Below, piece after piece: positions 1 to 64,000 of a stretch of DNA of 64,000 bases. Every line of letters begins with the position of its first letter. Position 1 is the stretch's first letter. The DNA comes from Deferribacteraceae bacterium V6Fe1 (GTDB lineage: Bacteria; Chrysiogenota; Deferribacteres; Deferribacterales; Deferrivibrionaceae), in NCBI GenBank assembly GCA_022813675.1, contig CP063375.1, positions 694,001-758,000 of the forward strand, in the 5' to 3' direction. The notes under the pieces were generated by a model. The model saw nothing but the letters and a program-made list of their open reading frames with translations, was not told the DNA's origin and made no database searches. Made by a program: the position numbers and the translations under genes.

Positions 1-1
1 T

Positions 2-1240
<1,239 letters not shown>

Positions 1241-1251
1241 TAGAGGTATAA

Positions 1252-3666
1252 ATGGAAAAGAATAAGGGTATTATTGATATAAGTGTAGAAGATTCCATAA
1301 AGGGGAGTTATCTAGATTATGCTATGAGCGTAATCGTTGGGAGAGCTTTGCCCGATGTTAGGGACGGATTAAAGCCTGTCCACAGAAGAGTATTGTATGC
1401 AATGCATGAAATGGGCGTGGCCCATAACAAGCCGTTTAAAAAGTCTGCAAGAATTGTGGGGGATGTAATAGGTAAATTCCACCCTCATGGTGATGCTGCT
1501 GTATATGATACAGTTGTAAGATTGGCTCAAGATTTTTCTATGAGATACCAATTAATCGATGGTCAGGGTAATTTTGGTTCGGTTGATGGCGACTCAGCGG
1601 CGGCAATGAGATATACGGAAATAAGAATGTCTAAAATTGCTGAAGAAATGCTTGCTGATATTGACAAAGAAACGGTAGATTTTATTCCCAATTATGATAA
1701 TTCAATGGTTGAGCCTGTTGTATTACCGACAAAAATCCCAAACCTTATAATTAACGGTACAAGCGGTATTGCCGTTGGTATGGCAACAAATATTCCACCC
1801 CATAATTTGCGTGAAATAATAGATGCTCTTGTGTATATTATTGATAATCCAGATTATTCTCATGAAGATATTTTTAAGATAGTAAAAGGACCTGACTTTC
1901 CTACCGCCGGTATTATTATGGGGATTAGCGACATCAGAAATGCTTATCTGACAGGTAGGGGGAGTATCAAGGTAAGAGCTAAAGCTGAAATAGAAGAATT
2001 TAAAAACGGAAAACAGCAAATTATTATTACTCAAATTCCATATCTAGTAAATAAAGCGACGCTGATTGAGAAGATTGCGGAGTTGGTGAGAGATAAAAAG
2101 ATAGTGGGGATTACTGACCTACGAGATGAGTCTGACAGGGACGGGATTAGGGTAGTTATTGAAGTAAGAAGGGGTGAATTGCCTGATGTGATTTTAAATC
2201 AGCTGTATAAGTTTACCCAGCTTGAAACATCTTTCGGCTTTAATATGGTTGCTCTCGTAGATGGTAAACCGCAGACGCTTTCCCTCTTTAAAATACTTGA
2301 AGAATTTTTAAATCATAGAGTTGTTGTAGTTACCAGAAGGACGCAATATTTACTAAAAAAGGCAGAAGAGAGACTTCATATTTTAGAAGGCTTGAAAATT
2401 GCGGTTGAAAATATAGATGAGGTTATAAAGATAATAAAATCTTCTAATGATACTGCCAGTGCCAAGTTAAATTTGATGAATAGATTTAACTTCAGCGATG
2501 TGCAGGCTCAGGCTATCCTTGAGATGAGATTGCAGAAACTAACTGGACTTGAGATAGATAAGTTATTGGAAGAGTATAAAAATACTCTTAAAAATATCGA
2601 ATATTATAAGAGCATCTTATCAAGCAATAAAGTATTGATGGGGATTATTAGAGAAGAATTGATAGAAATAAAAGATAAATATGGTGATGAAAGAAGGACT
2701 GTGATTGAGGCTGACACAGAAGAGCTTCTTATTGAAGACCTTATTCCTGACAGTGAAACAGTTGTTACAATTACCCATAATGGTTATATAAAAAGGACAC
2801 TTCTTTCCTCTTTTACTTCTCAAAGAAGGGGTGGTAAAGGTAAAAGTGCGACACTAAGTAAAGGGGATGATTTTGTCCAAAAGCTTATTTTAAGCACAAA
2901 TCATTCCAAGCTTCTGTTTTTTACTAATAAAGGCAGAATTCATTTTTTAAAAACTTATGAGCTACCTGAATCAGCTCCGGGTACAAGGGGCAGGCATATT
3001 GCTAACCTTTTAAGTTTGGAGTCTGATGAATATATCGCTTCGGCAATATCTGTTAGTGAAAGCACAAAAGATAAGTGTATATTTATGTGCACAAAATACG
3101 GAACTGTTAAAAAGGTTGATATTGAGCAGTTTAAAAGCGGTCGTAGCGGTATGATTGCTATTAAATTGAAAGATGGGGATGAAATTATAGGTTCGGAATT
3201 AACTTCCGATGAAGATAATATTATTCTTGCAACTAAAAAGGGTAAGACACTTCAATTTTCATCTAAAGATGTAAGGCCTATGGGAAGAAATGCCGTGGGT
3301 GTAAAAGGGATTAGTTTATCAAAAGATGATAGAGTTGTATCTATGGAGGTTATTTCAGGCCATCCATTTATACTTACTGTTACTACTAACGGATTCGGCA
3401 AATGTTCTCTTGTGACTGATTATAGGATTCAAAACAGAGGCGGCAAAGGTCTTAAACTTGCTAAAATTACTGAAAAGACAGGTCCTGTTGTAGGCGCAAG
3501 ACAGGTAAAAATGGAAGATGATATAATGCTCATTGTAAAAAGTGGTAAGATTATTAGAATAAGTGTATCTGAGATACCTGTTTTAGGTAGGGATACTCAA
3601 GGTGTCAAGCTTATGAATACAGGGGAAGATAAGATTATCTCTATTGCTGTTGTAAAGGAGGATTAG
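1252..3666 (+). CDS. gyrA: DNA gyrase subunit A
   Basis: Breakage-reunion subunit of gyrase. The N-terminal winged-helix/tower part holds the catalytic tyrosine in [10 protein letters not shown] (Tyr121). The C-terminal beta-pinwheel carries the GyrA-box QRRGGKG near residue 524, which marks a true gyrase rather than topoisomerase IV, plus a later QNRGGKG blade repeat. The length (804 aa) is normal. In [10 protein letters not shown] the position matching E. coli Ser83 is Ala82. The stop codon directly abuts the folD ATG. Confidence 0.98.
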
Positions 3667-4521
3667 ATGACTACCATTATTGATGGCAAGGCTTTAGGTG
3701 TAAAGATAAGGGGCAAAATTGCTGAAGAAGTAGCTGAAATAAGCAAGAAAGTTGGCAGAAAACCGGGCCTTGCAGTAGTCTTGGTGGGTGAAGATCCCGC
3801 AAGTCAGGTTTATGTCAATATGAAGGAAAAAGCATGTATTGAGGCTGGTTTTAATTCGTCTGTGTATAGACTGAGTCAAAATACAACTACTGATGAGTTG
3901 TTGAACCTTATTGATGAATTGAATAAAAATGACGGGATTGATGGTATTCTTGTTCAGCTTCCTTTACCTGAACAGATTGATGAGAGGTCTGTCCTTTACT
4001 CGATTGATCCAAAAAAAGATGTGGATGGATTTCATCCTTTTAATGTGGGGTTATTAAATATTGGGGAAGATACTCTATTTCCGTGTACCCCGTATGGTGT
4101 TATGAAAATATTTGAAGAATATGGGATTGAATTATCCGGTAAAAACGCCGTAGTTATCGGAAGGAGCAATATTGTCGGAAAGCCGATGGCCTCCCTTTTG
4201 CTTAAAGGGAACGCTACTGTAACAATATGTCACTCAAGGACAAAAGATATAGCATCAATATGTAGAAATGCTGACATTATAGTTGCAGCGGTTGGTATTC
4301 CTCAGTTTGTGACGGCTGATTTTGTCAAAGATGGTGCCGTTGTCATTGATGTTGGAATAAATAGGGTGGATGGCAAGTTGGTAGGTGATGTTAACTATTC
4401 TGATGTTTTTGACAAGTGCAGTTATATTACCCCTGTACCCGGTGGTGTTGGGCCTATGACAATAGCTATGTTGATGTTTAATACATTAAAATCATTTAAG
4501 ATAAGAAGTAATCAATTGTAA
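3667..4521 (+). CDS. folD: Bifunctional methylenetetrahydrofolate dehydrogenase / methenyl-THF cyclohydrolase
   Basis: FolD interconverts 5,10-methylene-, 5,10-methenyl- and 10-formyl-tetrahydrofolate for one-carbon metabolism in the cytoplasm. The 284-aa product shows the catalytic YVxxK motif (Tyr49-Lys53), QLPLPEQ, the NADP-binding GRSNIVGKPMA segment and the C-terminal PVPGGVGPMT signature. The ATG follows the gyrA stop with no spacer, and mnmE starts directly after the folD stop, so translation is probably coupled. Folate supply also matters for MnmE downstream, which uses a folate one-carbon donor; that link is inferred. Confidence 0.97.
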   Translation: MTTIIDGKALGVKIRGKIAEEVAEISKKVGRKPGLAVVLVGEDPASQVYVNMKEKACIEAGFNSSVYRLSQNTTTDELLNLIDELNKNDGIDGILVQLPLPEQIDERSVLYSIDPKKDVDGFHPFNVGLLNIGEDTLFPCTPYGVMKIFEEYGIELSGKNAVVIGRSNIVGKPMASLLLKGNATVTICHSRTKDIASICRNADIIVAAVGIPQFVTADFVKDGAVVIDVGINRVDGKLVGDVNYSDVFDKCSYITPVPGGVGPMTIAMLMFNTLKSFKIRSNQL

Positions 4522-5859
4522 ATGGATACAATATTTGCGCCGATTACTCCGGTTGTAAACAGTGCAGTAATTGTTGTAAGAATCTCAGGCCCTGATGCTA
4601 CTGGTATTTCTGCTTTGTTTAGAAAAAAATCAGGTGAAAATTTCAAATATTTTGAGCATAGAAAAGTTTACCATCTGGACTTTTTATATAATAATACCCC
4701 TATTGATGGTGTCTTGGTTTATTTTTTTAAATCACCAAATTCTTATACAGGTGAAGATGTTGTGGAGGTATCTTTCCACGGTAATCCCAAGATAGTATCG
4801 ATGGCTTTTTCGGAATTCAATAGGCTTGGTTTTAGGTATGCAGAGCCCGGAGAATTTACGAAAAGAGCTTTTTTGAATGGTAAGATAGACTTGTCACAAG
4901 CTGAAGCGGTAAATGAGCTGATTTCCTCGAAAAGTGAGTTTGCGGTGATGCGCTCATTTGAGCAGCTCAAGGGTAATTTAAAGGCTGATTTGCTTGGTTT
5001 TAAGGACACTCTCCTTGATATCCTATCAATTGTAGAAGTTTTCGTGGATTTCCCCGATGAAGATATTGATGAAGAGCAAATATTATTTTGTAAGGGAAAA
5101 TTGTCGTCTATTTTGGATAACCTACTTATATTACTGGATAATTTCAATAAAATAAAGTATCTTAAATCAGGCATATCTGTCTCAATTATAGGTAAGCCGA
5201 ATGTTGGGAAATCATCCTTATTGAATGTGTTGCTTAATGAGAATAGAGCAATAGTGTCTGATATACCGGGCACGACCCGTGATTATATTGAAGGGATGAT
5301 AATGATTGGTGATTTGCCTGTGAAGTTTATTGATACTGCAGGTATTAGGGCGGCTGATTCAAGTATAGAAGCTTTCGGTATAGAAATGAGTTATGAACGG
5401 GTTAAAGATGCGGATATTGTTTTGTTGGTCTTTGACGTATCTTCAGCTCTTACTGATGAAGACTACAAATTACTTGAGCTTGTAAAGAATAAAAATGTTA
5501 TTGTAGTCGGTAATAAGTCTGATAAGGATAAGATATTGGATTACAGTTGTGATGTGTATGTTTCTACTAAAACTAAGGAAGGGGTTAGGGCATTGCAAGA
5601 TATGATTTATCAAAGTGCTTTGGGTGTTGATTTTGATAAAATGAATCAGACTTATCTAATTACCGAGCGTCATTACAGTACTTTCAAAGAGGTTTACGAT
5701 GTTCTTTTTGCTTTGTTCAATAACTTTGATATTGAAAGATTGGATTTAATTTCTATAGATTTACATTATTGCCTTGATAAGATAACTGAAATTACGGGTC
5801 AAAAGTATACAAATGAACTATTAGATAATATCTTTTCCAAGTTTTGTATTGGGAAATGA
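4522..5859 (+). CDS. mnmE: tRNA modification GTPase MnmE
   Basis: MnmE works with MnmG to make 5-(carboxymethyl)aminomethyluridine at tRNA wobble position 34. The 445-aa protein has the N-terminal folate-binding domain, a helical domain, an inserted G domain (P-loop GKPNVGKS at about 224-231, switch DIPGTTRDY, DTAG, NKSD) and the invariant C-terminal CIGK ending. It abuts folD, and its TGA stop is followed at once by a parS site. mnmG, its partner, is next. Confidence 0.98.
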   Translation: MDTIFAPITPVVNSAVIVVRISGPDATGISALFRKKSGENFKYFEHRKVYHLDFLYNNTPIDGVLVYFFKSPNSYTGEDVVEVSFHGNPKIVSMAFSEFNRLGFRYAEPGEFTKRAFLNGKIDLSQAEAVNELISSKSEFAVMRSFEQLKGNLKADLLGFKDTLLDILSIVEVFVDFPDEDIDEEQILFCKGKLSSILDNLLILLDNFNKIKYLKSGISVSIIGKPNVGKSSLLNVLLNENRAIVSDIPGTTRDYIEGMIMIGDLPVKFIDTAGIRAADSSIEAFGIEMSYERVKDADIVLLVFDVSSALTDEDYKLLELVKNKNVIVVGNKSDKDKILDYSCDVYVSTKTKEGVRALQDMIYQSALGVDFDKMNQTYLITERHYSTFKEVYDVLFALFNNFDIERLDLISIDLHYCLDKITEITGQKYTNELLDNIFSKFCIGK

Positions 5860-5875
5860 TGTTTCACGTGAAACA
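5860..5875. promoter_or_regulatory. parS: parS centromere-like site (perfect palindrome)
   Basis: The sequence TGTTTCACGTGAAACA is a perfect 16-bp palindrome identical to the widespread chromosomal parS consensus bound by ParB/Spo0J. It begins on the base after the mnmE stop and fits inside the 27-bp mnmE-mnmG gap. parS sites cluster near bacterial origins, which agrees with the gyrB-gyrA neighbourhood. Confidence 0.93.
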
Positions 5876-5886
5876 CGGGGATTGAT

Positions 5887-7758
5887 ATGTATGAGTATAA
5901 TAAAAAATATGATGTGATTGTTATAGGGGCAGGTCATGCGGGGTGCGAAGCCGCTTTAGCCTCAGCAAGAATGGGTGCTAAGACTCTGTTATTGACAATA
6001 TATATTGAAACAATTGGACAAATGAGCTGTAATCCGGCAATTGGCGGACTTGCTAAGGGTAATTTGGTAAAGGATTTGGATGCCCTTGGCGGGGAGATGG
6101 GGAAGAATATAGATGAAACCGGGATTCAGTTTAGAATACTAAATAGTAAGAAAGGCCCTGCTGTTAGAAGCTCAAGAGCACAGGCAGATAAAAAGCTATA
6201 TAGAGATAGGATGCTTGCTGTTTTAATGAATCAAGCTTGCCTTGATGTCAAACAAGGGGTAGTAACAGATATACTGGTTGATAACAATGAAGTAAGAGGG
6301 GTAGAAGTAGATTTCGGCTCGATTTTTTTGTCTAAAAGAATTATTTTGTGCTCAGGCACATTTTTGAACGGTTTGATACATATAGGTGAAAAAAGTTATA
6401 AGGCGGGGCGGATGAATGAGTTCCCGTCTGTTGATTTGGCAAATAACTTAAAAAGGCTGGGATTTAAGCTTGAGAGACTTAAGACCGGCACACCGGCAAG
6501 GCTGCATGCAGATACTATCGATTTTTCAAAATTAGAAATTCAATATGGCGATGATGACCCGAGGCCGTTCTCTTTTGAAAATGAAACAGTCAAGCTACCG
6601 CAGCTACCTTGCCACATAGCCTATACTAATGAAAAAACACATGAAATAATTCGTGAAAATTTGCATCGCTCCCCTTTATATGCCGGTGTGATAAAAGGTA
6701 TCGGACCAAGATATTGCCCTTCAATAGAAGATAAGGTGAAAAAATTCCCTGATAAGAACAGGCATCAAATATTCTTGGAGCCTGAAGGACTTGATTGCAA
6801 GGAATATTACGCAAATGGCTTTTCATCTTCACTGCCTATCGATGTTCAATATAAAATGTACCGCTCTCTTGAGGGGCTTGAAAATGTAGAATTTGTGAGA
6901 CCTGCATATGCAATAGAATATGATTTTGTCCAACCGACAAATTTGTATCCGACTCTTGAGACAAAAATGATCAAAGGACTTTATTTTGCGGGACAAATAA
7001 ATGGTACTACCGGTTATGAAGAAGCTGCGGTTCAAGGTTTTGTAGCTGCAATAAACGCTGTGCTTTCTTTAGATGATAAAGAGCCTTTTATTCTGAGAAG
7101 GGATGAAAGTTATATTGGTGTCATGATAGATGATCTTGTAACTAAAGGTGTTGATGAGCCGTATCGAGTTTTTCATTCAAGAGGTGAATATCGCTTGTTG
7201 CTTAGAGAGGATAACGCAGAGCATAGGCTGATTGATTATGGTCGAAAATTCGGACTTATTAGTGAGGGAAGATATCGTAGGTATTTGGGTGAAAAGACTG
7301 ATTTGGACAGATTAATTAATCTGCTTTCTACTACAAAAGTTAAGCTTAATAGCGAAAATGAAGAGTATTTGTCTTCTCTTGGTGTGAAGCTTAATGAAGG
7401 TACAAGCTGTTTTGACTTGTTAAGGCGTCCTGAAATAGATATATATAAGTTGTCAAAATACGTTAATATTAATAATTTCCATAGGCGCGTTATTGAACAG
7501 GCAGAGATAAACATCAAATATGAAGGATATATAAAAAAACAGCATACGGAAGCAAAAAAGTTATCATCTTTAGAAAATGTCAAAATTCCAGACAATATAT
7601 TATTTGAAAAAATCTCCGGTTTAAGAAGAGAATATGTCGAAAAACTTAATGCAATTAAACCAAAAACATTAGGCCAAGCCTCCAGGATACAGGGGATGAC
7701 GCCTGCAGCTATTTCACTTCTTCATATTTACATAGAGCGAGAGAGAGGTAAATGCTAA
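5887..7758 (+). CDS. mnmG: tRNA uridine-5-carboxymethylaminomethyl(34) synthesis enzyme MnmG
   Basis: FAD enzyme (formerly GidA) that partners MnmE in modifying wobble U34. The length (623 aa) is normal. The dinucleotide-binding motif VIGAGHAGCEAA lies at residues 12-23. The conserved NPAIGGLAKG, the ALG-GEMG segment, a second glycine-rich stretch (GTFLNGLIHIG) and the C-terminal tRNA-binding region with IQGMTPAAI are all present. The ATG at 5887 follows a GGGG ribosome-binding site just after parS. The last 7 bp overlap rsmG. Confidence 0.98.
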   Translation: MYEYNKKYDVIVIGAGHAGCEAALASARMGAKTLLLTIYIETIGQMSCNPAIGGLAKGNLVKDLDALGGEMGKNIDETGIQFRILNSKKGPAVRSSRAQADKKLYRDRMLAVLMNQACLDVKQGVVTDILVDNNEVRGVEVDFGSIFLSKRIILCSGTFLNGLIHIGEKSYKAGRMNEFPSVDLANNLKRLGFKLERLKTGTPARLHADTIDFSKLEIQYGDDDPRPFSFENETVKLPQLPCHIAYTNEKTHEIIRENLHRSPLYAGVIKGIGPRYCPSIEDKVKKFPDKNRHQIFLEPEGLDCKEYYANGFSSSLPIDVQYKMYRSLEGLENVEFVRPAYAIEYDFVQPTNLYPTLETKMIKGLYFAGQINGTTGYEEAAVQGFVAAINAVLSLDDKEPFILRRDESYIGVMIDDLVTKGVDEPYRVFHSRGEYRLLLREDNAEHRLIDYGRKFGLISEGRYRRYLGEKTDLDRLINLLSTTKVKLNSENEEYLSSLGVKLNEGTSCFDLLRRPEIDIYKLSKYVNINNFHRRVIEQAEINIKYEGYIKKQHTEAKKLSSLENVKIPDNILFEKISGLRREYVEKLNAIKPKTLGQASRIQGMTPAAISLLHIYIERERGKC

Positions 7759-8378
7759 GCAGATACTATGAGTTTACCGAAAGCCAGTATCAAAAATTTG
7801 AAGAATTTTATAATCTTCATGTTAATGTTCCGATTAATCTGACTCGAATTAAAGAAAAACAAGACTTCTTTTTTAAGCATATCCTTGACAGTGTGTATTT
7901 TACAAGGTTTTTGAATGTGGAATTCGAAATAGGGATTGATGTCGGTACAGGTGGCGGTTTCCCGGGAATTGTTCTTGCATTGATATACCCTGATAAAATG
8001 TTTTATCTGATAGACAGTATAAGGAAAAAGTGTGAGCATGTTGCTCACTTTATAGATGAGCTAAAAATTAGTAATGCAAAAGTAATAAATGATAGAGTCG
8101 AAAATATCAAAAATTTAAAAGCCGATATAATATTCTCAAGAGGGGTTGGGAAAGTCACAGATATTCTTAAGTGGACAAATAATGTTTCACATGAAACAAC
8201 TGCCTACCTATTTTACAAAGGGGAAGATATAGAAACTGAAATAAATCAGGCTAAAAATATTATTTCCAAAAGGGGATTAAGTTATGGGAATCTTAGGATT
8301 CAAGAACCTATTCAAAGGAGTTATCTTTACTTTAATAGTTGTAGTTTTCTCAGGGTGTGCCCAAAAACAGATATATAA
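7752..8378 (+). CDS. rsmG: 16S rRNA (guanine(527)-N7)-methyltransferase RsmG
   Basis: SAM-dependent methyltransferase (formerly GidB) that methylates G527 of 16S rRNA. The Rossmann motif GIDVGTGGGFPG lies at about residues 61-72. The length (208 aa) is typical. The start overlaps the mnmG end (coupled translation), and the last 95 bp overlap the next gene in another frame. A near-perfect parS (8183-8198) lies within the coding sequence. parA/parB, which often follow rsmG, are absent here. Confidence 0.96.
   Translation: MLSRYYEFTESQYQKFEEFYNLHVNVPINLTRIKEKQDFFFKHILDSVYFTRFLNVEFEIGIDVGTGGGFPGIVLALIYPDKMFYLIDSIRKKCEHVAHFIDELKISNAKVINDRVENIKNLKADIIFSRGVGKVTDILKWTNNVSHETTAYLFYKGEDIETEINQAKNIISKRGLSYGNLRIQEPIQRSYLYFNSCSFLRVCPKTDI
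8183..8198. promoter_or_regulatory. parS: parS-like site inside rsmG
   Basis: TGTTTCACATGAAACA matches the parS palindrome at 15 of 16 positions, with a single central G-to-A change. It is 2.3 kb from the perfect site and lies entirely in rsmG codons. A second ParB site close to the first would be normal for origin-proximal clusters. Its binding is inferred only. Confidence 0.7.
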
Positions 8379-9702
8379 CTATAATCAGGTCGATGTTTCT
8401 ACAAAGTTTTACGCAGTTAAAAAATCAAACAAAAGGGACTTAACAATACTCAAAGATTTGCTGACTTCCCAGGATAATAAAGAAAAATATGGAGTACTTA
8501 TAGGTGGTTACTATTTTAAAATTGGAGAATATGAGAAAGCGAAGGAATATTTGGAAAAATATTATAATATAGAAAGTAAAGATGTAGGCATAAATATACT
8601 AAAAAATTACTGGCTTGGAAACATTTATTCAAAGAGCAATACATATAAGTCTGAAATGTACTTTAACAAAGCTGATAGTTACAAAGAGACAAGCGACTAC
8701 AGATATTTTTTAGACTATTTTTGCGGGAAAAAGACTGAGAGTTTTTCTGATTGTAAAAAAAGAGAAGAGATTGTTAGTAAAATAGAAAATGATAATGCAA
8801 CGGTTGTAACAGAAGTAAACAAAATAGAGCAAACAGTAATTGAAACTTCTGTATTTAATAAACAAATCGCCATCAATTTAAAATCACCTGAAATAATAAA
8901 CGGTCTTTTATATGCAATTGAAAAGAATAAATATAACATAAAAATATCTCAAACAGACGTAGAGGATAGTTATAGCATAGTTAATAAATCATTATTGGTA
9001 AAAGACAATCAGACAATTAATTTTGCCATAGATTACAAAAATATGCTGGATGAAGCATCTATCGACGACTGGATAATTCAATCAAGGTATGCATTAATAG
9101 TAATTAACGACAGATATATTGCCGAGGGTGAATATATGAAAAGCAATCTAGATTTATTTGGGATTGATAATAAAGTCATCAATTTTGAGTCAGGCAATCT
9201 AAAGTATGCATATAACAGCATTGTGACTATACCTGAAATTGATAATGTTACGCTGCAGCCCATAATTAATAATGAAGAATTAATTTACCCAGATAATATA
9301 ACTTTTGTGGCAATTGGCGATTATGAAACCGTTATGAAAATGATACCTTATGTGAGATACATATCAGCTAACCCCGATAATGTTAAAATAGTCTTAATTA
9401 CGGATATGATTGATGCAAAAATATTAGATGACGATTACTACCCATATTTTAAGGGGGTAAGAATTTACACGGCTACAGATGCTATTAATAGTAAAATCAC
9501 AGCAGAGTTTGAAAATGGTTATGCTAAATACTATGGTAGCAATCCTGATGTTAACCAATTTATCGGATATGATATGATACAATTTATAATGAATCAAAAG
9601 GATTATTTAACTTCTATAGTAGAAGTAGAAGATAATAAAGTTAACAGAAAACCGATTTGTATAATAATTAACAAAAAAGATGCAACTGATTGTAGATATT
9701 AA
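8284..9702 (+). CDS. Lipoprotein with TPR-like region and LpoA/periplasmic-binding-like domain
   Basis: Predicted outer-membrane lipoprotein of 472 aa. It has a basic N-terminus, a hydrophobic stretch and lipobox FSGC (Cys25), with Ala at +2, so Lol transport to the outer membrane is likely. Residues ~70-150 look like TPR helices (GEYEKAKEYLEKYY). The C-terminal half resembles type-1 periplasmic binding folds seen in LpoA-like penicillin-binding-protein activators (FVAIGDYETVMKMI, GYDMIQFIM); this is a weak, fold-level judgement. The start has a good AAGGGGA ribosome-binding site and lies 95 bp inside rsmG. The gene ends at a shared terminator. Confidence 0.75.
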   Translation: MGILGFKNLFKGVIFTLIVVVFSGCAQKQIYNYNQVDVSTKFYAVKKSNKRDLTILKDLLTSQDNKEKYGVLIGGYYFKIGEYEKAKEYLEKYYNIESKDVGINILKNYWLGNIYSKSNTYKSEMYFNKADSYKETSDYRYFLDYFCGKKTESFSDCKKREEIVSKIENDNATVVTEVNKIEQTVIETSVFNKQIAINLKSPEIINGLLYAIEKNKYNIKISQTDVEDSYSIVNKSLLVKDNQTINFAIDYKNMLDEASIDDWIIQSRYALIVINDRYIAEGEYMKSNLDLFGIDNKVINFESGNLKYAYNSIVTIPEIDNVTLQPIINNEELIYPDNITFVAIGDYETVMKMIPYVRYISANPDNVKIVLITDMIDAKILDDDYYPYFKGVRIYTATDAINSKITAEFENGYAKYYGSNPDVNQFIGYDMIQFIMNQKDYLTSIVEVEDNKVNRKPICIIINKKDATDCRY

Positions 9703-9705
9703 AAA

Positions 9706-9724
9706 AAGGGGCACAAAGCCCCTT
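9706..9724. terminator. Bidirectional intrinsic terminator
   Basis: GGGGC/GCCCC stem with an ACAAA loop, extended by AA/TT, preceded by an A7 run and followed by T-rich sequence. It lies between the convergent lipoprotein and dicarboxylate-transporter genes and can serve both. Confidence 0.85.
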
Positions 9725-9730
9725 CATTTA

Positions 9731-11056
9731 CTATAGTATTACAGAAATAAAATAACCCACAAGGCAAGCAGTTATAACGCCAACCAGACCCGGCATCATA
9801 AAACTATGGTTAAAGTAAAATTTACCAATTTTGGTGGTACCGGATATGTCAAATGTAACGGTTGCGATATCTGAAGGGTAATTAGGTATAAAGAAATATC
9901 CATAACATGAAGGCATAATACCTATGAGAAGTGCAGGGTTAAGACCTAAACCAAGCCCTACAGGGAGCATCATTTTACAAGTAGCAGCCTGTGAGTTAAT
10001 AACGACAGATACGACAAACATTGCAAGAGCAAATGTCCATGGGTAAGCCTGAACAGTCGCAGTGATTGTGTCCTTAAAATGTGGCATGGCAAATTTAAAA
10101 TATGTATCACTCATCCACGCAATACCATAAATGGCAAGAGCAGCGACCATACCTGACTTAAATACGACCCCCTCGGGTACCTTGTTAACCTTTGTTTTAG
10201 TTACGAGTAATATAATACCACCAAAAGCAAGCATCATCATTTGTATGATTACAGCCATACTTAATGGTTTTGTGCCTTGACCTATAGTTCTAATCTGTGG
10301 GAAAAGAGCAACAATTACAATTGCTACAATTGCAAGTAAGAAAATTAAAACAGATTGAGAAGCAGCCTTAGGAAGTTTTTCGCCGAGAGTGGTCTGAGTA
10401 GTATTGAGTATTCTTTCTCTCCAAATAGGGTCGTTAAGCCTTTTTTGAAATTCAGGGTCTTCATCCAACTCTTTTCCCCTTTTTAAACTGTACAAAGAAA
10501 TAGCAAGAACTCCAATAAAAGTGGCAGGGATTGTCACGGAAAGAATGCTAAACAAAGTAATATTAGAGCTTACTTTTGAAAGTTCGGAAAGATAATAAAC
10601 TACAGCGGCTGAAAGAGGGCTTGCGGTAATACCAAGTTGAGATGCGATAGATGCGGCAGCCATTGGCCTTTCCGGCCTGATCTTATTTTTAAGAGCAACA
10701 TCACCAATAATTGGCATAATAGAGTAAACAGCATGACCTGTTCCAAGAAGGAAAGTAAGTAAATAAGTTGTAATAGGGCCCAAAAAAACTACATATTTAG
10801 GGTTAGACCTGATTATTCTTTCAGCAACCTGAAGCATATATTTAAGACCTCCGGCAGCTTCAAGAATAGATGCACAAGTGACAACAGCCATAATGATAAG
10901 CATAACTGTAATCGGCGGAGAAGAAGGTGGCATTTGAAATACAAATACTTCAATCAAAAGACCTATACCGGAAATTACACTTAAACCGATTCCGCCAAAC
11001 CTACTGCCGATATATAGCATCAGCAGTAAAAATAAAAATTGCATAAATAGTATCAT
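9731..11056 (-). CDS. Anaerobic C4-dicarboxylate transporter, DcuA/DcuB family
   Basis: Inner-membrane exchanger for fumarate, malate, aspartate and succinate used in anaerobic fumarate respiration. The 441-aa product is hydrophobic throughout with about 10-12 membrane helices. The family-typical segments FGGIGLSVISGIGLL, LLGTGHAVYSIMPIIGDVA and GITASPLSAAVVYY are visible. I cannot separate DcuA from DcuB by eye, though linkage to a DcuS/DcuR-type system favours the regulated DcuB role. It has an AGGAGG ribosome-binding site. The preceding 86 bp hold a promoter and a 10-bp inverted repeat. Confidence 0.93.
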   Translation of the reverse strand: MILFMQFLFLLLMLYIGSRFGGIGLSVISGIGLLIEVFVFQMPPSSPPITVMLIIMAVVTCASILEAAGGLKYMLQVAERIIRSNPKYVVFLGPITTYLLTFLLGTGHAVYSIMPIIGDVALKNKIRPERPMAAASIASQLGITASPLSAAVVYYLSELSKVSSNITLFSILSVTIPATFIGVLAISLYSLKRGKELDEDPEFQKRLNDPIWRERILNTTQTTLGEKLPKAASQSVLIFLLAIVAIVIVALFPQIRTIGQGTKPLSMAVIIQMMMLAFGGIILLVTKTKVNKVPEGVVFKSGMVAALAIYGIAWMSDTYFKFAMPHFKDTITATVQAYPWTFALAMFVVSVVINSQAATCKMMLPVGLGLGLNPALLIGIMPSCYGYFFIPNYPSDIATVTFDISGTTKIGKFYFNHSFMMPGLVGVITACLVGYFISVIL

Positions 11057-11084
11057 AACTACCTCCTAACATTTTATGGTAGTC

Positions 11085-11112
11085 ATGATATTAAGTTATT
11101 GATAAATGTAAA
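11085..11112 (-). promoter_or_regulatory. Candidate promoter of the dicarboxylate transporter
   Basis: On the minus strand TTTACA and TATCAT are separated by 16 bp, a reasonable sigma-70-type promoter, about 30 bp upstream of the start codon. One arm of the inverted repeat at 11091-11135 fills most of the spacer, so a bound regulator would act directly on this promoter. Confidence 0.5.
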
Positions 11113-11135
11113 TAATATGGAATTAAATAACTTAA
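11091..11135. promoter_or_regulatory. 10-bp perfect inverted repeat, candidate operator
   Basis: TTAAGTTATT (11091-11100) and AATAACTTAA (11126-11135) are exact inverted copies with 25 bp between them. Their centres are 35 bp apart, near an integral number of helical turns. They lie in the transporter promoter region next to a DcuR-like regulator gene, the obvious candidate binder. Confidence 0.5.
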
Positions 11136-11142
11136 AGATTAT

Positions 11143-11838
11143 TTAGGTATTTTTGAACTTTTTGCACACGAGAATATATTTCTTTTCAGGCCGCCCTATT
11201 GTACCATAGTCAATATTAACATCGATTATTCCAATTTCACGCAAGTATTCAAGGTAACGCCTTGCAGTATTTCGACTTACCCCAATCATATCTTTTAGCT
11301 CCGATGCAGTAATCTCTTCATCTTGTCCATTTAAAATGTCTATAATTTTAGTGAGAGTCAGCTTGTCAATCCCTTTCGGTGTCTCCTGATTAGTTGAAGA
11401 CAAAGCAACTTCCGGCTTGAAGATTCTGTCAATCGATTCTTGATCAAAGTAGTCTTTTCTTTCGAGTTCATTATGATATTTTTTATAATTTTCAAGAGTA
11501 GCAATAAATCTGTCAAGAATAACAGGCTTTATGATATAATCAAAAGCACCGCCAAGTTTTCCCTCCCTTAGAGTATCAGCGTCTTTTGCGGCAGTAATGA
11601 TGATAACATCTGTATTGAGATGCTTTTTTCTTATTTCCCAAAGCAAATCGATGCCTGATTTTTCAGGAAAATATATATCTAAAAGTATAAGGTCAGGTTT
11701 TAATATTTCAAGCATCTCTCTCGCTGTTTCGATATCGTTTGCTATTCCAACAACCTCATAACCGTCAACCTTCATTGTGAAGCGTTCATGAAGTTTTGCA
11801 ATATCAATATTATCTTCTATTATTAATACCTTAATCAT
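11143..11838 (-). CDS. Response regulator, DcuR/CitB family
   Basis: Two-component transcription regulator of 231 aa. The receiver domain has the acidic pair Glu8/Asp9, phospho-acceptor Asp54 (ILLDIYFPE) and the conserved lysine in YIIKPV. The C-terminal part has the helix-turn-helix of CitB/DcuR-type proteins (ITASELKDMIGVSRNTARR). It overlaps the sensor gene by 8 bp. The dicarboxylate transporter downstream is its likely target by analogy with E. coli DcuS-DcuR. Confidence 0.93.
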   Translation of the reverse strand: MIKVLIIEDNIDIAKLHERFTMKVDGYEVVGIANDIETAREMLEILKPDLILLDIYFPEKSGIDLLWEIRKKHLNTDVIIITAAKDADTLREGKLGGAFDYIIKPVILDRFIATLENYKKYHNELERKDYFDQESIDRIFKPEVALSSTNQETPKGIDKLTLTKIIDILNGQDEEITASELKDMIGVSRNTARRYLEYLREIGIIDVNIDYGTIGRPEKKYILVCKKFKNT

Positions 11839-13414
11839 CTCGCCTTTTTCCCGATGGAATTTTTATGGATATCTTAGCACCATTATACTTAACGGATGTA
11901 GAAATATCAATAACTGCGTTAAATCTGTCAAAAATGGTTTTTGCGATTGCAACGCCATAACCTCTATTTTTCCCTTTGGTTGAAAACCCTTTTTCAAAGA
12001 TAACCTTATCATCAGGTATCCCCGGGCCGTTATCCTCAACAGTAAATTCAATATCATTGTCTGTTTGATTAATAGTTACTTCAACAATGCCGTTAAACTT
12101 ATTCTTCATGCAAGCAGCTTCTATGGCATTGTCTATAATATTACCCAGGGCAGTGACAAGCACATCACTATTATCAACAGCGGAATATAATCCGCTACTT
12201 TCCTCATTTAGTATCAAATTGCAATTATTTTCGCTGGCTTTACTTTGCTTACTTATTAAGAGTGCTGCTATATATTTGTCTTTAATCTTGTTTTCGATAA
12301 AACCGAGAAAAGAGTGAAATAGCTTAGATTCCCTTATAATTAAGTTTGCAGCCTCCTCATATTCATTTAATTGGATGAGCCCCCCTATAATATGAAGTTT
12401 GTTAGAATATTCATGGCTTTGTATTCTCAAAATTTCAGACAGTTTCTTTAAATCTATCAATTCCTTTTTAAGTGTATCAAGCTCATCCTTTCTTCTAAAA
12501 GAGATGACAAAGCCCGTATTCATGCCATTATACTCAAGTTTGCTAATGTTAAAAAGTAGTGTAATACCAGATATGGAATATTCACTATCCTTTATAAAAT
12601 CGCCAATCAATTTGTCTTCAATAAAGTATTTTTTTGCAACATTTCCTACAAATTCATGAACCGAAACAGATAAATCACTCAACACCTTTTTTGCGGACTG
12701 ATTTAAGAAAGAGATATTCAAATTATTGTCAACAGCAATAATACCCTCTCTCAAGGAATCAAAAACAATTTCTCTTTCAAGGTATAAATTGGCAATATCC
12801 TTGGGTTCAAGATTTAATGTAATTTTCTTGATATGATTAGAAATTAATACAACAGCAACAAGCCCCGCAAGAAACATCATGCAAACGAAAAAAAGGCCAA
12901 TCAAAAGATAATTAAAAATTATATTGAAAATAGTTTCTTTAAGGTAGCCGACAGAAACAAAGCCAATTATTTCATTATTATCATAAATTGGCGCAAAGGC
13001 ACGTATTGAAGGTCCCAATGTCCCAACAGAAGATGAGACATAGCTCTCACCTTTTTCCACAGCCCTATAGTAGTCACCACCAACAAATTTCTCACCTATC
13101 ATATTGATATTAGGGTGCGTAAGCCTTGTGCCATCCTTTTTGGCTATGACTATAAATGCAGCATCTGTTTTTTCCCTGATGTCCTCTATAACTTTTTGTA
13201 TATCGTTGTTGGAATTTTTGACTGACGAAATGACATCACCCATTTTAGATAGGCTAACGGCAAGATTTAAGGCCTTTTGTCCTGAGTTGAGTTCAACAAA
13301 TTGTGTGAGAAATATATAAAAAGTAGCAAAAGATACCAAAAGCTGAAACAGCACAAGAAAAGAGATAAAAAATACAAGCTTGCCTCTGATTGTATTCAAA
13401 AAATTAAATTTCAT
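11831..13414 (-). CDS. Sensor histidine kinase, DcuS/CitA family
   Basis: Membrane sensor for C4-dicarboxylates or citrate-like ligands (ligand inferred). It has an N-terminal membrane helix, then a periplasmic PDC domain with the family signature TRLTHPN, the GTLGPSIRAFAPI segment and GFVSVG, a second helix, and a cytoplasmic PAS domain. It ends with a Spo0B-type dimerisation helix (QSHEYSNKLHIIGG, phospho-His) and a GHKL ATPase domain (DNAIEAA, EDNGPGIPD). I place the start at ATG 13414 because GGTGGAG lies just upstream; a GTG at 13423 would put the ribosome-binding site inside the gene. Confidence 0.93.
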   Translation of the reverse strand: MKFNFLNTIRGKLVFFISFLVLFQLLVSFATFYIFLTQFVELNSGQKALNLAVSLSKMGDVISSVKNSNNDIQKVIEDIREKTDAAFIVIAKKDGTRLTHPNINMIGEKFVGGDYYRAVEKGESYVSSSVGTLGPSIRAFAPIYDNNEIIGFVSVGYLKETIFNIIFNYLLIGLFFVCMMFLAGLVAVVLISNHIKKITLNLEPKDIANLYLEREIVFDSLREGIIAVDNNLNISFLNQSAKKVLSDLSVSVHEFVGNVAKKYFIEDKLIGDFIKDSEYSISGITLLFNISKLEYNGMNTGFVISFRRKDELDTLKKELIDLKKLSEILRIQSHEYSNKLHIIGGLIQLNEYEEAANLIIRESKLFHSFLGFIENKIKDKYIAALLISKQSKASENNCNLILNEESSGLYSAVDNSDVLVTALGNIIDNAIEAACMKNKFNGIVEVTINQTDNDIEFTVEDNGPGIPDDKVIFEKGFSTKGKNRGYGVAIAKTIFDRFNAVIDISTSVKYNGAKISIKIPSGKRRDD

Positions 13415-13570
13415 AATCTCCACCGGAAAATAAACGTTAGTTATTTTTGCCAGAAAAAGAAAATAAAAGCAATAATGTATTGTTTACGGCATTGGTGAGT
13501 AAAAGGTGTTGAAAATCCATTAAGTTTAGGTAAGATTTAAATATGAATATCCGCAAAATTAGGAGAATTT

Positions 13571-13840
13571 ATGTTTGAAGATAAAATCAAAAAAGATTTG
13601 CAAACAAGATTAGCAAAGATAGAGGGGCAGATAAGAGGGATATCAAATATGGTGGCAGAAGAAAAATACTGCATTGATATTATTAATCAAATCACCGCTA
13701 CGAGAAGAGCACTTGATAAGGTTGCGATGATTATACTTAAAAAGCATATTAATTCATGTGTGGCTAAAGCAATAAAGTCGAATAATAGTGAGAATATAGT
13801 CGATGAATTGATAAGTGTCATCGATAAGTACATAAAATAG
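13571..13840 (+). CDS. CsoR/FrmR-family metal-sensing repressor
   Basis: All-helical DUF156 repressor of 89 aa. Cys34, His59 and Cys63 reproduce the Cys-His-xxx-Cys spacing of Cu(I)-sensing CsoR; FrmR-type proteins lack the last cysteine. It therefore probably releases DNA on binding Cu(I), but no copper exporter lies beside it, so the target is unknown. Its start has an AGGAG site at good spacing. It is transcribed divergently from the sensor kinase across a 156-bp gap. Confidence 0.85.
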   Translation: MFEDKIKKDLQTRLAKIEGQIRGISNMVAEEKYCIDIINQITATRRALDKVAMIILKKHINSCVAKAIKSNNSENIVDELISVIDKYIK

Positions 13841-13876
13841 CAATTATCCAAAGCTAAACATATTTGGAAAAAAAAC

Positions 13877-13905
13877 TTGACAAGAAAACAATTTTCCATT
13901 AGAAA
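13877..13905 (+). promoter_or_regulatory. Promoter of tRNA-Phe
   Basis: TTGACA, a 17-bp spacer and TAGAAA lie about 22 bp upstream of the tRNA 5' end. The -35 hexamer is a perfect consensus, as is common for stable RNA genes. Confidence 0.6.
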
Positions 13906-13927
13906 CATCAAACGCTTTTTAGAGTGT

Positions 13928-14000
13928 GCCCAGGTAGCTCAGTCGGCAGAGCAGAGGACTGAAAATCCTCGTGTCGGTGGTTCGATTCCGCCCCTGGGCA
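13928..14000 (+). tRNA. tRNA-Phe (anticodon GAA)
   Basis: This 73-nt sequence folds as a full cloverleaf. It has an acceptor GCCCAGG/CCTGGGC, D stem GCTC/GAGC, anticodon stem GAGGA/TCCTC with loop CTGAAAA (anticodon GAA), a T stem GGTGG/CCGCC with TTCGATT, and discriminator A. CCA is not encoded. A T7 run follows directly and may end transcription. The restriction-modification island starts about 210 bp downstream. Confidence 0.97.
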
Positions 14001-14210
14001 TTTTTTTATATTCAATACAATCCCATAACTTTCAGGAATCACCTTTACTATAAAGCTGTTAGGCTTCCATATCTGTCCATAATAATCTACCCGATTTTAC
14101 CCCGATCTAACCCTAATCAGGGTGAGATTGGGGGTGAGGTTTTCCCCCTTATCTACTGCTCTAAATCACATTTTTATAATAATTTTGCATCCCCAAAATC
14201 TATTCTCAAT
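14001..14210. other. Intergenic stretch downstream of tRNA-Phe with a long hairpin
   Basis: No gene is visible. Positions 14100-14133 form a 15-bp imperfect hairpin: CCCC/GGGG, ATCT/AGAT and ACCCT/AGGGT arms with one wobble and one mismatch, and an AATC loop. No 3' duplicate of the tRNA end or integrase gene is seen, so there is no evidence of tRNA-site integration. Confidence 0.5.
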
Positions 14211-14329
14211 TTTGGTAGTGTCAACTTAATTGTGTCACCCATCCCCCTTGAAATATTTTTATCCATTAAAGGCCTCCTCAAGAATATCTGAGTACCTTAA
14301 TTTTTTTTGCTGATATTTCAAGCTCTTGT
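14211..14329 (-). repeat. Left copy of the island-flanking inverted repeat (decayed mobile-element end)
   Basis: The outer 29 bp (14211-14239) are an exact inverted copy of 20872-20900. Similarity continues inward with substitutions to about 14329 (arms such as TTGAAATATTTTT and CCATTAAA are shared). On the minus strand it contains short frames preceded by a GAGGAGG site, with a peptide starting MDKNISRGMGDTIKLTLP. This looks like the decayed 3' end of an insertion sequence, with the repeat facing outward. The family is not identified. Confidence 0.7.
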
Positions 14330-14502
14330 GCCACACCTCTAGTTTTACGAATGTTCATTCAAATCTTGTATAATTTCCTTGAAAGGAAAAATTAAATTAA
14401 ATTCTTTGTAAATCAAATACTTTTCAATTTATACTCAAACTTTAATATGTGTTTGTAAAATTTATAAAGAACTTATGACAGTGTTTACACGCCCGTCATT
14501 AT
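14330..14502. other. AT-rich spacer downstream of hsdR
   Basis: No open frame of useful length. On the minus strand it continues the decayed peptide-coding traces of the flanking repeat (MNIRKTRGVAQELEIS, which runs across the boundary). It separates the repeat from the hsdR stop codon. Confidence 0.4.
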
Positions 14503-17500
14503 TTAACACTCATCATTTTCATCCTGAAGTCCATTGCCTGATATATTAAAGAATCTATCAAAAAATCTTGTCAATTTATCGATAACGCTCTCACGTTTTT
14601 TTGTTCTAATGGCATCTTTAGAAAAACGAGTGACAGTAGGTAATATTTTAGTTATACTTGTTCCTGTTGTGGGAATATTTCCGTTTCTAAAGGCATTCTG
14701 AATGAATTTATATGTTTCATCATGATTAAGCTTTTCTTCCTCAATAATCTTTTCCAATTCCTCTTTTTTCTTCTCTTCTACAAATTTTATCCAATCGTTG
14801 TCCACTACAGAAGAAATATCAAGGGAATGAATAAATTTCTCAATAAGGTCTTTTTTATTTCTGAGCTCAACACTCGAATCAATAGCTTTACTGATATCTA
14901 TTAAGATTTCTTTGTTTTTGATGTGGTCTTCGTGATATTTCTTTATTAGCTCTAAAATATAATCGATATTAATCTCAACCTGTTTAATTAATTCCATTTC
15001 AAAAACGAGGTCGTCGTTAATGTTTTCTTTTTCATTGTCTTTTCCTTTTCTAAATTCATTATATAGATCGATATATATGCTATGATAATCCTGAGTATCT
15101 CTTTCTGAAAGAATTTCATTGCCAATAAATTCATCAAAAGTAGCTAAAATATTGCGAAGACGTAAAATTTTGCCATAGAGTTTAATAAAATCTTTTTGTT
15201 TTTGTTCTTCTACAATTCTTTCACCAATTGGAAATTTTTCCAACAACTCACCAACCAACTCTTTATACCCTATTAACTTATCATTTTCATTTTCATATCC
15301 ATTATAATACTCTTCATAAGTCTTTAATAATACTATCCCCCTTGCTTCTTTATCTCCAAATAAAGAAATAGCTTCGTTAGTTGCTTTTTCCAAGTTTCGA
15401 AAACAAACAATATTCCCGAAAGTTTTTATGCTGTTTAAAATACGATTAGTTCTTGAATATGCTTGAAGCAAGCCATGCAATCTCAAATTTTTATCTACCC
15501 ATAGTGTATTTAATGTTGTAGCATCAAATCCAGTTAGAAACATATTTACCACTATAAGAATATCAATTTCCCTGTCTTTTACTCTTCTGCTAACATCTTT
15601 ATAATAATTTTGAAATTTATCAGGAGTAGTATCATAAGAAGTTCCAAACATTTCATTGTAATCCCTGATAGCATTTTCCAGAAAGTCTCGCGAGCTTGTA
15701 TCCAGTCCGCTGGTATCTTCCGAGTTTTCATCGACAGTTCCGTCGGGTTCTTCTTCGTTTGCAGCATAGCTGAAGATGATAGCAATTTTAAGCTTTTTAC
15801 CATCAGGCAAATTATTTAATTGTTTCTTAAATTCTGCATAATATTTTTTTGCCATATCGATTGATGCCGTTGCAAAAATAGAGTTAAATCCGGCAAGTCT
15901 TCTGTCTTTGAGTTTATAAAAGGTGTTTCGTTTTGTTTTTTGATCAAAATGTTCAAGAATGTACTTAACAATGTTGCTTATTCTTTCTGGAGCCGAAAGC
16001 GCAGCTTCCTTGTCAATATTAGGGACTTTTTCATCCTCAATATTTTCAGCTTCTTTCATTGTAGACACATAATCTACTTTAAATGGTAAAACATTTTTAT
16101 CAGCGATTGCATCTACTATTGTATAAGTGTGCAATTTATCTCCAAATACTTGCTCTGTTGTTTTTAAATCTACTCTGCCAGAGGAAGAAGCATTAACTGC
16201 AAAAATTGGTGTACCGGTAAAGCCGAAAAGATGGTATTTGCTGAATGCCTTGGTAATGGCGGCGTGCATGTCTCCAAACTGAGAACGGTGGCATTCGTCA
16301 AAAATTAAAACTATATGACCGTCAAAGATTTTATGCCCTTTATTTTGCTTAATGAATCTATCCATTTTCTGAATAGTAGTAATAATTATTTTTGCATTTG
16401 GGTCTTCTAATTGTTTTTTTAATACACTAGTGCTTGTATTACTATTTGCCGCTCCTTTCTCAAATTTATCATATTCTTTCATAGTTTGATAATCTAAATC
16501 TTTTCTATCTACAACAAACAAAACTTTGTCAATGTAGGGCAAGTTACTTGCCAATTGTGCTGTTTTAAAACTTGTTAAGGTTTTTCCTGATCCGGTTGTA
16601 TGCCAAATGTAGCCACCCGCATTTATTGTCCCATATTGTTTATAATTTGTGCTTACCTGTATGCGGTTAATAATTTTTTCGGTGGCCACAATCTGGTAAG
16701 GTCGCATTACCAACAGCTGATTTTCTGTGGTGAATACACAATATTTGGTAAGAATATTCAGAATGGTGTGTTTGGCAAAAAAGGTTTTGGTGAAATCCAT
16801 TAAATCGGTAATGGCTTTGTTTTGCTCATCGGCCCACCAGCTGGTAAACTCGAAGCTGTTGCTCGCACGTTTACCTTTTCTTTTTGTCCCATGCTTTAAT
16901 TCTTCTATATGCTCAAATCTTGTGGTGTTACTGTAATACTTGGTATGTGTTCCATTAGAGATAACAAATATTTGAATGTACTCAAACAGCCCGCTTGCCG
17001 CCCAAAAGCTCTCGCGCTGATAGCGGTTAATCTGGTTAAAAGCTTCCTGAATGGCAACACCCCGGCGTTTTAGCTCAACATGTATCAGCGGCAAACCGTT
17101 TACCAAAATGGTAACATCATAACGATTTTTTCTTTGTCCTTCTTCTGTTTCGTACTGGTTAATAACTTGCAGCGTATTGTTGTGGATGTTTTGTTTATCC
17201 AGCAGGTAGATGTTTTTAGTGCTCCCATCCTCACGTCTTAAAATTTTTACATAATCTTCCTGTATGGTTCTGGTTTTTTCAACAATACCCTGGTTTTGGT
17301 TTGCCAGCTCTTGGGTAAAAAAGTCGTTCCACTCGTTATCGGTAAATTTGTAATTATTCAGTTTTTCCAGTTGCACCCGCAGATTTTCAATCAGGTCGGC
17401 TTCGTTATGTATTTTAACATATTCATAGGCCTGAATTTGCAGCTGCCTGATAAATTCACGTTCCAGCTCGGCCTCGCTCTGGTAATATTCGGCACGATAT

Positions 17501-17577
17501 TTGTAATCAACAACATATTCTCTTAAAACCGTGCTTTCAGTGTTTTGAGAAATTATTTCGTAGTTTTTATTAGTCAT
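14503..17577 (-). CDS. hsdR: Type I restriction enzyme, restriction/translocase subunit HsdR
   Basis: Cleavage and DNA-translocating subunit of a type I restriction system. The N-terminal PD-(D/E)xK nuclease shows Asp154 and Glu168-x-Lys170 (VELKRRG). The SF2 motor has HTTGSGKT at about 326-333 and DECH at about 427-430; a helical C-terminal region follows. Start chosen at ATG 17577, which has a GGAAG site; a longer frame from 17613 would run into the upstream gene. The N-terminal third is about 50% GC in places while the rest is near 28%, suggesting a mosaic origin. Confidence 0.95.
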   Translation of the reverse strand: MTNKNYEIISQNTESTVLREYVVDYKYRAEYYQSEAELEREFIRQLQIQAYEYVKIHNEADLIENLRVQLEKLNNYKFTDNEWNDFFTQELANQNQGIVEKTRTIQEDYVKILRREDGSTKNIYLLDKQNIHNNTLQVINQYETEEGQRKNRYDVTILVNGLPLIHVELKRRGVAIQEAFNQINRYQRESFWAASGLFEYIQIFVISNGTHTKYYSNTTRFEHIEELKHGTKRKGKRASNSFEFTSWWADEQNKAITDLMDFTKTFFAKHTILNILTKYCVFTTENQLLVMRPYQIVATEKIINRIQVSTNYKQYGTINAGGYIWHTTGSGKTLTSFKTAQLASNLPYIDKVLFVVDRKDLDYQTMKEYDKFEKGAANSNTSTSVLKKQLEDPNAKIIITTIQKMDRFIKQNKGHKIFDGHIVLIFDECHRSQFGDMHAAITKAFSKYHLFGFTGTPIFAVNASSSGRVDLKTTEQVFGDKLHTYTIVDAIADKNVLPFKVDYVSTMKEAENIEDEKVPNIDKEAALSAPERISNIVKYILEHFDQKTKRNTFYKLKDRRLAGFNSIFATASIDMAKKYYAEFKKQLNNLPDGKKLKIAIIFSYAANEEEPDGTVDENSEDTSGLDTSSRDFLENAIRDYNEMFGTSYDTTPDKFQNYYKDVSRRVKDREIDILIVVNMFLTGFDATTLNTLWVDKNLRLHGLLQAYSRTNRILNSIKTFGNIVCFRNLEKATNEAISLFGDKEARGIVLLKTYEEYYNGYENENDKLIGYKELVGELLEKFPIGERIVEEQKQKDFIKLYGKILRLRNILATFDEFIGNEILSERDTQDYHSIYIDLYNEFRKGKDNEKENINDDLVFEMELIKQVEINIDYILELIKKYHEDHIKNKEILIDISKAIDSSVELRNKKDLIEKFIHSLDISSVVDNDWIKFVEEKKKEELEKIIEEEKLNHDETYKFIQNAFRNGNIPTTGTSITKILPTVTRFSKDAIRTKKRESVIDKLTRFFDRFFNISGNGLQDENDEC

Positions 17578-17581
17578 AATA

Positions 17582-18091
17582 TTACTTCCATTTATATTCT
17601 TTAAGAAAGCCATTAAATGTATCTATAAATAGCTGCTTGGATTCTTTACTTAATTCTTTGTTTTCTAAGTCTGATAATCTATCATGGCTATATAAATTTA
17701 AGACTTTTGTTGACTCTAATCTATTTTCATCTTTAATACAATCAGCCCAGTTATTATAGCCTAAAAAATTAGCTGTTTTTTCCAACAAACTTCTGAAAAG
17801 ATTAAAATGATATTTCTTAATATTGCCAGTATTAATAGCATTTTGAATTTCATCTTTTATTATTAAATGATAGCCAAAGGGTGAATCATTATCCCACTTA
17901 AAAAAGTCTTCCAAATAGGCATTATAACACAAGGCATTATCTTCTTCCGATTCAGCAAAAAAATTAGACAACCGTGTTTTCCCGGTAGAATTAAAGGCAA
18001 ATAATGTTGTTACATTAATTTTATTACTGCCTGAATCAAAACTATCTTTTATATGTTTAGCTACATCTTCGATGTTATTAAATTCACTCAT
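17582..18091 (-). CDS. Internally deleted ATPase-like protein in the PrrC/RloC position
   Basis: A 169-aa product lying between hsdS and hsdR, where anticodon-nuclease or AAA-type accessory genes often sit. Residues 31-39 (FAFNSTGKT) look like the P-loop of PrrC/RloC-type ABC ATPases. Residues from about 93 onward (YHFNLFRSLLEKTANFLGY, then LNLYSHDRLSDLE) resemble the C-terminal end of the same large proteins. The signature motif, Walker B and the central domain are absent. The join lies near residue 68-72. It appears to be an in-frame deletion derivative; whether it works is unknown. The family match is from memory. Confidence 0.6.
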   Translation of the reverse strand: MSEFNNIEDVAKHIKDSFDSGSNKINVTTLFAFNSTGKTRLSNFFAESEEDNALCYNAYLEDFFKWDNDSPFGYHLIIKDEIQNAINTGNIKKYHFNLFRSLLEKTANFLGYNNWADCIKDENRLESTKVLNLYSHDRLSDLENKELSKESKQLFIDTFNGFLKEYKWK

Positions 18092-18092
18092 T

Positions 18093-18683
18093 TTACACAG
18101 CCTTTTGAGGTTTTTCTTTAAATGTTAAAAGTTTCTCCCTGTAATACTCATACTGCTTTTTTCTTGCTTCCAGTTCGGCTTCCAGTTCGGCTTCCAGTTC
18201 GGTAAACCTATCCAATATTTTTACTATTTCCTCCTGGATGGGTAGCGGCGGGAGGGGGATGAGGAGATGAGAATATTTTGAAATCCAATGCCTTGTGTGG
18301 TCTTGTGCTTCAAAATTAATACATTTCATCGCGTAATAAATAAATCTAAAATTACAATCAACATCTTGTTTTAATTTAATAATCTTAAGTGCAGATGATT
18401 TAACTTTAAAAGAAAAATCAACCCAATGAAAAGATGTTGTAAAATCATCAAATATGATTACTGGATTATCTTTATTAGCATTAAAAATTCCAAAATCTTC
18501 ATTTGTGTATCCTAAAATAAAGCTTTTGCCTGCAGTTAAAACAGGAATCTTGAAGTCTTCCGAATATTTTGTAGATTTTACAATATATCTACTTGGCTGT
18601 ACATAATCTAAAACCTCGCCCAACTCCTTAAACTCCACCCCCTCGGGGCATAGGTGTTGTATCAATTGTTCTATTTTGTTCAT
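18093..18683 (-). CDS. hsdS: Type I restriction specificity subunit HsdS, half-length
   Basis: DNA-recognition subunit. It opens with the HsdS-typical MNKIEQLIQHLCPEGVEF, has one target-recognition domain, then a conserved stretch (LIPLPPLPIQEEIVKILDRF) and a coiled-coil helix. At 196 aa it is half the usual size and holds only one recognition domain. It would have to dimerise to replace a two-domain HsdS, and would then read a symmetric bipartite target. The helix contains three ELEA tetrapeptides encoded by perfect 12-bp repeats. Start at ATG 18683 is set by GGAGG five bases upstream. Confidence 0.88.
   Translation of the reverse strand: MNKIEQLIQHLCPEGVEFKELGEVLDYVQPSRYIVKSTKYSEDFKIPVLTAGKSFILGYTNEDFGIFNANKDNPVIIFDDFTTSFHWVDFSFKVKSSALKIIKLKQDVDCNFRFIYYAMKCINFEAQDHTRHWISKYSHLLIPLPPLPIQEEIVKILDRFTELEAELEAELEARKKQYEYYREKLLTFKEKPQKAV
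18166..18201 (-). repeat. Three perfect 12-bp tandem repeats in hsdS
   Basis: GCTTCCAGTTCG occurs three times without mismatch (18166-18177, 18178-18189, 18190-18201). On the coding strand it encodes ELEA x3 in the helix after the recognition domain. The layout resembles the TAEL-repeat spacer of EcoR124I, where copy number sets the gap in the bipartite target. Confidence 0.9.
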
Positions 18684-18824
18684 TGTTACCTCCGTTACCA
18701 TACGCTTATTTTACTGAATAATCTGTAATTTTCACGGCTTTAAGTCCTTTCTTTTGACTTTCAAAATGTCCAGTTTATTACATAATTTACTGGACAAATA
18801 TACAACTCTCCTGCACCATTAATC

Positions 18825-18866
18825 ATTTCTAATTCGCAATTAAACATTTGTAATTCGTAATTGAAC
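18825..18866. repeat. Two 21-bp imperfect tandem repeats between hsdM and hsdS
   Basis: ATTTCTAATTCGCAATTAAAC (18825-18845) is followed directly by ATTTGTAATTCGTAATTGAAC (18846-18866), with three differences. The pair ends at the hsdM stop. The rest of the gap (18684-18824) shows no gene. Confidence 0.75.
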
Positions 18867-18867
18867 A

Positions 18868-20424
18868 TCACTGTTCAAGCTCTTCCACAATCTTATCAAT
18901 ATCTGTTCTCAGCTGGTTTTGCCGTTTTACAATTTCAGCAATCTTTTTATTGAGCTCTTTAATGTCAATTACCTCGCGGGTGTCTTCCTGCTCCACATAG
19001 CTCGATACCGATATGTTGTAGTCGTTTTCGGCAATAGCTTCATTTTTAACCAGTTTGGCAAAATGCTCGATATCCTCGCGGGCAATGTAGGCATCCAGTA
19101 TTTTTTTGATGTTTTCGTCGGTTAGCTTGTTTTTATTGCCGCCGCGGACAAACTCCTTCGAAGCATCGATAAAGAGGGTTTTGTTATCCTTTTTACTCTT
19201 TTTAAGCACAATAATGCAGGTGGCAATGGTTGTGCCGAAGAACAAATCGGGCGGCAGCTGAATCACGCAATCCACATAGTTGTTATCAATCAGGTACTTT
19301 CTTATTTTCTGTTCTGCGCCGCCACGGTAGAGCACACCGGGGAATTCAACAATGGCTGCCGTTCCCGAGGTGGAAAGCCAGGCAAGCATGTGCATAACAA
19401 AAGCTAAATCGGCTTTGCTTTTGGGTGCCAACACTCCGGCCGGCGAAAAACGGGGGTCGTTAATCAGCAAGGGATTGCTGTCGCCCTCCCATTTAATTGA
19501 GTAAGGGGGATTGGAAACAATGGCATCGAAAGGCTCGTCGTCCCAATGTTTGGGGTCGGTGAGGGTATCGCCGTGGGCAATATCGAAATGGTTGTAGTTA
19601 ATATCGTGCAGAAACATGTTGATGCGTGCCAAGTTGTAGATGGTCAGGTTGATTTCCTGCCCGAAAAAGCCCTGGCGTACATTTTCTTTGCCCAGTATTT
19701 TTGCAAATTTTAGCAGCAAGGAACCCGAACCGCAAGCGGGGTCGTAGACCTTATTTACTTCCTTTTTGCCAACCGTTGTTATTCTGGCCAAAAGCTCGCT
19801 TACCTCTTGCGGGGTAAAAAACTCGCCACCCGATTTACCGGCATTGGCGGCATACATGGTCATCAGATATTCGTAGGCATCGCCAAAGGCATCAATGTTG
19901 TTATCGGCGTAGTTGCCCAATTTCAGGTTGCCGATAGCTTCGAGCAACTGTGCCAGCTTTTTATTTCGCTGTTCAACGGTGCTTCCCAGCTTATTGGAAT
20001 TTACGTCCAGGTCGTCAAACAGGCCTTTAAGATCATTTTCGCTTTCTGTTCCTTTTGCAGACGCTTCAATATTTTTAAACACTCTTGCAAGTGTTTCATT
20101 TAAGTTAGGATTATTGCGTGCATTTTTGGCAACGTTCACAAACAATTCACTTGGTAAGATATAAAATCCTTTTTCTTTAACAGTATCAGCTCGTCCAAAT
20201 TCAGCATCTTCATCAGATAATTTTATGTAATCAAAATTTGGGTCAGGTTCATTTTCATTAATATATTTAGTAAGATTTTCACTGATAAAACGATAAAAGA
20301 GTATGCCTAAAACATATTGCTTAAAATCCCAGCCATCAACGCTTCCCCTTAAATGGTTGGCAATTTCCCATATAGACTTATGTAATTCAGCTCTTTCTTG
20401 CTCTTTTGTAATGCCATTTGCCAT
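18868..20424 (-). CDS. hsdM: Type I restriction-modification DNA methyltransferase HsdM
   Basis: N6-adenine methyltransferase subunit that protects host DNA and is also needed for restriction. The N-terminal helical bundle is followed by SAM motif DPACGSGS at 228-235 and catalytic NPPYS at 305-309. The length (518 aa) is normal for the family. A GGGAGA site precedes ATG 20424. Composition changes inside the gene: a sample line in the middle is 53% GC while one near the 5' end is 22%, so the gene is probably a recombinant. Confidence 0.96.
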
Positions 20425-20570
20425 GTATATCTCCCATATTTGGTAAATTTAATTTATTTTATTTAATTAAGTATATTCTCAAATATTATACCTAAGAATC
20501 ATCTGCCATGTCAAAGTTATCATAGTTAAGTTTATTTTTAAACAAAAATATAAAAATAAGAAGTAGCAGC
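20425..20570. other. Upstream region of hsdM
   Basis: AT-rich, no gene. It should carry the promoter for the leftward hsdM-hsdS-hsdR operon; I see no strong hexamer pair. Confidence 0.4.
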
Positions 20571-20641
20571 AATTCCCCCTTGAAGGGTTGTAGGATTTAT
20601 CTACAACCATGTAAGATAAAAAACCCTTCAAAGGAGGAATT
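20571..20641 (+). promoter_or_regulatory. Stem-loop that sequesters a ribosome-binding site, with an alternative inner hairpin
   Basis: Positions 20571-20589 pair with 20622-20641 over about 18 bp with one mismatch and one bulge. The 3' arm includes the AAAGGAGG site at 20630-20637. Inside it GGTTGTAG (20586-20593) pairs with CTACAACC (20601-20608). The inner stem reuses GGTT from the outer stem, so the two folds compete. A 28-codon frame starts at 20646. The structure could be an attenuator, or simply the end of a decayed mobile element. Confidence 0.5.
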
Positions 20642-20645
20642 AACA

Positions 20646-20732
20646 ATGGATATTGTAATTTTAGAGCAATTATCCAAATATTTCAATGTTAAACGAAAGA
20701 GAAAAATATTTGCAAGAATACTCGTAAAATAA
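20646..20732 (+). CDS. Small 28-aa open frame behind a strong ribosome-binding site
   Basis: ATG preceded by AAAGGAGG at 8-bp spacing. It encodes a short basic peptide starting MDIVILEQLSKYFNVKRKRK, then a TAA. It lies inside the right edge of the restriction island next to the flanking repeat. It may be the surviving N-terminus of a transposase or a leader peptide; I recognise no family. Confidence 0.3.
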   Translation: MDIVILEQLSKYFNVKRKRKIFARILVK

Positions 20733-20781
20733 GGTGTGATAGCTCTGCATCTACCTTATTTATATGTCTCAATAAGTTCTT

Positions 20782-20900
20782 ATAAGAGATCAAAATACCA
20801 GCAGAGGAAATTAAGATGCTCAAATATTCATGAAAAGACTTTTAATGGTTAAAAATATTTCAAGAAAGATTGGTGACACAATTAAGTTGACACTACCAAA
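20782..20900 (+). repeat. Right copy of the island-flanking inverted repeat
   Basis: Inverted partner of 14211-14329. The outer 29 bp (20872-20900) match exactly; about 90 bp more inward match with scattered substitutions. It contains the same decayed reading frame (MVKNISRKIGDTIKLTLP). The two copies point outward and enclose the whole restriction-modification island. No target duplication is seen at the outer edges. Confidence 0.7.
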
Positions 20901-20916
20901 TTGCTGGCATTATATA
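20887..20916 (+). promoter_or_regulatory. Candidate hybrid promoter using the repeat's TTGACA
   Basis: TTGACA (20887-20892) belongs to the flanking repeat. TATATA (20911-20916) lies 18 bp downstream in chromosomal sequence. The pair points at the DUF4197 gene whose ATG is 50 bp further on. Confidence 0.5.
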
Positions 20917-20965
20917 CATAATCCATGTTAAAATTGTGTAAGTTAAAATATGTGTTGAGGTGTAT

Positions 20966-21703
20966 ATGAGACATTATAAGATATCAGCGTTAATATTGGC
21001 ATTTGTATTGGGTTGTATAACTTTTGCTGTTGCTAACGATTGGATAAATAAAGGGTTAAATGCCTTTAGTTCTAAAAGTAAAGAAATGGATACATCATCA
21101 CTTAGCTCATCTGAAATTAGTAAAGCCTTTACAGAGGCCTTGTTGATTGGCTCAGAAAAAGTTGTGGCTAGACTTGGCGTTAAAAATGGATTTAATGCTG
21201 ACCCGGCAGTTCATATACCTCTTCCAAAAGAGTTGATTACTGTAAAAAAGGCATTAAGTAATTTGGAGATGTCAGGCACGCTTGATGAGCTTGAGGTAAA
21301 ACTCAATCGTGCTGCCGAAGTTGCAACTCCAAAGGCCAAAAAAATTTTCAAAAAAGCAATTGTCGAAATGAGCTTTGAAGATGTTAAGAAAATTTACAAC
21401 GGGCCGGAGGACTCCGCAACCAATTACTTTAAAGCAAAAATGACACCGGAGCTTCAAAAAGAGATGCTTCCTATAGTTAAGAAAAGTTTATCTGAAGTGG
21501 GAGCCGTAAAAACTTATAATATCATAATGAAAAAATACAGTTCGATTCCATTTGCACCTAAAGTAGATGCAGATATTAACAAACATGTTGTTGAAAAGGG
21601 GATGGAAGGAATATTTTACTATTTAGCTGAAGAAGAAGCGGCTATTAGAAAAGACCCCGCAAAGCAAACCACATCTTTGTTGAAAAAGGTGTTTGGAAAA
21701 TAA
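20966..21703 (+). CDS. DUF4197 family secreted protein
   Basis: Exported helical protein of unknown function, 245 aa. It has a short basic N-terminus, a hydrophobic stretch and a likely signal peptidase site after AVA near residue 24. The body matches the DUF4197 pattern (helical, with ISKAFTEALLIGSEKVVARLG near the start, FKAKMTPELQKEMLPIVKKS later). Start at ATG 20966 has GAGG at 5-bp spacing; a GTG two codons earlier does not. It lies immediately outside the island. Confidence 0.8.
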   Translation: MRHYKISALILAFVLGCITFAVANDWINKGLNAFSSKSKEMDTSSLSSSEISKAFTEALLIGSEKVVARLGVKNGFNADPAVHIPLPKELITVKKALSNLEMSGTLDELEVKLNRAAEVATPKAKKIFKKAIVEMSFEDVKKIYNGPEDSATNYFKAKMTPELQKEMLPIVKKSLSEVGAVKTYNIIMKKYSSIPFAPKVDADINKHVVEKGMEGIFYYLAEEEAAIRKDPAKQTTSLLKKVFGK

Positions 21704-21726
21704 TTTTAACTGTTTCAATGAAGCAT

Positions 21727-21748
21727 GCGGGCACTAACCATTGCCCGC
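21727..21748. terminator. Hairpin between convergent genes
   Basis: GCGGGCA/TGCCCGC stem with an 8-nt loop. It lies midway between the convergent DUF4197 and AhpD-like genes. The following T-tract is weak (TAATTT), so efficiency is uncertain. Confidence 0.55.
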
Positions 21749-21772
21749 TAATTTAAAAAGAAAGTATTTGGA

Positions 21773-22291
21773 TTACAGTTTCAAAGCCTTTAGGACAGTG
21801 CCCATCTTCAGCATTGTAGTAGCATGGTCAATTGCATCTAAAATATCAGAATCCTTCCACCCAAAAGCTCTTAATCTTTGAATATCTTCTGCGCAAAAAT
21901 CATCAGGATTAAGGGTAGCCTTAGCAGCAGCTTTTGCGAGCTCTTTCTCGTCTTCTTTAAGAGGAGCATTATCAAGATTATCCTTGAAAGCCTCAATAGC
22001 TTTGCCATCTAAACCAAATGCCTGCATCATTTGGGAGTTAAATATAACACAGAAATTAAATCCCAATTTGTTGGATATGAAAAGCCTTAAGACCGGGAAA
22101 AAAAGTTGAGAAATATTAGGGTGGGTCATAATATCTTGATTTCGGGAAACAAGGCTTAATAACATTTTTGGACTATTTGCAATGAGCTTCATATTGGGTG
22201 GCACGGCACCAATCATTTTTTCAGCTGTTTCATATACTTCTGATAGAGAAATATCAATTTCATCTTTTTCAAGTAATTTTAGTAGCGGCAT
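21773..22291 (-). CDS. AhpD/carboxymuconolactone-decarboxylase-fold protein lacking the catalytic cysteine pair
   Basis: A 172-aa helical protein resembling AhpD-like alkylhydroperoxidase-related proteins. The fold-typical central segment (LGFNFCVIFNSQMM) holds only one cysteine where peroxidatic members have CxxC-xxx-H. The C-terminal helix pattern (CAEDIQRLRAFGWKDSDIL) matches the family. With no Cys pair it is unlikely to be an AhpD peroxidase; its function is unknown. Start at ATG 22291 is set by GGAGG six bases upstream. Confidence 0.65.
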   Translation of the reverse strand: MPLLKLLEKDEIDISLSEVYETAEKMIGAVPPNMKLIANSPKMLLSLVSRNQDIMTHPNISQLFFPVLRLFISNKLGFNFCVIFNSQMMQAFGLDGKAIEAFKDNLDNAPLKEDEKELAKAAAKATLNPDDFCAEDIQRLRAFGWKDSDILDAIDHATTMLKMGTVLKALKL

Positions 22292-22781
22292 ATGCATCCT
22301 CCTTCATTTTCAATCAGTTTAAGCTGAATACACATCAACATAAACAATAAGTAGTTTTATTATTGTATAGTTTATACATGATTATTATAAAATAGTAAAT
22401 ATTGAAAAAAACTATAATTCGTGTCTTTTCACGTATTATAGCTGCCAAGACCTTTATGAATATACTTTCATACAATTGATGCAAAGTAAAGTTAAAGTTT
22501 TATATCAAGCAGTTACAAAATATATGTGTAAAAAAAGTGATAAAACGATGTATTAATTAAGACGTGCTATATATTTAGCATATGTTTTATAAAATAAATT
22601 TTCTGTTAAATGTCAAAAAAATAAATAATCGGGAAAAAACAAAACAAATTATATTGTAGAACGATATGCTATTTTATAAGTAAATAATAAATATAGTATT
22701 TTTCTATAATTTAAGTCTTGTCTTTTTTTGAAAATATTATTAATAAATTTTCATTATAATTTAATTGCTTGTGGAGGTGAT
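22292..22781. other. 490-bp AT-rich region upstream of the hydrogenase operon
   Basis: No gene. It separates the divergent AhpD-like and hydrogenase genes and should hold both promoters. TGCTATATATTTAGCA (22565-22580) has inverted TGCTA/TAGCA ends. A TATAAT at 22755-22760 lies close to the hybO start but lacks a well-spaced -35. No clear FNR box was found. Confidence 0.45.
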
Positions 22782-23867
22782 ATGAAGAATTTTGCGATTA
22801 ACAGGCGCGACTTCATGAAGATATGTCTTCAAACGACCGCGTTGATGGGACTTCCTTACGGTTTTCATACTAAAGTGGCTGAAGCAGTGGAGAAAGAAAA
22901 GAAACCAACCGTTGTTTGGCTGCACTTTCAGGAATGTACCGGTTGCTCCGAGTCATTGCTACGTTCAAATCATCCGGGAATTTCAGAATTGATATTAGAC
23001 ACAATCTCTTTGGACTATCATGAGACACTTATGATAGGATCAGGGTATCAGGCTGAAGAGTCACTTCACCATTCGGTATCCGAGAATAAAGGTAACTATA
23101 TTTTGGTTGTAGAAGGGGCTATCCCAACCAAAGAATCCGGAATTTATTGTAAAGTAGGTGGCAAGACCGCAATGGAATCACTTGCTGAAATTAGTAAAAA
23201 TGCAGCGGCAATAATATCAATTGGCACTTGTGCATCCTACGGAGGGATACAGGCTGTAGATCCTAACCCAACCGGCGCAGTTGGCGTAGGGGAGTTAGTT
23301 AAAGATAAACCGATTATCAATGTCCCGGGCTGTCCGCCTAATCCGTATAATTTTTTATCTGTTATATTTTATTATTTGACATTTAAAAAATTTCCAAAAC
23401 TTGATGAGCTGAATAGACCACAATTTGCATATGGTAGAAAGATTCATGAACACTGCGAGAGAAGACCTCATTTTGATGCCGGAAGATTTGCTGAAGAGTA
23501 TGGAGATGAAAATCACAAGGCAGGTTACTGTCTTTATAAGTTAGGATGTAAGGGGCCTAAGACCTTTGCAAATTGCTCAGTATTAAGATTTAACGACGTT
23601 GGAGTATGGCCGGTTTCGGTAGGCCATCCTTGCATAGGCTGTACCGAGCCATCAATCCTTTTCAAGAAGTCTATTGCTGAAAAAGTCCAAATACATGAGC
23701 CAACCCCGCCTGATACATATCCGACTACAGATGCAAAAGAGCGTGGCAAAGGGGCTGATCCTTTGACAACGGCAGCAGTAGGAGTTGTGGCAGGTGCCGC
23801 ACTTGGAGCAGGAGCCGTATTGTCAAAGAAGCTACCTAAGGGGGAGGACAGTGAAAAAGAAAAGTAG
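22782..23867 (+). CDS. hybO: [NiFe] hydrogenase small subunit, Hyb type
   Basis: Electron-transfer subunit of a periplasm-facing, membrane-bound uptake hydrogenase. A twin-arginine signal (NRRDFMKICLQTTALMG) sends the folded dimer out by Tat. The proximal cluster begins CTGCSES and GTCASYGG; both positions where O2-tolerant enzymes carry extra cysteines are glycine, so this is the standard oxygen-sensitive type. Cysteines for the medial and distal clusters follow (GYCLYKLGCKGP, GHPCIGCTEP). A C-terminal hydrophobic helix anchors it. Start at ATG 22782 has GGAGG and places the Tat motif correctly; an upstream in-frame ATG at 22728 does not. Confidence 0.95.
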   Translation: MKNFAINRRDFMKICLQTTALMGLPYGFHTKVAEAVEKEKKPTVVWLHFQECTGCSESLLRSNHPGISELILDTISLDYHETLMIGSGYQAEESLHHSVSENKGNYILVVEGAIPTKESGIYCKVGGKTAMESLAEISKNAAAIISIGTCASYGGIQAVDPNPTGAVGVGELVKDKPIINVPGCPPNPYNFLSVIFYYLTFKKFPKLDELNRPQFAYGRKIHEHCERRPHFDAGRFAEEYGDENHKAGYCLYKLGCKGPKTFANCSVLRFNDVGVWPVSVGHPCIGCTEPSILFKKSIAEKVQIHEPTPPDTYPTTDAKERGKGADPLTTAAVGVVAGAALGAGAVLSKKLPKGEDSEKEK

Positions 23868-24753
23868 AAGAGAGTTTTTAAAGACAACAGCAGGGCTTAT
23901 CGCCGGCACCACGGTAGCAAGTGTTGTAAACGTGGAGGCCAGTGAGAAGAATTATACCAAGGATGATGCATATTCGATGCTTTATGATGCAACATTGTGT
24001 GTAGGTTGTAAAGCTTGTGTTTCCGCATGCAAAAAAACCAATGGGTTGCCACCGGTTAAAGGGGATTTTGATAAGGATGGTTTATGGGATGCACCCAAAG
24101 ATTTGGACAGTAAGACCCGCACAATAATAAAGTTATATAAAGAAAATGAGGATAATTGGTCGTATGTAAAGCAGCAATGTATGCACTGCGCAAAACCTTC
24201 TTGTGTCTCAGCATGTCCAGTAAAAGCAATGAAACAAGATGAAAATGGTGTGACATTTTACAATCCGGATGTTTGCATTGGTTGTCGCTATTGCCAGGTA
24301 GCTTGCCCGTTCAATATACCAAAATTTGAATGGGAGAAAACATTTCCAAAGATTGTTAAATGCGATATGTGCAAATTTACAAGCTTGAAAAGTAAAGGCG
24401 AGCCTGCTTGTACAGAGGTGTGCCCTGCCAAAGCCGTGATATTTGGGAAGAGAAAAGAGCTGCTTGCTATTGCAAAAAGACGCATCAAGGAAAATCCTGA
24501 TAATTATATCAATCATATTTACGGCGAGCATGAGGCGGGTGGTACAAACGTCATATATCTTGCTGCGGCACAATTTGAAAAGTTAGGTTTTCCAAAATTA
24601 GATAACGAGTCGCCGGCTACATTTACAGAAAATATTCAGCATACAGTCTATAAAGGCTTCGTTGCTCCCGTAGCACTTTATGCTACTTTATTCTTTGTGG
24701 CAGTTAAAAACAGAGAGAAGAGAGAAAAAGACAATGAAAGGGGGGACAATTAA
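23851..24753 (+). CDS. hybA: Hydrogenase-associated ferredoxin subunit HybA
   Basis: Periplasmic iron-sulfur protein that passes electrons from the hydrogenase to HybB. It starts at GTG 23851 after GGGGGAGG, overlapping hybO by 17 bp. A Tat signal (KKKSRREFLKTTAGLIAG) is followed by four ferredoxin-like Cys clusters (CVGCKACVSAC, CMHCAKPSCVSACP, CIGCRYCQVACP, CDMC with EVCP). A hydrophobic helix near the C-terminus (APVALYATLFFVAV) matches the membrane tail of HybA. The 300-aa length is normal. The stop overlaps the hybB ATG by one base. Confidence 0.94.
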   Translation: MKKKSRREFLKTTAGLIAGTTVASVVNVEASEKNYTKDDAYSMLYDATLCVGCKACVSACKKTNGLPPVKGDFDKDGLWDAPKDLDSKTRTIIKLYKENEDNWSYVKQQCMHCAKPSCVSACPVKAMKQDENGVTFYNPDVCIGCRYCQVACPFNIPKFEWEKTFPKIVKCDMCKFTSLKSKGEPACTEVCPAKAVIFGKRKELLAIAKRRIKENPDNYINHIYGEHEAGGTNVIYLAAAQFEKLGFPKLDNESPATFTENIQHTVYKGFVAPVALYATLFFVAVKNREKREKDNERGDN

Positions 24754-25997
24754 TGGCACATGAAAATGAATTTGTAACTATAGATAGAAAGATTATAACA
24801 AGACCATTTTTGTTTTTATTGACAGTTACCATTATAGGGTTTGTTTTTATAGCTATTCGCTATGTTAAGGGTATCGGAGCAGTTTCAAATTTAAGTGACG
24901 GTTATCCATGGGGGATATGGATTGCATATGATGTGGCGACAGGCACTGCAATAGCCTGCGGTGGTTACGCTATGGCAATCCTAATTTATATAACAAATAA
25001 GTGGAAGTACCATAGTCTAATAAGGTCAGCATTATTAACCAGTCTTTTTGGCTACGGCTTGGCCGGTCTGTCAGTAACAATAGATTTGGGAAGATATTGG
25101 AATCTGTATAATTTGTTTATCCCTTCAAGATGGCAGTTTAATTCCGTAATGTTTGAAGTGGCTATGTGTGTAATGGCGTATACTTTAGTTTTATTTATTG
25201 AGTTTTTACCTGCAATCTTAGAAAAGATAAAAGGAAAAGATAATCGTTTGTCAAAATTAGCCGCATATATTTATCCTAAATTAAACAACATATTGATATT
25301 TTTTATAGTGTTAGGGATAACTCTTCCGACTATGCACCAATCTTCATTAGGCTCAATGATGACAATAGCGACTCATAAACTACACCCTATATGGCATACA
25401 GGATTTTTACCATTACTGTTTTTGATTAACTGTATTTACCTTGGATTTGCTGCGGTAATATTTGAATCAATATTGTCCTCATTTGGTTTTAATAGGAAAT
25501 ATGAAGTCAATGAGCTGTCAGGGTTAGCTAACATTATCCCTTGGCTGACTGTTGTTTGGGTATCAATAAGGATAGGAGACCTTATTTATAGGAAAGAGAT
25601 TTCTGACGCTTTTAGCGGTGATTTTTATTCGGTAATGTTTTTGATAGAGTTTCTATTGATATTTATAGGCTCGATAATGCTGTTAAATGAAAAGATAAGA
25701 AAATCTCCAAGATGGTTATTTATAACAGCGTGTTTGATACTATTTGGCGGTGGGTTATACCGAATGAATGTCTATATAATAGGTTTTAACCCAGGATACG
25801 GATGGAGATATTTCCCTTCATTCTCAGAATTTATGATAACTTTGGGGATAGTAGCCTTTGAAGTATTATTATATCTGATTTTTGTAAAAATGTTTCCGGT
25901 ATTACCTTCAGGGCACAATACCGAGGTAATTGTTACAGAAGAAGTTCTTGAAAAAAGTGAAAAAATGGCTGGGAGGCTTGAATGGCAAGAAAGATAA
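24753..25997 (+). CDS. hybB: Hydrogenase membrane subunit HybB (NrfD/PsrC family)
   Basis: Integral quinone-reactive subunit, 414 aa, with about ten membrane helices. The family signature region with YPWGIWIAYDVATGTAIACGG near residue 50 and the later MHQSSLGSMM are present. It has no haem-binding pattern, as in other HybB proteins. It should pass electrons from HybA to menaquinone. It overlaps hybA by 1 bp and hybC by 16 bp, so the operon is tightly coupled. Confidence 0.94.
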   Translation: MAHENEFVTIDRKIITRPFLFLLTVTIIGFVFIAIRYVKGIGAVSNLSDGYPWGIWIAYDVATGTAIACGGYAMAILIYITNKWKYHSLIRSALLTSLFGYGLAGLSVTIDLGRYWNLYNLFIPSRWQFNSVMFEVAMCVMAYTLVLFIEFLPAILEKIKGKDNRLSKLAAYIYPKLNNILIFFIVLGITLPTMHQSSLGSMMTIATHKLHPIWHTGFLPLLFLINCIYLGFAAVIFESILSSFGFNRKYEVNELSGLANIIPWLTVVWVSIRIGDLIYRKEISDAFSGDFYSVMFLIEFLLIFIGSIMLLNEKIRKSPRWLFITACLILFGGGLYRMNVYIIGFNPGYGWRYFPSFSEFMITLGIVAFEVLLYLIFVKMFPVLPSGHNTEVIVTEEVLEKSEKMAGRLEWQER

Positions 25998-27664
25998 CTA
26001 TAGACCCAATTACAAGGATAGAGGGGCACTTAAGAATCGATGTTGAGGTAAATGACGGCAAAGTGACTAATGCATGGTCTTCGGCACAGATGTGGAGAGG
26101 GATAGAAGTAATTCTAAAGGGGAAAGACCCAAGAGATGCTTGGGCATTTGCTCAGAGATTTTGCGGTGTATGTACTACGGTACACGCAATTGCGTCCATT
26201 AGATCGGTTGAGAATGCTCTTAAGGTGGAAGTACCTCTTAATGCTCAATACATAAGAAATATACTTATCGCTCAACATTCTGTTCAAGATCATATAGTAC
26301 ATTTTTATCATTTATCGGCACTTGATTGGGTAGATATTGTATCTGCACTGCAAGCGGATTGCAAAAAGGCTGCATATTTGGCTCAAAGTTTTTCGGATTG
26401 GCCTGGAAACAGTCAACAAGAGTTTGAAGCTGTTAAGGCAAAATTGAATGCCTTTGTACAAAATGGAAGACTTGGGATATTTGCCTCGGGATATTGGGGG
26501 CATAAAGCAATGAGATTGTCGCCAGAGCTTAATCTCATTTTGGCTACTCACTATTTAAAGGCATTGGACTATCAGCGAAAGGCAGCTCAAGCTGTTGCCA
26601 TTCTCGGTGGTAAAAATCCCCATATACAAAATCTTTGCGTTGGCGGTGTAGCAACAGCGGTTAACGTAGATAACTTGGCGACACTAAATATGGAAAGACT
26701 GCTGTATCTGAAATCTTTGATGAAAGAAACGGCGGAATTTGTGGAAAAAGTTTATTTCCCTGATTTGGCAATTTTGGCAGATCATTACAGAGACTGGTTT
26801 AAATATGGGAATGGAGTGGATAATTATTTGGCAGTGCCGGAATTTCCTATTGATACAAAAAATGAAAATTTTGAGCTTGCAGGCGGTGTTTTTTACGGTG
26901 GTAATATTAAACCATTTAGAATTATAAAAGACCACAAAGATGAATATTTGATAAATTCTATTACCGAATCAATTGCACACTCATGGTATGTAGGTGAAGA
27001 TAAATTACATCCTTGGGATGGCGTGACTGAGCCAAACTATACAGATTTTCAAGCTGAAGGAAAATATTCCTGGTCAAAAGCCCCGCGTTTTAATGAAAAG
27101 CCTATGGAAGTGGGCCCTGTTGCACAGCTTTTTGCCATTTATGCTTCGGACAATGAAGAGGCAAAGCAGATTATAAACGATAGTCTTTTAAGAATAGGGA
27201 TTAAAATTAATGACTTGCAATCTACTATGGGAAGACTCGTAGCAAGGGGTATTAGAGCCAAAATTATGTCAAAATTGTCATTAAAGTTTGTAGATAAGCT
27301 TATTGATAATTTGGCAAAAGGGGATAGTGAATATGCAAATCATACTAATATTCCTGAAGGTGAATTTAGGGGTGTTGGTTTTCATGAAGCTCCCCGCGGG
27401 ACACTATCACATTGGATAATCATAGAAGATAAAAAGATAAAAAACTATCAAGCGGTTGTACCATCAACATGGAATGCTTCACCGAGAGATGAAAAAGGGC
27501 TACTTGGGCCATACGAAGCATCACTTTTGGATAATCCTGTACATGACCCTGAAAAGCCACTTGAAGTATTAAGGACTATTCACTCTTTTGACCCTTGCAT
27601 TGCTTGTGCTGTCCATACAATAGACCCGGAAGGGAAAGAGATTGTGAGAGTGAGAGTTTTATAG
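25982..27664 (+). CDS. hybC: [NiFe] hydrogenase large subunit, Hyb type
   Basis: Catalytic subunit carrying the NiFe(CN)2CO centre. The N-terminal nickel motif is RFCGVCTTVH and the C-terminal one is DPCIACAVH. The 15 residues after that histidine form the tail removed by the maturation protease HybD. The 560-aa length is normal. It has no signal peptide and travels with HybO through Tat. It starts inside the end of hybB with GGAGG at good spacing. Confidence 0.96.
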   Translation: MARKITIDPITRIEGHLRIDVEVNDGKVTNAWSSAQMWRGIEVILKGKDPRDAWAFAQRFCGVCTTVHAIASIRSVENALKVEVPLNAQYIRNILIAQHSVQDHIVHFYHLSALDWVDIVSALQADCKKAAYLAQSFSDWPGNSQQEFEAVKAKLNAFVQNGRLGIFASGYWGHKAMRLSPELNLILATHYLKALDYQRKAAQAVAILGGKNPHIQNLCVGGVATAVNVDNLATLNMERLLYLKSLMKETAEFVEKVYFPDLAILADHYRDWFKYGNGVDNYLAVPEFPIDTKNENFELAGGVFYGGNIKPFRIIKDHKDEYLINSITESIAHSWYVGEDKLHPWDGVTEPNYTDFQAEGKYSWSKAPRFNEKPMEVGPVAQLFAIYASDNEEAKQIINDSLLRIGIKINDLQSTMGRLVARGIRAKIMSKLSLKFVDKLIDNLAKGDSEYANHTNIPEGEFRGVGFHEAPRGTLSHWIIIEDKKIKNYQAVVPSTWNASPRDEKGLLGPYEASLLDNPVHDPEKPLEVLRTIHSFDPCIACAVHTIDPEGKEIVRVRVL

Positions 27665-27665
27665 T

Positions 27666-27690
27666 GGGGAGTTTTTCTCCCCCCATTTTT
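27666..27690 (+). terminator. Hairpin between hybC and hybD
   Basis: GGGGAG/CTCCCC stem with a T5 loop followed by CCATTTTTT. It looks like an intrinsic terminator or attenuator inside the operon, so hybD may be transcribed less than the structural genes or have its own promoter. Confidence 0.65.
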
Positions 27691-27708
27691 TAATATAAGG
27701 GGTGATAA

Positions 27709-28176
27709 TTGAGTAATATAGTTGTTTTCGGAGCTGGAAATATACTTTTGTCAGATGAAGGATTTGGAGTCCATTTTGCAAAATATTTTGAGGATAAATA
27801 TAGTTTGCCTGAAAATGTCAGTATTTTTGATGCAGGGACTCTTGGAATTATGGCAATGCATATCATTGAAGAAGCAGATTATCTTTACATAGTTGATGTG
27901 ATTAGTGTCAAAGGGAATCCGGGAGACATATTTATATATGACAAAGAAGATATTATGCTAAACAGGATTCCAACCAAAATGTCTCCTCATCAGATAGGCG
28001 TACAAGAGGTCATGCTATTAAGTGACATAAGGGGTAAATTGCCAAAAGTTGTTAAATTGTTTGGGATAATACCTGAAAGTTTTGAGCCTGGCACATCTTT
28101 ATCTAAAAACTTGGAAGAAAAACTACCAAAGCTCGCAGATATGATTTTGTCAGAAATTAAGAGTATAAGTTATTAA
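27709..28176 (+). CDS. hybD: Hydrogenase maturation protease HybD
   Basis: Endopeptidase that removes the C-terminal tail of HybC once nickel is inserted. The 155-aa protein shows the nickel-sensing residues of the family: Glu in LSDEGFGVH, Asp in FDAGTLG and His in SPHQIG. It starts with TTG behind AAGGGGTG. The order hybO-A-B-C-D equals that of E. coli. The general Hyp maturation genes are not in this window. Confidence 0.93.
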   Translation: MSNIVVFGAGNILLSDEGFGVHFAKYFEDKYSLPENVSIFDAGTLGIMAMHIIEEADYLYIVDVISVKGNPGDIFIYDKEDIMLNRIPTKMSPHQIGVQEVMLLSDIRGKLPKVVKLFGIIPESFEPGTSLSKNLEEKLPKLADMILSEIKSISY

Positions 28177-28207
28177 AGATAAATCTCAAATTGCTTAACA
28201 AGAAAGA

Positions 28208-28338
28208 TTAGTCTTTATCATTTTTGGTATTCCGATCGTAATTTGCAGCAATTAATTGTGCATCGGTGGGGGAGTCATTTTTTTTATTTTTTCAACATCT
28301 ACAAATTCAAAACAATCATTGCACCAATAAATTCTCAT
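28208..28338 (-). CDS. Small CxxC protein, readable only with a -1 frameshift
   Basis: An ATG at 28338 opens a 28-codon frame starting MRIYWCNDCFEFVDVEKIKK with a CxxC pair. At an A7 heptamer in the A_AAA_AAA phase, a -1 slip would continue as NDSPTDAQLIAANYDRN and stop at 28208, giving 43 aa. The extended reading looks more protein-like than the zero-frame end (MTPPPMHN). It follows the AEC gene closely. It could be a frameshifted gene, a slippage product or chance; I recognise no family. Confidence 0.35.
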
Positions 28339-28351
28339 AGCAGGATTACCT

Positions 28352-29257
28352 TTAGGCAATTAGCTTGATTAAAAGTGTTAGAGTTATTCCTGAAAAGATT
28401 GTAGTAAAAAATATTATTGCAGCAATCAGATCAGGACTACGATTAAACTTAATTGCATACATCAATGGTAAAATAGCCGATGGTCCTGAAGTCTGAATAA
28501 GTGCCACTTTTGCCTCAAGACCGGTTATATCAATGGCTTTGAGTGCGAAAAAGCTAATTAGGGGTGAAAGGGCAAGTCTGCATAATACCGCAATAAATAT
28601 TATTGACAGGTAACTTCCTTGAAATTTTATATTTGCAAGTTGCAAACCAAGTATAAAAATTAGCAGAGGTATTGCGGCCTGGGACAAAAGTGAAAGCCCT
28701 TTGTTGATGCTTCCGGGCAGAGTTACTCCAAAATAAGAAAAAATCATCCCTATTATAAAAGCGTGAAAGAGCGGTATGGAAAAAACATCTTTTAATATGT
28801 CAAATATTTTGGATTTTCCGCTGCTTAAATAAATCGCGACGGTGCTTAGCGAAATATTGAAGGTTATAAAATAGATAACAGAGTATGTTACAGCTTCCGG
28901 CCCAAAAGTAAAATATATCAATGGCAGCCCAAAGTTGCCTACATTTACCATTGAGATTGATAAGGCAAAGGGGGTTTTTGTGTTTTCGGGGAATTTAAAG
29001 ATTTTCGCTATAATGTATCCCAACAGGATTAGCGATGCAGTTAAGATGCTCATAAAAATGAATGGTTTTGCAAGCTGGTCAAGAGTAATTTTGTGCTTTG
29101 TAAGAGATTCAAAAACAAATATGGGGGCAAAAATTGTCAATGTCATATCTGTTATCTGTTTTATATTTGGATTGAAGTTTTTATTATAAAAGAATGCTAC
29201 CCCAATAATCAAAAAAAGGGGGAGTAAAGATTCGCTAAATATTATAAAAAATTCCAT
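28352..29257 (-). CDS. AEC-family transporter (auxin efflux carrier fold)
   Basis: Inner-membrane secondary carrier of 301 aa with about ten hydrophobic helices in two five-helix halves. The N-terminal ITDMTLTIFAPIFVFESL and the middle SMVNVGNFGLPL segment are typical of the family, which exports or imports small organic acids such as malate. The substrate cannot be read from the sequence. It has a GAGG ribosome-binding site and lies 2 bp after xerC, so it is probably the last full gene of the leftward operon. Confidence 0.9.
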   Translation of the reverse strand: MEFFIIFSESLLPLFLIIGVAFFYNKNFNPNIKQITDMTLTIFAPIFVFESLTKHKITLDQLAKPFIFMSILTASLILLGYIIAKIFKFPENTKTPFALSISMVNVGNFGLPLIYFTFGPEAVTYSVIYFITFNISLSTVAIYLSSGKSKIFDILKDVFSIPLFHAFIIGMIFSYFGVTLPGSINKGLSLLSQAAIPLLIFILGLQLANIKFQGSYLSIIFIAVLCRLALSPLISFFALKAIDITGLEAKVALIQTSGPSAILPLMYAIKFNRSPDLIAAIIFFTTIFSGITLTLLIKLIA

Positions 29258-29259
29258 TA

Positions 29260-30159
29260 TTATCCTCTTTTTGAGTAAGGATGAGTTATATCATATATTT
29301 TCAATATCTCTGACAAATTTAAATGGGTATATTTCTGTGTGGTGGAAAGGGATGAATGCCCTAACAGGTGCTGAATAGTTCTAAGGTCAGCCCCATTTTC
29401 CAAAAGGTGAGTGGCAAATGTATGCCTAAAATCGTGTGGGCTATAGTCACAAGGAAGACCTGCAGCTTTAAGATATTTTTCAACAATCCGTCTTACGCTT
29501 CTGTCTGTTAACCTTGTGCCTAATTTATTAATAAATAAAGCTTCAGGATTTTTTATCCCTTTTTTGGCCATCAAAATCCTTTTTTGCAGGTAATCCTGAA
29601 TCATTTCAATATGGAAATAGTCTAAGGGGAGCACCCTCTCCTTCTTCCCCTTCCCTTTTACCCGTATTCTCAGCCCGTTGAAATCTATATCATTGACATC
29701 TGTTAATACGAGCTCAGATACCCTCATCCCCGTACCGTAGAGCATTTCAAGTATGAGTGCATCGCGCAAGCCGTCCGGAGTGCTTCTGTCAGGCGTCTCA
29801 AGAAGGTTTAATATGTCGTCGATATTAAACACTTTAAACAACTTTTGATCTTTTTTTGGAAATCTTAACAGTCTAGAAGGGTTATCTTCAATAAATCCCC
29901 TTTTTACAAGAAAGCTGAAAAAAGATTTTAAGCAAGCAATTTTTCTTTCTATGGTAGATTTACTTAACCCCTTTTCGTATAGACTGTTTATAAATCCGCG
30001 AAGGGTAAAGTATGATATGTCGCTTATTTCTCTATCGTCTTTGATAAAAGACATTAAGTCGTTGATATCATTCAGGTATGATTTGAGAGTATGCTGACTG
30101 TATCCTTTTTCAACTTGCAGAAAGATTGTAAATTTTGATATAGCCTCTTCCGCTTTCAT
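29260..30159 (-). CDS. xerC: Tyrosine recombinase XerC
   Basis: Site-specific recombinase that, with XerD, resolves chromosome dimers at dif. The 299-aa protein has the N-terminal SAM-like core-binding domain and the catalytic domain with Arg in GTGMRVSEL, HDFRHTFATHLL, the LGHSS histidine and Tyr in TQKYTH. The order topA-trmFO-xerC is a widespread arrangement, which supports XerC over XerD. It overlaps trmFO by 4 bp (ATGA). Confidence 0.92.
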   Translation of the reverse strand: MKAEEAISKFTIFLQVEKGYSQHTLKSYLNDINDLMSFIKDDREISDISYFTLRGFINSLYEKGLSKSTIERKIACLKSFFSFLVKRGFIEDNPSRLLRFPKKDQKLFKVFNIDDILNLLETPDRSTPDGLRDALILEMLYGTGMRVSELVLTDVNDIDFNGLRIRVKGKGKKERVLPLDYFHIEMIQDYLQKRILMAKKGIKNPEALFINKLGTRLTDRSVRRIVEKYLKAAGLPCDYSPHDFRHTFATHLLENGADLRTIQHLLGHSSLSTTQKYTHLNLSEILKIYDITHPYSKRG

Positions 30160-31478
30160 AAGTTTATAGATTTTATATAAATATCTAAATCTTCAAGAGA
30201 TCTGTTGCTCATCAGGACTTTTTTAAGCTTTTTATCTTTTACCCTTTTGTCAAGTGGGGGGAGCATTCCAAAATGAAAGTTACTCGGCGAAAAATCCCCT
30301 TTTGACTCAGTGCTGACATATTCACCTAAAGACCTTAGAGCTGAAGTCTTTGGAAAGTTTAATTCCTGCTGACGAGAAAAAGATAAAAATAGGTCTAAAG
30401 CGGCTGTCAATCCGCTTGCAATAGATTCCACATAACCCTCGACTCCGCTTAATTGACCTGCGATATACAAGTTGGGCAATTCCTTATATTTATAATTATG
30501 ATTAAGTTTTCCTGGGCTTTTGACATAAGTATTTCTGTGAATTGAGCCAAATCTTAAAAACTCCGCATTTTCAAGGCCCGGAATTAATCTGAAAACCCTT
30601 TTTTGCTCACCTATTTTCATTTTTGTTTGAAATCCTACTATATTATACGCTGTCCCTTCATTATTTTCTTTTCTTAGCTGAACAACGGCGTAATATTCTT
30701 CATTTGTTTCAGGATGTCTTAATCCCACAGGCCGCATAGGTCCAAAGGTCAAAGTTTTTTCACCCCTTGAAGCCATCTCTTCAATAGGCATACACCTTTC
30801 AAAAACAGCTCCCCTTTCAAAATCTTTAAATTCGACCTTATCTGCGTTTATCAGTTCATTATAAAAAGTCTGAAACTCTTCTTTGGTCATAGGACAGTTT
30901 AGATAATCGGCTTCCCCTTTGTCATAGCGGCTCTTAAAAAAACATTTGTCATAATTTATGCTTTCAGCGTCTATGATAGGAGAAATTGCATCATAGAAAA
31001 ATAGTCCGTCACCAAACAATTTAGTTAAGAAATTTGTCATTTTAGATGATGTCAAAGGCCCTGTGGCTATAATTGTAGGTATGCCAAAATCAATCTCACT
31101 CAGCTCTTCCCTTATAAGCTCGATATTTTCATTGTTTGTGATTGCCTCAGTGACCGATTGGGCAAAGAGATTTCTGTCAACGGATAGTGCTCCTCCGGAC
31201 GGGACTCTGGTATTAAGCGCAATGTTTATAAGCGGGCTGTTAAGCCTTAAAAGCTCTGCTTTCAAAAGTCCGTTAGCGGTATCAAGGGATTCCGATTTCA
31301 GAGAATTGGAGCAGACCAATTCTCCTAAAAGGTCAGTTTCATGTGCTTCCGTATTTTTATGAGGCCTCATTTCATAAAGTCTTACTCTAAAAGATTTAGA
31401 AGCAAGAAAGAGTGCAGCCTCACTCCCTGCAAGACCGCCCCCCACTATAACAACATCAGGATTTTGGAATGATTTCAT
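30156..31478 (-). CDS. trmFO: Methylenetetrahydrofolate-tRNA-(uracil-5)-methyltransferase TrmFO
   Basis: Folate- and FAD-dependent enzyme that makes ribothymidine at tRNA position 54. The N-terminal FAD motif is VVIVGGGLAGSEAALFLAS. The catalytic cysteines lie in ELVCSNSLKSES and YLNCPMTKEEF. Start set at ATG 31478 (440 aa, the usual size), overlapping the topA end by 23 bp; longer in-frame starts back to 31550 lie deeper in topA and precede the FAD motif by too much. Confidence 0.94.
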   Translation of the reverse strand: MKSFQNPDVVIVGGGLAGSEAALFLASKSFRVRLYEMRPHKNTEAHETDLLGELVCSNSLKSESLDTANGLLKAELLRLNSPLINIALNTRVPSGGALSVDRNLFAQSVTEAITNNENIELIREELSEIDFGIPTIIATGPLTSSKMTNFLTKLFGDGLFFYDAISPIIDAESINYDKCFFKSRYDKGEADYLNCPMTKEEFQTFYNELINADKVEFKDFERGAVFERCMPIEEMASRGEKTLTFGPMRPVGLRHPETNEEYYAVVQLRKENNEGTAYNIVGFQTKMKIGEQKRVFRLIPGLENAEFLRFGSIHRNTYVKSPGKLNHNYKYKELPNLYIAGQLSGVEGYVESIASGLTAALDLFLSFSRQQELNFPKTSALRSLGEYVSTESKGDFSPSNFHFGMLPPLDKRVKDKKLKKVLMSNRSLEDLDIYIKSINL

Positions 31479-33801
31479 TGTCATCTGTTTTAATGGCAGA
31501 CTTTGTATTTTTGCATTCGGGATATTTACTGCAGGCAAAAAACATTCCACGCCTGCTTTTTTTCAAAACCATTTCAGAGCCACACTTTTCACAATTAAAC
31601 TTGGCCACTTTAATAATCTGAACTTTCAATTTCCCGTCATTGTCTACCGAAATACTTGAGGTAAATTTACAGTCAGGGTAATTTGAACAGCCTGCAAACA
31701 TGCCGTTTCTTCCCGACTTAACAACAAGATTGCTCCCGCATTCAGGGCATTTGTCGTCTAATTTATCATCTTTGTTTAAAAGGATAAACCCGCCATCAGG
31801 CTTTCTTATAAAGCTTTTGATATTCTTGCACTCGGGATATCCAGAGCAAGCCAAAATCTCGCCAAATCTACTTTTTTTAAATACCATCGGTTTATCACAT
31901 TTGTCGCATTTAAGTCCCGAGTCTTCATGTGGAGCAGCTTCCACAAGCTCAATTTTACCGTTTTCAAGTCTCTTATAATTTGAAGTAAAGTCACAGTCCG
32001 GATATTTCTGACAAGCGACAAAAGGACCGTTTTTCCCATATTTTATGACAAGTTCAGATGCACATTTAGGACATTTGATATCTTTTAAAACCAAATTCAT
32101 CTTCAAATGCTTAGTAGCATCTTCAAGCTCAGGGGCAAACTTGTTATAGAATTCTTTGAGGGCATCTTTCCAATCAAGCTTCCCTTCCTCTATTTCGTCA
32201 AGTTCACTTTCCATTTTGGCGGTAAAGTTGACCTCAAAAATATCGTTGAAGTTGCTCACCAAAAGACTATTTACTATTCTTCCAAGCTCAGTAGGATATA
32301 GCTTCTTTTGTTCGTTTTCTACATATTTTCTATCCAGCAAAGTAGAAATTATTGAAGCGTAAGTACTTGGTCTGCCAATACCTTTTTGCTCGAGGGTTTT
32401 GACGAGAGACGCTTCCGAGTATCTGGGTGGAGGACTGGTAAATTGCTGCTTGGTTTCGTATTTATTTGTAGTAAGTTTGTCATTGTCGTTAATATCGTAG
32501 AAAAGGTTTTCCTCTTCGTTCCCATTTTCCTCTGCTGACTCTGTGTACACCTTTGTGTAACCTGCAAATTTCAAAATTTTTCCAGAAGCCTTAAATTCAT
32601 AATCCCCAACTTTTATAAATATACTTGTTGAGTAAAACTCTGCATCTGCCATCTGGCTGGCTATAAATCTTTGCCAAATTAGATTATACAGTTTGTATTG
32701 GTCGGCATTTAGATATTTTTTTAAATCTTCGGGATTTCTCAATGGGTCGGTCGGCCTTATAGCCTCGTGGGCATCCTGTATTTTTGTTTTAGACTGAGAG
32801 GCTTTTTTAGGTTTCCCCACAAACTCTTTGCCGAAGTTTTGTTCAATGTATTTATGAGCTGCGTCTACCGATTCTTGTGAGACCCTTGTAGAATCTGTAC
32901 GCATGTAAGTAATAAGTCCAACCGGTCCTTCTTTTGGTAAGTCGATACCTTCATAAAGTTGCTGGGCAACCATCATTGTCTTTTTCGCAGAAAAGCCAAG
33001 CTTTCTGATTGCCTCTTGCTGCAGTTTAGAGGTTATGAATGGGAGCGGTGCTGCAGACTTTACAACCTTTTTGTCAATCCTATCTATTTCAGGTTCGGAT
33101 TTATTTAGGTCGGACAAGACATTGTCACATTCATTTTTGTTTTTTATCTCAAAAGGTTTACCGTTTTTCTTTTCAAGTCTTGCCTTTATTTCAGTTTTAT
33201 TGGAATTAAAAAATCCGGTAACAATCCAATACTCTTTCGGGACAAATTTTTCAATTTCCTCTTCCCTTTCACATATAAGCCTCAGGGCAACCGACTGAAC
33301 CCTTCCCGCCGAAAGACCGTATTTAAGAGGCTTCCATAGAAGCGGGCTAACCATATAGCCTACTAATCTGTCAAGAATCCTTCTCGATTGTTGGGCATTT
33401 ACTCTGTTTATATTTATCTGGCTGGGGTTTGAGATACCTTCGGCAATACCTTTCTTGGTGATTTCATTAAATTGAATACGATATATATCTTTGGCTTTTT
33501 TCTTTATCTCTTCGCTGATATGCCAAGCTATAGCCTCCCCTTCTCTGTCAGGGTCGGGAGCAAGATATACTTTTTCGGCATTTTCTGCCTCTTTTTTCAA
33601 CTGATCGATAATCTTTTTCTTCCCTTTGATAATCTTATATTGGGGAGTAAAATCTTTTTCTATATCTACACCTAACTCTTTGTCAGGCAGATCTTTTACA
33701 TGACCGACACTGGCAAGGACTTTATAGTTTTTGCCAAGATATTTCTCTATGGTGCGTGCCTTTGCAGGCGATTCTACGATTACCAAGTTGTATTTAGACA
33801 T
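31456..33801 (-). CDS. topA: DNA topoisomerase I
   Basis: Type IA topoisomerase that relaxes negative supercoils, 781 aa. The TOPRIM domain is at the N-terminus (VIVESPAKARTIEKYLG, then DPDREGEAIAWH). The active-site tyrosine is in LITYMRTDSTR. Four C-terminal zinc ribbons (CPKC/C, CDKC/C, CPEC/C, CEKC/C) end the protein, a normal number for long TopA forms. It follows smg closely, in an operon that also holds dprA. Confidence 0.97.
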   Translation of the reverse strand: MSKYNLVIVESPAKARTIEKYLGKNYKVLASVGHVKDLPDKELGVDIEKDFTPQYKIIKGKKKIIDQLKKEAENAEKVYLAPDPDREGEAIAWHISEEIKKKAKDIYRIQFNEITKKGIAEGISNPSQININRVNAQQSRRILDRLVGYMVSPLLWKPLKYGLSAGRVQSVALRLICEREEEIEKFVPKEYWIVTGFFNSNKTEIKARLEKKNGKPFEIKNKNECDNVLSDLNKSEPEIDRIDKKVVKSAAPLPFITSKLQQEAIRKLGFSAKKTMMVAQQLYEGIDLPKEGPVGLITYMRTDSTRVSQESVDAAHKYIEQNFGKEFVGKPKKASQSKTKIQDAHEAIRPTDPLRNPEDLKKYLNADQYKLYNLIWQRFIASQMADAEFYSTSIFIKVGDYEFKASGKILKFAGYTKVYTESAEENGNEEENLFYDINDNDKLTTNKYETKQQFTSPPPRYSEASLVKTLEQKGIGRPSTYASIISTLLDRKYVENEQKKLYPTELGRIVNSLLVSNFNDIFEVNFTAKMESELDEIEEGKLDWKDALKEFYNKFAPELEDATKHLKMNLVLKDIKCPKCASELVIKYGKNGPFVACQKYPDCDFTSNYKRLENGKIELVEAAPHEDSGLKCDKCDKPMVFKKSRFGEILACSGYPECKNIKSFIRKPDGGFILLNKDDKLDDKCPECGSNLVVKSGRNGMFAGCSNYPDCKFTSSISVDNDGKLKVQIIKVAKFNCEKCGSEMVLKKSRRGMFFACSKYPECKNTKSAIKTDDNEIIPKS

Positions 33802-33818
33802 TGAAAAACCTCAGATAG

Positions 33819-34235
33819 TTAATTGGTGAGATCCTTTTCTTCTTTCAACTCTTGCCTTAATAAGGATTTTTTTTCAAGAAGTGTGTATAAAATTATTTGT
33901 TTTACATTTTCAGCATCTATTTTTGATGTATCTGCATCCATCGCCTTCTCTATAACCTCTTCCATAGAAACAAAATCCAAGAAGCCCGTAAGCATAAGCT
34001 TTTGAAGATAGAGCATCGCGTCTTGAGTAAGTTTATTCCTTTCAGAAGCACAAAAATGCCTAATAATCGGCATCCCTTCAAATGAATTAAAATCCAGCAT
34101 GGACAGGGTCTGTCTGATTTCGTAGTCATCAAACCCGGTATTGTATAAGAAATCAGCGATATCTTGTTCATTTACAAATGTATTTGAATCGATAAAGTCC
34201 ATTATCAAATTTAAAGCAATAACTATTTTATCCAT
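33819..34235 (-). CDS. smg: Smg/DUF494 family protein
   Basis: Small helical cytoplasmic protein of 138 aa with the family pattern (LNLIMDFIDSNTF, then LYNTGFDDYEIRQTL, then KLTQDAMLYLQKL). Smg proteins are typically encoded next to dprA and topA, as here. Their molecular role is not settled. A GGAG site precedes the ATG. Confidence 0.88.
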   Translation of the reverse strand: MDKIVIALNLIMDFIDSNTFVNEQDIADFLYNTGFDDYEIRQTLSMLDFNSFEGMPIIRHFCASERNKLTQDAMLYLQKLMLTGFLDFVSMEEVIEKAMDADTSKIDAENVKQIILYTLLEKKSLLRQELKEEKDLTN

Positions 34236-34262
34236 CTTGTCTCCATTTTTATCCTAAGAGAA

Positions 34263-35372
34263 TTAGTATATATAATATTTTCCGTCAAGCCCTCTTTTTA
34301 TGAGATTATTAAGTTCGAGCTCTGTCAAACAGGTCATCAGTTCCATAAAATCCATGTTTACTTTCAACATCAGTTCATTAGATGTAAGAGGTTGCTCTGC
34401 TATCAAGTCGAATACGGGCCTGGTTTTATCAGTCAGCTCTATAATATTGCCTTGCTCTTTTTTGTCAATTACTTTTAAGCTTTTTAACAGTTGTGGGGTA
34501 TTTTCTATTATATCCAGATAATTTTCCACGAGAATTGCACCATTTTTTATAAGAAAGTTGGTGGCAGAGTTTATTGAATCCGGAAATGTCGGGATTGCAT
34601 AAAGCTCCCTGTTTTGCTCCAAGGCAAGCTTGGCAGTGATGAGTGAGCCACTTTTTTTGGAGGCTTCAACCACAAGTGTCCCAAGAGACAGACCGCTTAT
34701 TATTCTGTTTCTTTGAGGAAAATTGTACCAATTTGGCGGTTCGGTCAGCCAATATTCAGAAACTATTACACCATTTTCGAGGATTTTTTTCAGATATCTT
34801 TTGTTTGTGGCAGGATAAACTGTCAACAGGCCGCAGCCAAATACGGCGGTTGTGCTCCCTTTTTCAGAGGCCCCGATATGTGCACTTATATCAACGCCTG
34901 CTGCAAATCCACTTACAATGTTTATCCCTGTTTCTGCCAAGTCGCATGCTATCTTTGCAGCAATCTTTTTGGCTCTTTCTGATGATTTTCTGGCACCGAC
35001 GATGGCTATTTTTGGCCTTTTAAGACAATCGAGTTTGCCGTATGCAAAAAGCACCGGTGGTGGGTCATAAATATTTCTTAATTCCTCAGGGTAATCTTCG
35101 TCTTCCAAAACAAGCACAGTGACATTATGCTTTTTAATAAGCCTAAGCTGCTCTTCTACAAAATCATCTTTCAAATGATTAATATTTACAATTTCTTTTG
35201 CGATGTTTTCTTTTATACCGATACTTACAAGCTCATCTATTTTAATGTTGAATATTTTTTCAATGCTACCAAAGGTATCTACAATTGAAAGGATATTTTT
35301 TGGAGAAACCCCTTTTATCCGTTTGAGTTTTAAATAATTGCTTATGACCTGAAAGTCTATGTTACACCTCAA
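34263..35372 (-). CDS. dprA: DNA processing protein DprA
   Basis: Loads RecA on incoming single-stranded DNA. The N-terminal helix-hairpin-helix (KLKRIKGVSPKN) is followed by the Rossmann-like DNA-binding domain (VGARKSSERAKK, SGFAAGVDISAH, GCGLLTVYP, SLGTLVVEASKKSGSLITA) and a C-terminal winged helix. The length (369 aa) is normal. The frame opens at TTG 35372 without a good ribosome-binding site; a GAGG lies so that an ATA four codons further is better spaced, so the true start is uncertain by a few codons. Confidence 0.95.
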   Translation of the reverse strand: MRCNIDFQVISNYLKLKRIKGVSPKNILSIVDTFGSIEKIFNIKIDELVSIGIKENIAKEIVNINHLKDDFVEEQLRLIKKHNVTVLVLEDEDYPEELRNIYDPPPVLFAYGKLDCLKRPKIAIVGARKSSERAKKIAAKIACDLAETGINIVSGFAAGVDISAHIGASEKGSTTAVFGCGLLTVYPATNKRYLKKILENGVIVSEYWLTEPPNWYNFPQRNRIISGLSLGTLVVEASKKSGSLITAKLALEQNRELYAIPTFPDSINSATNFLIKNGAILVENYLDIIENTPQLLKSLKVIDKKEQGNIIELTDKTRPVFDLIAEQPLTSNELMLKVNMDFMELMTCLTELELNNLIKRGLDGKYYIY

Positions 35373-35374
35373 AA

Positions 35375-36493
35375 TTAAAATGTCAGAATTTTAATCCACA
35401 TATATATCGCATCAAATAGAGGCTCTATTGGAACACAAAAATCTTTATTGTGAATAGGGATAATTTTATCGTTTGTTCTGGTGCCAAATTTTATAAATAG
35501 GGATGGGGCAAGTTTACCATAAAAGCAGAAATCTTCTCCCCCCATTGACAAATGGGGATTTCTTATAAATCTGAATTTTTCCCCTTTTAAAATTGATTTT
35601 AATTTTTGAGAAACTTTTTCATCATTTAATACGGGATAAGTTCCTTTGTCTATGTTGATTGTACTGCTTGTACCGAAGGACTGATCAATGCCACTTAAAA
35701 TATGTTTAAGTTTTGTTTCAATAAGTCTACTGTTTTCTTCTTCAAGAAACCTGAAAGTCCCTTTGATAGTAACCGATTCCGGAATGATATTATGTGCACT
35801 ACCCCCTGTAATGGAGCCGAAAGTTACAACGGCACTTTTTAAAGGGTCTACCATTCTTGATACAATAGCTTGAGCAGTTTGAATAAAGTTTGCCGATGCC
35901 ACTATCGGGTCTGCTCCCAAATGCGGATAAGCGGCATGTGTGCTCTTCCCTGACATGGTGATGCTAAAATGCCTTGCTCCCGCCATCACAGCCCCTTTTT
36001 CCACGTAAATTTCCCCGACATAAAGCTCCGGGTCCACATGAAGTCCGTAAATTTCGGTCACATTTTTCATCCCGCCATTTTTTATGATAAATTCTGCACC
36101 GCTCACCCTCTCTTCTGCCGGTTGAAATATAAACCTAAAGTTTGAGTTTAGCTGTAAATTTTCCCTTACAATTATTTTGATAGTTTCAAGGAGGGCTGCA
36201 GCATGAAAATGGTGGCCGCATAGATGTCGGTAAATAGTTTTTTCGTCATTATATGGCAGAGCATCGATATCAGCTCTAATAGCCACCGTGCTATCTTTGT
36301 TAAAATCCAATGTTCCAAAGCAGCCTGTACTAAGATTTGTAAAATTGCTAATACCTGTTTTGCTTAGCTCATCGATGATGAATTGTGTGGTTTTAAACTC
36401 CTGAAAAGATGGCTCAGCAAGAGCTTCAAGAGTCGTAAAAGATTTTATTATCTCAGGCTTGTATTTTTCAATAATTTGGTAAATATTTGTCAT
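35375..36493 (-). CDS. M20-family amidohydrolase (hippurate hydrolase/YxeP-like)
   Basis: Zinc or manganese peptidase/amidohydrolase of 372 aa that hydrolyses N-acyl amino acids or similar amides. It has the metal-site aspartate in RADIDALP, Cys and His in HLCGHHFHAA, the glutamate pair in PAEERVSGA, GLHVDPE and GGEDFCFYG. The usual CGHDGH reads CGHHFH here. The exact substrate is unknown. It overlaps the M24 peptidase gene by 4 bp, so the two are probably translated together. Confidence 0.9.
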   Translation of the reverse strand: MTNIYQIIEKYKPEIIKSFTTLEALAEPSFQEFKTTQFIIDELSKTGISNFTNLSTGCFGTLDFNKDSTVAIRADIDALPYNDEKTIYRHLCGHHFHAAALLETIKIIVRENLQLNSNFRFIFQPAEERVSGAEFIIKNGGMKNVTEIYGLHVDPELYVGEIYVEKGAVMAGARHFSITMSGKSTHAAYPHLGADPIVASANFIQTAQAIVSRMVDPLKSAVVTFGSITGGSAHNIIPESVTIKGTFRFLEEENSRLIETKLKHILSGIDQSFGTSSTINIDKGTYPVLNDEKVSQKLKSILKGEKFRFIRNPHLSMGGEDFCFYGKLAPSLFIKFGTRTNDKIIPIHNKDFCVPIEPLFDAIYMWIKILTF

Positions 36494-37674
36494 ACTTGTA
36501 TAATATCAAAATAATTCCCGGTAAGCGATACCCCGCCATTTTTGGTGACTACAAATGTATTTTCCGTGCCAACCATGCCTACATTTTCAATCCCTTTTTT
36601 GGGCTCTATGGCCATAACAATATTTTCAACAAGAGGTTCTTTAAAACCTTTGGCGATAACGGGATACTCATCTACAACAAGCCCTATCCCGTGTCCTAAA
36701 AATTTTACTTTGTTCGGACCAAATCCCATAAAATTTACGTCAAACTCTTTATCTATTTTATTCATTACTTCAAAATAGATTTCTTCCGGTATATTCCCGG
36801 GTTTTAGTCTTTCGGCAACCATATTTTGTATTTCCACACATTTTTGGTGATAGTCATAAGCTTTTTGCGGTATTTTCCCAAATGCATAAATTGCCGTTTT
36901 GTCAGTGTGATATCCTTCAAAGTTGCATGCCGTATCAAGCAGGACTACAGAGTCTTTTTTTAATTTTTTTTCAAAGCTTCCAAAAAGTGGAACAGCTGCC
37001 CCCAAACCTCTTATACCTGCGGGTCCGTCAAATGAATTGTAGTAGTTACCGCTATCGTCAAAACAGATGTTGCCAAGATACAGCTCCGCGTTGAATGTGC
37101 CCATTCTCGTAAGCCCAAAGCTTCCAAGTGCGATGGAAGCCTGAAGAATTTTGCCGCCAAGCTCGGCTTCGGATATCCCTTCCGTAAGCAAAGTGGGGAC
37201 TATCTCATCCTGAGTTTTTCTGTGAATTTCTCCGGCTTTTTTCATTAGTGACAGTTCAAAATCAGTTTTAACGGCTCTACTTTTTGCAACAGCCAAGTCC
37301 AAGGATTTGAAATTTTTTACGCCAAAATATTTGTTAAATCTTTCGATAAATGCGACGGGGACTACTTCTTTTTCAATATGCACGGTTTCAAACTTATTCC
37401 CTACATCTTCGGCAATATCTCTAAAACTATTTATCTTAACTATCTTACCTATTTTTGATTCAACGAGTGCTCTTTCATAACTTTTCCTTACATATAATAC
37501 AGGACTGGCATCTCTGGGGATAAAAAATGCCCCATTTTGCATTGTTCCCGTAAAGTAGTACATATTAATTTTACCGAAGATAAAGCATGCTTCCCAATTT
37601 TCATCAAGCTCAGTCATGTATTTTTTGAATTGATTTAGCCTTAGTTGCAAATCACTTTCAGGTACTACAATCAT
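36490..37674 (-). CDS. M24-family (Xaa-Pro type) aminopeptidase
   Basis: Cytoplasmic metallopeptidase of 394 aa with a creatinase-like N-terminal domain and a pita-bread catalytic domain. The five metal ligands can be read: Asp in LLDTACNF, Asp in [12 protein letters not shown], His in [14 protein letters not shown], Glu in MAIEPKKG and Glu in GTENTFVV. It may be a prolidase or Xaa-Pro aminopeptidase; the sequence alone does not decide. A GGAG site precedes the ATG. Confidence 0.9.
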
Positions 37675-38612
37675 ATTAACTCCTCTACTTTTAACTTTTT
37701 TGTTTTTATGAAATTTTTTAATTTCCCCAAAACCCTTTTTTCAATCTGTCTTACCCTTTCTCGTGTGATTCCAAGGTCTTCCCCTATTGCTTCCAAGGTC
37801 TCTTGCTCACCAGTAAAAAGACCGTATCTCCTTGCAATAATCTCTTTTTCCGTTTCAGTCAGAAATTCCATCCACTTGAGTATTAATTCTCTCAAACTCT
37901 GGGATTCAGCAATTTTATATGGATCAATACTTACATTTTCATCAGGAATTATTTCATGCAATGTCGCATTTTCCCCTTCTCCTATTACTTTATCAAGGGA
38001 GGTGTCTTGCTGAATGGCATCAAAAACCTTTTTCAGGGTAGATAATGGCATTTTACAGGCAGTGGATAATTCAAGCATGGTAGGTTCTCTCCCTTTTTTC
38101 TGTTGAAACTCTGCCTGAATACGCAACACCCTGTTTATATTTTCGGTCATATGTACCGGGATTCTTACTGTTCTGCATTGGTTGGTTATAGCCCTTTCAA
38201 TGGCCTGCCTTATCCACCATGTGGCATAAGTGCTAAATTTAAACCCCTTTTTATAGTCAAACTTTTCAACTGCTTTTAAAAGTCCGATATTCCCTTCATT
38301 GACCAAGTCTTCAAGGGGCAGCCCTCTGTTCATATATTTTTTTGCTATTGATATTACAAGTCTTAAGTTTGCTTCTACCATCTTTTCTTTAGCTATTATG
38401 CAGCCTTTTTGTATCTCTTTGGAAAGCTTAATCTCTTCATCTTTGGTTAGTAAAGGTATGTTTGCAATTTCATTTAAGTATATTTTAAATATTTCAAGAT
38501 CATCAGCGGCACTACACTCGATATTTTCAGGCTCTAAGATTTCAAATGAATCATTGTCAGAATCTTCTTGAGGCTCTTCAGGAATTAAGTCGTCTTTGAA
38601 TTCCTCATTCAT
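37671..38612 (-). CDS. rpoS: RNA polymerase sigma factor, RpoS-like (group 2)
   Basis: Alternative sigma-70 factor of 313 aa. It lacks region 1.1 but has region 1.2 ([19 protein letters not shown]), region 2 ([26 protein letters not shown], split here as [12 protein letters not shown] and [12 protein letters not shown]), region 3 and region 4 with the DNA-binding helix ([11 protein letters not shown]). The neighbouring pcm gene is the same association seen with rpoS in proteobacteria. It likely directs stationary-phase or stress promoters; that role is inferred. Confidence 0.85.
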
Positions 38613-38720
38613 TTTATCCCCCAGATAATTAGAGCAAAAAAAAGACTAAAAGGCAATAATAAAATTAGAATATAACGATATTTTTGTGAAAAATTTAATT
38701 AAATATTATCTTGTTAGCGC

Positions 38721-40246
<1,526 letters not shown>

Positions 40247-40269
40247 TTATTTTTGATTAAAACTTCAAT

Positions 40270-40280
40270 AAAATAATTTT
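40270..40280. repeat. Target-site duplication of the IS element, left copy
   Basis: AAAATAATTTT at 40270-40280 recurs at 41699-41709 on the other side of the element. An 11-bp duplication is in the range for IS4/IS231-type elements. Confidence 0.75.
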
Positions 40281-41698
40281 CTGTAGTCTCCCCGTTTTTT
40301 TCATACTATATGGCATAGTGAACTTTTTGGGAACAAGAAATCTTCTATTGTCAGTTGTTTTAGTTTATTTTTCTTTCGTCGCCTGTGAAGATATAATGTC
40401 TTAACTCCAGCAAAAATATTTCTTACACCCCTTAAAAGTGTATAATAAATAAACTGAGGTCGTTTCTTCTTTTCGGGTTTTGAGGCAAGAACTACTTCTT
40501 CTCGTAATATTTCATCTTCATTAATATCAACCAGTACAGACCAAGCAAGCATTACTGCACCAAGCATTGACCTTATTGAATTAAAATTTCTTATTATTGA
40601 TTTCTCTATGCCAAAGCCTTGCTTTTCAAATCTATAACTTTCTTCTACTCCCCAACGTCTATAATAGCCACGTATTCTCCTCTTAATTTCTTCTGATTTA
40701 CTTAAATGTCCATTGGTTAAAAATATATGGGATTCTTTATTAAATTCTCCTTTATGTGATATTAGGGTGACAGGATATAATTTTGATTTAATTTCTATAA
40801 AGCATTTCAAATATCCATATCTAAAATGTTTTCCGTTTTTATATCTTCTATTTATAGATTTATTTAACTCTTCAATATTTACGCTTTTCCCTTTATAAAT
40901 TAAATGACGGTTGGTCTTCATTCTCACAATAAAACTTAAACATTCTTTTAGGAAATAGCCAAGATAAGCTCCATTATCATAGCCCCTATCCATTACCCAT
41001 AAGCCTTTTTTACCAACATTAGTTACAAAACTTTCTACACTTTTTAAGCCTTCTGTATTAGCACTCTTAAAATCTTTACTCTCTGTGCTGTACATCCCAA
41101 GATAAGCAGGATAAGTTTGATTACTTTTGTCATCAAATAAACTTATCTGATTCAAATAATAACCCTCGAGATATTTACCTGTGCTACCATCTCTCACTTT
41201 ACAGGACTGCTCAAAATTATTAGCAAATAAATGGCTTATATCTCCATCATCAAGGGCTATTATTGTACTATCATCTACTTTAGTAGATGCTTGTGATAAT
41301 AAATAATCATTAGCTAATTCAAGTAAATTAGTCTTACCCTCAAGATGATTAAACAAACGTTTCATAGTGTTTTTAAGTTTTATTTTCTCATTCAGGCTTC
41401 TTGATATTTCAGTAATGTTACAATTTCCTGTTATTAATACCCCTGATACTAGTTCCAGAATGAATTTACCATATGGTAGACTTACCTTACCTTCAAAGTT
41501 ATGGACCATTACTCTAATTTTTCCCTTCACTTTTTTTAATAATTCAGTCATAATTAAACACCTCTTTTTGTTTGGTTGTTAGTTGTTTATGCAAATTCAA
41601 CTATACCAGCGAAAAGAGGTACTTACAACTATTTTATTACAATTTCTTACATAAAACCAATCAGTTACATAATTCCATTAAAAAAACGGGGAGACTGC
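40281..41698 (-). mobile_element. IS4-family insertion sequence, complete
   Basis: A 1.42-kb element with 19-bp terminal inverted repeats (40283-40301 and 41680-41698; core AGTCTCCCCGTTTTTTT, one mismatch). It carries a single intact transposase gene and is flanked by the 11-bp duplication AAAATAATTTT. Two extra bases at the left tip make the exact left boundary uncertain. Intact gene and near-identical ends suggest recent insertion. Confidence 0.85.
40301..41551 (-). CDS. IS4-family transposase
   Basis: DDE transposase of 416 aa. Catalytic aspartates lie in ALDDGDISH and VMDRGYDNG. The YREK signature (Y-2-R-3-E-6-K) is exact within YYRRWGVEESYRFEKQ. The stop codon reaches into the left terminal repeat. 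The reading frame is uninterrupted, so it is probably active. Confidence 0.93.
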   Translation of the reverse strand: MTELLKKVKGKIRVMVHNFEGKVSLPYGKFILELVSGVLITGNCNITEISRSLNEKIKLKNTMKRLFNHLEGKTNLLELANDYLLSQASTKVDDSTIIALDDGDISHLFANNFEQSCKVRDGSTGKYLEGYYLNQISLFDDKSNQTYPAYLGMYSTESKDFKSANTEGLKSVESFVTNVGKKGLWVMDRGYDNGAYLGYFLKECLSFIVRMKTNRHLIYKGKSVNIEELNKSINRRYKNGKHFRYGYLKCFIEIKSKLYPVTLISHKGEFNKESHIFLTNGHLSKSEEIKRRIRGYYRRWGVEESYRFEKQGFGIEKSIIRNFNSIRSMLGAVMLAWSVLVDINEDEILREEVVLASKPEKKKRPQFIYYTLLRGVRNIFAGVKTLYLHRRRKKNKLKQLTIEDFLFPKSSLCHIV

Positions 41699-41783
41699 AA
41701 AATAATTTTTAAACAATCAAACAGACTTAAAAGATAAAAAGGGATTAATGGCTACGCATATTAATCCACAACATGAACTTAAC
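41552..41783. other. IS right end and intergenic spacer
   Basis: Contains the IS upstream region and right terminal repeat up to 41698, the right duplication 41699-41709, and an 8-bp hairpin GGATTAAT/ATTAATCC (41742-41767) just before the next promoter. No gene. Confidence 0.6.
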
Positions 41784-41812
41784 TTGCACACCGATTAGTG
41801 ATGAGGTATAAT
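41784..41812 (+). promoter_or_regulatory. Strong sigma-70 promoter of the P460 gene
   Basis: TTGCAC, 17-bp spacer, TATAAT. A start near 41819 would give a leader of about 16 nt before the ATG at 41835, which has a AGGAGGGG ribosome-binding site. Confidence 0.75.
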
Positions 41813-41834
41813 TAGCTATATTAGGAGGGGCTTT

Positions 41835-41877
41835 ATGCGAAAAAGTACTGTTATGTATTTTAGTAGTTATTTTCTCA
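41835..41877 (+). other. Signal-peptide start of the P460 gene, out of frame by one A
   Basis: The well-placed ATG at 41835 opens a frame that stops after 26 codons. Removing one A from the A5 run at 41840-41844 would give MRKVLLCILVVIFSMGIGFS, a perfect signal peptide running into the P460 domain. So the start and the body are in different frames as sequenced. Slippage, real inactivation or sequencing error are all possible. Confidence 0.75.
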
Positions 41878-42309
41878 ATGGGGATTGGATTTTCACAAGA
41901 TTTGCCATCACCTGATGCAAAAAGTGTATGGAGCTATATCAAGGATGTCGATTATACCAAGTGGGAGCTTTTCCCCGGTACCACATATATGTACAAGGGG
42001 CAAAGCCCGCATGGTGCATATTTAACATCTTTTATAAACAAGCCCGGCAGTAGTAGCTTATCAGACAGTGAATTTGCCAACGGCACAATTATAGTTAAAG
42101 AAAACTATATGTCAGATAAGAAATTAGCCGCCATTACAGTGATGTATAAATATAAAGGTTACAATCAAGATGCCGGTGACTGGTTTTGGGGTAAGTATTC
42201 ACCCCAAGGTGAAGTTCAGGCAAGTGGTAAATTGCCGCCTTGTATCGGTTGCCATAGTGCAGTGAAGGATTCTGATTGGTCATTTTTGAAAAGTAATCTT
42301 AAAAAATAA
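41878..42309 (+). CDS. Cytochrome P460-family haem protein
   Basis: Small periplasmic c-type haem protein related to cytochrome P460 and cytochrome c'-beta, families tied to NO or hydroxylamine chemistry. The haem motif CIGCH lies near the C-terminus. The family core (IIVKENYMSDKKLAAITVM, GYNQDAGDWFWGKY, split here) is complete. The frame as given starts within the signal peptide (MGIGFSQ) because the true start at 41835 is shifted by one base. It has its own promoter and terminator. Confidence 0.85.
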   Translation: MGIGFSQDLPSPDAKSVWSYIKDVDYTKWELFPGTTYMYKGQSPHGAYLTSFINKPGSSSLSDSEFANGTIIVKENYMSDKKLAAITVMYKYKGYNQDAGDWFWGKYSPQGEVQASGKLPPCIGCHSAVKDSDWSFLKSNLKK

Positions 42310-42314
42310 ATTAG

Positions 42315-42344
42315 GGTGCCCTTTTTAAAAGAGGGCACCTTTTG
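42315..42344 (+). terminator. Intrinsic terminator after the P460 gene
   Basis: GGTGCCCT/AGGGCACC stem with a short A/T-rich loop, followed by TTTT. It isolates the P460 gene as a single-gene unit. Confidence 0.85.
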
Positions 42345-42459
42345 ACACTTTTTATCTTCATCTTCAATTAAGTTTACTCCTCATTTCTGTTTAAAGATTA
42401 ACAAAAATGAAATATAGAAAGTCGATATCTGTTGATTTGGTATCGTTAATGTTGTAAAA

Positions 42460-44208
42460 ATGAGTATGAACAAGCAAATTAAAGATATAATTGAAAGCTT
42501 AAATCTAAATATTGTCAATGAATTTGATGAAAATGAAATTATTGAGTGCAAGAATTTTTATTTTGATAATCTTGGCTATCATTTTGTCAAATATCAAGAA
42601 AATAGTATTTTATTGCTAAAAGGGATTTATAAGGATTTCGTTAGAGTTATAAAAGGGGAAAAGTTTTTAAAAGACAGCGAGTTTACAAAACTTTCGGAGC
42701 TTTTGTCTGACATAGAGAAAAATATAGGGCAGACATTTAGCGCCAAAGTTGTTAAAGGGACAAAGGACTTAGTCGATATTACATTGGCGGATAATTTTGA
42801 AAAATTATCAGTGAAAGACAAGCTTTTTGTGAGCAAACCGCTTTCAGGGGTAGAATACAGCATTTGCAGGAATGATAATGCTGATTATGATAATCTTTAT
42901 TTTTCATCGATTTTCAAGGATATTTTCCCTTTTACGGTTACGCCTCTGACTGCATCAATTTTAAACAGTATTCCTGAAGTTTTGTCGGTAATTTTTGCGC
43001 ACGCAAGTTTTAGGGTCTATTCCCCTTCTGTTAAGCTTTTGTGGGGGAAAGTTTATGGCAGCTTGAGTACATATCATATGGCTTTTGAATCTTTAAATGC
43101 CGGAGATTCGCTACTAAAGTTAAACTATTCTCAATTTCGCTATCTGAAGGATAAAAAGAAGAAGCTGAAAAATCCTAAAATATCTATGCTTGGGATTTCA
43201 GAGGATGAGATTAAGGAATTTATACAAGAGGCTAATGAAAAGGCAGATTGTATTGATGAAAAATATATATTTGAACCTGAGTTTTTAGAGCATATCTCAC
43301 TTTTATTTCTTGCGGCACAAATGATTTTTTTAAATTTTATCAGTCAGTTTATGAAAATACATGATGAAGTTGAAAATGTGGATAATACGTTGAGACTCAT
43401 TTACAAGACAAGAGCAAAAAGTCCATTTTTTTCAAGTAATGAGATTGATGTCCCTGAATCGTTTGATTTTAGCTCAGACTTGCTGAAAATGTGTGTTTTT
43501 TGCGGCGAGAAGCCATTATCGCCTAATGAGGAGATTAAAAAGTATTCAAAGCTTAATGTTTTTAAAAGAAAAAGATTGGATGGTTTTGTTGCGGAAATTC
43601 ACAAAACTCTTGATTTGAGGGATGAGCTTTCTTTTGCTTCTGTGAGAGTATTCTCTAAGATAAAAAGTGTGTTGGATAAATTGTCGGAAAAACTTCTAAG
43701 CGAATCTAAAATCAAACATAAAGACACTATTTATTACCTTGAATACAATGACTTAAAAAATATTTTGGATGATAACTACTACGGTAATATACAATTCACA
43801 TATTTCTTTAAAAAATGGCAAACCGAACGGTATAAAATGCAGATAGTACCGTATGAGATATTTGAAAAGGATATACCTGATGTGGAGAAAATAGCAAAAG
43901 GGATTATCGGCAAGCTGTTGAATCAAAAAGAGTTTGACGTTTTGTCATTCTTTCACAAAGATGACTTCAACGGGGACTTAAATGATGTTCGGATATATAA
44001 AAATTTAGCTTTTCTGAAAGATAACTGCAAAAAGCCTGTTATTACTGATAATATATCTTTGCTTTCATACGCCATTGAGTATGCAGCTATAAATGAAGTA
44101 CCTGTGTATGCAGGTATCAGATTCCCTGAGATTGTTCTCAAAGAGAGAAAATTTTTTGTGAGTGAAAATAAGCTAAAAATAAGCGGCGGAGAAGGTCTTG
44201 GCAAATAG
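42460..44208 (+). CDS. Degenerate PEP-utilising-enzyme-like protein of unknown function
   Basis: A 582-aa soluble protein. The middle resembles the linker of PEP synthase/rifampicin phosphotransferase proteins: FPFTVTPLTASIL, VKLLWGKVYGSL and, later, KDTIYYLEYNDLKNIL. The C-terminus resembles the swivelling phospho-histidine domain, but the usual LSHAAI reads LSYAIE, so the phosphorylated histidine is missing. The first ~140 residues replace the ATP-binding domain and match nothing I know. It is probably a non-catalytic relative. No good ribosome-binding site precedes the ATG. The end overlaps or abuts an ADP-ribosylglycohydrolase gene. Confidence 0.6.
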   Translation: MSMNKQIKDIIESLNLNIVNEFDENEIIECKNFYFDNLGYHFVKYQENSILLLKGIYKDFVRVIKGEKFLKDSEFTKLSELLSDIEKNIGQTFSAKVVKGTKDLVDITLADNFEKLSVKDKLFVSKPLSGVEYSICRNDNADYDNLYFSSIFKDIFPFTVTPLTASILNSIPEVLSVIFAHASFRVYSPSVKLLWGKVYGSLSTYHMAFESLNAGDSLLKLNYSQFRYLKDKKKKLKNPKISMLGISEDEIKEFIQEANEKADCIDEKYIFEPEFLEHISLLFLAAQMIFLNFISQFMKIHDEVENVDNTLRLIYKTRAKSPFFSSNEIDVPESFDFSSDLLKMCVFCGEKPLSPNEEIKKYSKLNVFKRKRLDGFVAEIHKTLDLRDELSFASVRVFSKIKSVLDKLSEKLLSESKIKHKDTIYYLEYNDLKNILDDNYYGNIQFTYFFKKWQTERYKMQIVPYEIFEKDIPDVEKIAKGIIGKLLNQKEFDVLSFFHKDDFNGDLNDVRIYKNLAFLKDNCKKPVITDNISLLSYAIEYAAINEVPVYAGIRFPEIVLKERKFFVSENKLKISGGEGLGK

Positions 44209-44266
44209 ATTTAGTGAAAATTTTGACAAAGTCTCTGACTGTCTTCATTCAAAGGAGGTTTTATCA

Positions 44267-45160
44267 GTGCTTAATGAAACTGACTTTGAAGTTGCAGACA
44301 GGGTCAGGGGGATGATTGCCGGAAATATTATCGGAGATATGTTAGGGCTCCCTTTAGAGGGTAAAAGTGGAAATATAGGGCCCTACCCACCTTTAGAACT
44401 AAATGAAAAATGTACCACGGAAATAAAAGAGCTAATCTGGAGTGATGATACCTCAATGCTGATGGCTTTGGCTGCTTCTCTTTATGAGTCAGGCGGAAAA
44501 GTAAATACGGACAGTGAAAGAAAACATTACTTAAAATGGTTTTACGAAGGTAAATACACTCCTAATGGCAGATCTTTTGGGTATGGCAATACGACAAAGG
44601 AGGCTTTGATTTCCGAAAAGGCGGGCACTGACAGAAGCTCTAATGGTAATGGTGCACTGATGCGCTCTTCTGTTATAGTTCCTTATTATTTGAAAAAAAC
44701 TGATAGGGAGCTTGATGAGGCAAGCGCTGATTCATGTGCTGTTACGCATGGGCATCCTGTGAGTATTTTTACAAATATGATTTACACGTACATTTTGAAA
44801 AAACTTATTTATGGATATTCTTTTGAAGAAAGTTTAACCCTGGCAAAGGCCAGATATTACGATATAATTGGCGACATAAATGAAATTTTTGAAAAGCCGG
44901 TTTTTTATACTACGACTGCCTATTGTGTGACTACGCTTCAGACATCCGTGTATGTGAATCTGGAATCAGACAATTTCGAGGAAGCTGTTGTAAAAGCAGT
45001 TAATCTTGGTGGTGATGCCGATACTATAGGGGCTGTGACAGGCGCTTTGGCCGGAGCAGGGTACGGGTTTGAAAGTATAAATGAAAGGTATAAAGGTGCA
45101 GTGTTAAGCGTGATAAGAGTTTATCCTGCACTACAAAAATTTTTTAAAGGGATTCTTTAA
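44267..45160 (+). CDS. ADP-ribosylglycohydrolase family protein
   Basis: DraG/ARH-type hydrolase that removes ADP-ribose from proteins or small molecules. Metal ligands are present in WSDDTSML near residue 70 and GGDADTIGAVTGALAG near the C-terminus; the N-terminal RVRGMIAGNIIGDMLG is typical. I place the start at GTG 44267, which has AAAGGAGG seven bases upstream and fits the family's short N-terminus. A TTG at 44198, overlapping the upstream gene by 11 bp, is the alternative and would add 23 residues. Confidence 0.88.
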   Translation: MLNETDFEVADRVRGMIAGNIIGDMLGLPLEGKSGNIGPYPPLELNEKCTTEIKELIWSDDTSMLMALAASLYESGGKVNTDSERKHYLKWFYEGKYTPNGRSFGYGNTTKEALISEKAGTDRSSNGNGALMRSSVIVPYYLKKTDRELDEASADSCAVTHGHPVSIFTNMIYTYILKKLIYGYSFEESLTLAKARYYDIIGDINEIFEKPVFYTTTAYCVTTLQTSVYVNLESDNFEEAVVKAVNLGGDADTIGAVTGALAGAGYGFESINERYKGAVLSVIRVYPALQKFFKGIL

Positions 45161-45171
45161 AGGGGTGGACA

Positions 45172-46470
45172 ATGACCAATTATGTGCTTGATACTAATGT
45201 GCTACTTTATGACCCAAATGCGGTTTACGGTTTTAATGGAGATACGCTCAATATACCGATTACTGTAATCGAAGAGATAGATTATTTCAAAAAGAATATG
45301 GATCAGACAGGCTACAATGCAAGGTATATTGCCAGATTTCTTGACGAACTTAGAAAAGAAGGGGATTTGAGAGAAGGGGTCAAACTCGAAAACGGGACAA
45401 CGGTAAGGGTCAATGTGTGCAATGATCATCTGGCATCTAAAATTTCAAGTGATTTAATAAAGGACAAAGCAGACAACCTTATACTTTCTGTGGCGTTGTG
45501 GTTGCAAGAGAACGAGAAAAAGGAAGTCGTCTTTGTTACAAAAGATGCAAATCTCAGAATCAAGTCCGATGTTTTAGGGATTAAAGCCATTGATTATGAG
45601 AAAGATAGAGTTGAAACAGACAGATTTTTTGAAGGGACAAAAGTAATTACGGTTAAAGATGAGTTTGTTGACAAGCTATACAATAATGAGGTTGTTAAAT
45701 TAGAAAAAGAGTTTTTACCAAACGAATATTTAAGAATAGAGTCTGAACTGAACCCCAAAAAGAGTGTGTTGGTAAGATTTGATAAAGTAAGTAACGGATT
45801 GGTTAAAATAAGGGAGTTTAAAGAGGGGCTTTGGGGTATAATTGCCAGAAATTCCGAGCAAAGATTCCTCTACGATGCTTTGACCAATGATTCCATAAAG
45901 CTTGTCTGTATCGCAGGTATAGCAGGGACAGGTAAGACACTTTTGGCTATTGCGGCAGGGCTTGCCAAGACTATAGATGAGAAAAAGTATCGTAAGCTTT
46001 TGGTTTCAAGGCCAATTTTCCCGATGGGGAAAGATTTGGGTTTTCTCCCCGGTGAAATAAAAGATAAGCTTGCCCCGTGGATGCAGCCGGTTTACGACAA
46101 TTTGAGCTTTATCCTTGAAAATACAAATGAACAGTCAACATACAAAGAGCTTTTTGAGCAAAATCTTGTAGAGATAGAAGCACTGACATATATCAGGGGG
46201 AGAAGTATTCCCAATCAATATTTTATAGTGGACGAAGCCCAAAATCTCACCCCTCACGAAATTAAAACAATACTTACGAGAGCAGGTGAAGGGACAAAAA
46301 TTGTGTTAACAGGTGACCCTAATCAAATTGATAATCCTTATATTGACTACTACACAAACGGGCTTACTTATGTTATGGATAGATTTAAAGATGATGAGAT
46401 AGCTGCCGCGGTAACACTCCTTAAAGGGGAAAGGTCAGTTTTGGCAACCAAAGCGGCTCAAAAACTTTAA
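45172..46470 (+). CDS. PIN-domain/PhoH-type ATPase (PhoH2-like)
   Basis: A 432-aa fusion of an N-terminal PIN ribonuclease (YVLDTNVLLYD, later DNLILSVAL) and a C-terminal PhoH ATPase (GIAGTGKTLLAIAAG; VDEAQNLTPHEIKT; LTGDPNQID). PhoH2 proteins unwind and cleave RNA. It starts 11 bp after the ADP-ribosylglycohydrolase stop, so the genes may be cotranscribed. Its physiological target is unknown. Confidence 0.92.
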   Translation: MTNYVLDTNVLLYDPNAVYGFNGDTLNIPITVIEEIDYFKKNMDQTGYNARYIARFLDELRKEGDLREGVKLENGTTVRVNVCNDHLASKISSDLIKDKADNLILSVALWLQENEKKEVVFVTKDANLRIKSDVLGIKAIDYEKDRVETDRFFEGTKVITVKDEFVDKLYNNEVVKLEKEFLPNEYLRIESELNPKKSVLVRFDKVSNGLVKIREFKEGLWGIIARNSEQRFLYDALTNDSIKLVCIAGIAGTGKTLLAIAAGLAKTIDEKKYRKLLVSRPIFPMGKDLGFLPGEIKDKLAPWMQPVYDNLSFILENTNEQSTYKELFEQNLVEIEALTYIRGRSIPNQYFIVDEAQNLTPHEIKTILTRAGEGTKIVLTGDPNQIDNPYIDYYTNGLTYVMDRFKDDEIAAAVTLLKGERSVLATKAAQKL

Positions 46471-46492
46471 TAATTAACCATTCGGAGGAACG

Positions 46493-47089
46493 ATGGAAAA
46501 GTTTATAACTGATATATTTGAAGAGATTCAAGAGACGCAGAATAAATTTTTCGCTGAAAGTATCCCTGTGCTATCCTCTATTGCGGTAGAGATAGCCAAA
46601 ACTTTTATAAGCGGCGGGAAATTGTTTATTTTCGGCAACGGAGGGTCTGCTGCCGATGCGCAGCATATTGCAGCTGAGTTTGTAAACAGATTTAAAATGG
46701 AAAGACCACCTCTGCCTGCAATAGCTCTTACAACAGACACTTCTGTTTTGACTTCAATAGGTAATGATTATACTTTTGATGATATATTTTTAAAGCAGGT
46801 GCAAGCTCTTGTAAATGATAATGATATAGCGTTGGGGATTTCAACTAGCGGAAATTCAGAAAATGTACTGAGAGCATTGAAATATCTTGCAAAAAATAAC
46901 ATAAAAACGATAGGTTTTTCTGGAAAAGATGGCGGCAAAATGAACGGTCTGTGCGACATCCTTTTTAATGTAGACGCTAAGACCACCGCGAGAATTCAGG
47001 AAATACACATACAGGCGGCTCATATAATTTGTGAGTTGGTGGATGAGTTGATGTTTGGACAGTTTTCCGATTTGGTAGTAAGGTTATAA
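46493..47089 (+). CDS. gmhA: Phosphoheptose isomerase
   Basis: Converts sedoheptulose 7-phosphate to D-glycero-D-manno-heptose 7-phosphate, the first step to lipopolysaccharide heptose. The 198-aa SIS-fold protein shows GNGGSAADAQHIAAEF, the phosphate loop STSGNSENV and the catalytic EIHIQAAHIICE near the C-terminus. GGAGG precedes the ATG. It is followed after 9 bp by the adenylyltransferase of the same pathway. Confidence 0.95.
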   Translation: MEKFITDIFEEIQETQNKFFAESIPVLSSIAVEIAKTFISGGKLFIFGNGGSAADAQHIAAEFVNRFKMERPPLPAIALTTDTSVLTSIGNDYTFDDIFLKQVQALVNDNDIALGISTSGNSENVLRALKYLAKNNIKTIGFSGKDGGKMNGLCDILFNVDAKTTARIQEIHIQAAHIICELVDELMFGQFSDLVVRL

Positions 47090-47098
47090 GGGGCAAAA

Positions 47099-47578
47099 GT
47101 GCTTGCAAGGGAAAGGGTTTTATCGCCTGAGAGATTAAAAGACAAATTAAAGGATATTAAGGGTAAGGTAGTATTTACAAACGGCTGTTTTGATATTTTG
47201 CATATTGGCCACTTAAGGTATCTTGAAGAGGCCAAAAAGCTTGGTGACATACTTGTTGTTGGCGTAAACAGTGATGATTCAGTCAAAAGATTGAAAGGGG
47301 AAAAACGCCCCATTAATAAGCTAAATGAGCGTATGGAGATGCTTGCTGGGCTTAAGCCTGTTGATTATGTAACGTATTTTGAAGAGGATACTCCATACAA
47401 TTTAATAAAACTTCTTATCCCCGATATACTTGTAAAAGGAGGGGATTGGAAGGTGGAACAGATTGTTGGCTCCGATATAGTTCTTAATAACGGAGGGGAA
47501 GTGTTATCCTTAAATTTTGAAGAAAATTTTGCCACAACCAACATCATAGGGGAAGTTATCCGAAAATATTGCAAATGA
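47099..47578 (+). CDS. rfaE2: D-glycero-beta-D-manno-heptose 1-phosphate adenylyltransferase
   Basis: Adds AMP to heptose 1-phosphate to give ADP-heptose. The 159-aa protein is the stand-alone second half of HldE. Nucleotidyltransferase motifs are [17 protein letters not shown] (HxGH type) and VKGGDW near the C-terminus. It starts at GTG. It overlaps mfd by 4 bp. The kinase half (HldE-N/rfaE1) is not in this window. Confidence 0.94.
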
Positions 47579-50500
47579 ATATTATTTCTAACCTATGGGG
47601 GGCATCCCTCTCATATCATTTAAAAAAAATAAGAGATAAGAGTAAAAATACTTTTGTCGTTGTCAGGGATACGCAACAGTTTGAAAAACTGTCAGGTGAT
47701 TTTTCATTTTTCTTTGGTAATGACAACTGCTTAAAGTTTCCTGAGTATACTATCCAACCTTTTGAAATGGTAAGGGTAATGCCTGACATTATCAGCGAAA
47801 GGGTAAAAACCCTTTACAGGCTTTCAAATACGTCAGGGAATATTATATTGGTTACACTCTACAGTCTGTTAAAACTTTTGCCGTCCAAAGATATTTTTAA
47901 AGAATCAATCCTTGAATTTAAAATTTCTGATGAATTGTCCAGAGATGAAATAATATACTATTTGGACATACTCGGTTATGTTAATGTTGAGGTGGTTACT
48001 GATAAAGGTGAATTTGCCTTCAGAGGGGACATATTTGACATCTTCCCTGTTACATCAGACTTGCCTGTAAGGGTTGAATTTTTTGATGAAGAGATAGAGT
48101 CGATTTACACGTTTGATATTGATAATTTCAAGCCTGTGGAATCTCTAGAAAAATTTACACTTCTTCCTGCCACGGATTTGATATATGAATCTGCCGAGAT
48201 TTCAAAAAAGATTCCGGATATTCAAATAAAGGAAAAGTTTGAAAATTTTGGAAAGTTTGGCGGCTATTTTTGGTATGCACCTTATGTATACGAAAAGATG
48301 GGTACTATATTTGACTATTGTGCCGGTGACAAAGAGATTATTTTTGCTTTTGATGATATTGAAGAATCACTTGATAATTTTTATTACCATCTTGAAGAAA
48401 GGCTTAAGGATGCGGATAATTATCTGATTAATAATTTCTTGAGAAAAAAGGAATTTAATGCACTTGTTAAAGATAATGTCACCGTAATGGTGGATTATTC
48501 CGGCAGTCCGACCGTAGTGGAAAACTACAAAAATATGGCTTTAAAGCTTAGTTACGAAAAAAACAATATTTATCATTCTATTGAAAATTTTATTGATATA
48601 TTAAAAAGTTATAAAGAGTTTAAAGTTATTGTGGCAATAGATAACAAAAAGTTTGAAGAAGTTTTAAAGACTTTTTTAAACGATCATCATATTTACGTCA
48701 GCGAGTTAAAATCTTATGAAGATAATTTGCAGAAGGGTGTATATCTTTTAAAAAAGAGGCTTTCAGGCGGATTTATTGATGAGGAAGATAAACTTTTTCT
48801 TGCTTGTGATTTTGAAATATTTGGTTTTGCAAAAAAAAGGAAAAAAACTTTATCGAAAAAAGATGCATTCAAAACAAATATTACCGATCTGCAGGCTGGG
48901 GACTATGTAGTCCATATAGACTATGGTATCGGACTTTATAAAGGTCTTGTTCATAAGGAGATTGGCGGTGTTGAGGGTGATTTTTTAGAGCTTGAATACA
49001 GCGGCGGAGAGATACTGTATGTCCCCATTGACAGTATTTCACAGATTCAAAAGTATTTCGGCTCAGGTCATACGGAACCAAAATTAAATAGCCTTAAAAG
49101 TGCAAAGTGGGCAAATTTGAAACAGCAGGCAAAAAAGAGCGCCAAGAAAATTGCCATGGATCTTCTAAAGCTTTATGCCGAGAGAAAAGCAACAAGAGGT
49201 AAATCCTTTTATGGGGAAGACAATGCTTATCTCAATATGCTGGAAGATAGTTTTGAATATGAGGAGACAGAAGATCAGTTGTCGGCAATTTATGACGTGT
49301 ATTCCGATATGCAATCGGACAGACCGATGGACAGACTAATTTGTGGTGATGTTGGTTTTGGAAAAACTGAGGTTGCTGTAAGAGCAGCCTGCAAAGCCGC
49401 ATCCAGTGGCAAACAAGTTGCGGTAATATGTCCGACGACAATTTTAGCTAAGCAGCACTTTGACACTTTTACTTCAAGGATGAAAAATCTACCATTTAAA
49501 ATAGACTATGTATCGCGATTTAGAACAAATAAGGATATAAAGAGGATTTTAGCCGAACTTTGTGATGGTAAGATAGATATCATTATTGGAACCCATAGGC
49601 TGTTGTCCAAAGATGTAACATTCAAGGACTTAGGGCTTTTGATAGTTGATGAAGAGCAGCGGTTTGGTGTGTCGCATAAAGAAAAGATAACAAATATGAA
49701 ATCAAATATCGATGTTCTTTCAATGAGTGCTACCCCTATCCCAAGAACTTTGCAAATGTCCCTGTCAGGTGTAAGGGATATAAGCGTAATAGAAACACCG
49801 CCTGTAGACAGGCTCCCTATAGTGACGAAGCTTGTCAGTCATGATGAAGAGGTTAAGGGGGCAATTGAGTATGAGTTAAAAAGAGGTGGCCAGGTATATT
49901 TCCTTGAAAATAACGTTGCCCGAATAAATGAAACTGCTGCATGGATAAAAGGTCTTGTCCCATTTGCAAGGATAGACGTGGCACACGGACAGATGAGCTC
50001 TAATTTGGTAGAGAAATCCCTTGAAAAATTTTACGATGGCGATACCGACATACTGGTTTGTTCCACGATTATTGAAAATGGGATAGATGTTCCTAATGCC
50101 AACAGTATTATTATTAAAAATGCTGAAAATTTTGGTCTTGCTCAACTTTATCAGTTAAAAGGGCGTGTGGGCAGATCTGCCAGAAGAGGTTACTGCTATC
50201 TTTACATAAAAAACTTTAACAGTTTGTCACAGCTTGCAAAAAAGAGGATTCAGATTGTGGAGCAATTAAGTGACTTGGGGAGTGGTTTTAAGATATCGTC
50301 TTACGATTTGCAGCTTAGGGGAGCAGGAGATTTATTTGGCGCTGAGCAGTCGGGATTTGTAGTAAATATAGGCTATGAGCTTTATTTGCAACTTATTGAA
50401 GAAGCTGTAAATGAACTAAAAGGGGTTAAAAGAAATATTGTAAAGACAGAAGTTCAGTCTTCTTATCCTTATTTCATACCGGCTGAATATATCAGAGACC

Positions 50501-50904
50501 CGAAGGTCAGAATCAATTACTACAACAGGACTGCAGAAATAACAAATATGGAAGATTATCATTATCTTCATGATGAAATACATTCAATTTACGGAAGTCT
50601 TCCTGAGCCTGTAGAAAATTTGCTGTGGATTATGTTGATAAGAAACCTTGCATCAATGCTGAATGTTGTTAAAATTATAATTCTTTCGGGGAAAGTAAAA
50701 CTTCAATTTCATGAAAAAACAGCATTTTTAGACCCGAATATGTTTTTGGAAGCTATGAGCAAACTAAATATTACAGGACTTTTTACGGGTAGCTTCGAAT
50801 TTACTGTGAGAGGAGCAGAATCTTTAAGATTATTTGAAGATACATTTAAAATGCTTGATTATTTAAATGAAATGCTGAAAAATAGTGAATTATTAGCTAA
50901 ATAA
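47575..50904 (+). CDS. mfd: Transcription-repair coupling factor
   Basis: Displaces RNA polymerase stalled at DNA damage and recruits UvrA. The protein is about 1109 aa with a UvrB-like N-terminus ([18 protein letters not shown]), an RNA-polymerase interaction domain ([17 protein letters not shown]), the RecG-like motor ([47 protein letters not shown]) and a C-terminal regulatory domain. The start at ATG 47575 overlaps the rfaE2 stop (ATGA). Confidence 0.97.
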
Positions 50905-50955
50905 AATATCTAATAATAACTTTCTGAAGTTAGGTTTAAGGGTGGTTGAATATAC

Positions 50956-51930
50956 ATGAAAAAACTTTTTCTTTTACTGTTTTTGATATTGTTTATCGGA
51001 TGTTCTGACAAGAAGGATGTGGAAAAGAGTGGGAAGAGTGTAGAGTCAAACACTAAGAAACCCGTATTATTTATTGATAATAAACCGTATTACAATGAAG
51101 ATGTTATAAATTATGCATATTACCTGCTGCAAGAGGTAGATGAAAAAGAGGTGGAAAATACTGAAATCAAAGACAAAATATTAAATGATTTTATAAACCA
51201 TATTTTGCTTTTAAGGGAAGCAAAAAAAGCGGGGATAAATATAGATAGACAAAGGATTAGAAATGTGGTTGAAAGGTTTAACAAAGGGGCGGAAGAGGAA
51301 AGTTTATCAATTTTCACTGGTAAGATACAACCCGACATCGCTCAGATAGAAAAAATAATTTATGAGAATATGGTGGTGCAAGCCTATTTGAATAAGCTTG
51401 TGGAAGAAAAGGTTAAGGTAACGGAAGAAGATTTGAAAGCGTATTATGACAACATGAGCAAGACGGAAGATTATAAGACGCTTTATAATGTGTGGCACAT
51501 ATTTACTACCGATGAGAAAAAGGCAGACAAAGCGAGGGAGCTTCTCAGGCAGAGAAACTCATTTAAAAAAATAGCCGAAAGTTATTCTGAAGACCCTTAC
51601 GCAGAAAAAGGTGGCGATATGGGTTATGTTGATTTGGAAGTTATGCCGGAAGTTTTTCAATACGTAAAGAAAATGAGGATAAGGCAAGTCAGCCCCGTGC
51701 TTAAGTCTGACTACGGGTATCATATTTTTTCACTTAGAGATATAGCTAAAAGCACTGTAAGTGGTACATTTGAAGAGGCATCAGGGGAGATTTATTCTAA
51801 AGTTTATGAGTCAAAACAGAATGAATTGATAGAAAATTTAATAAAGGAGCTAAGAAAAAATGCTGAGATTAAAATTATTAGTGGTGTTAATTTTACTTTT
51901 GAGTCTGACAATTCAAGCAAAAACAATTGA
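50956..51930 (+). CDS. Peptidylprolyl isomerase lipoprotein, PpiC/parvulin type
   Basis: Membrane-anchored foldase of 324 aa. The lipobox FIGC places the lipidated cysteine at residue 16. A helical chaperone-like region precedes a parvulin domain (WHIFTTDEKKADKAREL, then KGGDMGYVDLEVMPEVF and SDYGYHIFSLRDI). It should help fold periplasmic or outer-membrane proteins. Its end overlaps the following SurA-like gene by 71 bp in another frame. Confidence 0.92.
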   Translation: MKKLFLLLFLILFIGCSDKKDVEKSGKSVESNTKKPVLFIDNKPYYNEDVINYAYYLLQEVDEKEVENTEIKDKILNDFINHILLLREAKKAGINIDRQRIRNVVERFNKGAEEESLSIFTGKIQPDIAQIEKIIYENMVVQAYLNKLVEEKVKVTEEDLKAYYDNMSKTEDYKTLYNVWHIFTTDEKKADKARELLRQRNSFKKIAESYSEDPYAEKGGDMGYVDLEVMPEVFQYVKKMRIRQVSPVLKSDYGYHIFSLRDIAKSTVSGTFEEASGEIYSKVYESKQNELIENLIKELRKNAEIKIISGVNFTFESDNSSKNN

Positions 51931-52771
51931 CAAGATACTTGTTATTATTGGAGATAAGATAATTACCCAATATGAAGTCGAGTCGTTTAACCCTAAAAAG
52001 GTTAAAGAGATTTATTCGGTAGAAGATGAGCAGAACAGAAATGATTTGTTAAAAAAATATTATCAAAGTGTGTTAGAATTCTTGGTAAATCAGTACACTA
52101 TTGAAATCGCTGCAGAAAGGGAAGGGATAAGAATAGGTGAAGACGAAGTCGATATGGCAATAAATCAGATACTTGAGAAGAATAATATTACCAAAGAGCA
52201 GCTGGAGCAGCTTTTGGAGAAGGAAGATTTGACTTTTCAGAAGTATAAATGGCAGATAAAGATGGATATAATTAATGCAAGACTTAATTCAAGAGTAATT
52301 TTGCCAAGATTAGTGGTAGCAGAAGAGGATATAAAAAAGTATATTGATGAAAATAACTCAATATTGGATTTAGATGACAGTTTTGAGCTTCGAATGATAG
52401 TCATAGAGAAAGACAAAGAAGATGATTTAAAAAAAGAGTTAGGAAAGACTTCTTTTGCTGATTTGGCAATAAAATATTCGACAGACAAGTCAGCAAAATC
52501 AGGCGGCTACATTGGAAATATTAGGTTGGGCTTTTTACCCGATAATTTAAAGGAAAAATTTAAAGATGTTAAAAAAGGGGATATTGTAAGAGTGGAAGAT
52601 GGCAATATTGTAAAATACTTCTTTGTGGAAAACTTTAAGTCTAAATATGATATTGATGAGAAGTTAAAAAGTGAAATAGTTGACAAACTTAAAAAAGCTC
52701 AATATCAAAAAGTGTATGACAATTGGCTTGAAGAACATAAAAAAACTATATTTGTCAAATATATGAACTAA
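51860..52771 (+). CDS. SurA-like periplasmic chaperone/peptidylprolyl isomerase
   Basis: Secreted 303-aa protein with a signal peptide (MLRLKLLVVLILLLSLTIQA) and the SurA N-terminal chaperone motif (IDKILVIIGDKIITQYEVE), followed by one parvulin domain (FELRMIVIEKD, then SGGYIGNIRLGFLPDNL). SurA aids outer-membrane protein assembly. The ATG lies inside the upstream foldase gene with GGAG upstream. The stop overlaps the next ATG by one base. Confidence 0.88.
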   Translation: MLRLKLLVVLILLLSLTIQAKTIDKILVIIGDKIITQYEVESFNPKKVKEIYSVEDEQNRNDLLKKYYQSVLEFLVNQYTIEIAAEREGIRIGEDEVDMAINQILEKNNITKEQLEQLLEKEDLTFQKYKWQIKMDIINARLNSRVILPRLVVAEEDIKKYIDENNSILDLDDSFELRMIVIEKDKEDDLKKELGKTSFADLAIKYSTDKSAKSGGYIGNIRLGFLPDNLKEKFKDVKKGDIVRVEDGNIVKYFFVENFKSKYDIDEKLKSEIVDKLKKAQYQKVYDNWLEEHKKTIFVKYMN

Positions 52772-53049
52772 TGAGAATAGATAAATTTCTTAAAATATCA
52801 TTTTTGTTGAAAAGAAGGACGGTTGCAAATGAAGCGGCTGACGAGGGGTTTATTTATGTAAACGGGAAAAAGGTTAAGCCTTCCTATAAAATTTCTCCCG
52901 GGGATATTATTGAACTTGATATGTGGAATTTCTACAAGAAGGTCAGAGTCTTGAATGTCCCTGAAAAAGGGAATATACCTAAAAAAGATATTGAAAATTT
53001 TATTGAGATTTTAGAGTATAAACCGAAAGAGACAGACGATATCTTATAA
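52771..53049 (+). CDS. S4-domain RNA-binding protein (RqcP/Hsp15-like)
   Basis: A 92-aa protein built around one S4 domain (MRIDKFLKISFLLKRRT, then GFIYVNGKKVKPSYKISPGD). It resembles RqcP and Hsp15, which bind stalled large ribosomal subunits during rescue. It overlaps surA by 1 bp and is followed by a strong terminator, so it closes this operon. The assignment to RqcP or Hsp15 cannot be made by eye. Confidence 0.85.
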   Translation: MRIDKFLKISFLLKRRTVANEAADEGFIYVNGKKVKPSYKISPGDIIELDMWNFYKKVRVLNVPEKGNIPKKDIENFIEILEYKPKETDDIL

Positions 53050-53077
53050 AAAAAGCCCGCTTAAAGCGGGCTTTTTT
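53048..53077. terminator. Strong bidirectional terminator
   Basis: GCCCGC/GCGGGC stem with TTAAA loop, preceded by A-run and followed by T6. It separates the converging S4-protein and cytochrome c genes. Confidence 0.92.
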
Positions 53078-53094
53078 AAATCTTTATTTGGATT

Positions 53095-54144
53095 TTAGTG
53101 GATCTTCTTAGCGTATTTTGAAGCATCCTTTTTGCTCATGCTTGCATGACATCCGGATAACTTACAAGTATACTCAAGGCTAAGCTCGTTTTTAGCTAAT
53201 TTGCCATCTTCAGTAAACATATAATAGTCAGCTGATGTATTGATTTTGAATATATGAGATCTTACGTCACCGGCATAGTCATCAGTTTTTAAAGCAGATT
53301 TTGCAGCCTTTGGCATGTGACAGTTTTTACAGTCAATCTTGCTTTTTCCATGAATTGTTTTTTCATATTTAGCTGCAATTTCACTGTGGCAGCTTGAACA
53401 CTGAGCTTTAATGCTTGCTGCTGTTTTTGCATGAGGATCATGGCATTCTACACAATTTAGATCTTTATGACCGCCAGCAAGGAGTTCATTATATTGTTCG
53501 TGGTGTTGGATGAATCCACCTGAAGCAGGGATTTTGTCAGCAGAACTTCTAATATGACATTTACCACATGCTTTTGAGCTTGTGTCAACAATTGGCTTAA
53601 CCGCTTTAGGATCAGCTGCATGTGCAGAAGAAGGTCCGTGGCACTCTTCACACTGGATGCCATCGAAAGACCATGTACCTATCATTCCTGGTCTTCCATC
53701 TTGATGCCCTTCAGGAGAATAGTTGGTCATATGGCAAGGACCGCATTTGTAAGGGGTAATTTTTCCGGGGTTATAATTGACCCATGAACCGTCAGCCAAA
53801 TTGTATTGGGTAGGCATCTTATTCCCTTCCTTGTCAGTAGTAATAATATAACCGTCAAGGCCGATATATCTTGCTTTTTTTGTCTTACCGCCGATTACAT
53901 AAGAGATATCATCCCATGTGTAGCCTTTTGGTACAGGCAATCCGGCTTTTTTGGCAAGCTCAGCTTTTCTAAGCTTGTAAGGGTGACCAGATTCTACAAA
54001 TAGATTATAAATGTCGGCGTGGCAGCTTTTACAAGCTTCTGAACCAACGTAGCCATTTGCTTTCTTTGCAGCATCTTCAGATGCAAAAGAAGAAACTGCG
54101 AATACAAAAGCAAACACTGTGCAAAGCATCAAAACTTTTTTCAT
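53095..54144 (-). CDS. Periplasmic multiheme c-type cytochrome
   Basis: Secreted 349-aa cytochrome. It has a signal peptide ending near SSFA. Seven CxxCH motifs (CKSCH, CGPCH, CEECH, CGKCH, CVECH, CSSCH, CKNCH) and one longer CKLSGCH (CX4CH) suggest eight haems. Many extra histidines may serve as distal ligands. It is likely an electron carrier or terminal reductase component; the substrate is unknown. A GGAGG site precedes the ATG. A two-component system lies just upstream on the same strand. Confidence 0.9.
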   Translation of the reverse strand: MKKVLMLCTVFAFVFAVSSFASEDAAKKANGYVGSEACKSCHADIYNLFVESGHPYKLRKAELAKKAGLPVPKGYTWDDISYVIGGKTKKARYIGLDGYIITTDKEGNKMPTQYNLADGSWVNYNPGKITPYKCGPCHMTNYSPEGHQDGRPGMIGTWSFDGIQCEECHGPSSAHAADPKAVKPIVDTSSKACGKCHIRSSADKIPASGGFIQHHEQYNELLAGGHKDLNCVECHDPHAKTAASIKAQCSSCHSEIAAKYEKTIHGKSKIDCKNCHMPKAAKSALKTDDYAGDVRSHIFKINTSADYYMFTEDGKLAKNELSLEYTCKLSGCHASMSKKDASKYAKKIH

Positions 54145-54245
54145 ATAAACCTCCGCTTAATTAATTAAAAAAATTTCCCGTAACTTACGTTAGTATCGTG
54201 TAGATATTAATTCCAGATAAAAGAAAATCACAATTAAGGCGGGGA

Positions 54246-54263
54246 TGTGAACTATATTTCACA
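54246..54263. promoter_or_regulatory. Palindrome upstream of the multiheme cytochrome
   Basis: TGTGAACTATATTTCACA has perfect TGTGAA/TTCACA arms with 6 bp between. It lies between the regulator stop and the cytochrome start, about 100 bp upstream of the ATG. It resembles a CRP/FNR-superfamily site but the spacing is 2 bp longer than the CRP consensus. It could bind the adjacent regulator instead. Confidence 0.4.
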
Positions 54264-54271
54264 AAAAATAA

Positions 54272-54910
54272 TCAGATAAGCTTGTTAATACATTGAAGGG
54301 CGTTAATACCGTAGTCGGTAATTTTGTAAGTGTGATCGGTATGTTTTACGAGTCCACTCTTAATAAGGTTTTTGATATGAAAATTTAGTTTCGTATGGTC
54401 TTCTAAGTTAAGCTCTCTGACGATATCCATAAAGCGCATTTCATCGTTTTTCATCAGCATTACAAGGATATCTCTGCGAATTTTATTGGAGAGGCAAGAA
54501 AGGATGTCATCGATTCCGTTTTGCTCACAGCATTTGACCATAAACCTTAGCTCTTCCAATGATTTATTTATTTTTATGATTAATTCGTCTTTTTTAAATG
54601 GTTTGGAAATAAAGTCATTGGCACCCTTTTTTATTGCTTCTACTGCAAGCTCAACTGTCGAGAATGCCGTTATTAATATGATTCGTATAAATTTATTGGT
54701 TTCCCTTACTTTTTTTAAAAAAGATATTCCATCAATCTCAGGCATTAAGTAGTCGAGTAGCAAAACATTGGGATTTTCAATCTCGATTATTTCAAGTGCC
54801 TGAGCAGGAGTTGATGCAGCATAAACTTCAAAAGTGTTACTTTCCAGCAACTCTTTTAGATTTTCCAATACTTCCTGATCGTCATCAAAAATTAAGATTG
54901 ACCTTCTAAT
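54272..54910 (-). CDS. Response regulator with a winged-helix output, likely ATT start
   Basis: Receiver domain followed by an ArsR/PadR-like winged helix (LSNKIRRDILVMLM, IVRELNLEDHTKLNFHIKNL). The acidic pocket FDDDQE and phospho-acceptor in LLLDYLMPE are both seen, but only if translation starts upstream of the first TTG (54868). Between the preceding in-frame stop and that TTG the only start-like codon is ATT at 54910 (IRRSILIFDDD), seven bases after GAGG. Starting at 54868 would delete the acidic pocket. It overlaps the kinase gene. Confidence 0.85.
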   Translation of the reverse strand: MRRSILIFDDDQEVLENLKELLESNTFEVYAASTPAQALEIIEIENPNVLLLDYLMPEIDGISFLKKVRETNKFIRIILITAFSTVELAVEAIKKGANDFISKPFKKDELIIKINKSLEELRFMVKCCEQNGIDDILSCLSNKIRRDILVMLMKNDEMRFMDIVRELNLEDHTKLNFHIKNLIKSGLVKHTDHTYKITDYGINALQCINKLI

Positions 54911-56285
54911 CTTGGTACCTCGGTAATTTTATTGCAAAATTTGTTTTGCCGTTTTCCCTTTGTTCGAGGGAGATTATCCCTTTGTGAATTTTAACAATAT
55001 TATAGCATAAATATAGTCCAAGTCCAGTCCCTTCATTTGGTTTTTTTGTGGTAAAGAAAGGATCGAAAATTTTATTCTTTATAGAATCATCAACCCCTAC
55101 TCCATTATCTTGCACATCCAAATAAACGTAACTGTCAGTACTTTTGGCTGATATTATTATCTCAGGATTTTCCGTAGTGGCATCAAAAGCGTTTAATATC
55201 AAATTGACAAGTAGCTCTTCAATTTTATGAGGTATACACTCAAACTCAAATTCGGAATATATGTTAAATCTTACATATTTGAATTTTGGGTGATTTTTTA
55301 TAAAGAGCTTTAGATTTTCAATAACATCGGAAATTCTGACAATTTCAAACATCTCAATTTTTTCACTTTTAGAGAAAAGGAGCAATTCCTTGGCAATTTT
55401 TGCAGCTCTGTCTATATTTTTTTCAAGTGAACCCAATTTTTCAATAATTTTTTGTTCTTTAGCGTCAAGTTTATCTTTTAAAATTTCAATTATCATTGTA
55501 GCGTTTGTGAGAGGTGTATTTATTTCGTGCGCAATTCCCATTGCAAGCTTGCCGATAGATGACAGCCTGTCGTTGAGGGCAGACTTATTTAGATTTTCTG
55601 CTAAATTTTGAATAAACTCGTCATCAAAGACTTTTAAGAATCTGAATAAGAAAATAAAGATAAAAACTGCCAATATACCTCTTACAAATATGATAGTAAG
55701 CTTGTCAAATAAGCATGCTGAAGTGAAAAGTCCGCTGAAAATTCCATAGGCTAAAAAAAGGTATCCGCATATAAGCAGGTTTTTGTAGCTAAGAATATTT
55801 TTTTTGGCGTATCTGTGAGATAAAATAATAAAAACAAGCCCCGACAAAGTGGCTGAAGAGAAACCAAATATATATCTTATAAGGCTGTCATTGTTTATGT
55901 TAAAAGAATAAATATAAACAGGTAGAGCTATTAGCGACATGGCAAGTACTAAAGCTGTTTTAATTAATCTGTTCATATGAGCAGCGGAGACTATTAAAAG
56001 AGACTTAAAACCAAAGTAAAATAAAAATAAAAAGGAAATAAGTAATAAAGCAAATTTGTATTTATTCCATATCAAAAATGTGTCATTGCTCATGTAAATG
56101 CTACTTGTCAATAGATAAAGGTCCAGCCATTCGTGTATCCCGTGCAGTATAGCAAAGAATGCCAAATGTCTTAGAGTATTGGCGATTTCAAGACGGCTAA
56201 ACCTTTTGTCTTTAAGGAGTATCGCAAAGCCCATTATAAAGAAAGAAAGTCCGTAGAATAAATAAATGATAAATTCTAATAGCAT
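54906..56285 (-). CDS. Membrane sensor histidine kinase
   Basis: Sensor of about 459 aa with seven or so N-terminal membrane helices (IIYLFYGLSFFIMGFAILL onward) and no obvious periplasmic ligand domain. The kinase core has the phospho-His in MAMGIAHEINTPLTN, N box NLILNAFDATTEN, DNGVGVDD and GTGLGLYLC. I favour ATG 56285; a TTG at 56318 without a ribosome-binding site is the longer option. It pairs with the overlapping response regulator. Confidence 0.88.
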   Translation of the reverse strand: MLLEFIIYLFYGLSFFIMGFAILLKDKRFSRLEIANTLRHLAFFAILHGIHEWLDLYLLTSSIYMSNDTFLIWNKYKFALLLISFLFLFYFGFKSLLIVSAAHMNRLIKTALVLAMSLIALPVYIYSFNINNDSLIRYIFGFSSATLSGLVFIILSHRYAKKNILSYKNLLICGYLFLAYGIFSGLFTSACLFDKLTIIFVRGILAVFIFIFLFRFLKVFDDEFIQNLAENLNKSALNDRLSSIGKLAMGIAHEINTPLTNATMIIEILKDKLDAKEQKIIEKLGSLEKNIDRAAKIAKELLLFSKSEKIEMFEIVRISDVIENLKLFIKNHPKFKYVRFNIYSEFEFECIPHKIEELLVNLILNAFDATTENPEIIISAKSTDSYVYLDVQDNGVGVDDSIKNKIFDPFFTTKKPNEGTGLGLYLCYNIVKIHKGIISLEQRENGKTNFAIKLPRYQD

Positions 56286-56456
56286 AAAATATATTACTAC
56301 TATTTTTCTTTTTGTCAAAGGGGTAGTGTTGATAATTTAATGGTTTATGTGTTTCGAAATTTATTGGTAATTAAGGATATTTAATTAAACTACTTGATTT
56401 TTTTATATTTTTAAACATATTATTCCGCTGAAATATTATATAGCGGAGGTGTGAAG

Positions 56457-56735
56457 ATGCCACTTTATGAGTATAGGTGTTCGAAGTGCAATAACCTCTT
56501 TCAGTTAATGGAGAAAATTTCTGCATCAAACGAGAGCAGAAAATGCCCTAAGTGTGGAGGAGAGTCTAAGAAGATTATATCTTTGTCAAGTTTCCACTTG
56601 AAGGGTGGCGGTTGGTATGTGACCGACTATAAAGGAAAATCAAATGGCAACAGTGCCAACAAAGAATCCGCATGCAGTGCAGCTTCGTCTGAATCACCAA
56701 AGTGCGCCAGTTGCCCGGCTTCTGAAGCAAATTAA
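56457..56735 (+). CDS. FmdB-type zinc ribbon protein
   Basis: Small regulatory-type protein of 92 aa that starts MPLYEYRCSKC and holds one zinc ribbon (CSKC, CPKCGG). The C-terminal tail is Ser/Ala-rich with a further CXXC (CASC). FmdB proteins are suspected regulators of amide/formate metabolism genes, but the function is not established. The start at ATG 56457 has GGAGG seven bases upstream. Confidence 0.88.
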   Translation: MPLYEYRCSKCNNLFQLMEKISASNESRKCPKCGGESKKIISLSSFHLKGGGWYVTDYKGKSNGNSANKESACSAASSESPKCASCPASEAN

Positions 56736-56747
56736 ATAAATAATTAT

Positions 56748-56769
56748 AAAAGGGGGACTTCCCCTTTTT
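56748..56769. terminator. Bidirectional intrinsic terminator
   Basis: AAAAGGGG/CCCCTTTT stem with loop GACTT between the converging fmdB-like and exonuclease genes. Confidence 0.85.
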
Positions 56770-57400
56770 ATTTTCTTCTGTCCAAAAACTCAACCAGCTC
56801 AAAAAGTGAGAAACATTGAGTCTTAAAGAGCTTTTTAGCAGCAAATCTGAAAAAAAGTGCGGTAACTTCGGCATCGTAAAGCGCCCTGTGCCTTTTAAAT
56901 CCAGACCTTCCTTTTAAGCTGTATCTTTCAATTATCGCATCAAGGCTGTGACCGGATGCAAGAGGGGCTATTTTTTTGGATAGCGAAAGGGTATCAATAA
57001 CAATATCAAATGGATTTTCAACAAAATAATCTTTAAGGGAATGTTTTAAAAATGCCATATCTTTGGAAGCGTCATGGGCAACTAATACAGAACCTCTCGC
57101 AAAATCAATAAAATCATATATTGCAACGCATTCTTCTTCACCATTTTTGAGCTCATTTTCAGTAATTTTGTGAATCTCGAAAGAGCTGTCACTTACTGTT
57201 TGCGTCGTTTTTATAAGTCTGTGAAATTTTGTTTTGGATATCTTGAAGTTGTTGTTTATTTTTACTGCACCAATTTCAATTATCCTATCCCCTCTTTCTG
57301 GGAAAATTCCAGTTGTTTCAAGGTCAAATACTACGTATTCAACTTCGTTTAAGGGCCTATCAAGCAATAAGATTGACTCTTCGGAGAAATGTTTAATCAT
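56768..57400 (-). CDS. DnaQ-like 3'-5' exonuclease (DEDDh)
   Basis: Exonuclease of the DNA polymerase III epsilon family, 210 aa. ExoI reads FDLETTGIF, ExoII has VAHDASKDMAFL, and ExoIII has HRALYDAEVTALFF (His and Asp). It is shorter than many epsilon subunits and is not next to dnaE, so a repair or RNA-trimming role is as likely as proofreading. It overlaps larB by 8 bp. Confidence 0.9.
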   Translation of the reverse strand: MIKHFSEESILLLDRPLNEVEYVVFDLETTGIFPERGDRIIEIGAVKINNNFKISKTKFHRLIKTTQTVSDSSFEIHKITENELKNGEEECVAIYDFIDFARGSVLVAHDASKDMAFLKHSLKDYFVENPFDIVIDTLSLSKKIAPLASGHSLDAIIERYSLKGRSGFKRHRALYDAEVTALFFRFAAKKLFKTQCFSLFELVEFLDRRK

Positions 57401-58142
57401 ATTTCCCCTTTAAAATCCTAAAAGCGGCCATGGCAGCCCCGAATCCGTTATCTATATTTGTGACCAAGATACCCGAAGCACAGCTTGTGAGCATTGCAAA
57501 AAGCGGAGTAAAGCCATTTAGTGCTGTTCCATATCCCACTGAAGTAGGTACTGCAATAACAGGCATAGCAAACATTCCACCTAATACGGAAGGGAGTGCG
57601 CCTTCCATCCCTGCTATAGCTATGAGCACATCTGACTTTTCAATTTTATGCTTGTATTCGAATATTCTGTGTATCCCGGCCACGCCGATATCTGGGTAAA
57701 TATCGCTTTTAGCGCCCAATGTATTAAGGGTTTCCTGTGCCTCATAGGCGACTTTTAAATCAGAAGTGCCGGCTGTTACTATACAAACATGACCCTTAAT
57801 CTTTTTTGGAGTATATACTTTTCTCATCATTGAAGCATGATATAGGAATTCACAATTTGGAAACTTCTCCTTTAGATAATCCAACTTTTCATCATCAAGC
57901 CCCGTGCAAAGAAAATTAATATTGTTCTTTAGATATTGTCCCGCAATCTCTTCGATTTGAAACTTGCTTTTGTGCTTACCGTAAATAATTTCCTCAAAAC
58001 CCTGTCTAAGGTTTCTGAGTGTGTCTATAAAAAAATCTTTGCCCCTCATTTCTGCAATTTTAAGTTCGTCAAGTGCCTCATCTGCCGACAGGCTGCCATT
58101 TTCCACTTTTTTAAGTATTTCAGATAAAATTTTACTGTTCAT
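57393..58142 (-). CDS. larB: Nickel-pincer cofactor biosynthesis protein LarB
   Basis: LarB carboxylates and hydrolyses nicotinic acid adenine dinucleotide, the first step to the nickel-pincer nucleotide of lactate racemase-type enzymes. The 249-aa protein has a PurE-like core with CIVTAGTSDLKVAYEA, AGMEGALPSVLGGM and GYGTALNGFTPLFAML. larC and larE are not in this window. It overlaps rlmE by 11 bp, so translation is coupled. Confidence 0.92.
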   Translation of the reverse strand: MNSKILSEILKKVENGSLSADEALDELKIAEMRGKDFFIDTLRNLRQGFEEIIYGKHKSKFQIEEIAGQYLKNNINFLCTGLDDEKLDYLKEKFPNCEFLYHASMMRKVYTPKKIKGHVCIVTAGTSDLKVAYEAQETLNTLGAKSDIYPDIGVAGIHRIFEYKHKIEKSDVLIAIAGMEGALPSVLGGMFAMPVIAVPTSVGYGTALNGFTPLFAMLTSCASGILVTNIDNGFGAAMAAFRILKGKYD

Positions 58143-58728
58143 TGCCTGAAAAACCCTGACAGATTACATATATTTCAAAAGAATTTTTGCGAGTGGCATC
58201 AGGTCTTAATATCTTCACATTTTTAAAATAGGTTTTTAACTCTTTTATAAAATAGTCCCTATCCTCTCCGTCAAAAAGTTTGAATAAAAAGTTACCATTT
58301 TTTACAAGCACTTTTTTGGTGAAATTGAATATTACTTTAACCAATTCAAGGCTGTTGGTATGGTCAACAATCTTTTGACCGGAAGTATTCGGTGCGGCAT
58401 CAGATACTACGGTATGATAATGACCGGAATATGTCAAAACTTCCTCAAGTGTTTTATCTTCAGTCAAATCCCCTTTGATAAAGTGAATATTTTTCCCTTT
58501 TACGTTTTTAATATCAAGGATATCCACACCGACTATTTTCCCGCTATCCCCTACGATTTCAGAAAGTACTTGTAGCCATCCGCCCGGCGCACAGCCTGCG
58601 TCTAGTACGGTATCACCTTTTTTGATAAGCTTATATTTATCGTTTATCTCTTTTAATTTATAAGCAGCCCTAGAGCTGTAGCCTTCAGCTTTGGCCATTT
58701 TGTAATAGCCATCTTTTCTTTTGTACAT
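58132..58728 (-). CDS. rlmE: 23S rRNA (uridine(2552)-2'-O)-methyltransferase RlmE
   Basis: FtsJ/RrmJ methyltransferase acting on U2552 of 23S rRNA. The 198-aa protein has SRAAYKLKEI at the start (catalytic Lys), SAM motif VLDAGCAPGGWLQVL, VVSDAAPNTSG with the catalytic Asp, and NFLFKLFDGED with a further Lys. The length is normal. A 15-bp gap separates it from rng upstream. Confidence 0.94.
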   Translation of the reverse strand: MYKRKDGYYKMAKAEGYSSRAAYKLKEINDKYKLIKKGDTVLDAGCAPGGWLQVLSEIVGDSGKIVGVDILDIKNVKGKNIHFIKGDLTEDKTLEEVLTYSGHYHTVVSDAAPNTSGQKIVDHTNSLELVKVIFNFTKKVLVKNGNFLFKLFDGEDRDYFIKELKTYFKNVKILRPDATRKNSFEIYVICQGFSGNEQ

Positions 58729-58743
58729 AATAATCCTTTAAGT

Positions 58744-60261
58744 TTAGTAAGGAACTACTTCGTAATGTTCCAAATGGTATGTTTCGTTTGATTTTATTTC
58801 TACTGAGACATTATACATTAGTTCTATATCATCTATACTTTCCCTTTCGTAACTTAAAATCATGTCTACGATATCAGGATGAGCTTCAACCATAATACTT
58901 TTTTTGGTAAAATACGGAGCAATCCTTCTTAATTCTCTCATTATATCATAGCAGATAGTTATCTTTGATTTTACGACACCTCTTCCTTCACAATAAGGGC
59001 AAGGTTCTGTAAGTATTTTGGTCAAACTCTCTTGCACCCTTTTGCGTGTGATTTCGTACAACCCAAGAGGTGAGATATTTACAACTGATGCCTTTGCCCT
59101 GTCGTTAGCAAGCTCATCTTCTAATGTTTTAAGGACTTTTTCTTTATGCTCATCACGTTCCATATCTATAAAGTCTACAATAATAATGCCACCTATATTT
59201 CTTAATCTTAACTGCCACGCTATCTCTTTTGCCGCTTCTATGTTTGTCTTGAGAATGGTTTCCTCAAAATTACGCTTGCCGACATATTTTCCTGTATTTA
59301 CATCTATAACAGTTAAAGCTTCAGCCTGGTCTATGACGATATAACCACCTGATTTGAGCCATACTCTTCTGTCAGTAAGTCTGTTTAGCTCAATCTCAAT
59401 ATTGTAATAGTCAAAAATTGGCAATTCCCCTTCGTAAAGCTCAATCTTTAAATGAGCGTTGGGGAGAAACTCTCTTACAAACTCTTTTATTTTTAAAAGT
59501 TCGCTTTTATTATCAACGATAATTTTTTTTACATCTTCATTAGTATAATCTCTCAAAGTCCTGTAAATAAGGTCGAGATCTTCGTAAAGCAATGATGGTG
59601 CAGATGCCTTTTTTGAAAGTTCACTGGTCTTATTCCAAAGCCTCATAAGGTAGTCAAGATCTGCCTTTAAATCATCAAAATTGGAGCCTTCACAGACAGT
59701 CCTTGCTATAAGCCCTATCCCTGCGGGCTTTATTTCGGTTAGAATGTGTTTTAACCGTTCCCTTTCCTCTTCGTTTTCGATTTTTCTTGATACACCGATA
59801 TGATCGTATGTAGGCATGAGGACGAGATGCCTTCCAGGAATTGTCAGATGGGTAGTAATTCTTGCACCTTTTTGACCGATTGGCTCTTTGGCAATCTGAA
59901 CGGTTATCTCTTGCCCTTCACGAATAAGATCTTCAATCGGGACATATATGTTGTCATTTTTGTTTGATTTGACTTCAGTTTCGTCTATGACGTCAACCAC
60001 TCTGTCTTCCAAAAGCGAAAAAAGTTCAGCATCTTCAACATAGACATCCGCGACGTGTAAAAAACAAGCTTTGGGAAGCCCCACGTCTACAAAGGCGGAT
60101 TGCATCCCGGGTAATACCTTTACTACTTTCCCTTTGTATATATTACCTACAATCCCCTTGTTTCTTGCTCTTTCTACATATATTTCCGAAACACTTCCGC
60201 CATCAAGTATGGCTACTCTTACTTCGTTTACAGTTGAATTTATAATTATATCTTTTGGCAC
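58744..60261 (-). CDS. rng: Ribonuclease G/E family endoribonuclease
   Basis: Endonuclease processing rRNA and mRNA, 505 aa, so nearer to RNase G than to full RNase E. The S1 domain (GNIYKGKVVKVLPGMQSAF) is at the N-terminus, followed by the RNase H-like and DNase I-like parts (VIDVNTGKYVGKRNFEETIL, GGIIIVDFIDM) with catalytic aspartates, and the zinc link CPYCEGRG. It starts with GTG. It follows mglA by 3 bp. Confidence 0.94.
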   Translation of the reverse strand: MPKDIIINSTVNEVRVAILDGGSVSEIYVERARNKGIVGNIYKGKVVKVLPGMQSAFVDVGLPKACFLHVADVYVEDAELFSLLEDRVVDVIDETEVKSNKNDNIYVPIEDLIREGQEITVQIAKEPIGQKGARITTHLTIPGRHLVLMPTYDHIGVSRKIENEEERERLKHILTEIKPAGIGLIARTVCEGSNFDDLKADLDYLMRLWNKTSELSKKASAPSLLYEDLDLIYRTLRDYTNEDVKKIIVDNKSELLKIKEFVREFLPNAHLKIELYEGELPIFDYYNIEIELNRLTDRRVWLKSGGYIVIDQAEALTVIDVNTGKYVGKRNFEETILKTNIEAAKEIAWQLRLRNIGGIIIVDFIDMERDEHKEKVLKTLEDELANDRAKASVVNISPLGLYEITRKRVQESLTKILTEPCPYCEGRGVVKSKITICYDIMRELRRIAPYFTKKSIMVEAHPDIVDMILSYERESIDDIELMYNVSVEIKSNETYHLEHYEVVPY

Positions 60262-60264
60262 CTG

Positions 60265-60846
60265 TTATCCTTTCAATTTAATGATTATTTCCTTTGCAAT
60301 CTGCTTTAAGGTTTCAAATACTCCGACACCTTTTATTGCTACTGCTTCAAATGATTTTACATTTCTATAATTAAGGGCTTCTTCAAGCTCTTTTACGGGA
60401 ACAATATCAGGGAGGTCCCTTTTGTTATATTGTAATACGAGAGGGATAGTATCCAAATCGTAGCCATGCTCTTGAAGATTATCTCTAAGGTTATCAAAAC
60501 TGTCAAGGTTTGCATCCATTCTGTCAACCTGTGAGTCAGCCACAAATACTACACCGTCAGCCCCTTTTAATATCAATTTTCTGCTTGCATCGTAAAAGAC
60601 CTGCCCCGGAACGGTATAAAGGTGAAATCTTACCTTAAAACCTTTTATCTCTCCAAGCTTAAGAGGCATAAAGTCAAAAAACAATGTCCTATCTGTTTCT
60701 GTGGCAAGAGAAATCATTTTCCCTTTAAGATTAGGGTCGGTTTTATCGTAAATGTATTGAAGGTTGGCAGTTTTGCCACAAAGCCCCGGGCCGTAATAGA
60801 CTATTTTACAATTTATTTCTCTGGTAGAATAATTTATGAAGGACAC
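60265..60846 (-). CDS. mglA: Ras-like GTPase MglA
   Basis: Small GTPase that sets cell polarity. It has the P-loop YYGPGLCGKTANLQ, switch and base-recognition YNKRDLPD motifs. The 193-aa length matches the family. It starts at GTG, overlapping the mglB stop (TAGTG). In Myxococcus MglA/MglB set leading and lagging poles for gliding and pili; here pili or flagella placement is plausible but inferred. Confidence 0.93.
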   Translation of the reverse strand: MSFINYSTREINCKIVYYGPGLCGKTANLQYIYDKTDPNLKGKMISLATETDRTLFFDFMPLKLGEIKGFKVRFHLYTVPGQVFYDASRKLILKGADGVVFVADSQVDRMDANLDSFDNLRDNLQEHGYDLDTIPLVLQYNKRDLPDIVPVKELEEALNYRNVKSFEAVAIKGVGVFETLKQIAKEIIIKLKG

Positions 60847-61337
60847 TATTTTCCCCCTATATCAAATAAATTATCGATATCATCTTCCGTAATGTCAGAA
60901 AATATATTTTCTTTGTCTCCTTGAGTAGCGTTTTTTTCAAGCTCTATAAGGAGCCTTTCAAACACTTTGAGAGACTTTTTGACCCTAAGTCTTATCAGCC
61001 CTAAAGAAGTGGATTCGTCAAATATGACAATAAGTATCAGTTTCCCAGAAACAAGGCTGATATGGACATGCTCATTTTCCCCTTCGTGGAAGAGTATGGA
61101 AAACTCTTTTTCCCCTAAGAGATTGGCTAGTCCCCCGGTGGCCGCCACATTCCCTGCCACAAGAGCACCGATAGATGTTTTGTCATAGCTTTCCGTATTT
61201 TTGCTTGAGCCTATCAGCTGTCCATTTTTATCAATAAGAAAAGTAGCTTTTGCGTTGGATTCGATTTTTAACCTATCAAGTTCAGACTCAAACTTGTTAA
61301 GAATCCCTTCATCCGAAAACCAAAAAAGGTTGTCCAT
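60846..61337 (-). CDS. mglB: Roadblock/LC7 protein MglB, MglA GTPase-activating partner
   Basis: 163-aa Roadblock/LC7 protein (KATFLIDKNGQLIGSSKN, then ALVAGNVAATGGLANLLG). MglB stimulates GTP hydrolysis by MglA and marks the lagging pole. It lies directly upstream of mglA with overlapping codons. The C-terminal tail is charged and helical. The 104-bp gap upstream to recR should contain the mglBA promoter. Confidence 0.9.
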   Translation of the reverse strand: MDNLFWFSDEGILNKFESELDRLKIESNAKATFLIDKNGQLIGSSKNTESYDKTSIGALVAGNVAATGGLANLLGEKEFSILFHEGENEHVHISLVSGKLILIVIFDESTSLGLIRLRVKKSLKVFERLLIELEKNATQGDKENIFSDITEDDIDNLFDIGGK

Positions 61338-61441
61338 TTATACCCCATTTAACAAATTATAACTTATAATATCATATTATTTTGCAACTTTAAACTTAAA
61401 ATCAACTTGGAAGCCCTTTTGTTCCCTCAAATGTTAACCTA

Positions 61442-62044
61442 CTATCGCATTTCTCTCCTATTTTCAATAGATTTAAGAATAGTTACTTCGTCAGCATATT
61501 CAAGGTGGCTGCCTATAGGGATACCGCTTGCTATTCTTGTGATTAGGAGTTTATTTATATGCGAGAGCCTTTTTTTAATGTAAATGGCAGTAGTTTCACC
61601 TTCTATATCCGGGTTTGTAGCAATAATGATTTCGTTTATATTTTCTGACTCCACGCGCTTGATTAATTCATTTATCCTGAGCTTGTCAGGACCGATATCA
61701 TCAAGGGGGGCTATTTTCCCCCCTAAAACATGATATAGTCCATCATATCTGCCTGATGCCTCAATTATAAAGACATCTTTGGGTTCCTCCACAACACAGA
61801 TAGTGTCGTTATTTCTTGTAGTGTCAGCACAAATAGCACATATATCAGATTCAGATATGCCAAAGCATTTTTTACATATCCTTGTATTCTTTTTTAAATT
61901 TACAAGGGTGTTAGATAATCTTTCAATGTCAGGCAAATCTTTATTTAAAAGATAGAGTGCCAGTCGCATCGCCGTTTTTTTCCCGATACCCGGTAATTTG
62001 CTCAGTTCAAAAACGCAATCATCAAAAGATTTTATCTTGAACAT
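61442..62044 (-). CDS. recR: Recombination protein RecR
   Basis: Works with RecO and RecF to load RecA at gaps. The 200-aa protein has the helix-hairpin-helix LPGIGKKTAMRLALYLL, a C4 zinc finger (CKKCFGIS, CAICAD) and TOPRIM (VVEEPKDVFIIEASGRYDG). The order dnaX-ybaB-recR is widely conserved and is intact here. It starts 3 bp after the ybaB stop. Confidence 0.96.
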   Translation of the reverse strand: MFKIKSFDDCVFELSKLPGIGKKTAMRLALYLLNKDLPDIERLSNTLVNLKKNTRICKKCFGISESDICAICADTTRNNDTICVVEEPKDVFIIEASGRYDGLYHVLGGKIAPLDDIGPDKLRINELIKRVESENINEIIIATNPDIEGETTAIYIKKRLSHINKLLITRIASGIPIGSHLEYADEVTILKSIENRREMR

Positions 62045-62047
62045 CTC

Positions 62048-62362
62048 TTAGAACATTCCGGGGAAATTCAGCCCCATCCCTCCGGTAACGCTTGCCATCT
62101 TTTCCTGAAGCATTTCTTGTGATTTTTTTATCCCTTCATTAACAGCAGCAACTATTAAATCTTGCAGCATCTCTACATCTTCCGGGTCAACAACACTTTT
62201 CTCTATAGTAATGCTTACTACCTCCTGCTTGCCGTTTACTTTAACAGTCACCATACCGCCGCCGGCACTAGCCTCTACAACCTCTTTTGCTGCTTCCTCC
62301 TGCATCTCTGCCATCTTTTTTTGCATTTTTTGCGCTTGTTTCATAATTTGTTGAATATTCAT
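62048..62362 (-). CDS. YbaB/EbfC nucleoid-associated protein
   Basis: Small DNA-binding protein of 104 aa with the family pattern (QKMQKKMAEMQEEAAKEVVE, then GGGMVTVKVNGKQEVVSI). It probably forms a dimer that binds DNA non-specifically. Start at ATG 62362 is set by GAGG; a GTG three codons earlier would overlap that site. Confidence 0.93.
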   Translation of the reverse strand: MNIQQIMKQAQKMQKKMAEMQEEAAKEVVEASAGGGMVTVKVNGKQEVVSITIEKSVVDPEDVEMLQDLIVAAVNEGIKKSQEMLQEKMASVTGGMGLNFPGMF

Positions 62363-62419
62363 ATTGTTCACCTCATTTATTTATTAATTACTTTTTACCA
62401 AATTCAGTAAATTATAAAG

Positions 62420-64000
62420 TTAAGACTTTGTAAGGAGCGTTATTTTATCTATTTTGCAGTCAAACTCTTTTTTTATAAGGTTGACTATTTCGTCATTTTC
62501 CGCTTCTTGTTTCATTTTTCTTTGCTGAAATGTTTCCGCTTCATATTTTTTTTCAATTACCGTTTTTTTTTTATTGTTATTGTCCAAGATAATTTCAAAA
62601 TCTTTAAATTCACTGTTGTACTTTAGCAACAGCTCTTTTGTAAGATTGAAATTTTCTCTTTTTGCCGTTAAATCGTAGTGGAATTTTTTTTCATCACTGA
62701 AACCTATTGTAAGTTTTCCGTTTGAAAATGAAGAGATAAATCCGTGGCTCAAATTTGCTGAAAGTGCCGGTTTTGTCTCAGCCAATTTTTTCAAAAAGGA
62801 ACTCCATTTATCCTCTATTGTTTCATCTTTTGAAGTAACTTGTTGTTTTATTTCTGTATGAGAAGATGTTTTTTGAAGTACAGGAGTTGCCTGACTGGAG
62901 CCTACCGGTATTATCTCTGAAATCCTGCAAGCTTTGTATATCCCAAATTCAAAAATATATCTTGGGAGTGTAAGGGTTTTCATGTCGCTGAGGGTTTTTT
63001 GGAAAATTTGGAATAATGCAAAAAGTTTTTGCTCAGTTGCCATTGGGAGAAGTTTTTTAAATAATTCCTTTTCATCTTCGGTGAGATGGGTATCAAACTT
63101 TTTTGAGCCGGCAACTCCAAAAAGAAGAATGCGGGTATATTCTATCAAAGTTTTTATTACAAATTGAAAATTAATTCCCTTACTGTCGATTTCCTCAATT
63201 AAGTCGTAAATATCTTCTATCTTTTCATATATTATATTTTTAAACAACTCTTCTATAAGCTTTTTATCTGACATTCCAAGGAGGAAAAGGGTATCTTTAT
63301 AGGTAACTTTATTGTCACCGAATGCTATTACTTGGTCAATAAGGGAAAGTGCGTCCCGCATACACCCTTCAGAGTTCCGTATGATTATATTGAGAGCATC
63401 ATTTTCATAAACGATCCCTTCTTTTTCCATGACTTGTTGAAGATATTTGTACATAAATTCATGGGGAATCTTTTGGAAGTCAAACTTTTGGCATCTTGAA
63501 AGGATAGTTGCCGGTATTTTATGAGCATCGGTTGTAGCCATTATGAATATAACATATTCGGGCGGCTCTTCCAATGTCTTAAGGAGAGCATTAAAGGCAG
63601 CATCTGTTAGCATATGGACTTCGTCTATAATATAAACCTTATATTTACATTTTACAGAAACAAATTTTACGTTTTCACGCAGCTGTCTTATTTCATCAAT
63701 ACCTCTGTTTGAAGCTCCGTCAATTTCAACCACATCCATTGATGTCCCGTTTGTAATCTCTTTACAGTTGTCACAAACGTTGCATGGATTTATATTATCA
63801 GGCTTTTGGCAATTTATAGCTTTTGCAAATATTCTGGCGAGGCTGGTTTTGCCCACACCTCTTGGGCCTGTAAACAGATACGAATGAGATATCTTGCCAA
63901 GTTCTATGGCATTTTTAAGGGTATCAACAACAAACTCTTGATAAACCACCTCATCAAAATTTTGTGGTCGATATTTCCTGGAAAGCGGAAGGTAAGACAT
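62420..64000 (-). CDS. dnaX: DNA polymerase III subunits gamma/tau
   Basis: Clamp-loader ATPase, 526 aa, complete: the ATG occupies the last three bases of the window. It has GPRGVGKTSLARIFAKA, a zinc module (CQKPDNINPCNVCDNC), IIDEVHMLTDAAFNALLKTL and ILSRCQKFDF. Near residues 477-479 the gene has ten A residues in a row (62563-62572 on the plus strand as T). A slip either way hits a stop within four codons, which would make a shorter gamma-like form. Confidence 0.96.
   Translation of the reverse strand: MSYLPLSRKYRPQNFDEVVYQEFVVDTLKNAIELGKISHSYLFTGPRGVGKTSLARIFAKAINCQKPDNINPCNVCDNCKEITNGTSMDVVEIDGASNRGIDEIRQLRENVKFVSVKCKYKVYIIDEVHMLTDAAFNALLKTLEEPPEYVIFIMATTDAHKIPATILSRCQKFDFQKIPHEFMYKYLQQVMEKEGIVYENDALNIIIRNSEGCMRDALSLIDQVIAFGDNKVTYKDTLFLLGMSDKKLIEELFKNIIYEKIEDIYDLIEEIDSKGINFQFVIKTLIEYTRILLFGVAGSKKFDTHLTEDEKELFKKLLPMATEQKLFALFQIFQKTLSDMKTLTLPRYIFEFGIYKACRISEIIPVGSSQATPVLQKTSSHTEIKQQVTSKDETIEDKWSSFLKKLAETKPALSANLSHGFISSFSNGKLTIGFSDEKKFHYDLTAKRENFNLTKELLLKYNSEFKDFEIILDNNNKKKTVIEKKYEAETFQQRKMKQEAENDEIVNLIKKEFDCKIDKITLLTKS
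62563..62572 (-). other. A10 slippage tract in dnaX
   Basis: The coding strand reads AAT, then ten A, then CGGTAATTGA. In frame it encodes NKKKTVI. With 11 A the frame becomes KKKNGN then TGA; with 9 A it becomes KKKR then TAA. The tract lies where Thermus dnaX has its A9 slippage site (C-terminal fifth of a ~530-aa tau). Confidence 0.75.

Follow-up and report, generated by a model that had tools for sequence, protein, structure and literature searches.

What does a protein built like a phosphate-transferring dikinase do without its phospho-histidine, and why is an ADP-ribosylglycohydrolase encoded directly behind it? Such a gene pair lies in the stretch of Deferribacteraceae bacterium V6Fe1 DNA that we analysed (64,000 nucleotides, positions 694,001 to 758,000 of contig CP063375.1; hereafter the window). 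The first gene, PEPX (42460..44208, plus strand), is an open reading frame of 582 aa whose product resembles rifampicin phosphotransferase (RPH) and is termed here a pseudo-dikinase. The second gene, ARH (44198..45160, plus strand), opens with a TTG start and encodes an ADP-ribosylglycohydrolase of 320 aa. The two frames overlap by 11 nt (44198..44208), and a PIN-PhoH gene starts at 45172, 11 nt past the end of ARH. This is the arrangement given by a first-pass annotation of the sequence, which interpreted the pair as a non-catalytic scaffold working together with a de-ADP-ribosylating enzyme.

The same annotation also pointed out the PIN-PhoH gene. We rejected it as a third component because it follows ARH in the window's genus alone. 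On the upstream side, argB directly adjoins PEPX in both congeners; in the window the two are separated by an insertion sequence with a DDE_Tnp_1 transposase (40271-41710, with 34-nt imperfect terminal inverted repeats at 40271-40304 and 41677-41710) and by a cytochrome P460-like gene (41878-42309).

No Pfam model matches PEPX significantly, and PF01326 (PPDK_N) not at all. In NCBIfam, PEPX weakly matches RPH-like 'PEP synthases'. Among 23 PEPX relatives from the order Deferribacterales (alignment A1), 14 match PRK06241 (models.1-3, named PEP synthase; best E value 2.1e-7) and three weakly match the rifamycin phosphotransferase model. The sole sensible PDB match to the PEPX profile is RPH (hmmsearch, E = 0.036), in two collinear stretches: residues 65-108 align weakly with the end of the RPH ATP-grasp domain (region 267-310), and residues 334-437 align with RPH 610-714. 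Against a profile of five RPH/PEPS-annotated genes found on plasmids, hhalign returned 91.5% probability (E = 8.5e-7) over residues 369-569. The AlphaFold model, built with eight sequences (pLDDT 77.8, pTM 0.75), gave six top Foldseek matches in the PDB that are all RPH (E < 1e-8; 5fbt at 7.8e-11), followed by ATP-grasp lobes and chance matches only, at E 0.1 or worse.

Foldseek and hhalign both recover the RPH-type central domain and C-terminal swivel fold in PEPX. The central domain (residues 127-439; 42838..43776, plus strand) is the equivalent of the rifampin-binding (substrate) domain of RPH, and the swivel-like domain (residues 490-575; 43927..44184, plus strand) is placed by hhalign to the RPH swivel and by the model. 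The N-terminal 112 residues (42460..42795, plus strand), modelled as four strands, a helix and two strands, resemble the closing portion of an ATP-grasp domain whose partner lobe is missing, and they lack the RPH DIEW and Q-RP motifs. By structure and profile, PEPX is thus a distant relative of RPH and not a PEP synthase proper. The pattern of PEP synthase and RPH first attributed to the protein holds accordingly, by fold and profile, for RPH but not for PEP synthase, and the predicted fold is not an unrelated one. Likewise, the N-terminus had been described as something other than an ATP-binding domain, with no ATP-grasp similarity expected in a structure prediction. It is indeed not a complete ATP-grasp, but its weak matches to ATP-grasp lobes point to a one-lobe remnant and not to something wholly unrelated.

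The features required for phosphate transfer have mostly been lost. In the hhalign alignment, LLSYA of PEPX lies against LMTHG of RPH, so that Tyr537 (44068..44070, plus strand) occupies the catalytic-His position and RPH G-G-L-M-T-H corresponds to I-S-L-L-S-Y; the replacement of LSHAAI by LSYAIE, already noticed at first reading, is thereby confirmed. This position varies among 41 relatives (Y in 23, L in 5, F in 5, H in 4, P in 3 and A in 1). The glycine-rich loop of the RPH swivel is absent, and the N-terminus has only about 112 residues compared to about 314 in a complete RPH ATP-grasp. ATP-grasp-less subunits are known from the two-component phenolic dikinases, where HpeH, CreH and PpsA share with PEPX the substrate-binding and swivel domains and a similar length (PMC12167813). 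Unlike PEPX, however, these subunits retain the catalytic histidine, and each is paired with a separately encoded ATP-grasp protein (HpeI, CreI and PpsB; PMC12167813). By the RPH alignment, the counterpart of the HpeH catalytic histidine, H581, is again Tyr537, and exchange of this histidine for Gln in HpeH abolishes all activity (PMC12167813).

The substrate-side residues are retained in part. Four residues of RPH form its substrate-phosphate set, Gln337, Arg666, Glu667 and Lys670, of which PEPX keeps the arginine and the acid. In RPH, Arg666 and Glu667 contact the substrate phosphate and the catalytic His (PMC4844700); two independent profile alignments agree in placing Arg387-Asp388 of PEPX (43618..43623, plus strand) at their positions. 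Asp388 is invariant (41/41 relatives), and position 387 is Arg in 34 of the 41 and Lys in 3 more. Lys670 and Gln337 (the block-1 Gln, whose position was assigned by hand alignment anchored on the Pro-Leu that comes after it) are not kept, and the chemistry of the cleft has therefore changed. Further near-invariant positions are N37, K54, E86, E132, P189, S190, R318, D336, H381, R457, P464, D471 and G552. In comparison with RPH (for example RPH-Lm, 5FBT/5HV1), PEPX agrees in how the central and swivel domains fold, in domain order and in having the Arg-Glu/Asp pair, but at about 10% identity. Taken together, the variable His position, the lost glycine-rich loop, the truncated ATP-grasp and the lack of a partner ATP-grasp protein in our searches (see below) support the earlier prediction that PEPX is probably non-catalytic as a phosphotransferase.

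Despite this loss, PEPX is widely conserved. Of 51 phylum genomes examined, 42 carry it: these are 42 of the 46 from the window's order, Deferribacterales, and none of the five from outside the order. A scan of a genome collection matched only Deferribacterales MAGs, including Calditerrivibrio, although with a single, insensitive peptide pattern that does not prove absence outside the order. No PEPX homolog was found in phage and plasmid searches. Both genes are under purifying selection when compared to the congener G012 (dN 0.067 and dS 0.66 for PEPX, dN 0.082 and dS 0.70 for ARH), with a dN/dS around 0.1 for each.

The product of the second gene matches PF03747 (ADP_ribosyl_GH) over the full model (E = 1.4e-50), and the metal motifs WSDDT (44438..44452, plus strand) and GGDADT (45008..45025, plus strand) are intact in the alignment, together with HGHP, so the hydrolase is metal-complete as first described. 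Based on its sequence, ARH belongs to the ADP-ribosylglycohydrolase superfamily and is predicted to cleave an ADP-ribosyl bond. Its nearest solved structures are DraG, Lmo0067 and 6dre, the last from the ADP-ribosyl-(dinitrogen reductase) hydrolase family. Of the named models, those of the arginine-type hydrolases Tri1 and DraG come closest.

ARH shares superfamily and metal motifs with DraG but has an additional, conserved tail at its N-terminus. At roughly residue 12, before the hydrolase fold, V[SA]DC[LM][HQ][SK] is found in all 13 PEPX-linked ARHs (VSDCLHS in the window, residues 12-18; 44231..44251, plus strand), while none of the seven DraG-type paralogs that we examined has V[SA]DC[LM][HQ]. 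AlphaFold models residues 1-30 at low confidence, with no confident packing of the tail against the hydrolase. The tail resembles a short linear motif and may bind another partner, for which PEPX would be the obvious candidate.

We rejected the possibility that ARH is itself the DraG of these bacteria: DraT (PF07357) is missing from the window's genome and from five other genomes with both PEPX and ARH, and where relatives do have DraT, a separate DraG adjoins it. KptA/Tpt1 (tRNA 2'-phosphotransferase, PF01885) was rejected as the source of the ADP-ribose, since it is found in none of the 51 genomes. ARHs are also encoded beside ATP-grasp-related genes in the case of the R2K ATP-grasp ligases; the resemblance lies in the gene neighbourhood, R2K being peptide-ligase ATP-grasp proteins, unlike the RPH-type PEPX (PMC4431377).

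How tightly are the two genes linked? Orthologs of ARH (E of 1e-91 or better; the next ARH-type matches are at 4e-32 or worse) are found in 13 genomes spread over four families (f1, f2, f3 and f5), and in 13/13 the ortholog is the next gene 3′ of PEPX, at a distance of -11 to +14 nt. The surroundings vary: f1 has argB/pcm and PhoH-gmhA-mfd, f2 and f3 have unrelated genes, and f5 has a flavodoxin-like gene and a fructose-bisphosphate aldolase gene, both named from their sequences. The ARH and PEPX trees agree in their branching at family level, the distances are correlated (r = 0.85), and mapping the ARH state on the PEPX tree takes three steps, for which a single gain and two losses could account. 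The linkage is strict and vertically inherited. With relatives of PEPX in 42 genomes, low dN/dS and adjacency in every case, the observation is more than chance, and a search for the pair across genomes, as proposed in the first-pass annotation, did not find the relatives always unlinked.

The linkage is one-sided. The ARH ortholog is missing from 29 of the 42 PEPX genomes, and for example in two genera of f5 (g5 and g8) PEPX is mostly found at the same site, next to the same two neighbours, without ARH. PEPX must therefore do something useful alone. Because ARH occurs only next to PEPX and PEPX often occurs alone, ARH depends on PEPX and not the reverse. Few residues differ between PEPX with ARH and PEPX without it, so no clear interface is visible.

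These 29 genomes, with PEPX kept in part at the same locus, speak for the dull rival explanation that co-transcription is all the two genes share, ARH serving unrelated detoxification or repair and PEPX having a separate job. Nevertheless, ARH orthologs are never found away from PEPX although the surroundings change from family to family, which leaves this explanation unlikely while retaining some credit. As the ortholog is always a neighbour of PEPX, a shared job is likely. The earlier claim that both proteins work together is in this sense made likely by the adjacency, but it does not extend to the majority of PEPX genomes, which have no ARH.

Our preferred reading, to which we give somewhat less than even credence, is that PEPX is a pseudo-dikinase that binds a ligand or a protein and that ARH, where present, removes ADP-ribose from the partner of PEPX. 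PEPX would have kept the substrate cleft and swivel fold of an RPH/HpeH-type small-molecule dikinase while losing both the supply of phosphate, with the cut ATP-grasp, and its carriage, with the His. It would then act by ligand or protein binding in nearly every member of the Deferribacterales. In the four families, ARH, translated right after PEPX, would strip ADP-ribose from a partner bound by PEPX, and its conserved short tail could dock on PEPX; we infer the ligand binding, the docking and the common target. A more specific proposal is that the pseudo-dikinase serves as a substrate receptor, its former antibiotic- or phenol-binding cleft capturing an ADP-ribosylated small molecule or protein and handing it to ARH docked via VSDCLHS. 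We consider this version unlikely; if true, Deferribacterales would have a new system of their own for removing ADP-ribose.

To our knowledge, no dikinase of the RPH/HpeH group has been described other than as a phosphorylating enzyme. The retention of PEPX across the order after the loss of this chemistry would thus point to an unrecognised binding role of the RPH-type fold. Similarly, the presence of a dedicated hydrolase where DraT is missing suggests an ADP-ribosylation process for which we found no description, and the pair may offer a concrete entry point to this process in Deferribacterales. By sequence, PEPX and ARH are each members of a known superfamily. In a literature search conducted largely outside the subscription journals, we found no paper on a His-less RPH-type protein, its order-wide retention or its dedicated ARH, and none connecting an ADP-ribosylglycohydrolase with PEP synthase or Deferribacter.

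The main mechanistic rival is that PEPX, or its complex, is itself the ADP-ribosylated protein, with ARH as its private reactivator in the way that DraG serves nitrogenase reductase. Strict adjacency and co-inheritance would fit such a relationship, as would the affinity of ARH to the arginine-type hydrolases and the presence in PEPX of conserved arginines (R62, R318 and R457). These arginines are, however, equally conserved in PEPX proteins without ARH. Moreover, no ADP-ribosyltransferase is linked to the pair, and the DraT and KptA/Tpt1 families are both absent from the window's genome. We therefore regard this explanation as rather improbable.

Some ARHs, Tri1 among them, act as immunity proteins. 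The match of ARH to the Tri1 model and the variable presence of ARH between families could accordingly suggest that the pair defends against foreign ADP-ribosyltransferases or confers immunity to them. Against this, neither PEPX nor ARH matches a PADLOC model, PEPX is order-wide and free of phage and plasmid homologs, and inheritance is vertical. A defence role is consequently very unlikely, and a mobile or defence origin of the pair was rejected on the PADLOC and phage/plasmid results.

Finally, we searched for an ATP-grasp protein that could supply PEPX with phosphate. In the window's genome PF01326 identifies PPDK only, and among the 19 genomes of families f6 and f7 that carry PEPX it identifies no protein, which makes an in-trans phosphate donor unlikely; a concealed ATP-grasp partner was rejected on these grounds. 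That PEPX still transfers phosphate through His381 and such a donor, like HpeHI or phenylphosphate synthase, is the weakest explanation and highly improbable: His381 is kept in 40/41 relatives and ATP-grasp-less RPH-like subunits with separate partners do exist in HpeH, CreH and PpsA, but His381 lies in the central helix outside the swivel in the AlphaFold model, HpeH is killed by His to Gln (PMC12167813), and PPDK_N proteins are missing altogether from the 19 genomes.

In f6 and f7 (genomes G030-G048; loci L042 and L053-L070) not even PPDK is present, yet PEPX is retained, usually near dnaA and in f7 adjoining purC. Elsewhere in the order and phylum we observed PPDK_N proteins of 850-914 aa (L116-L131, one PF01326-bearing ORF each), absent from the window's genome. 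We rejected these as partners, as a search for the phospho-histidine motif found none in them and they are unlinked to the pair. Several of them begin with SG-x-x-x-LD-x-IL...GDNVVW, similar to a RecA/KaiC-type NTPase. The genome G026, which has no PEPX, encodes a 783-aa protein (L133, 1150-3498) with a swivel-like end, GGANSHMAIRCHELGIPAAIG, in which the His is intact. The window also contains a type I restriction-modification locus (14503-20424) with a short specificity subunit of 202 aa; a 169-aa ORF there contains FNSTGKTRLS, which resembles a P-loop, and may be what is left of an accessory gene.
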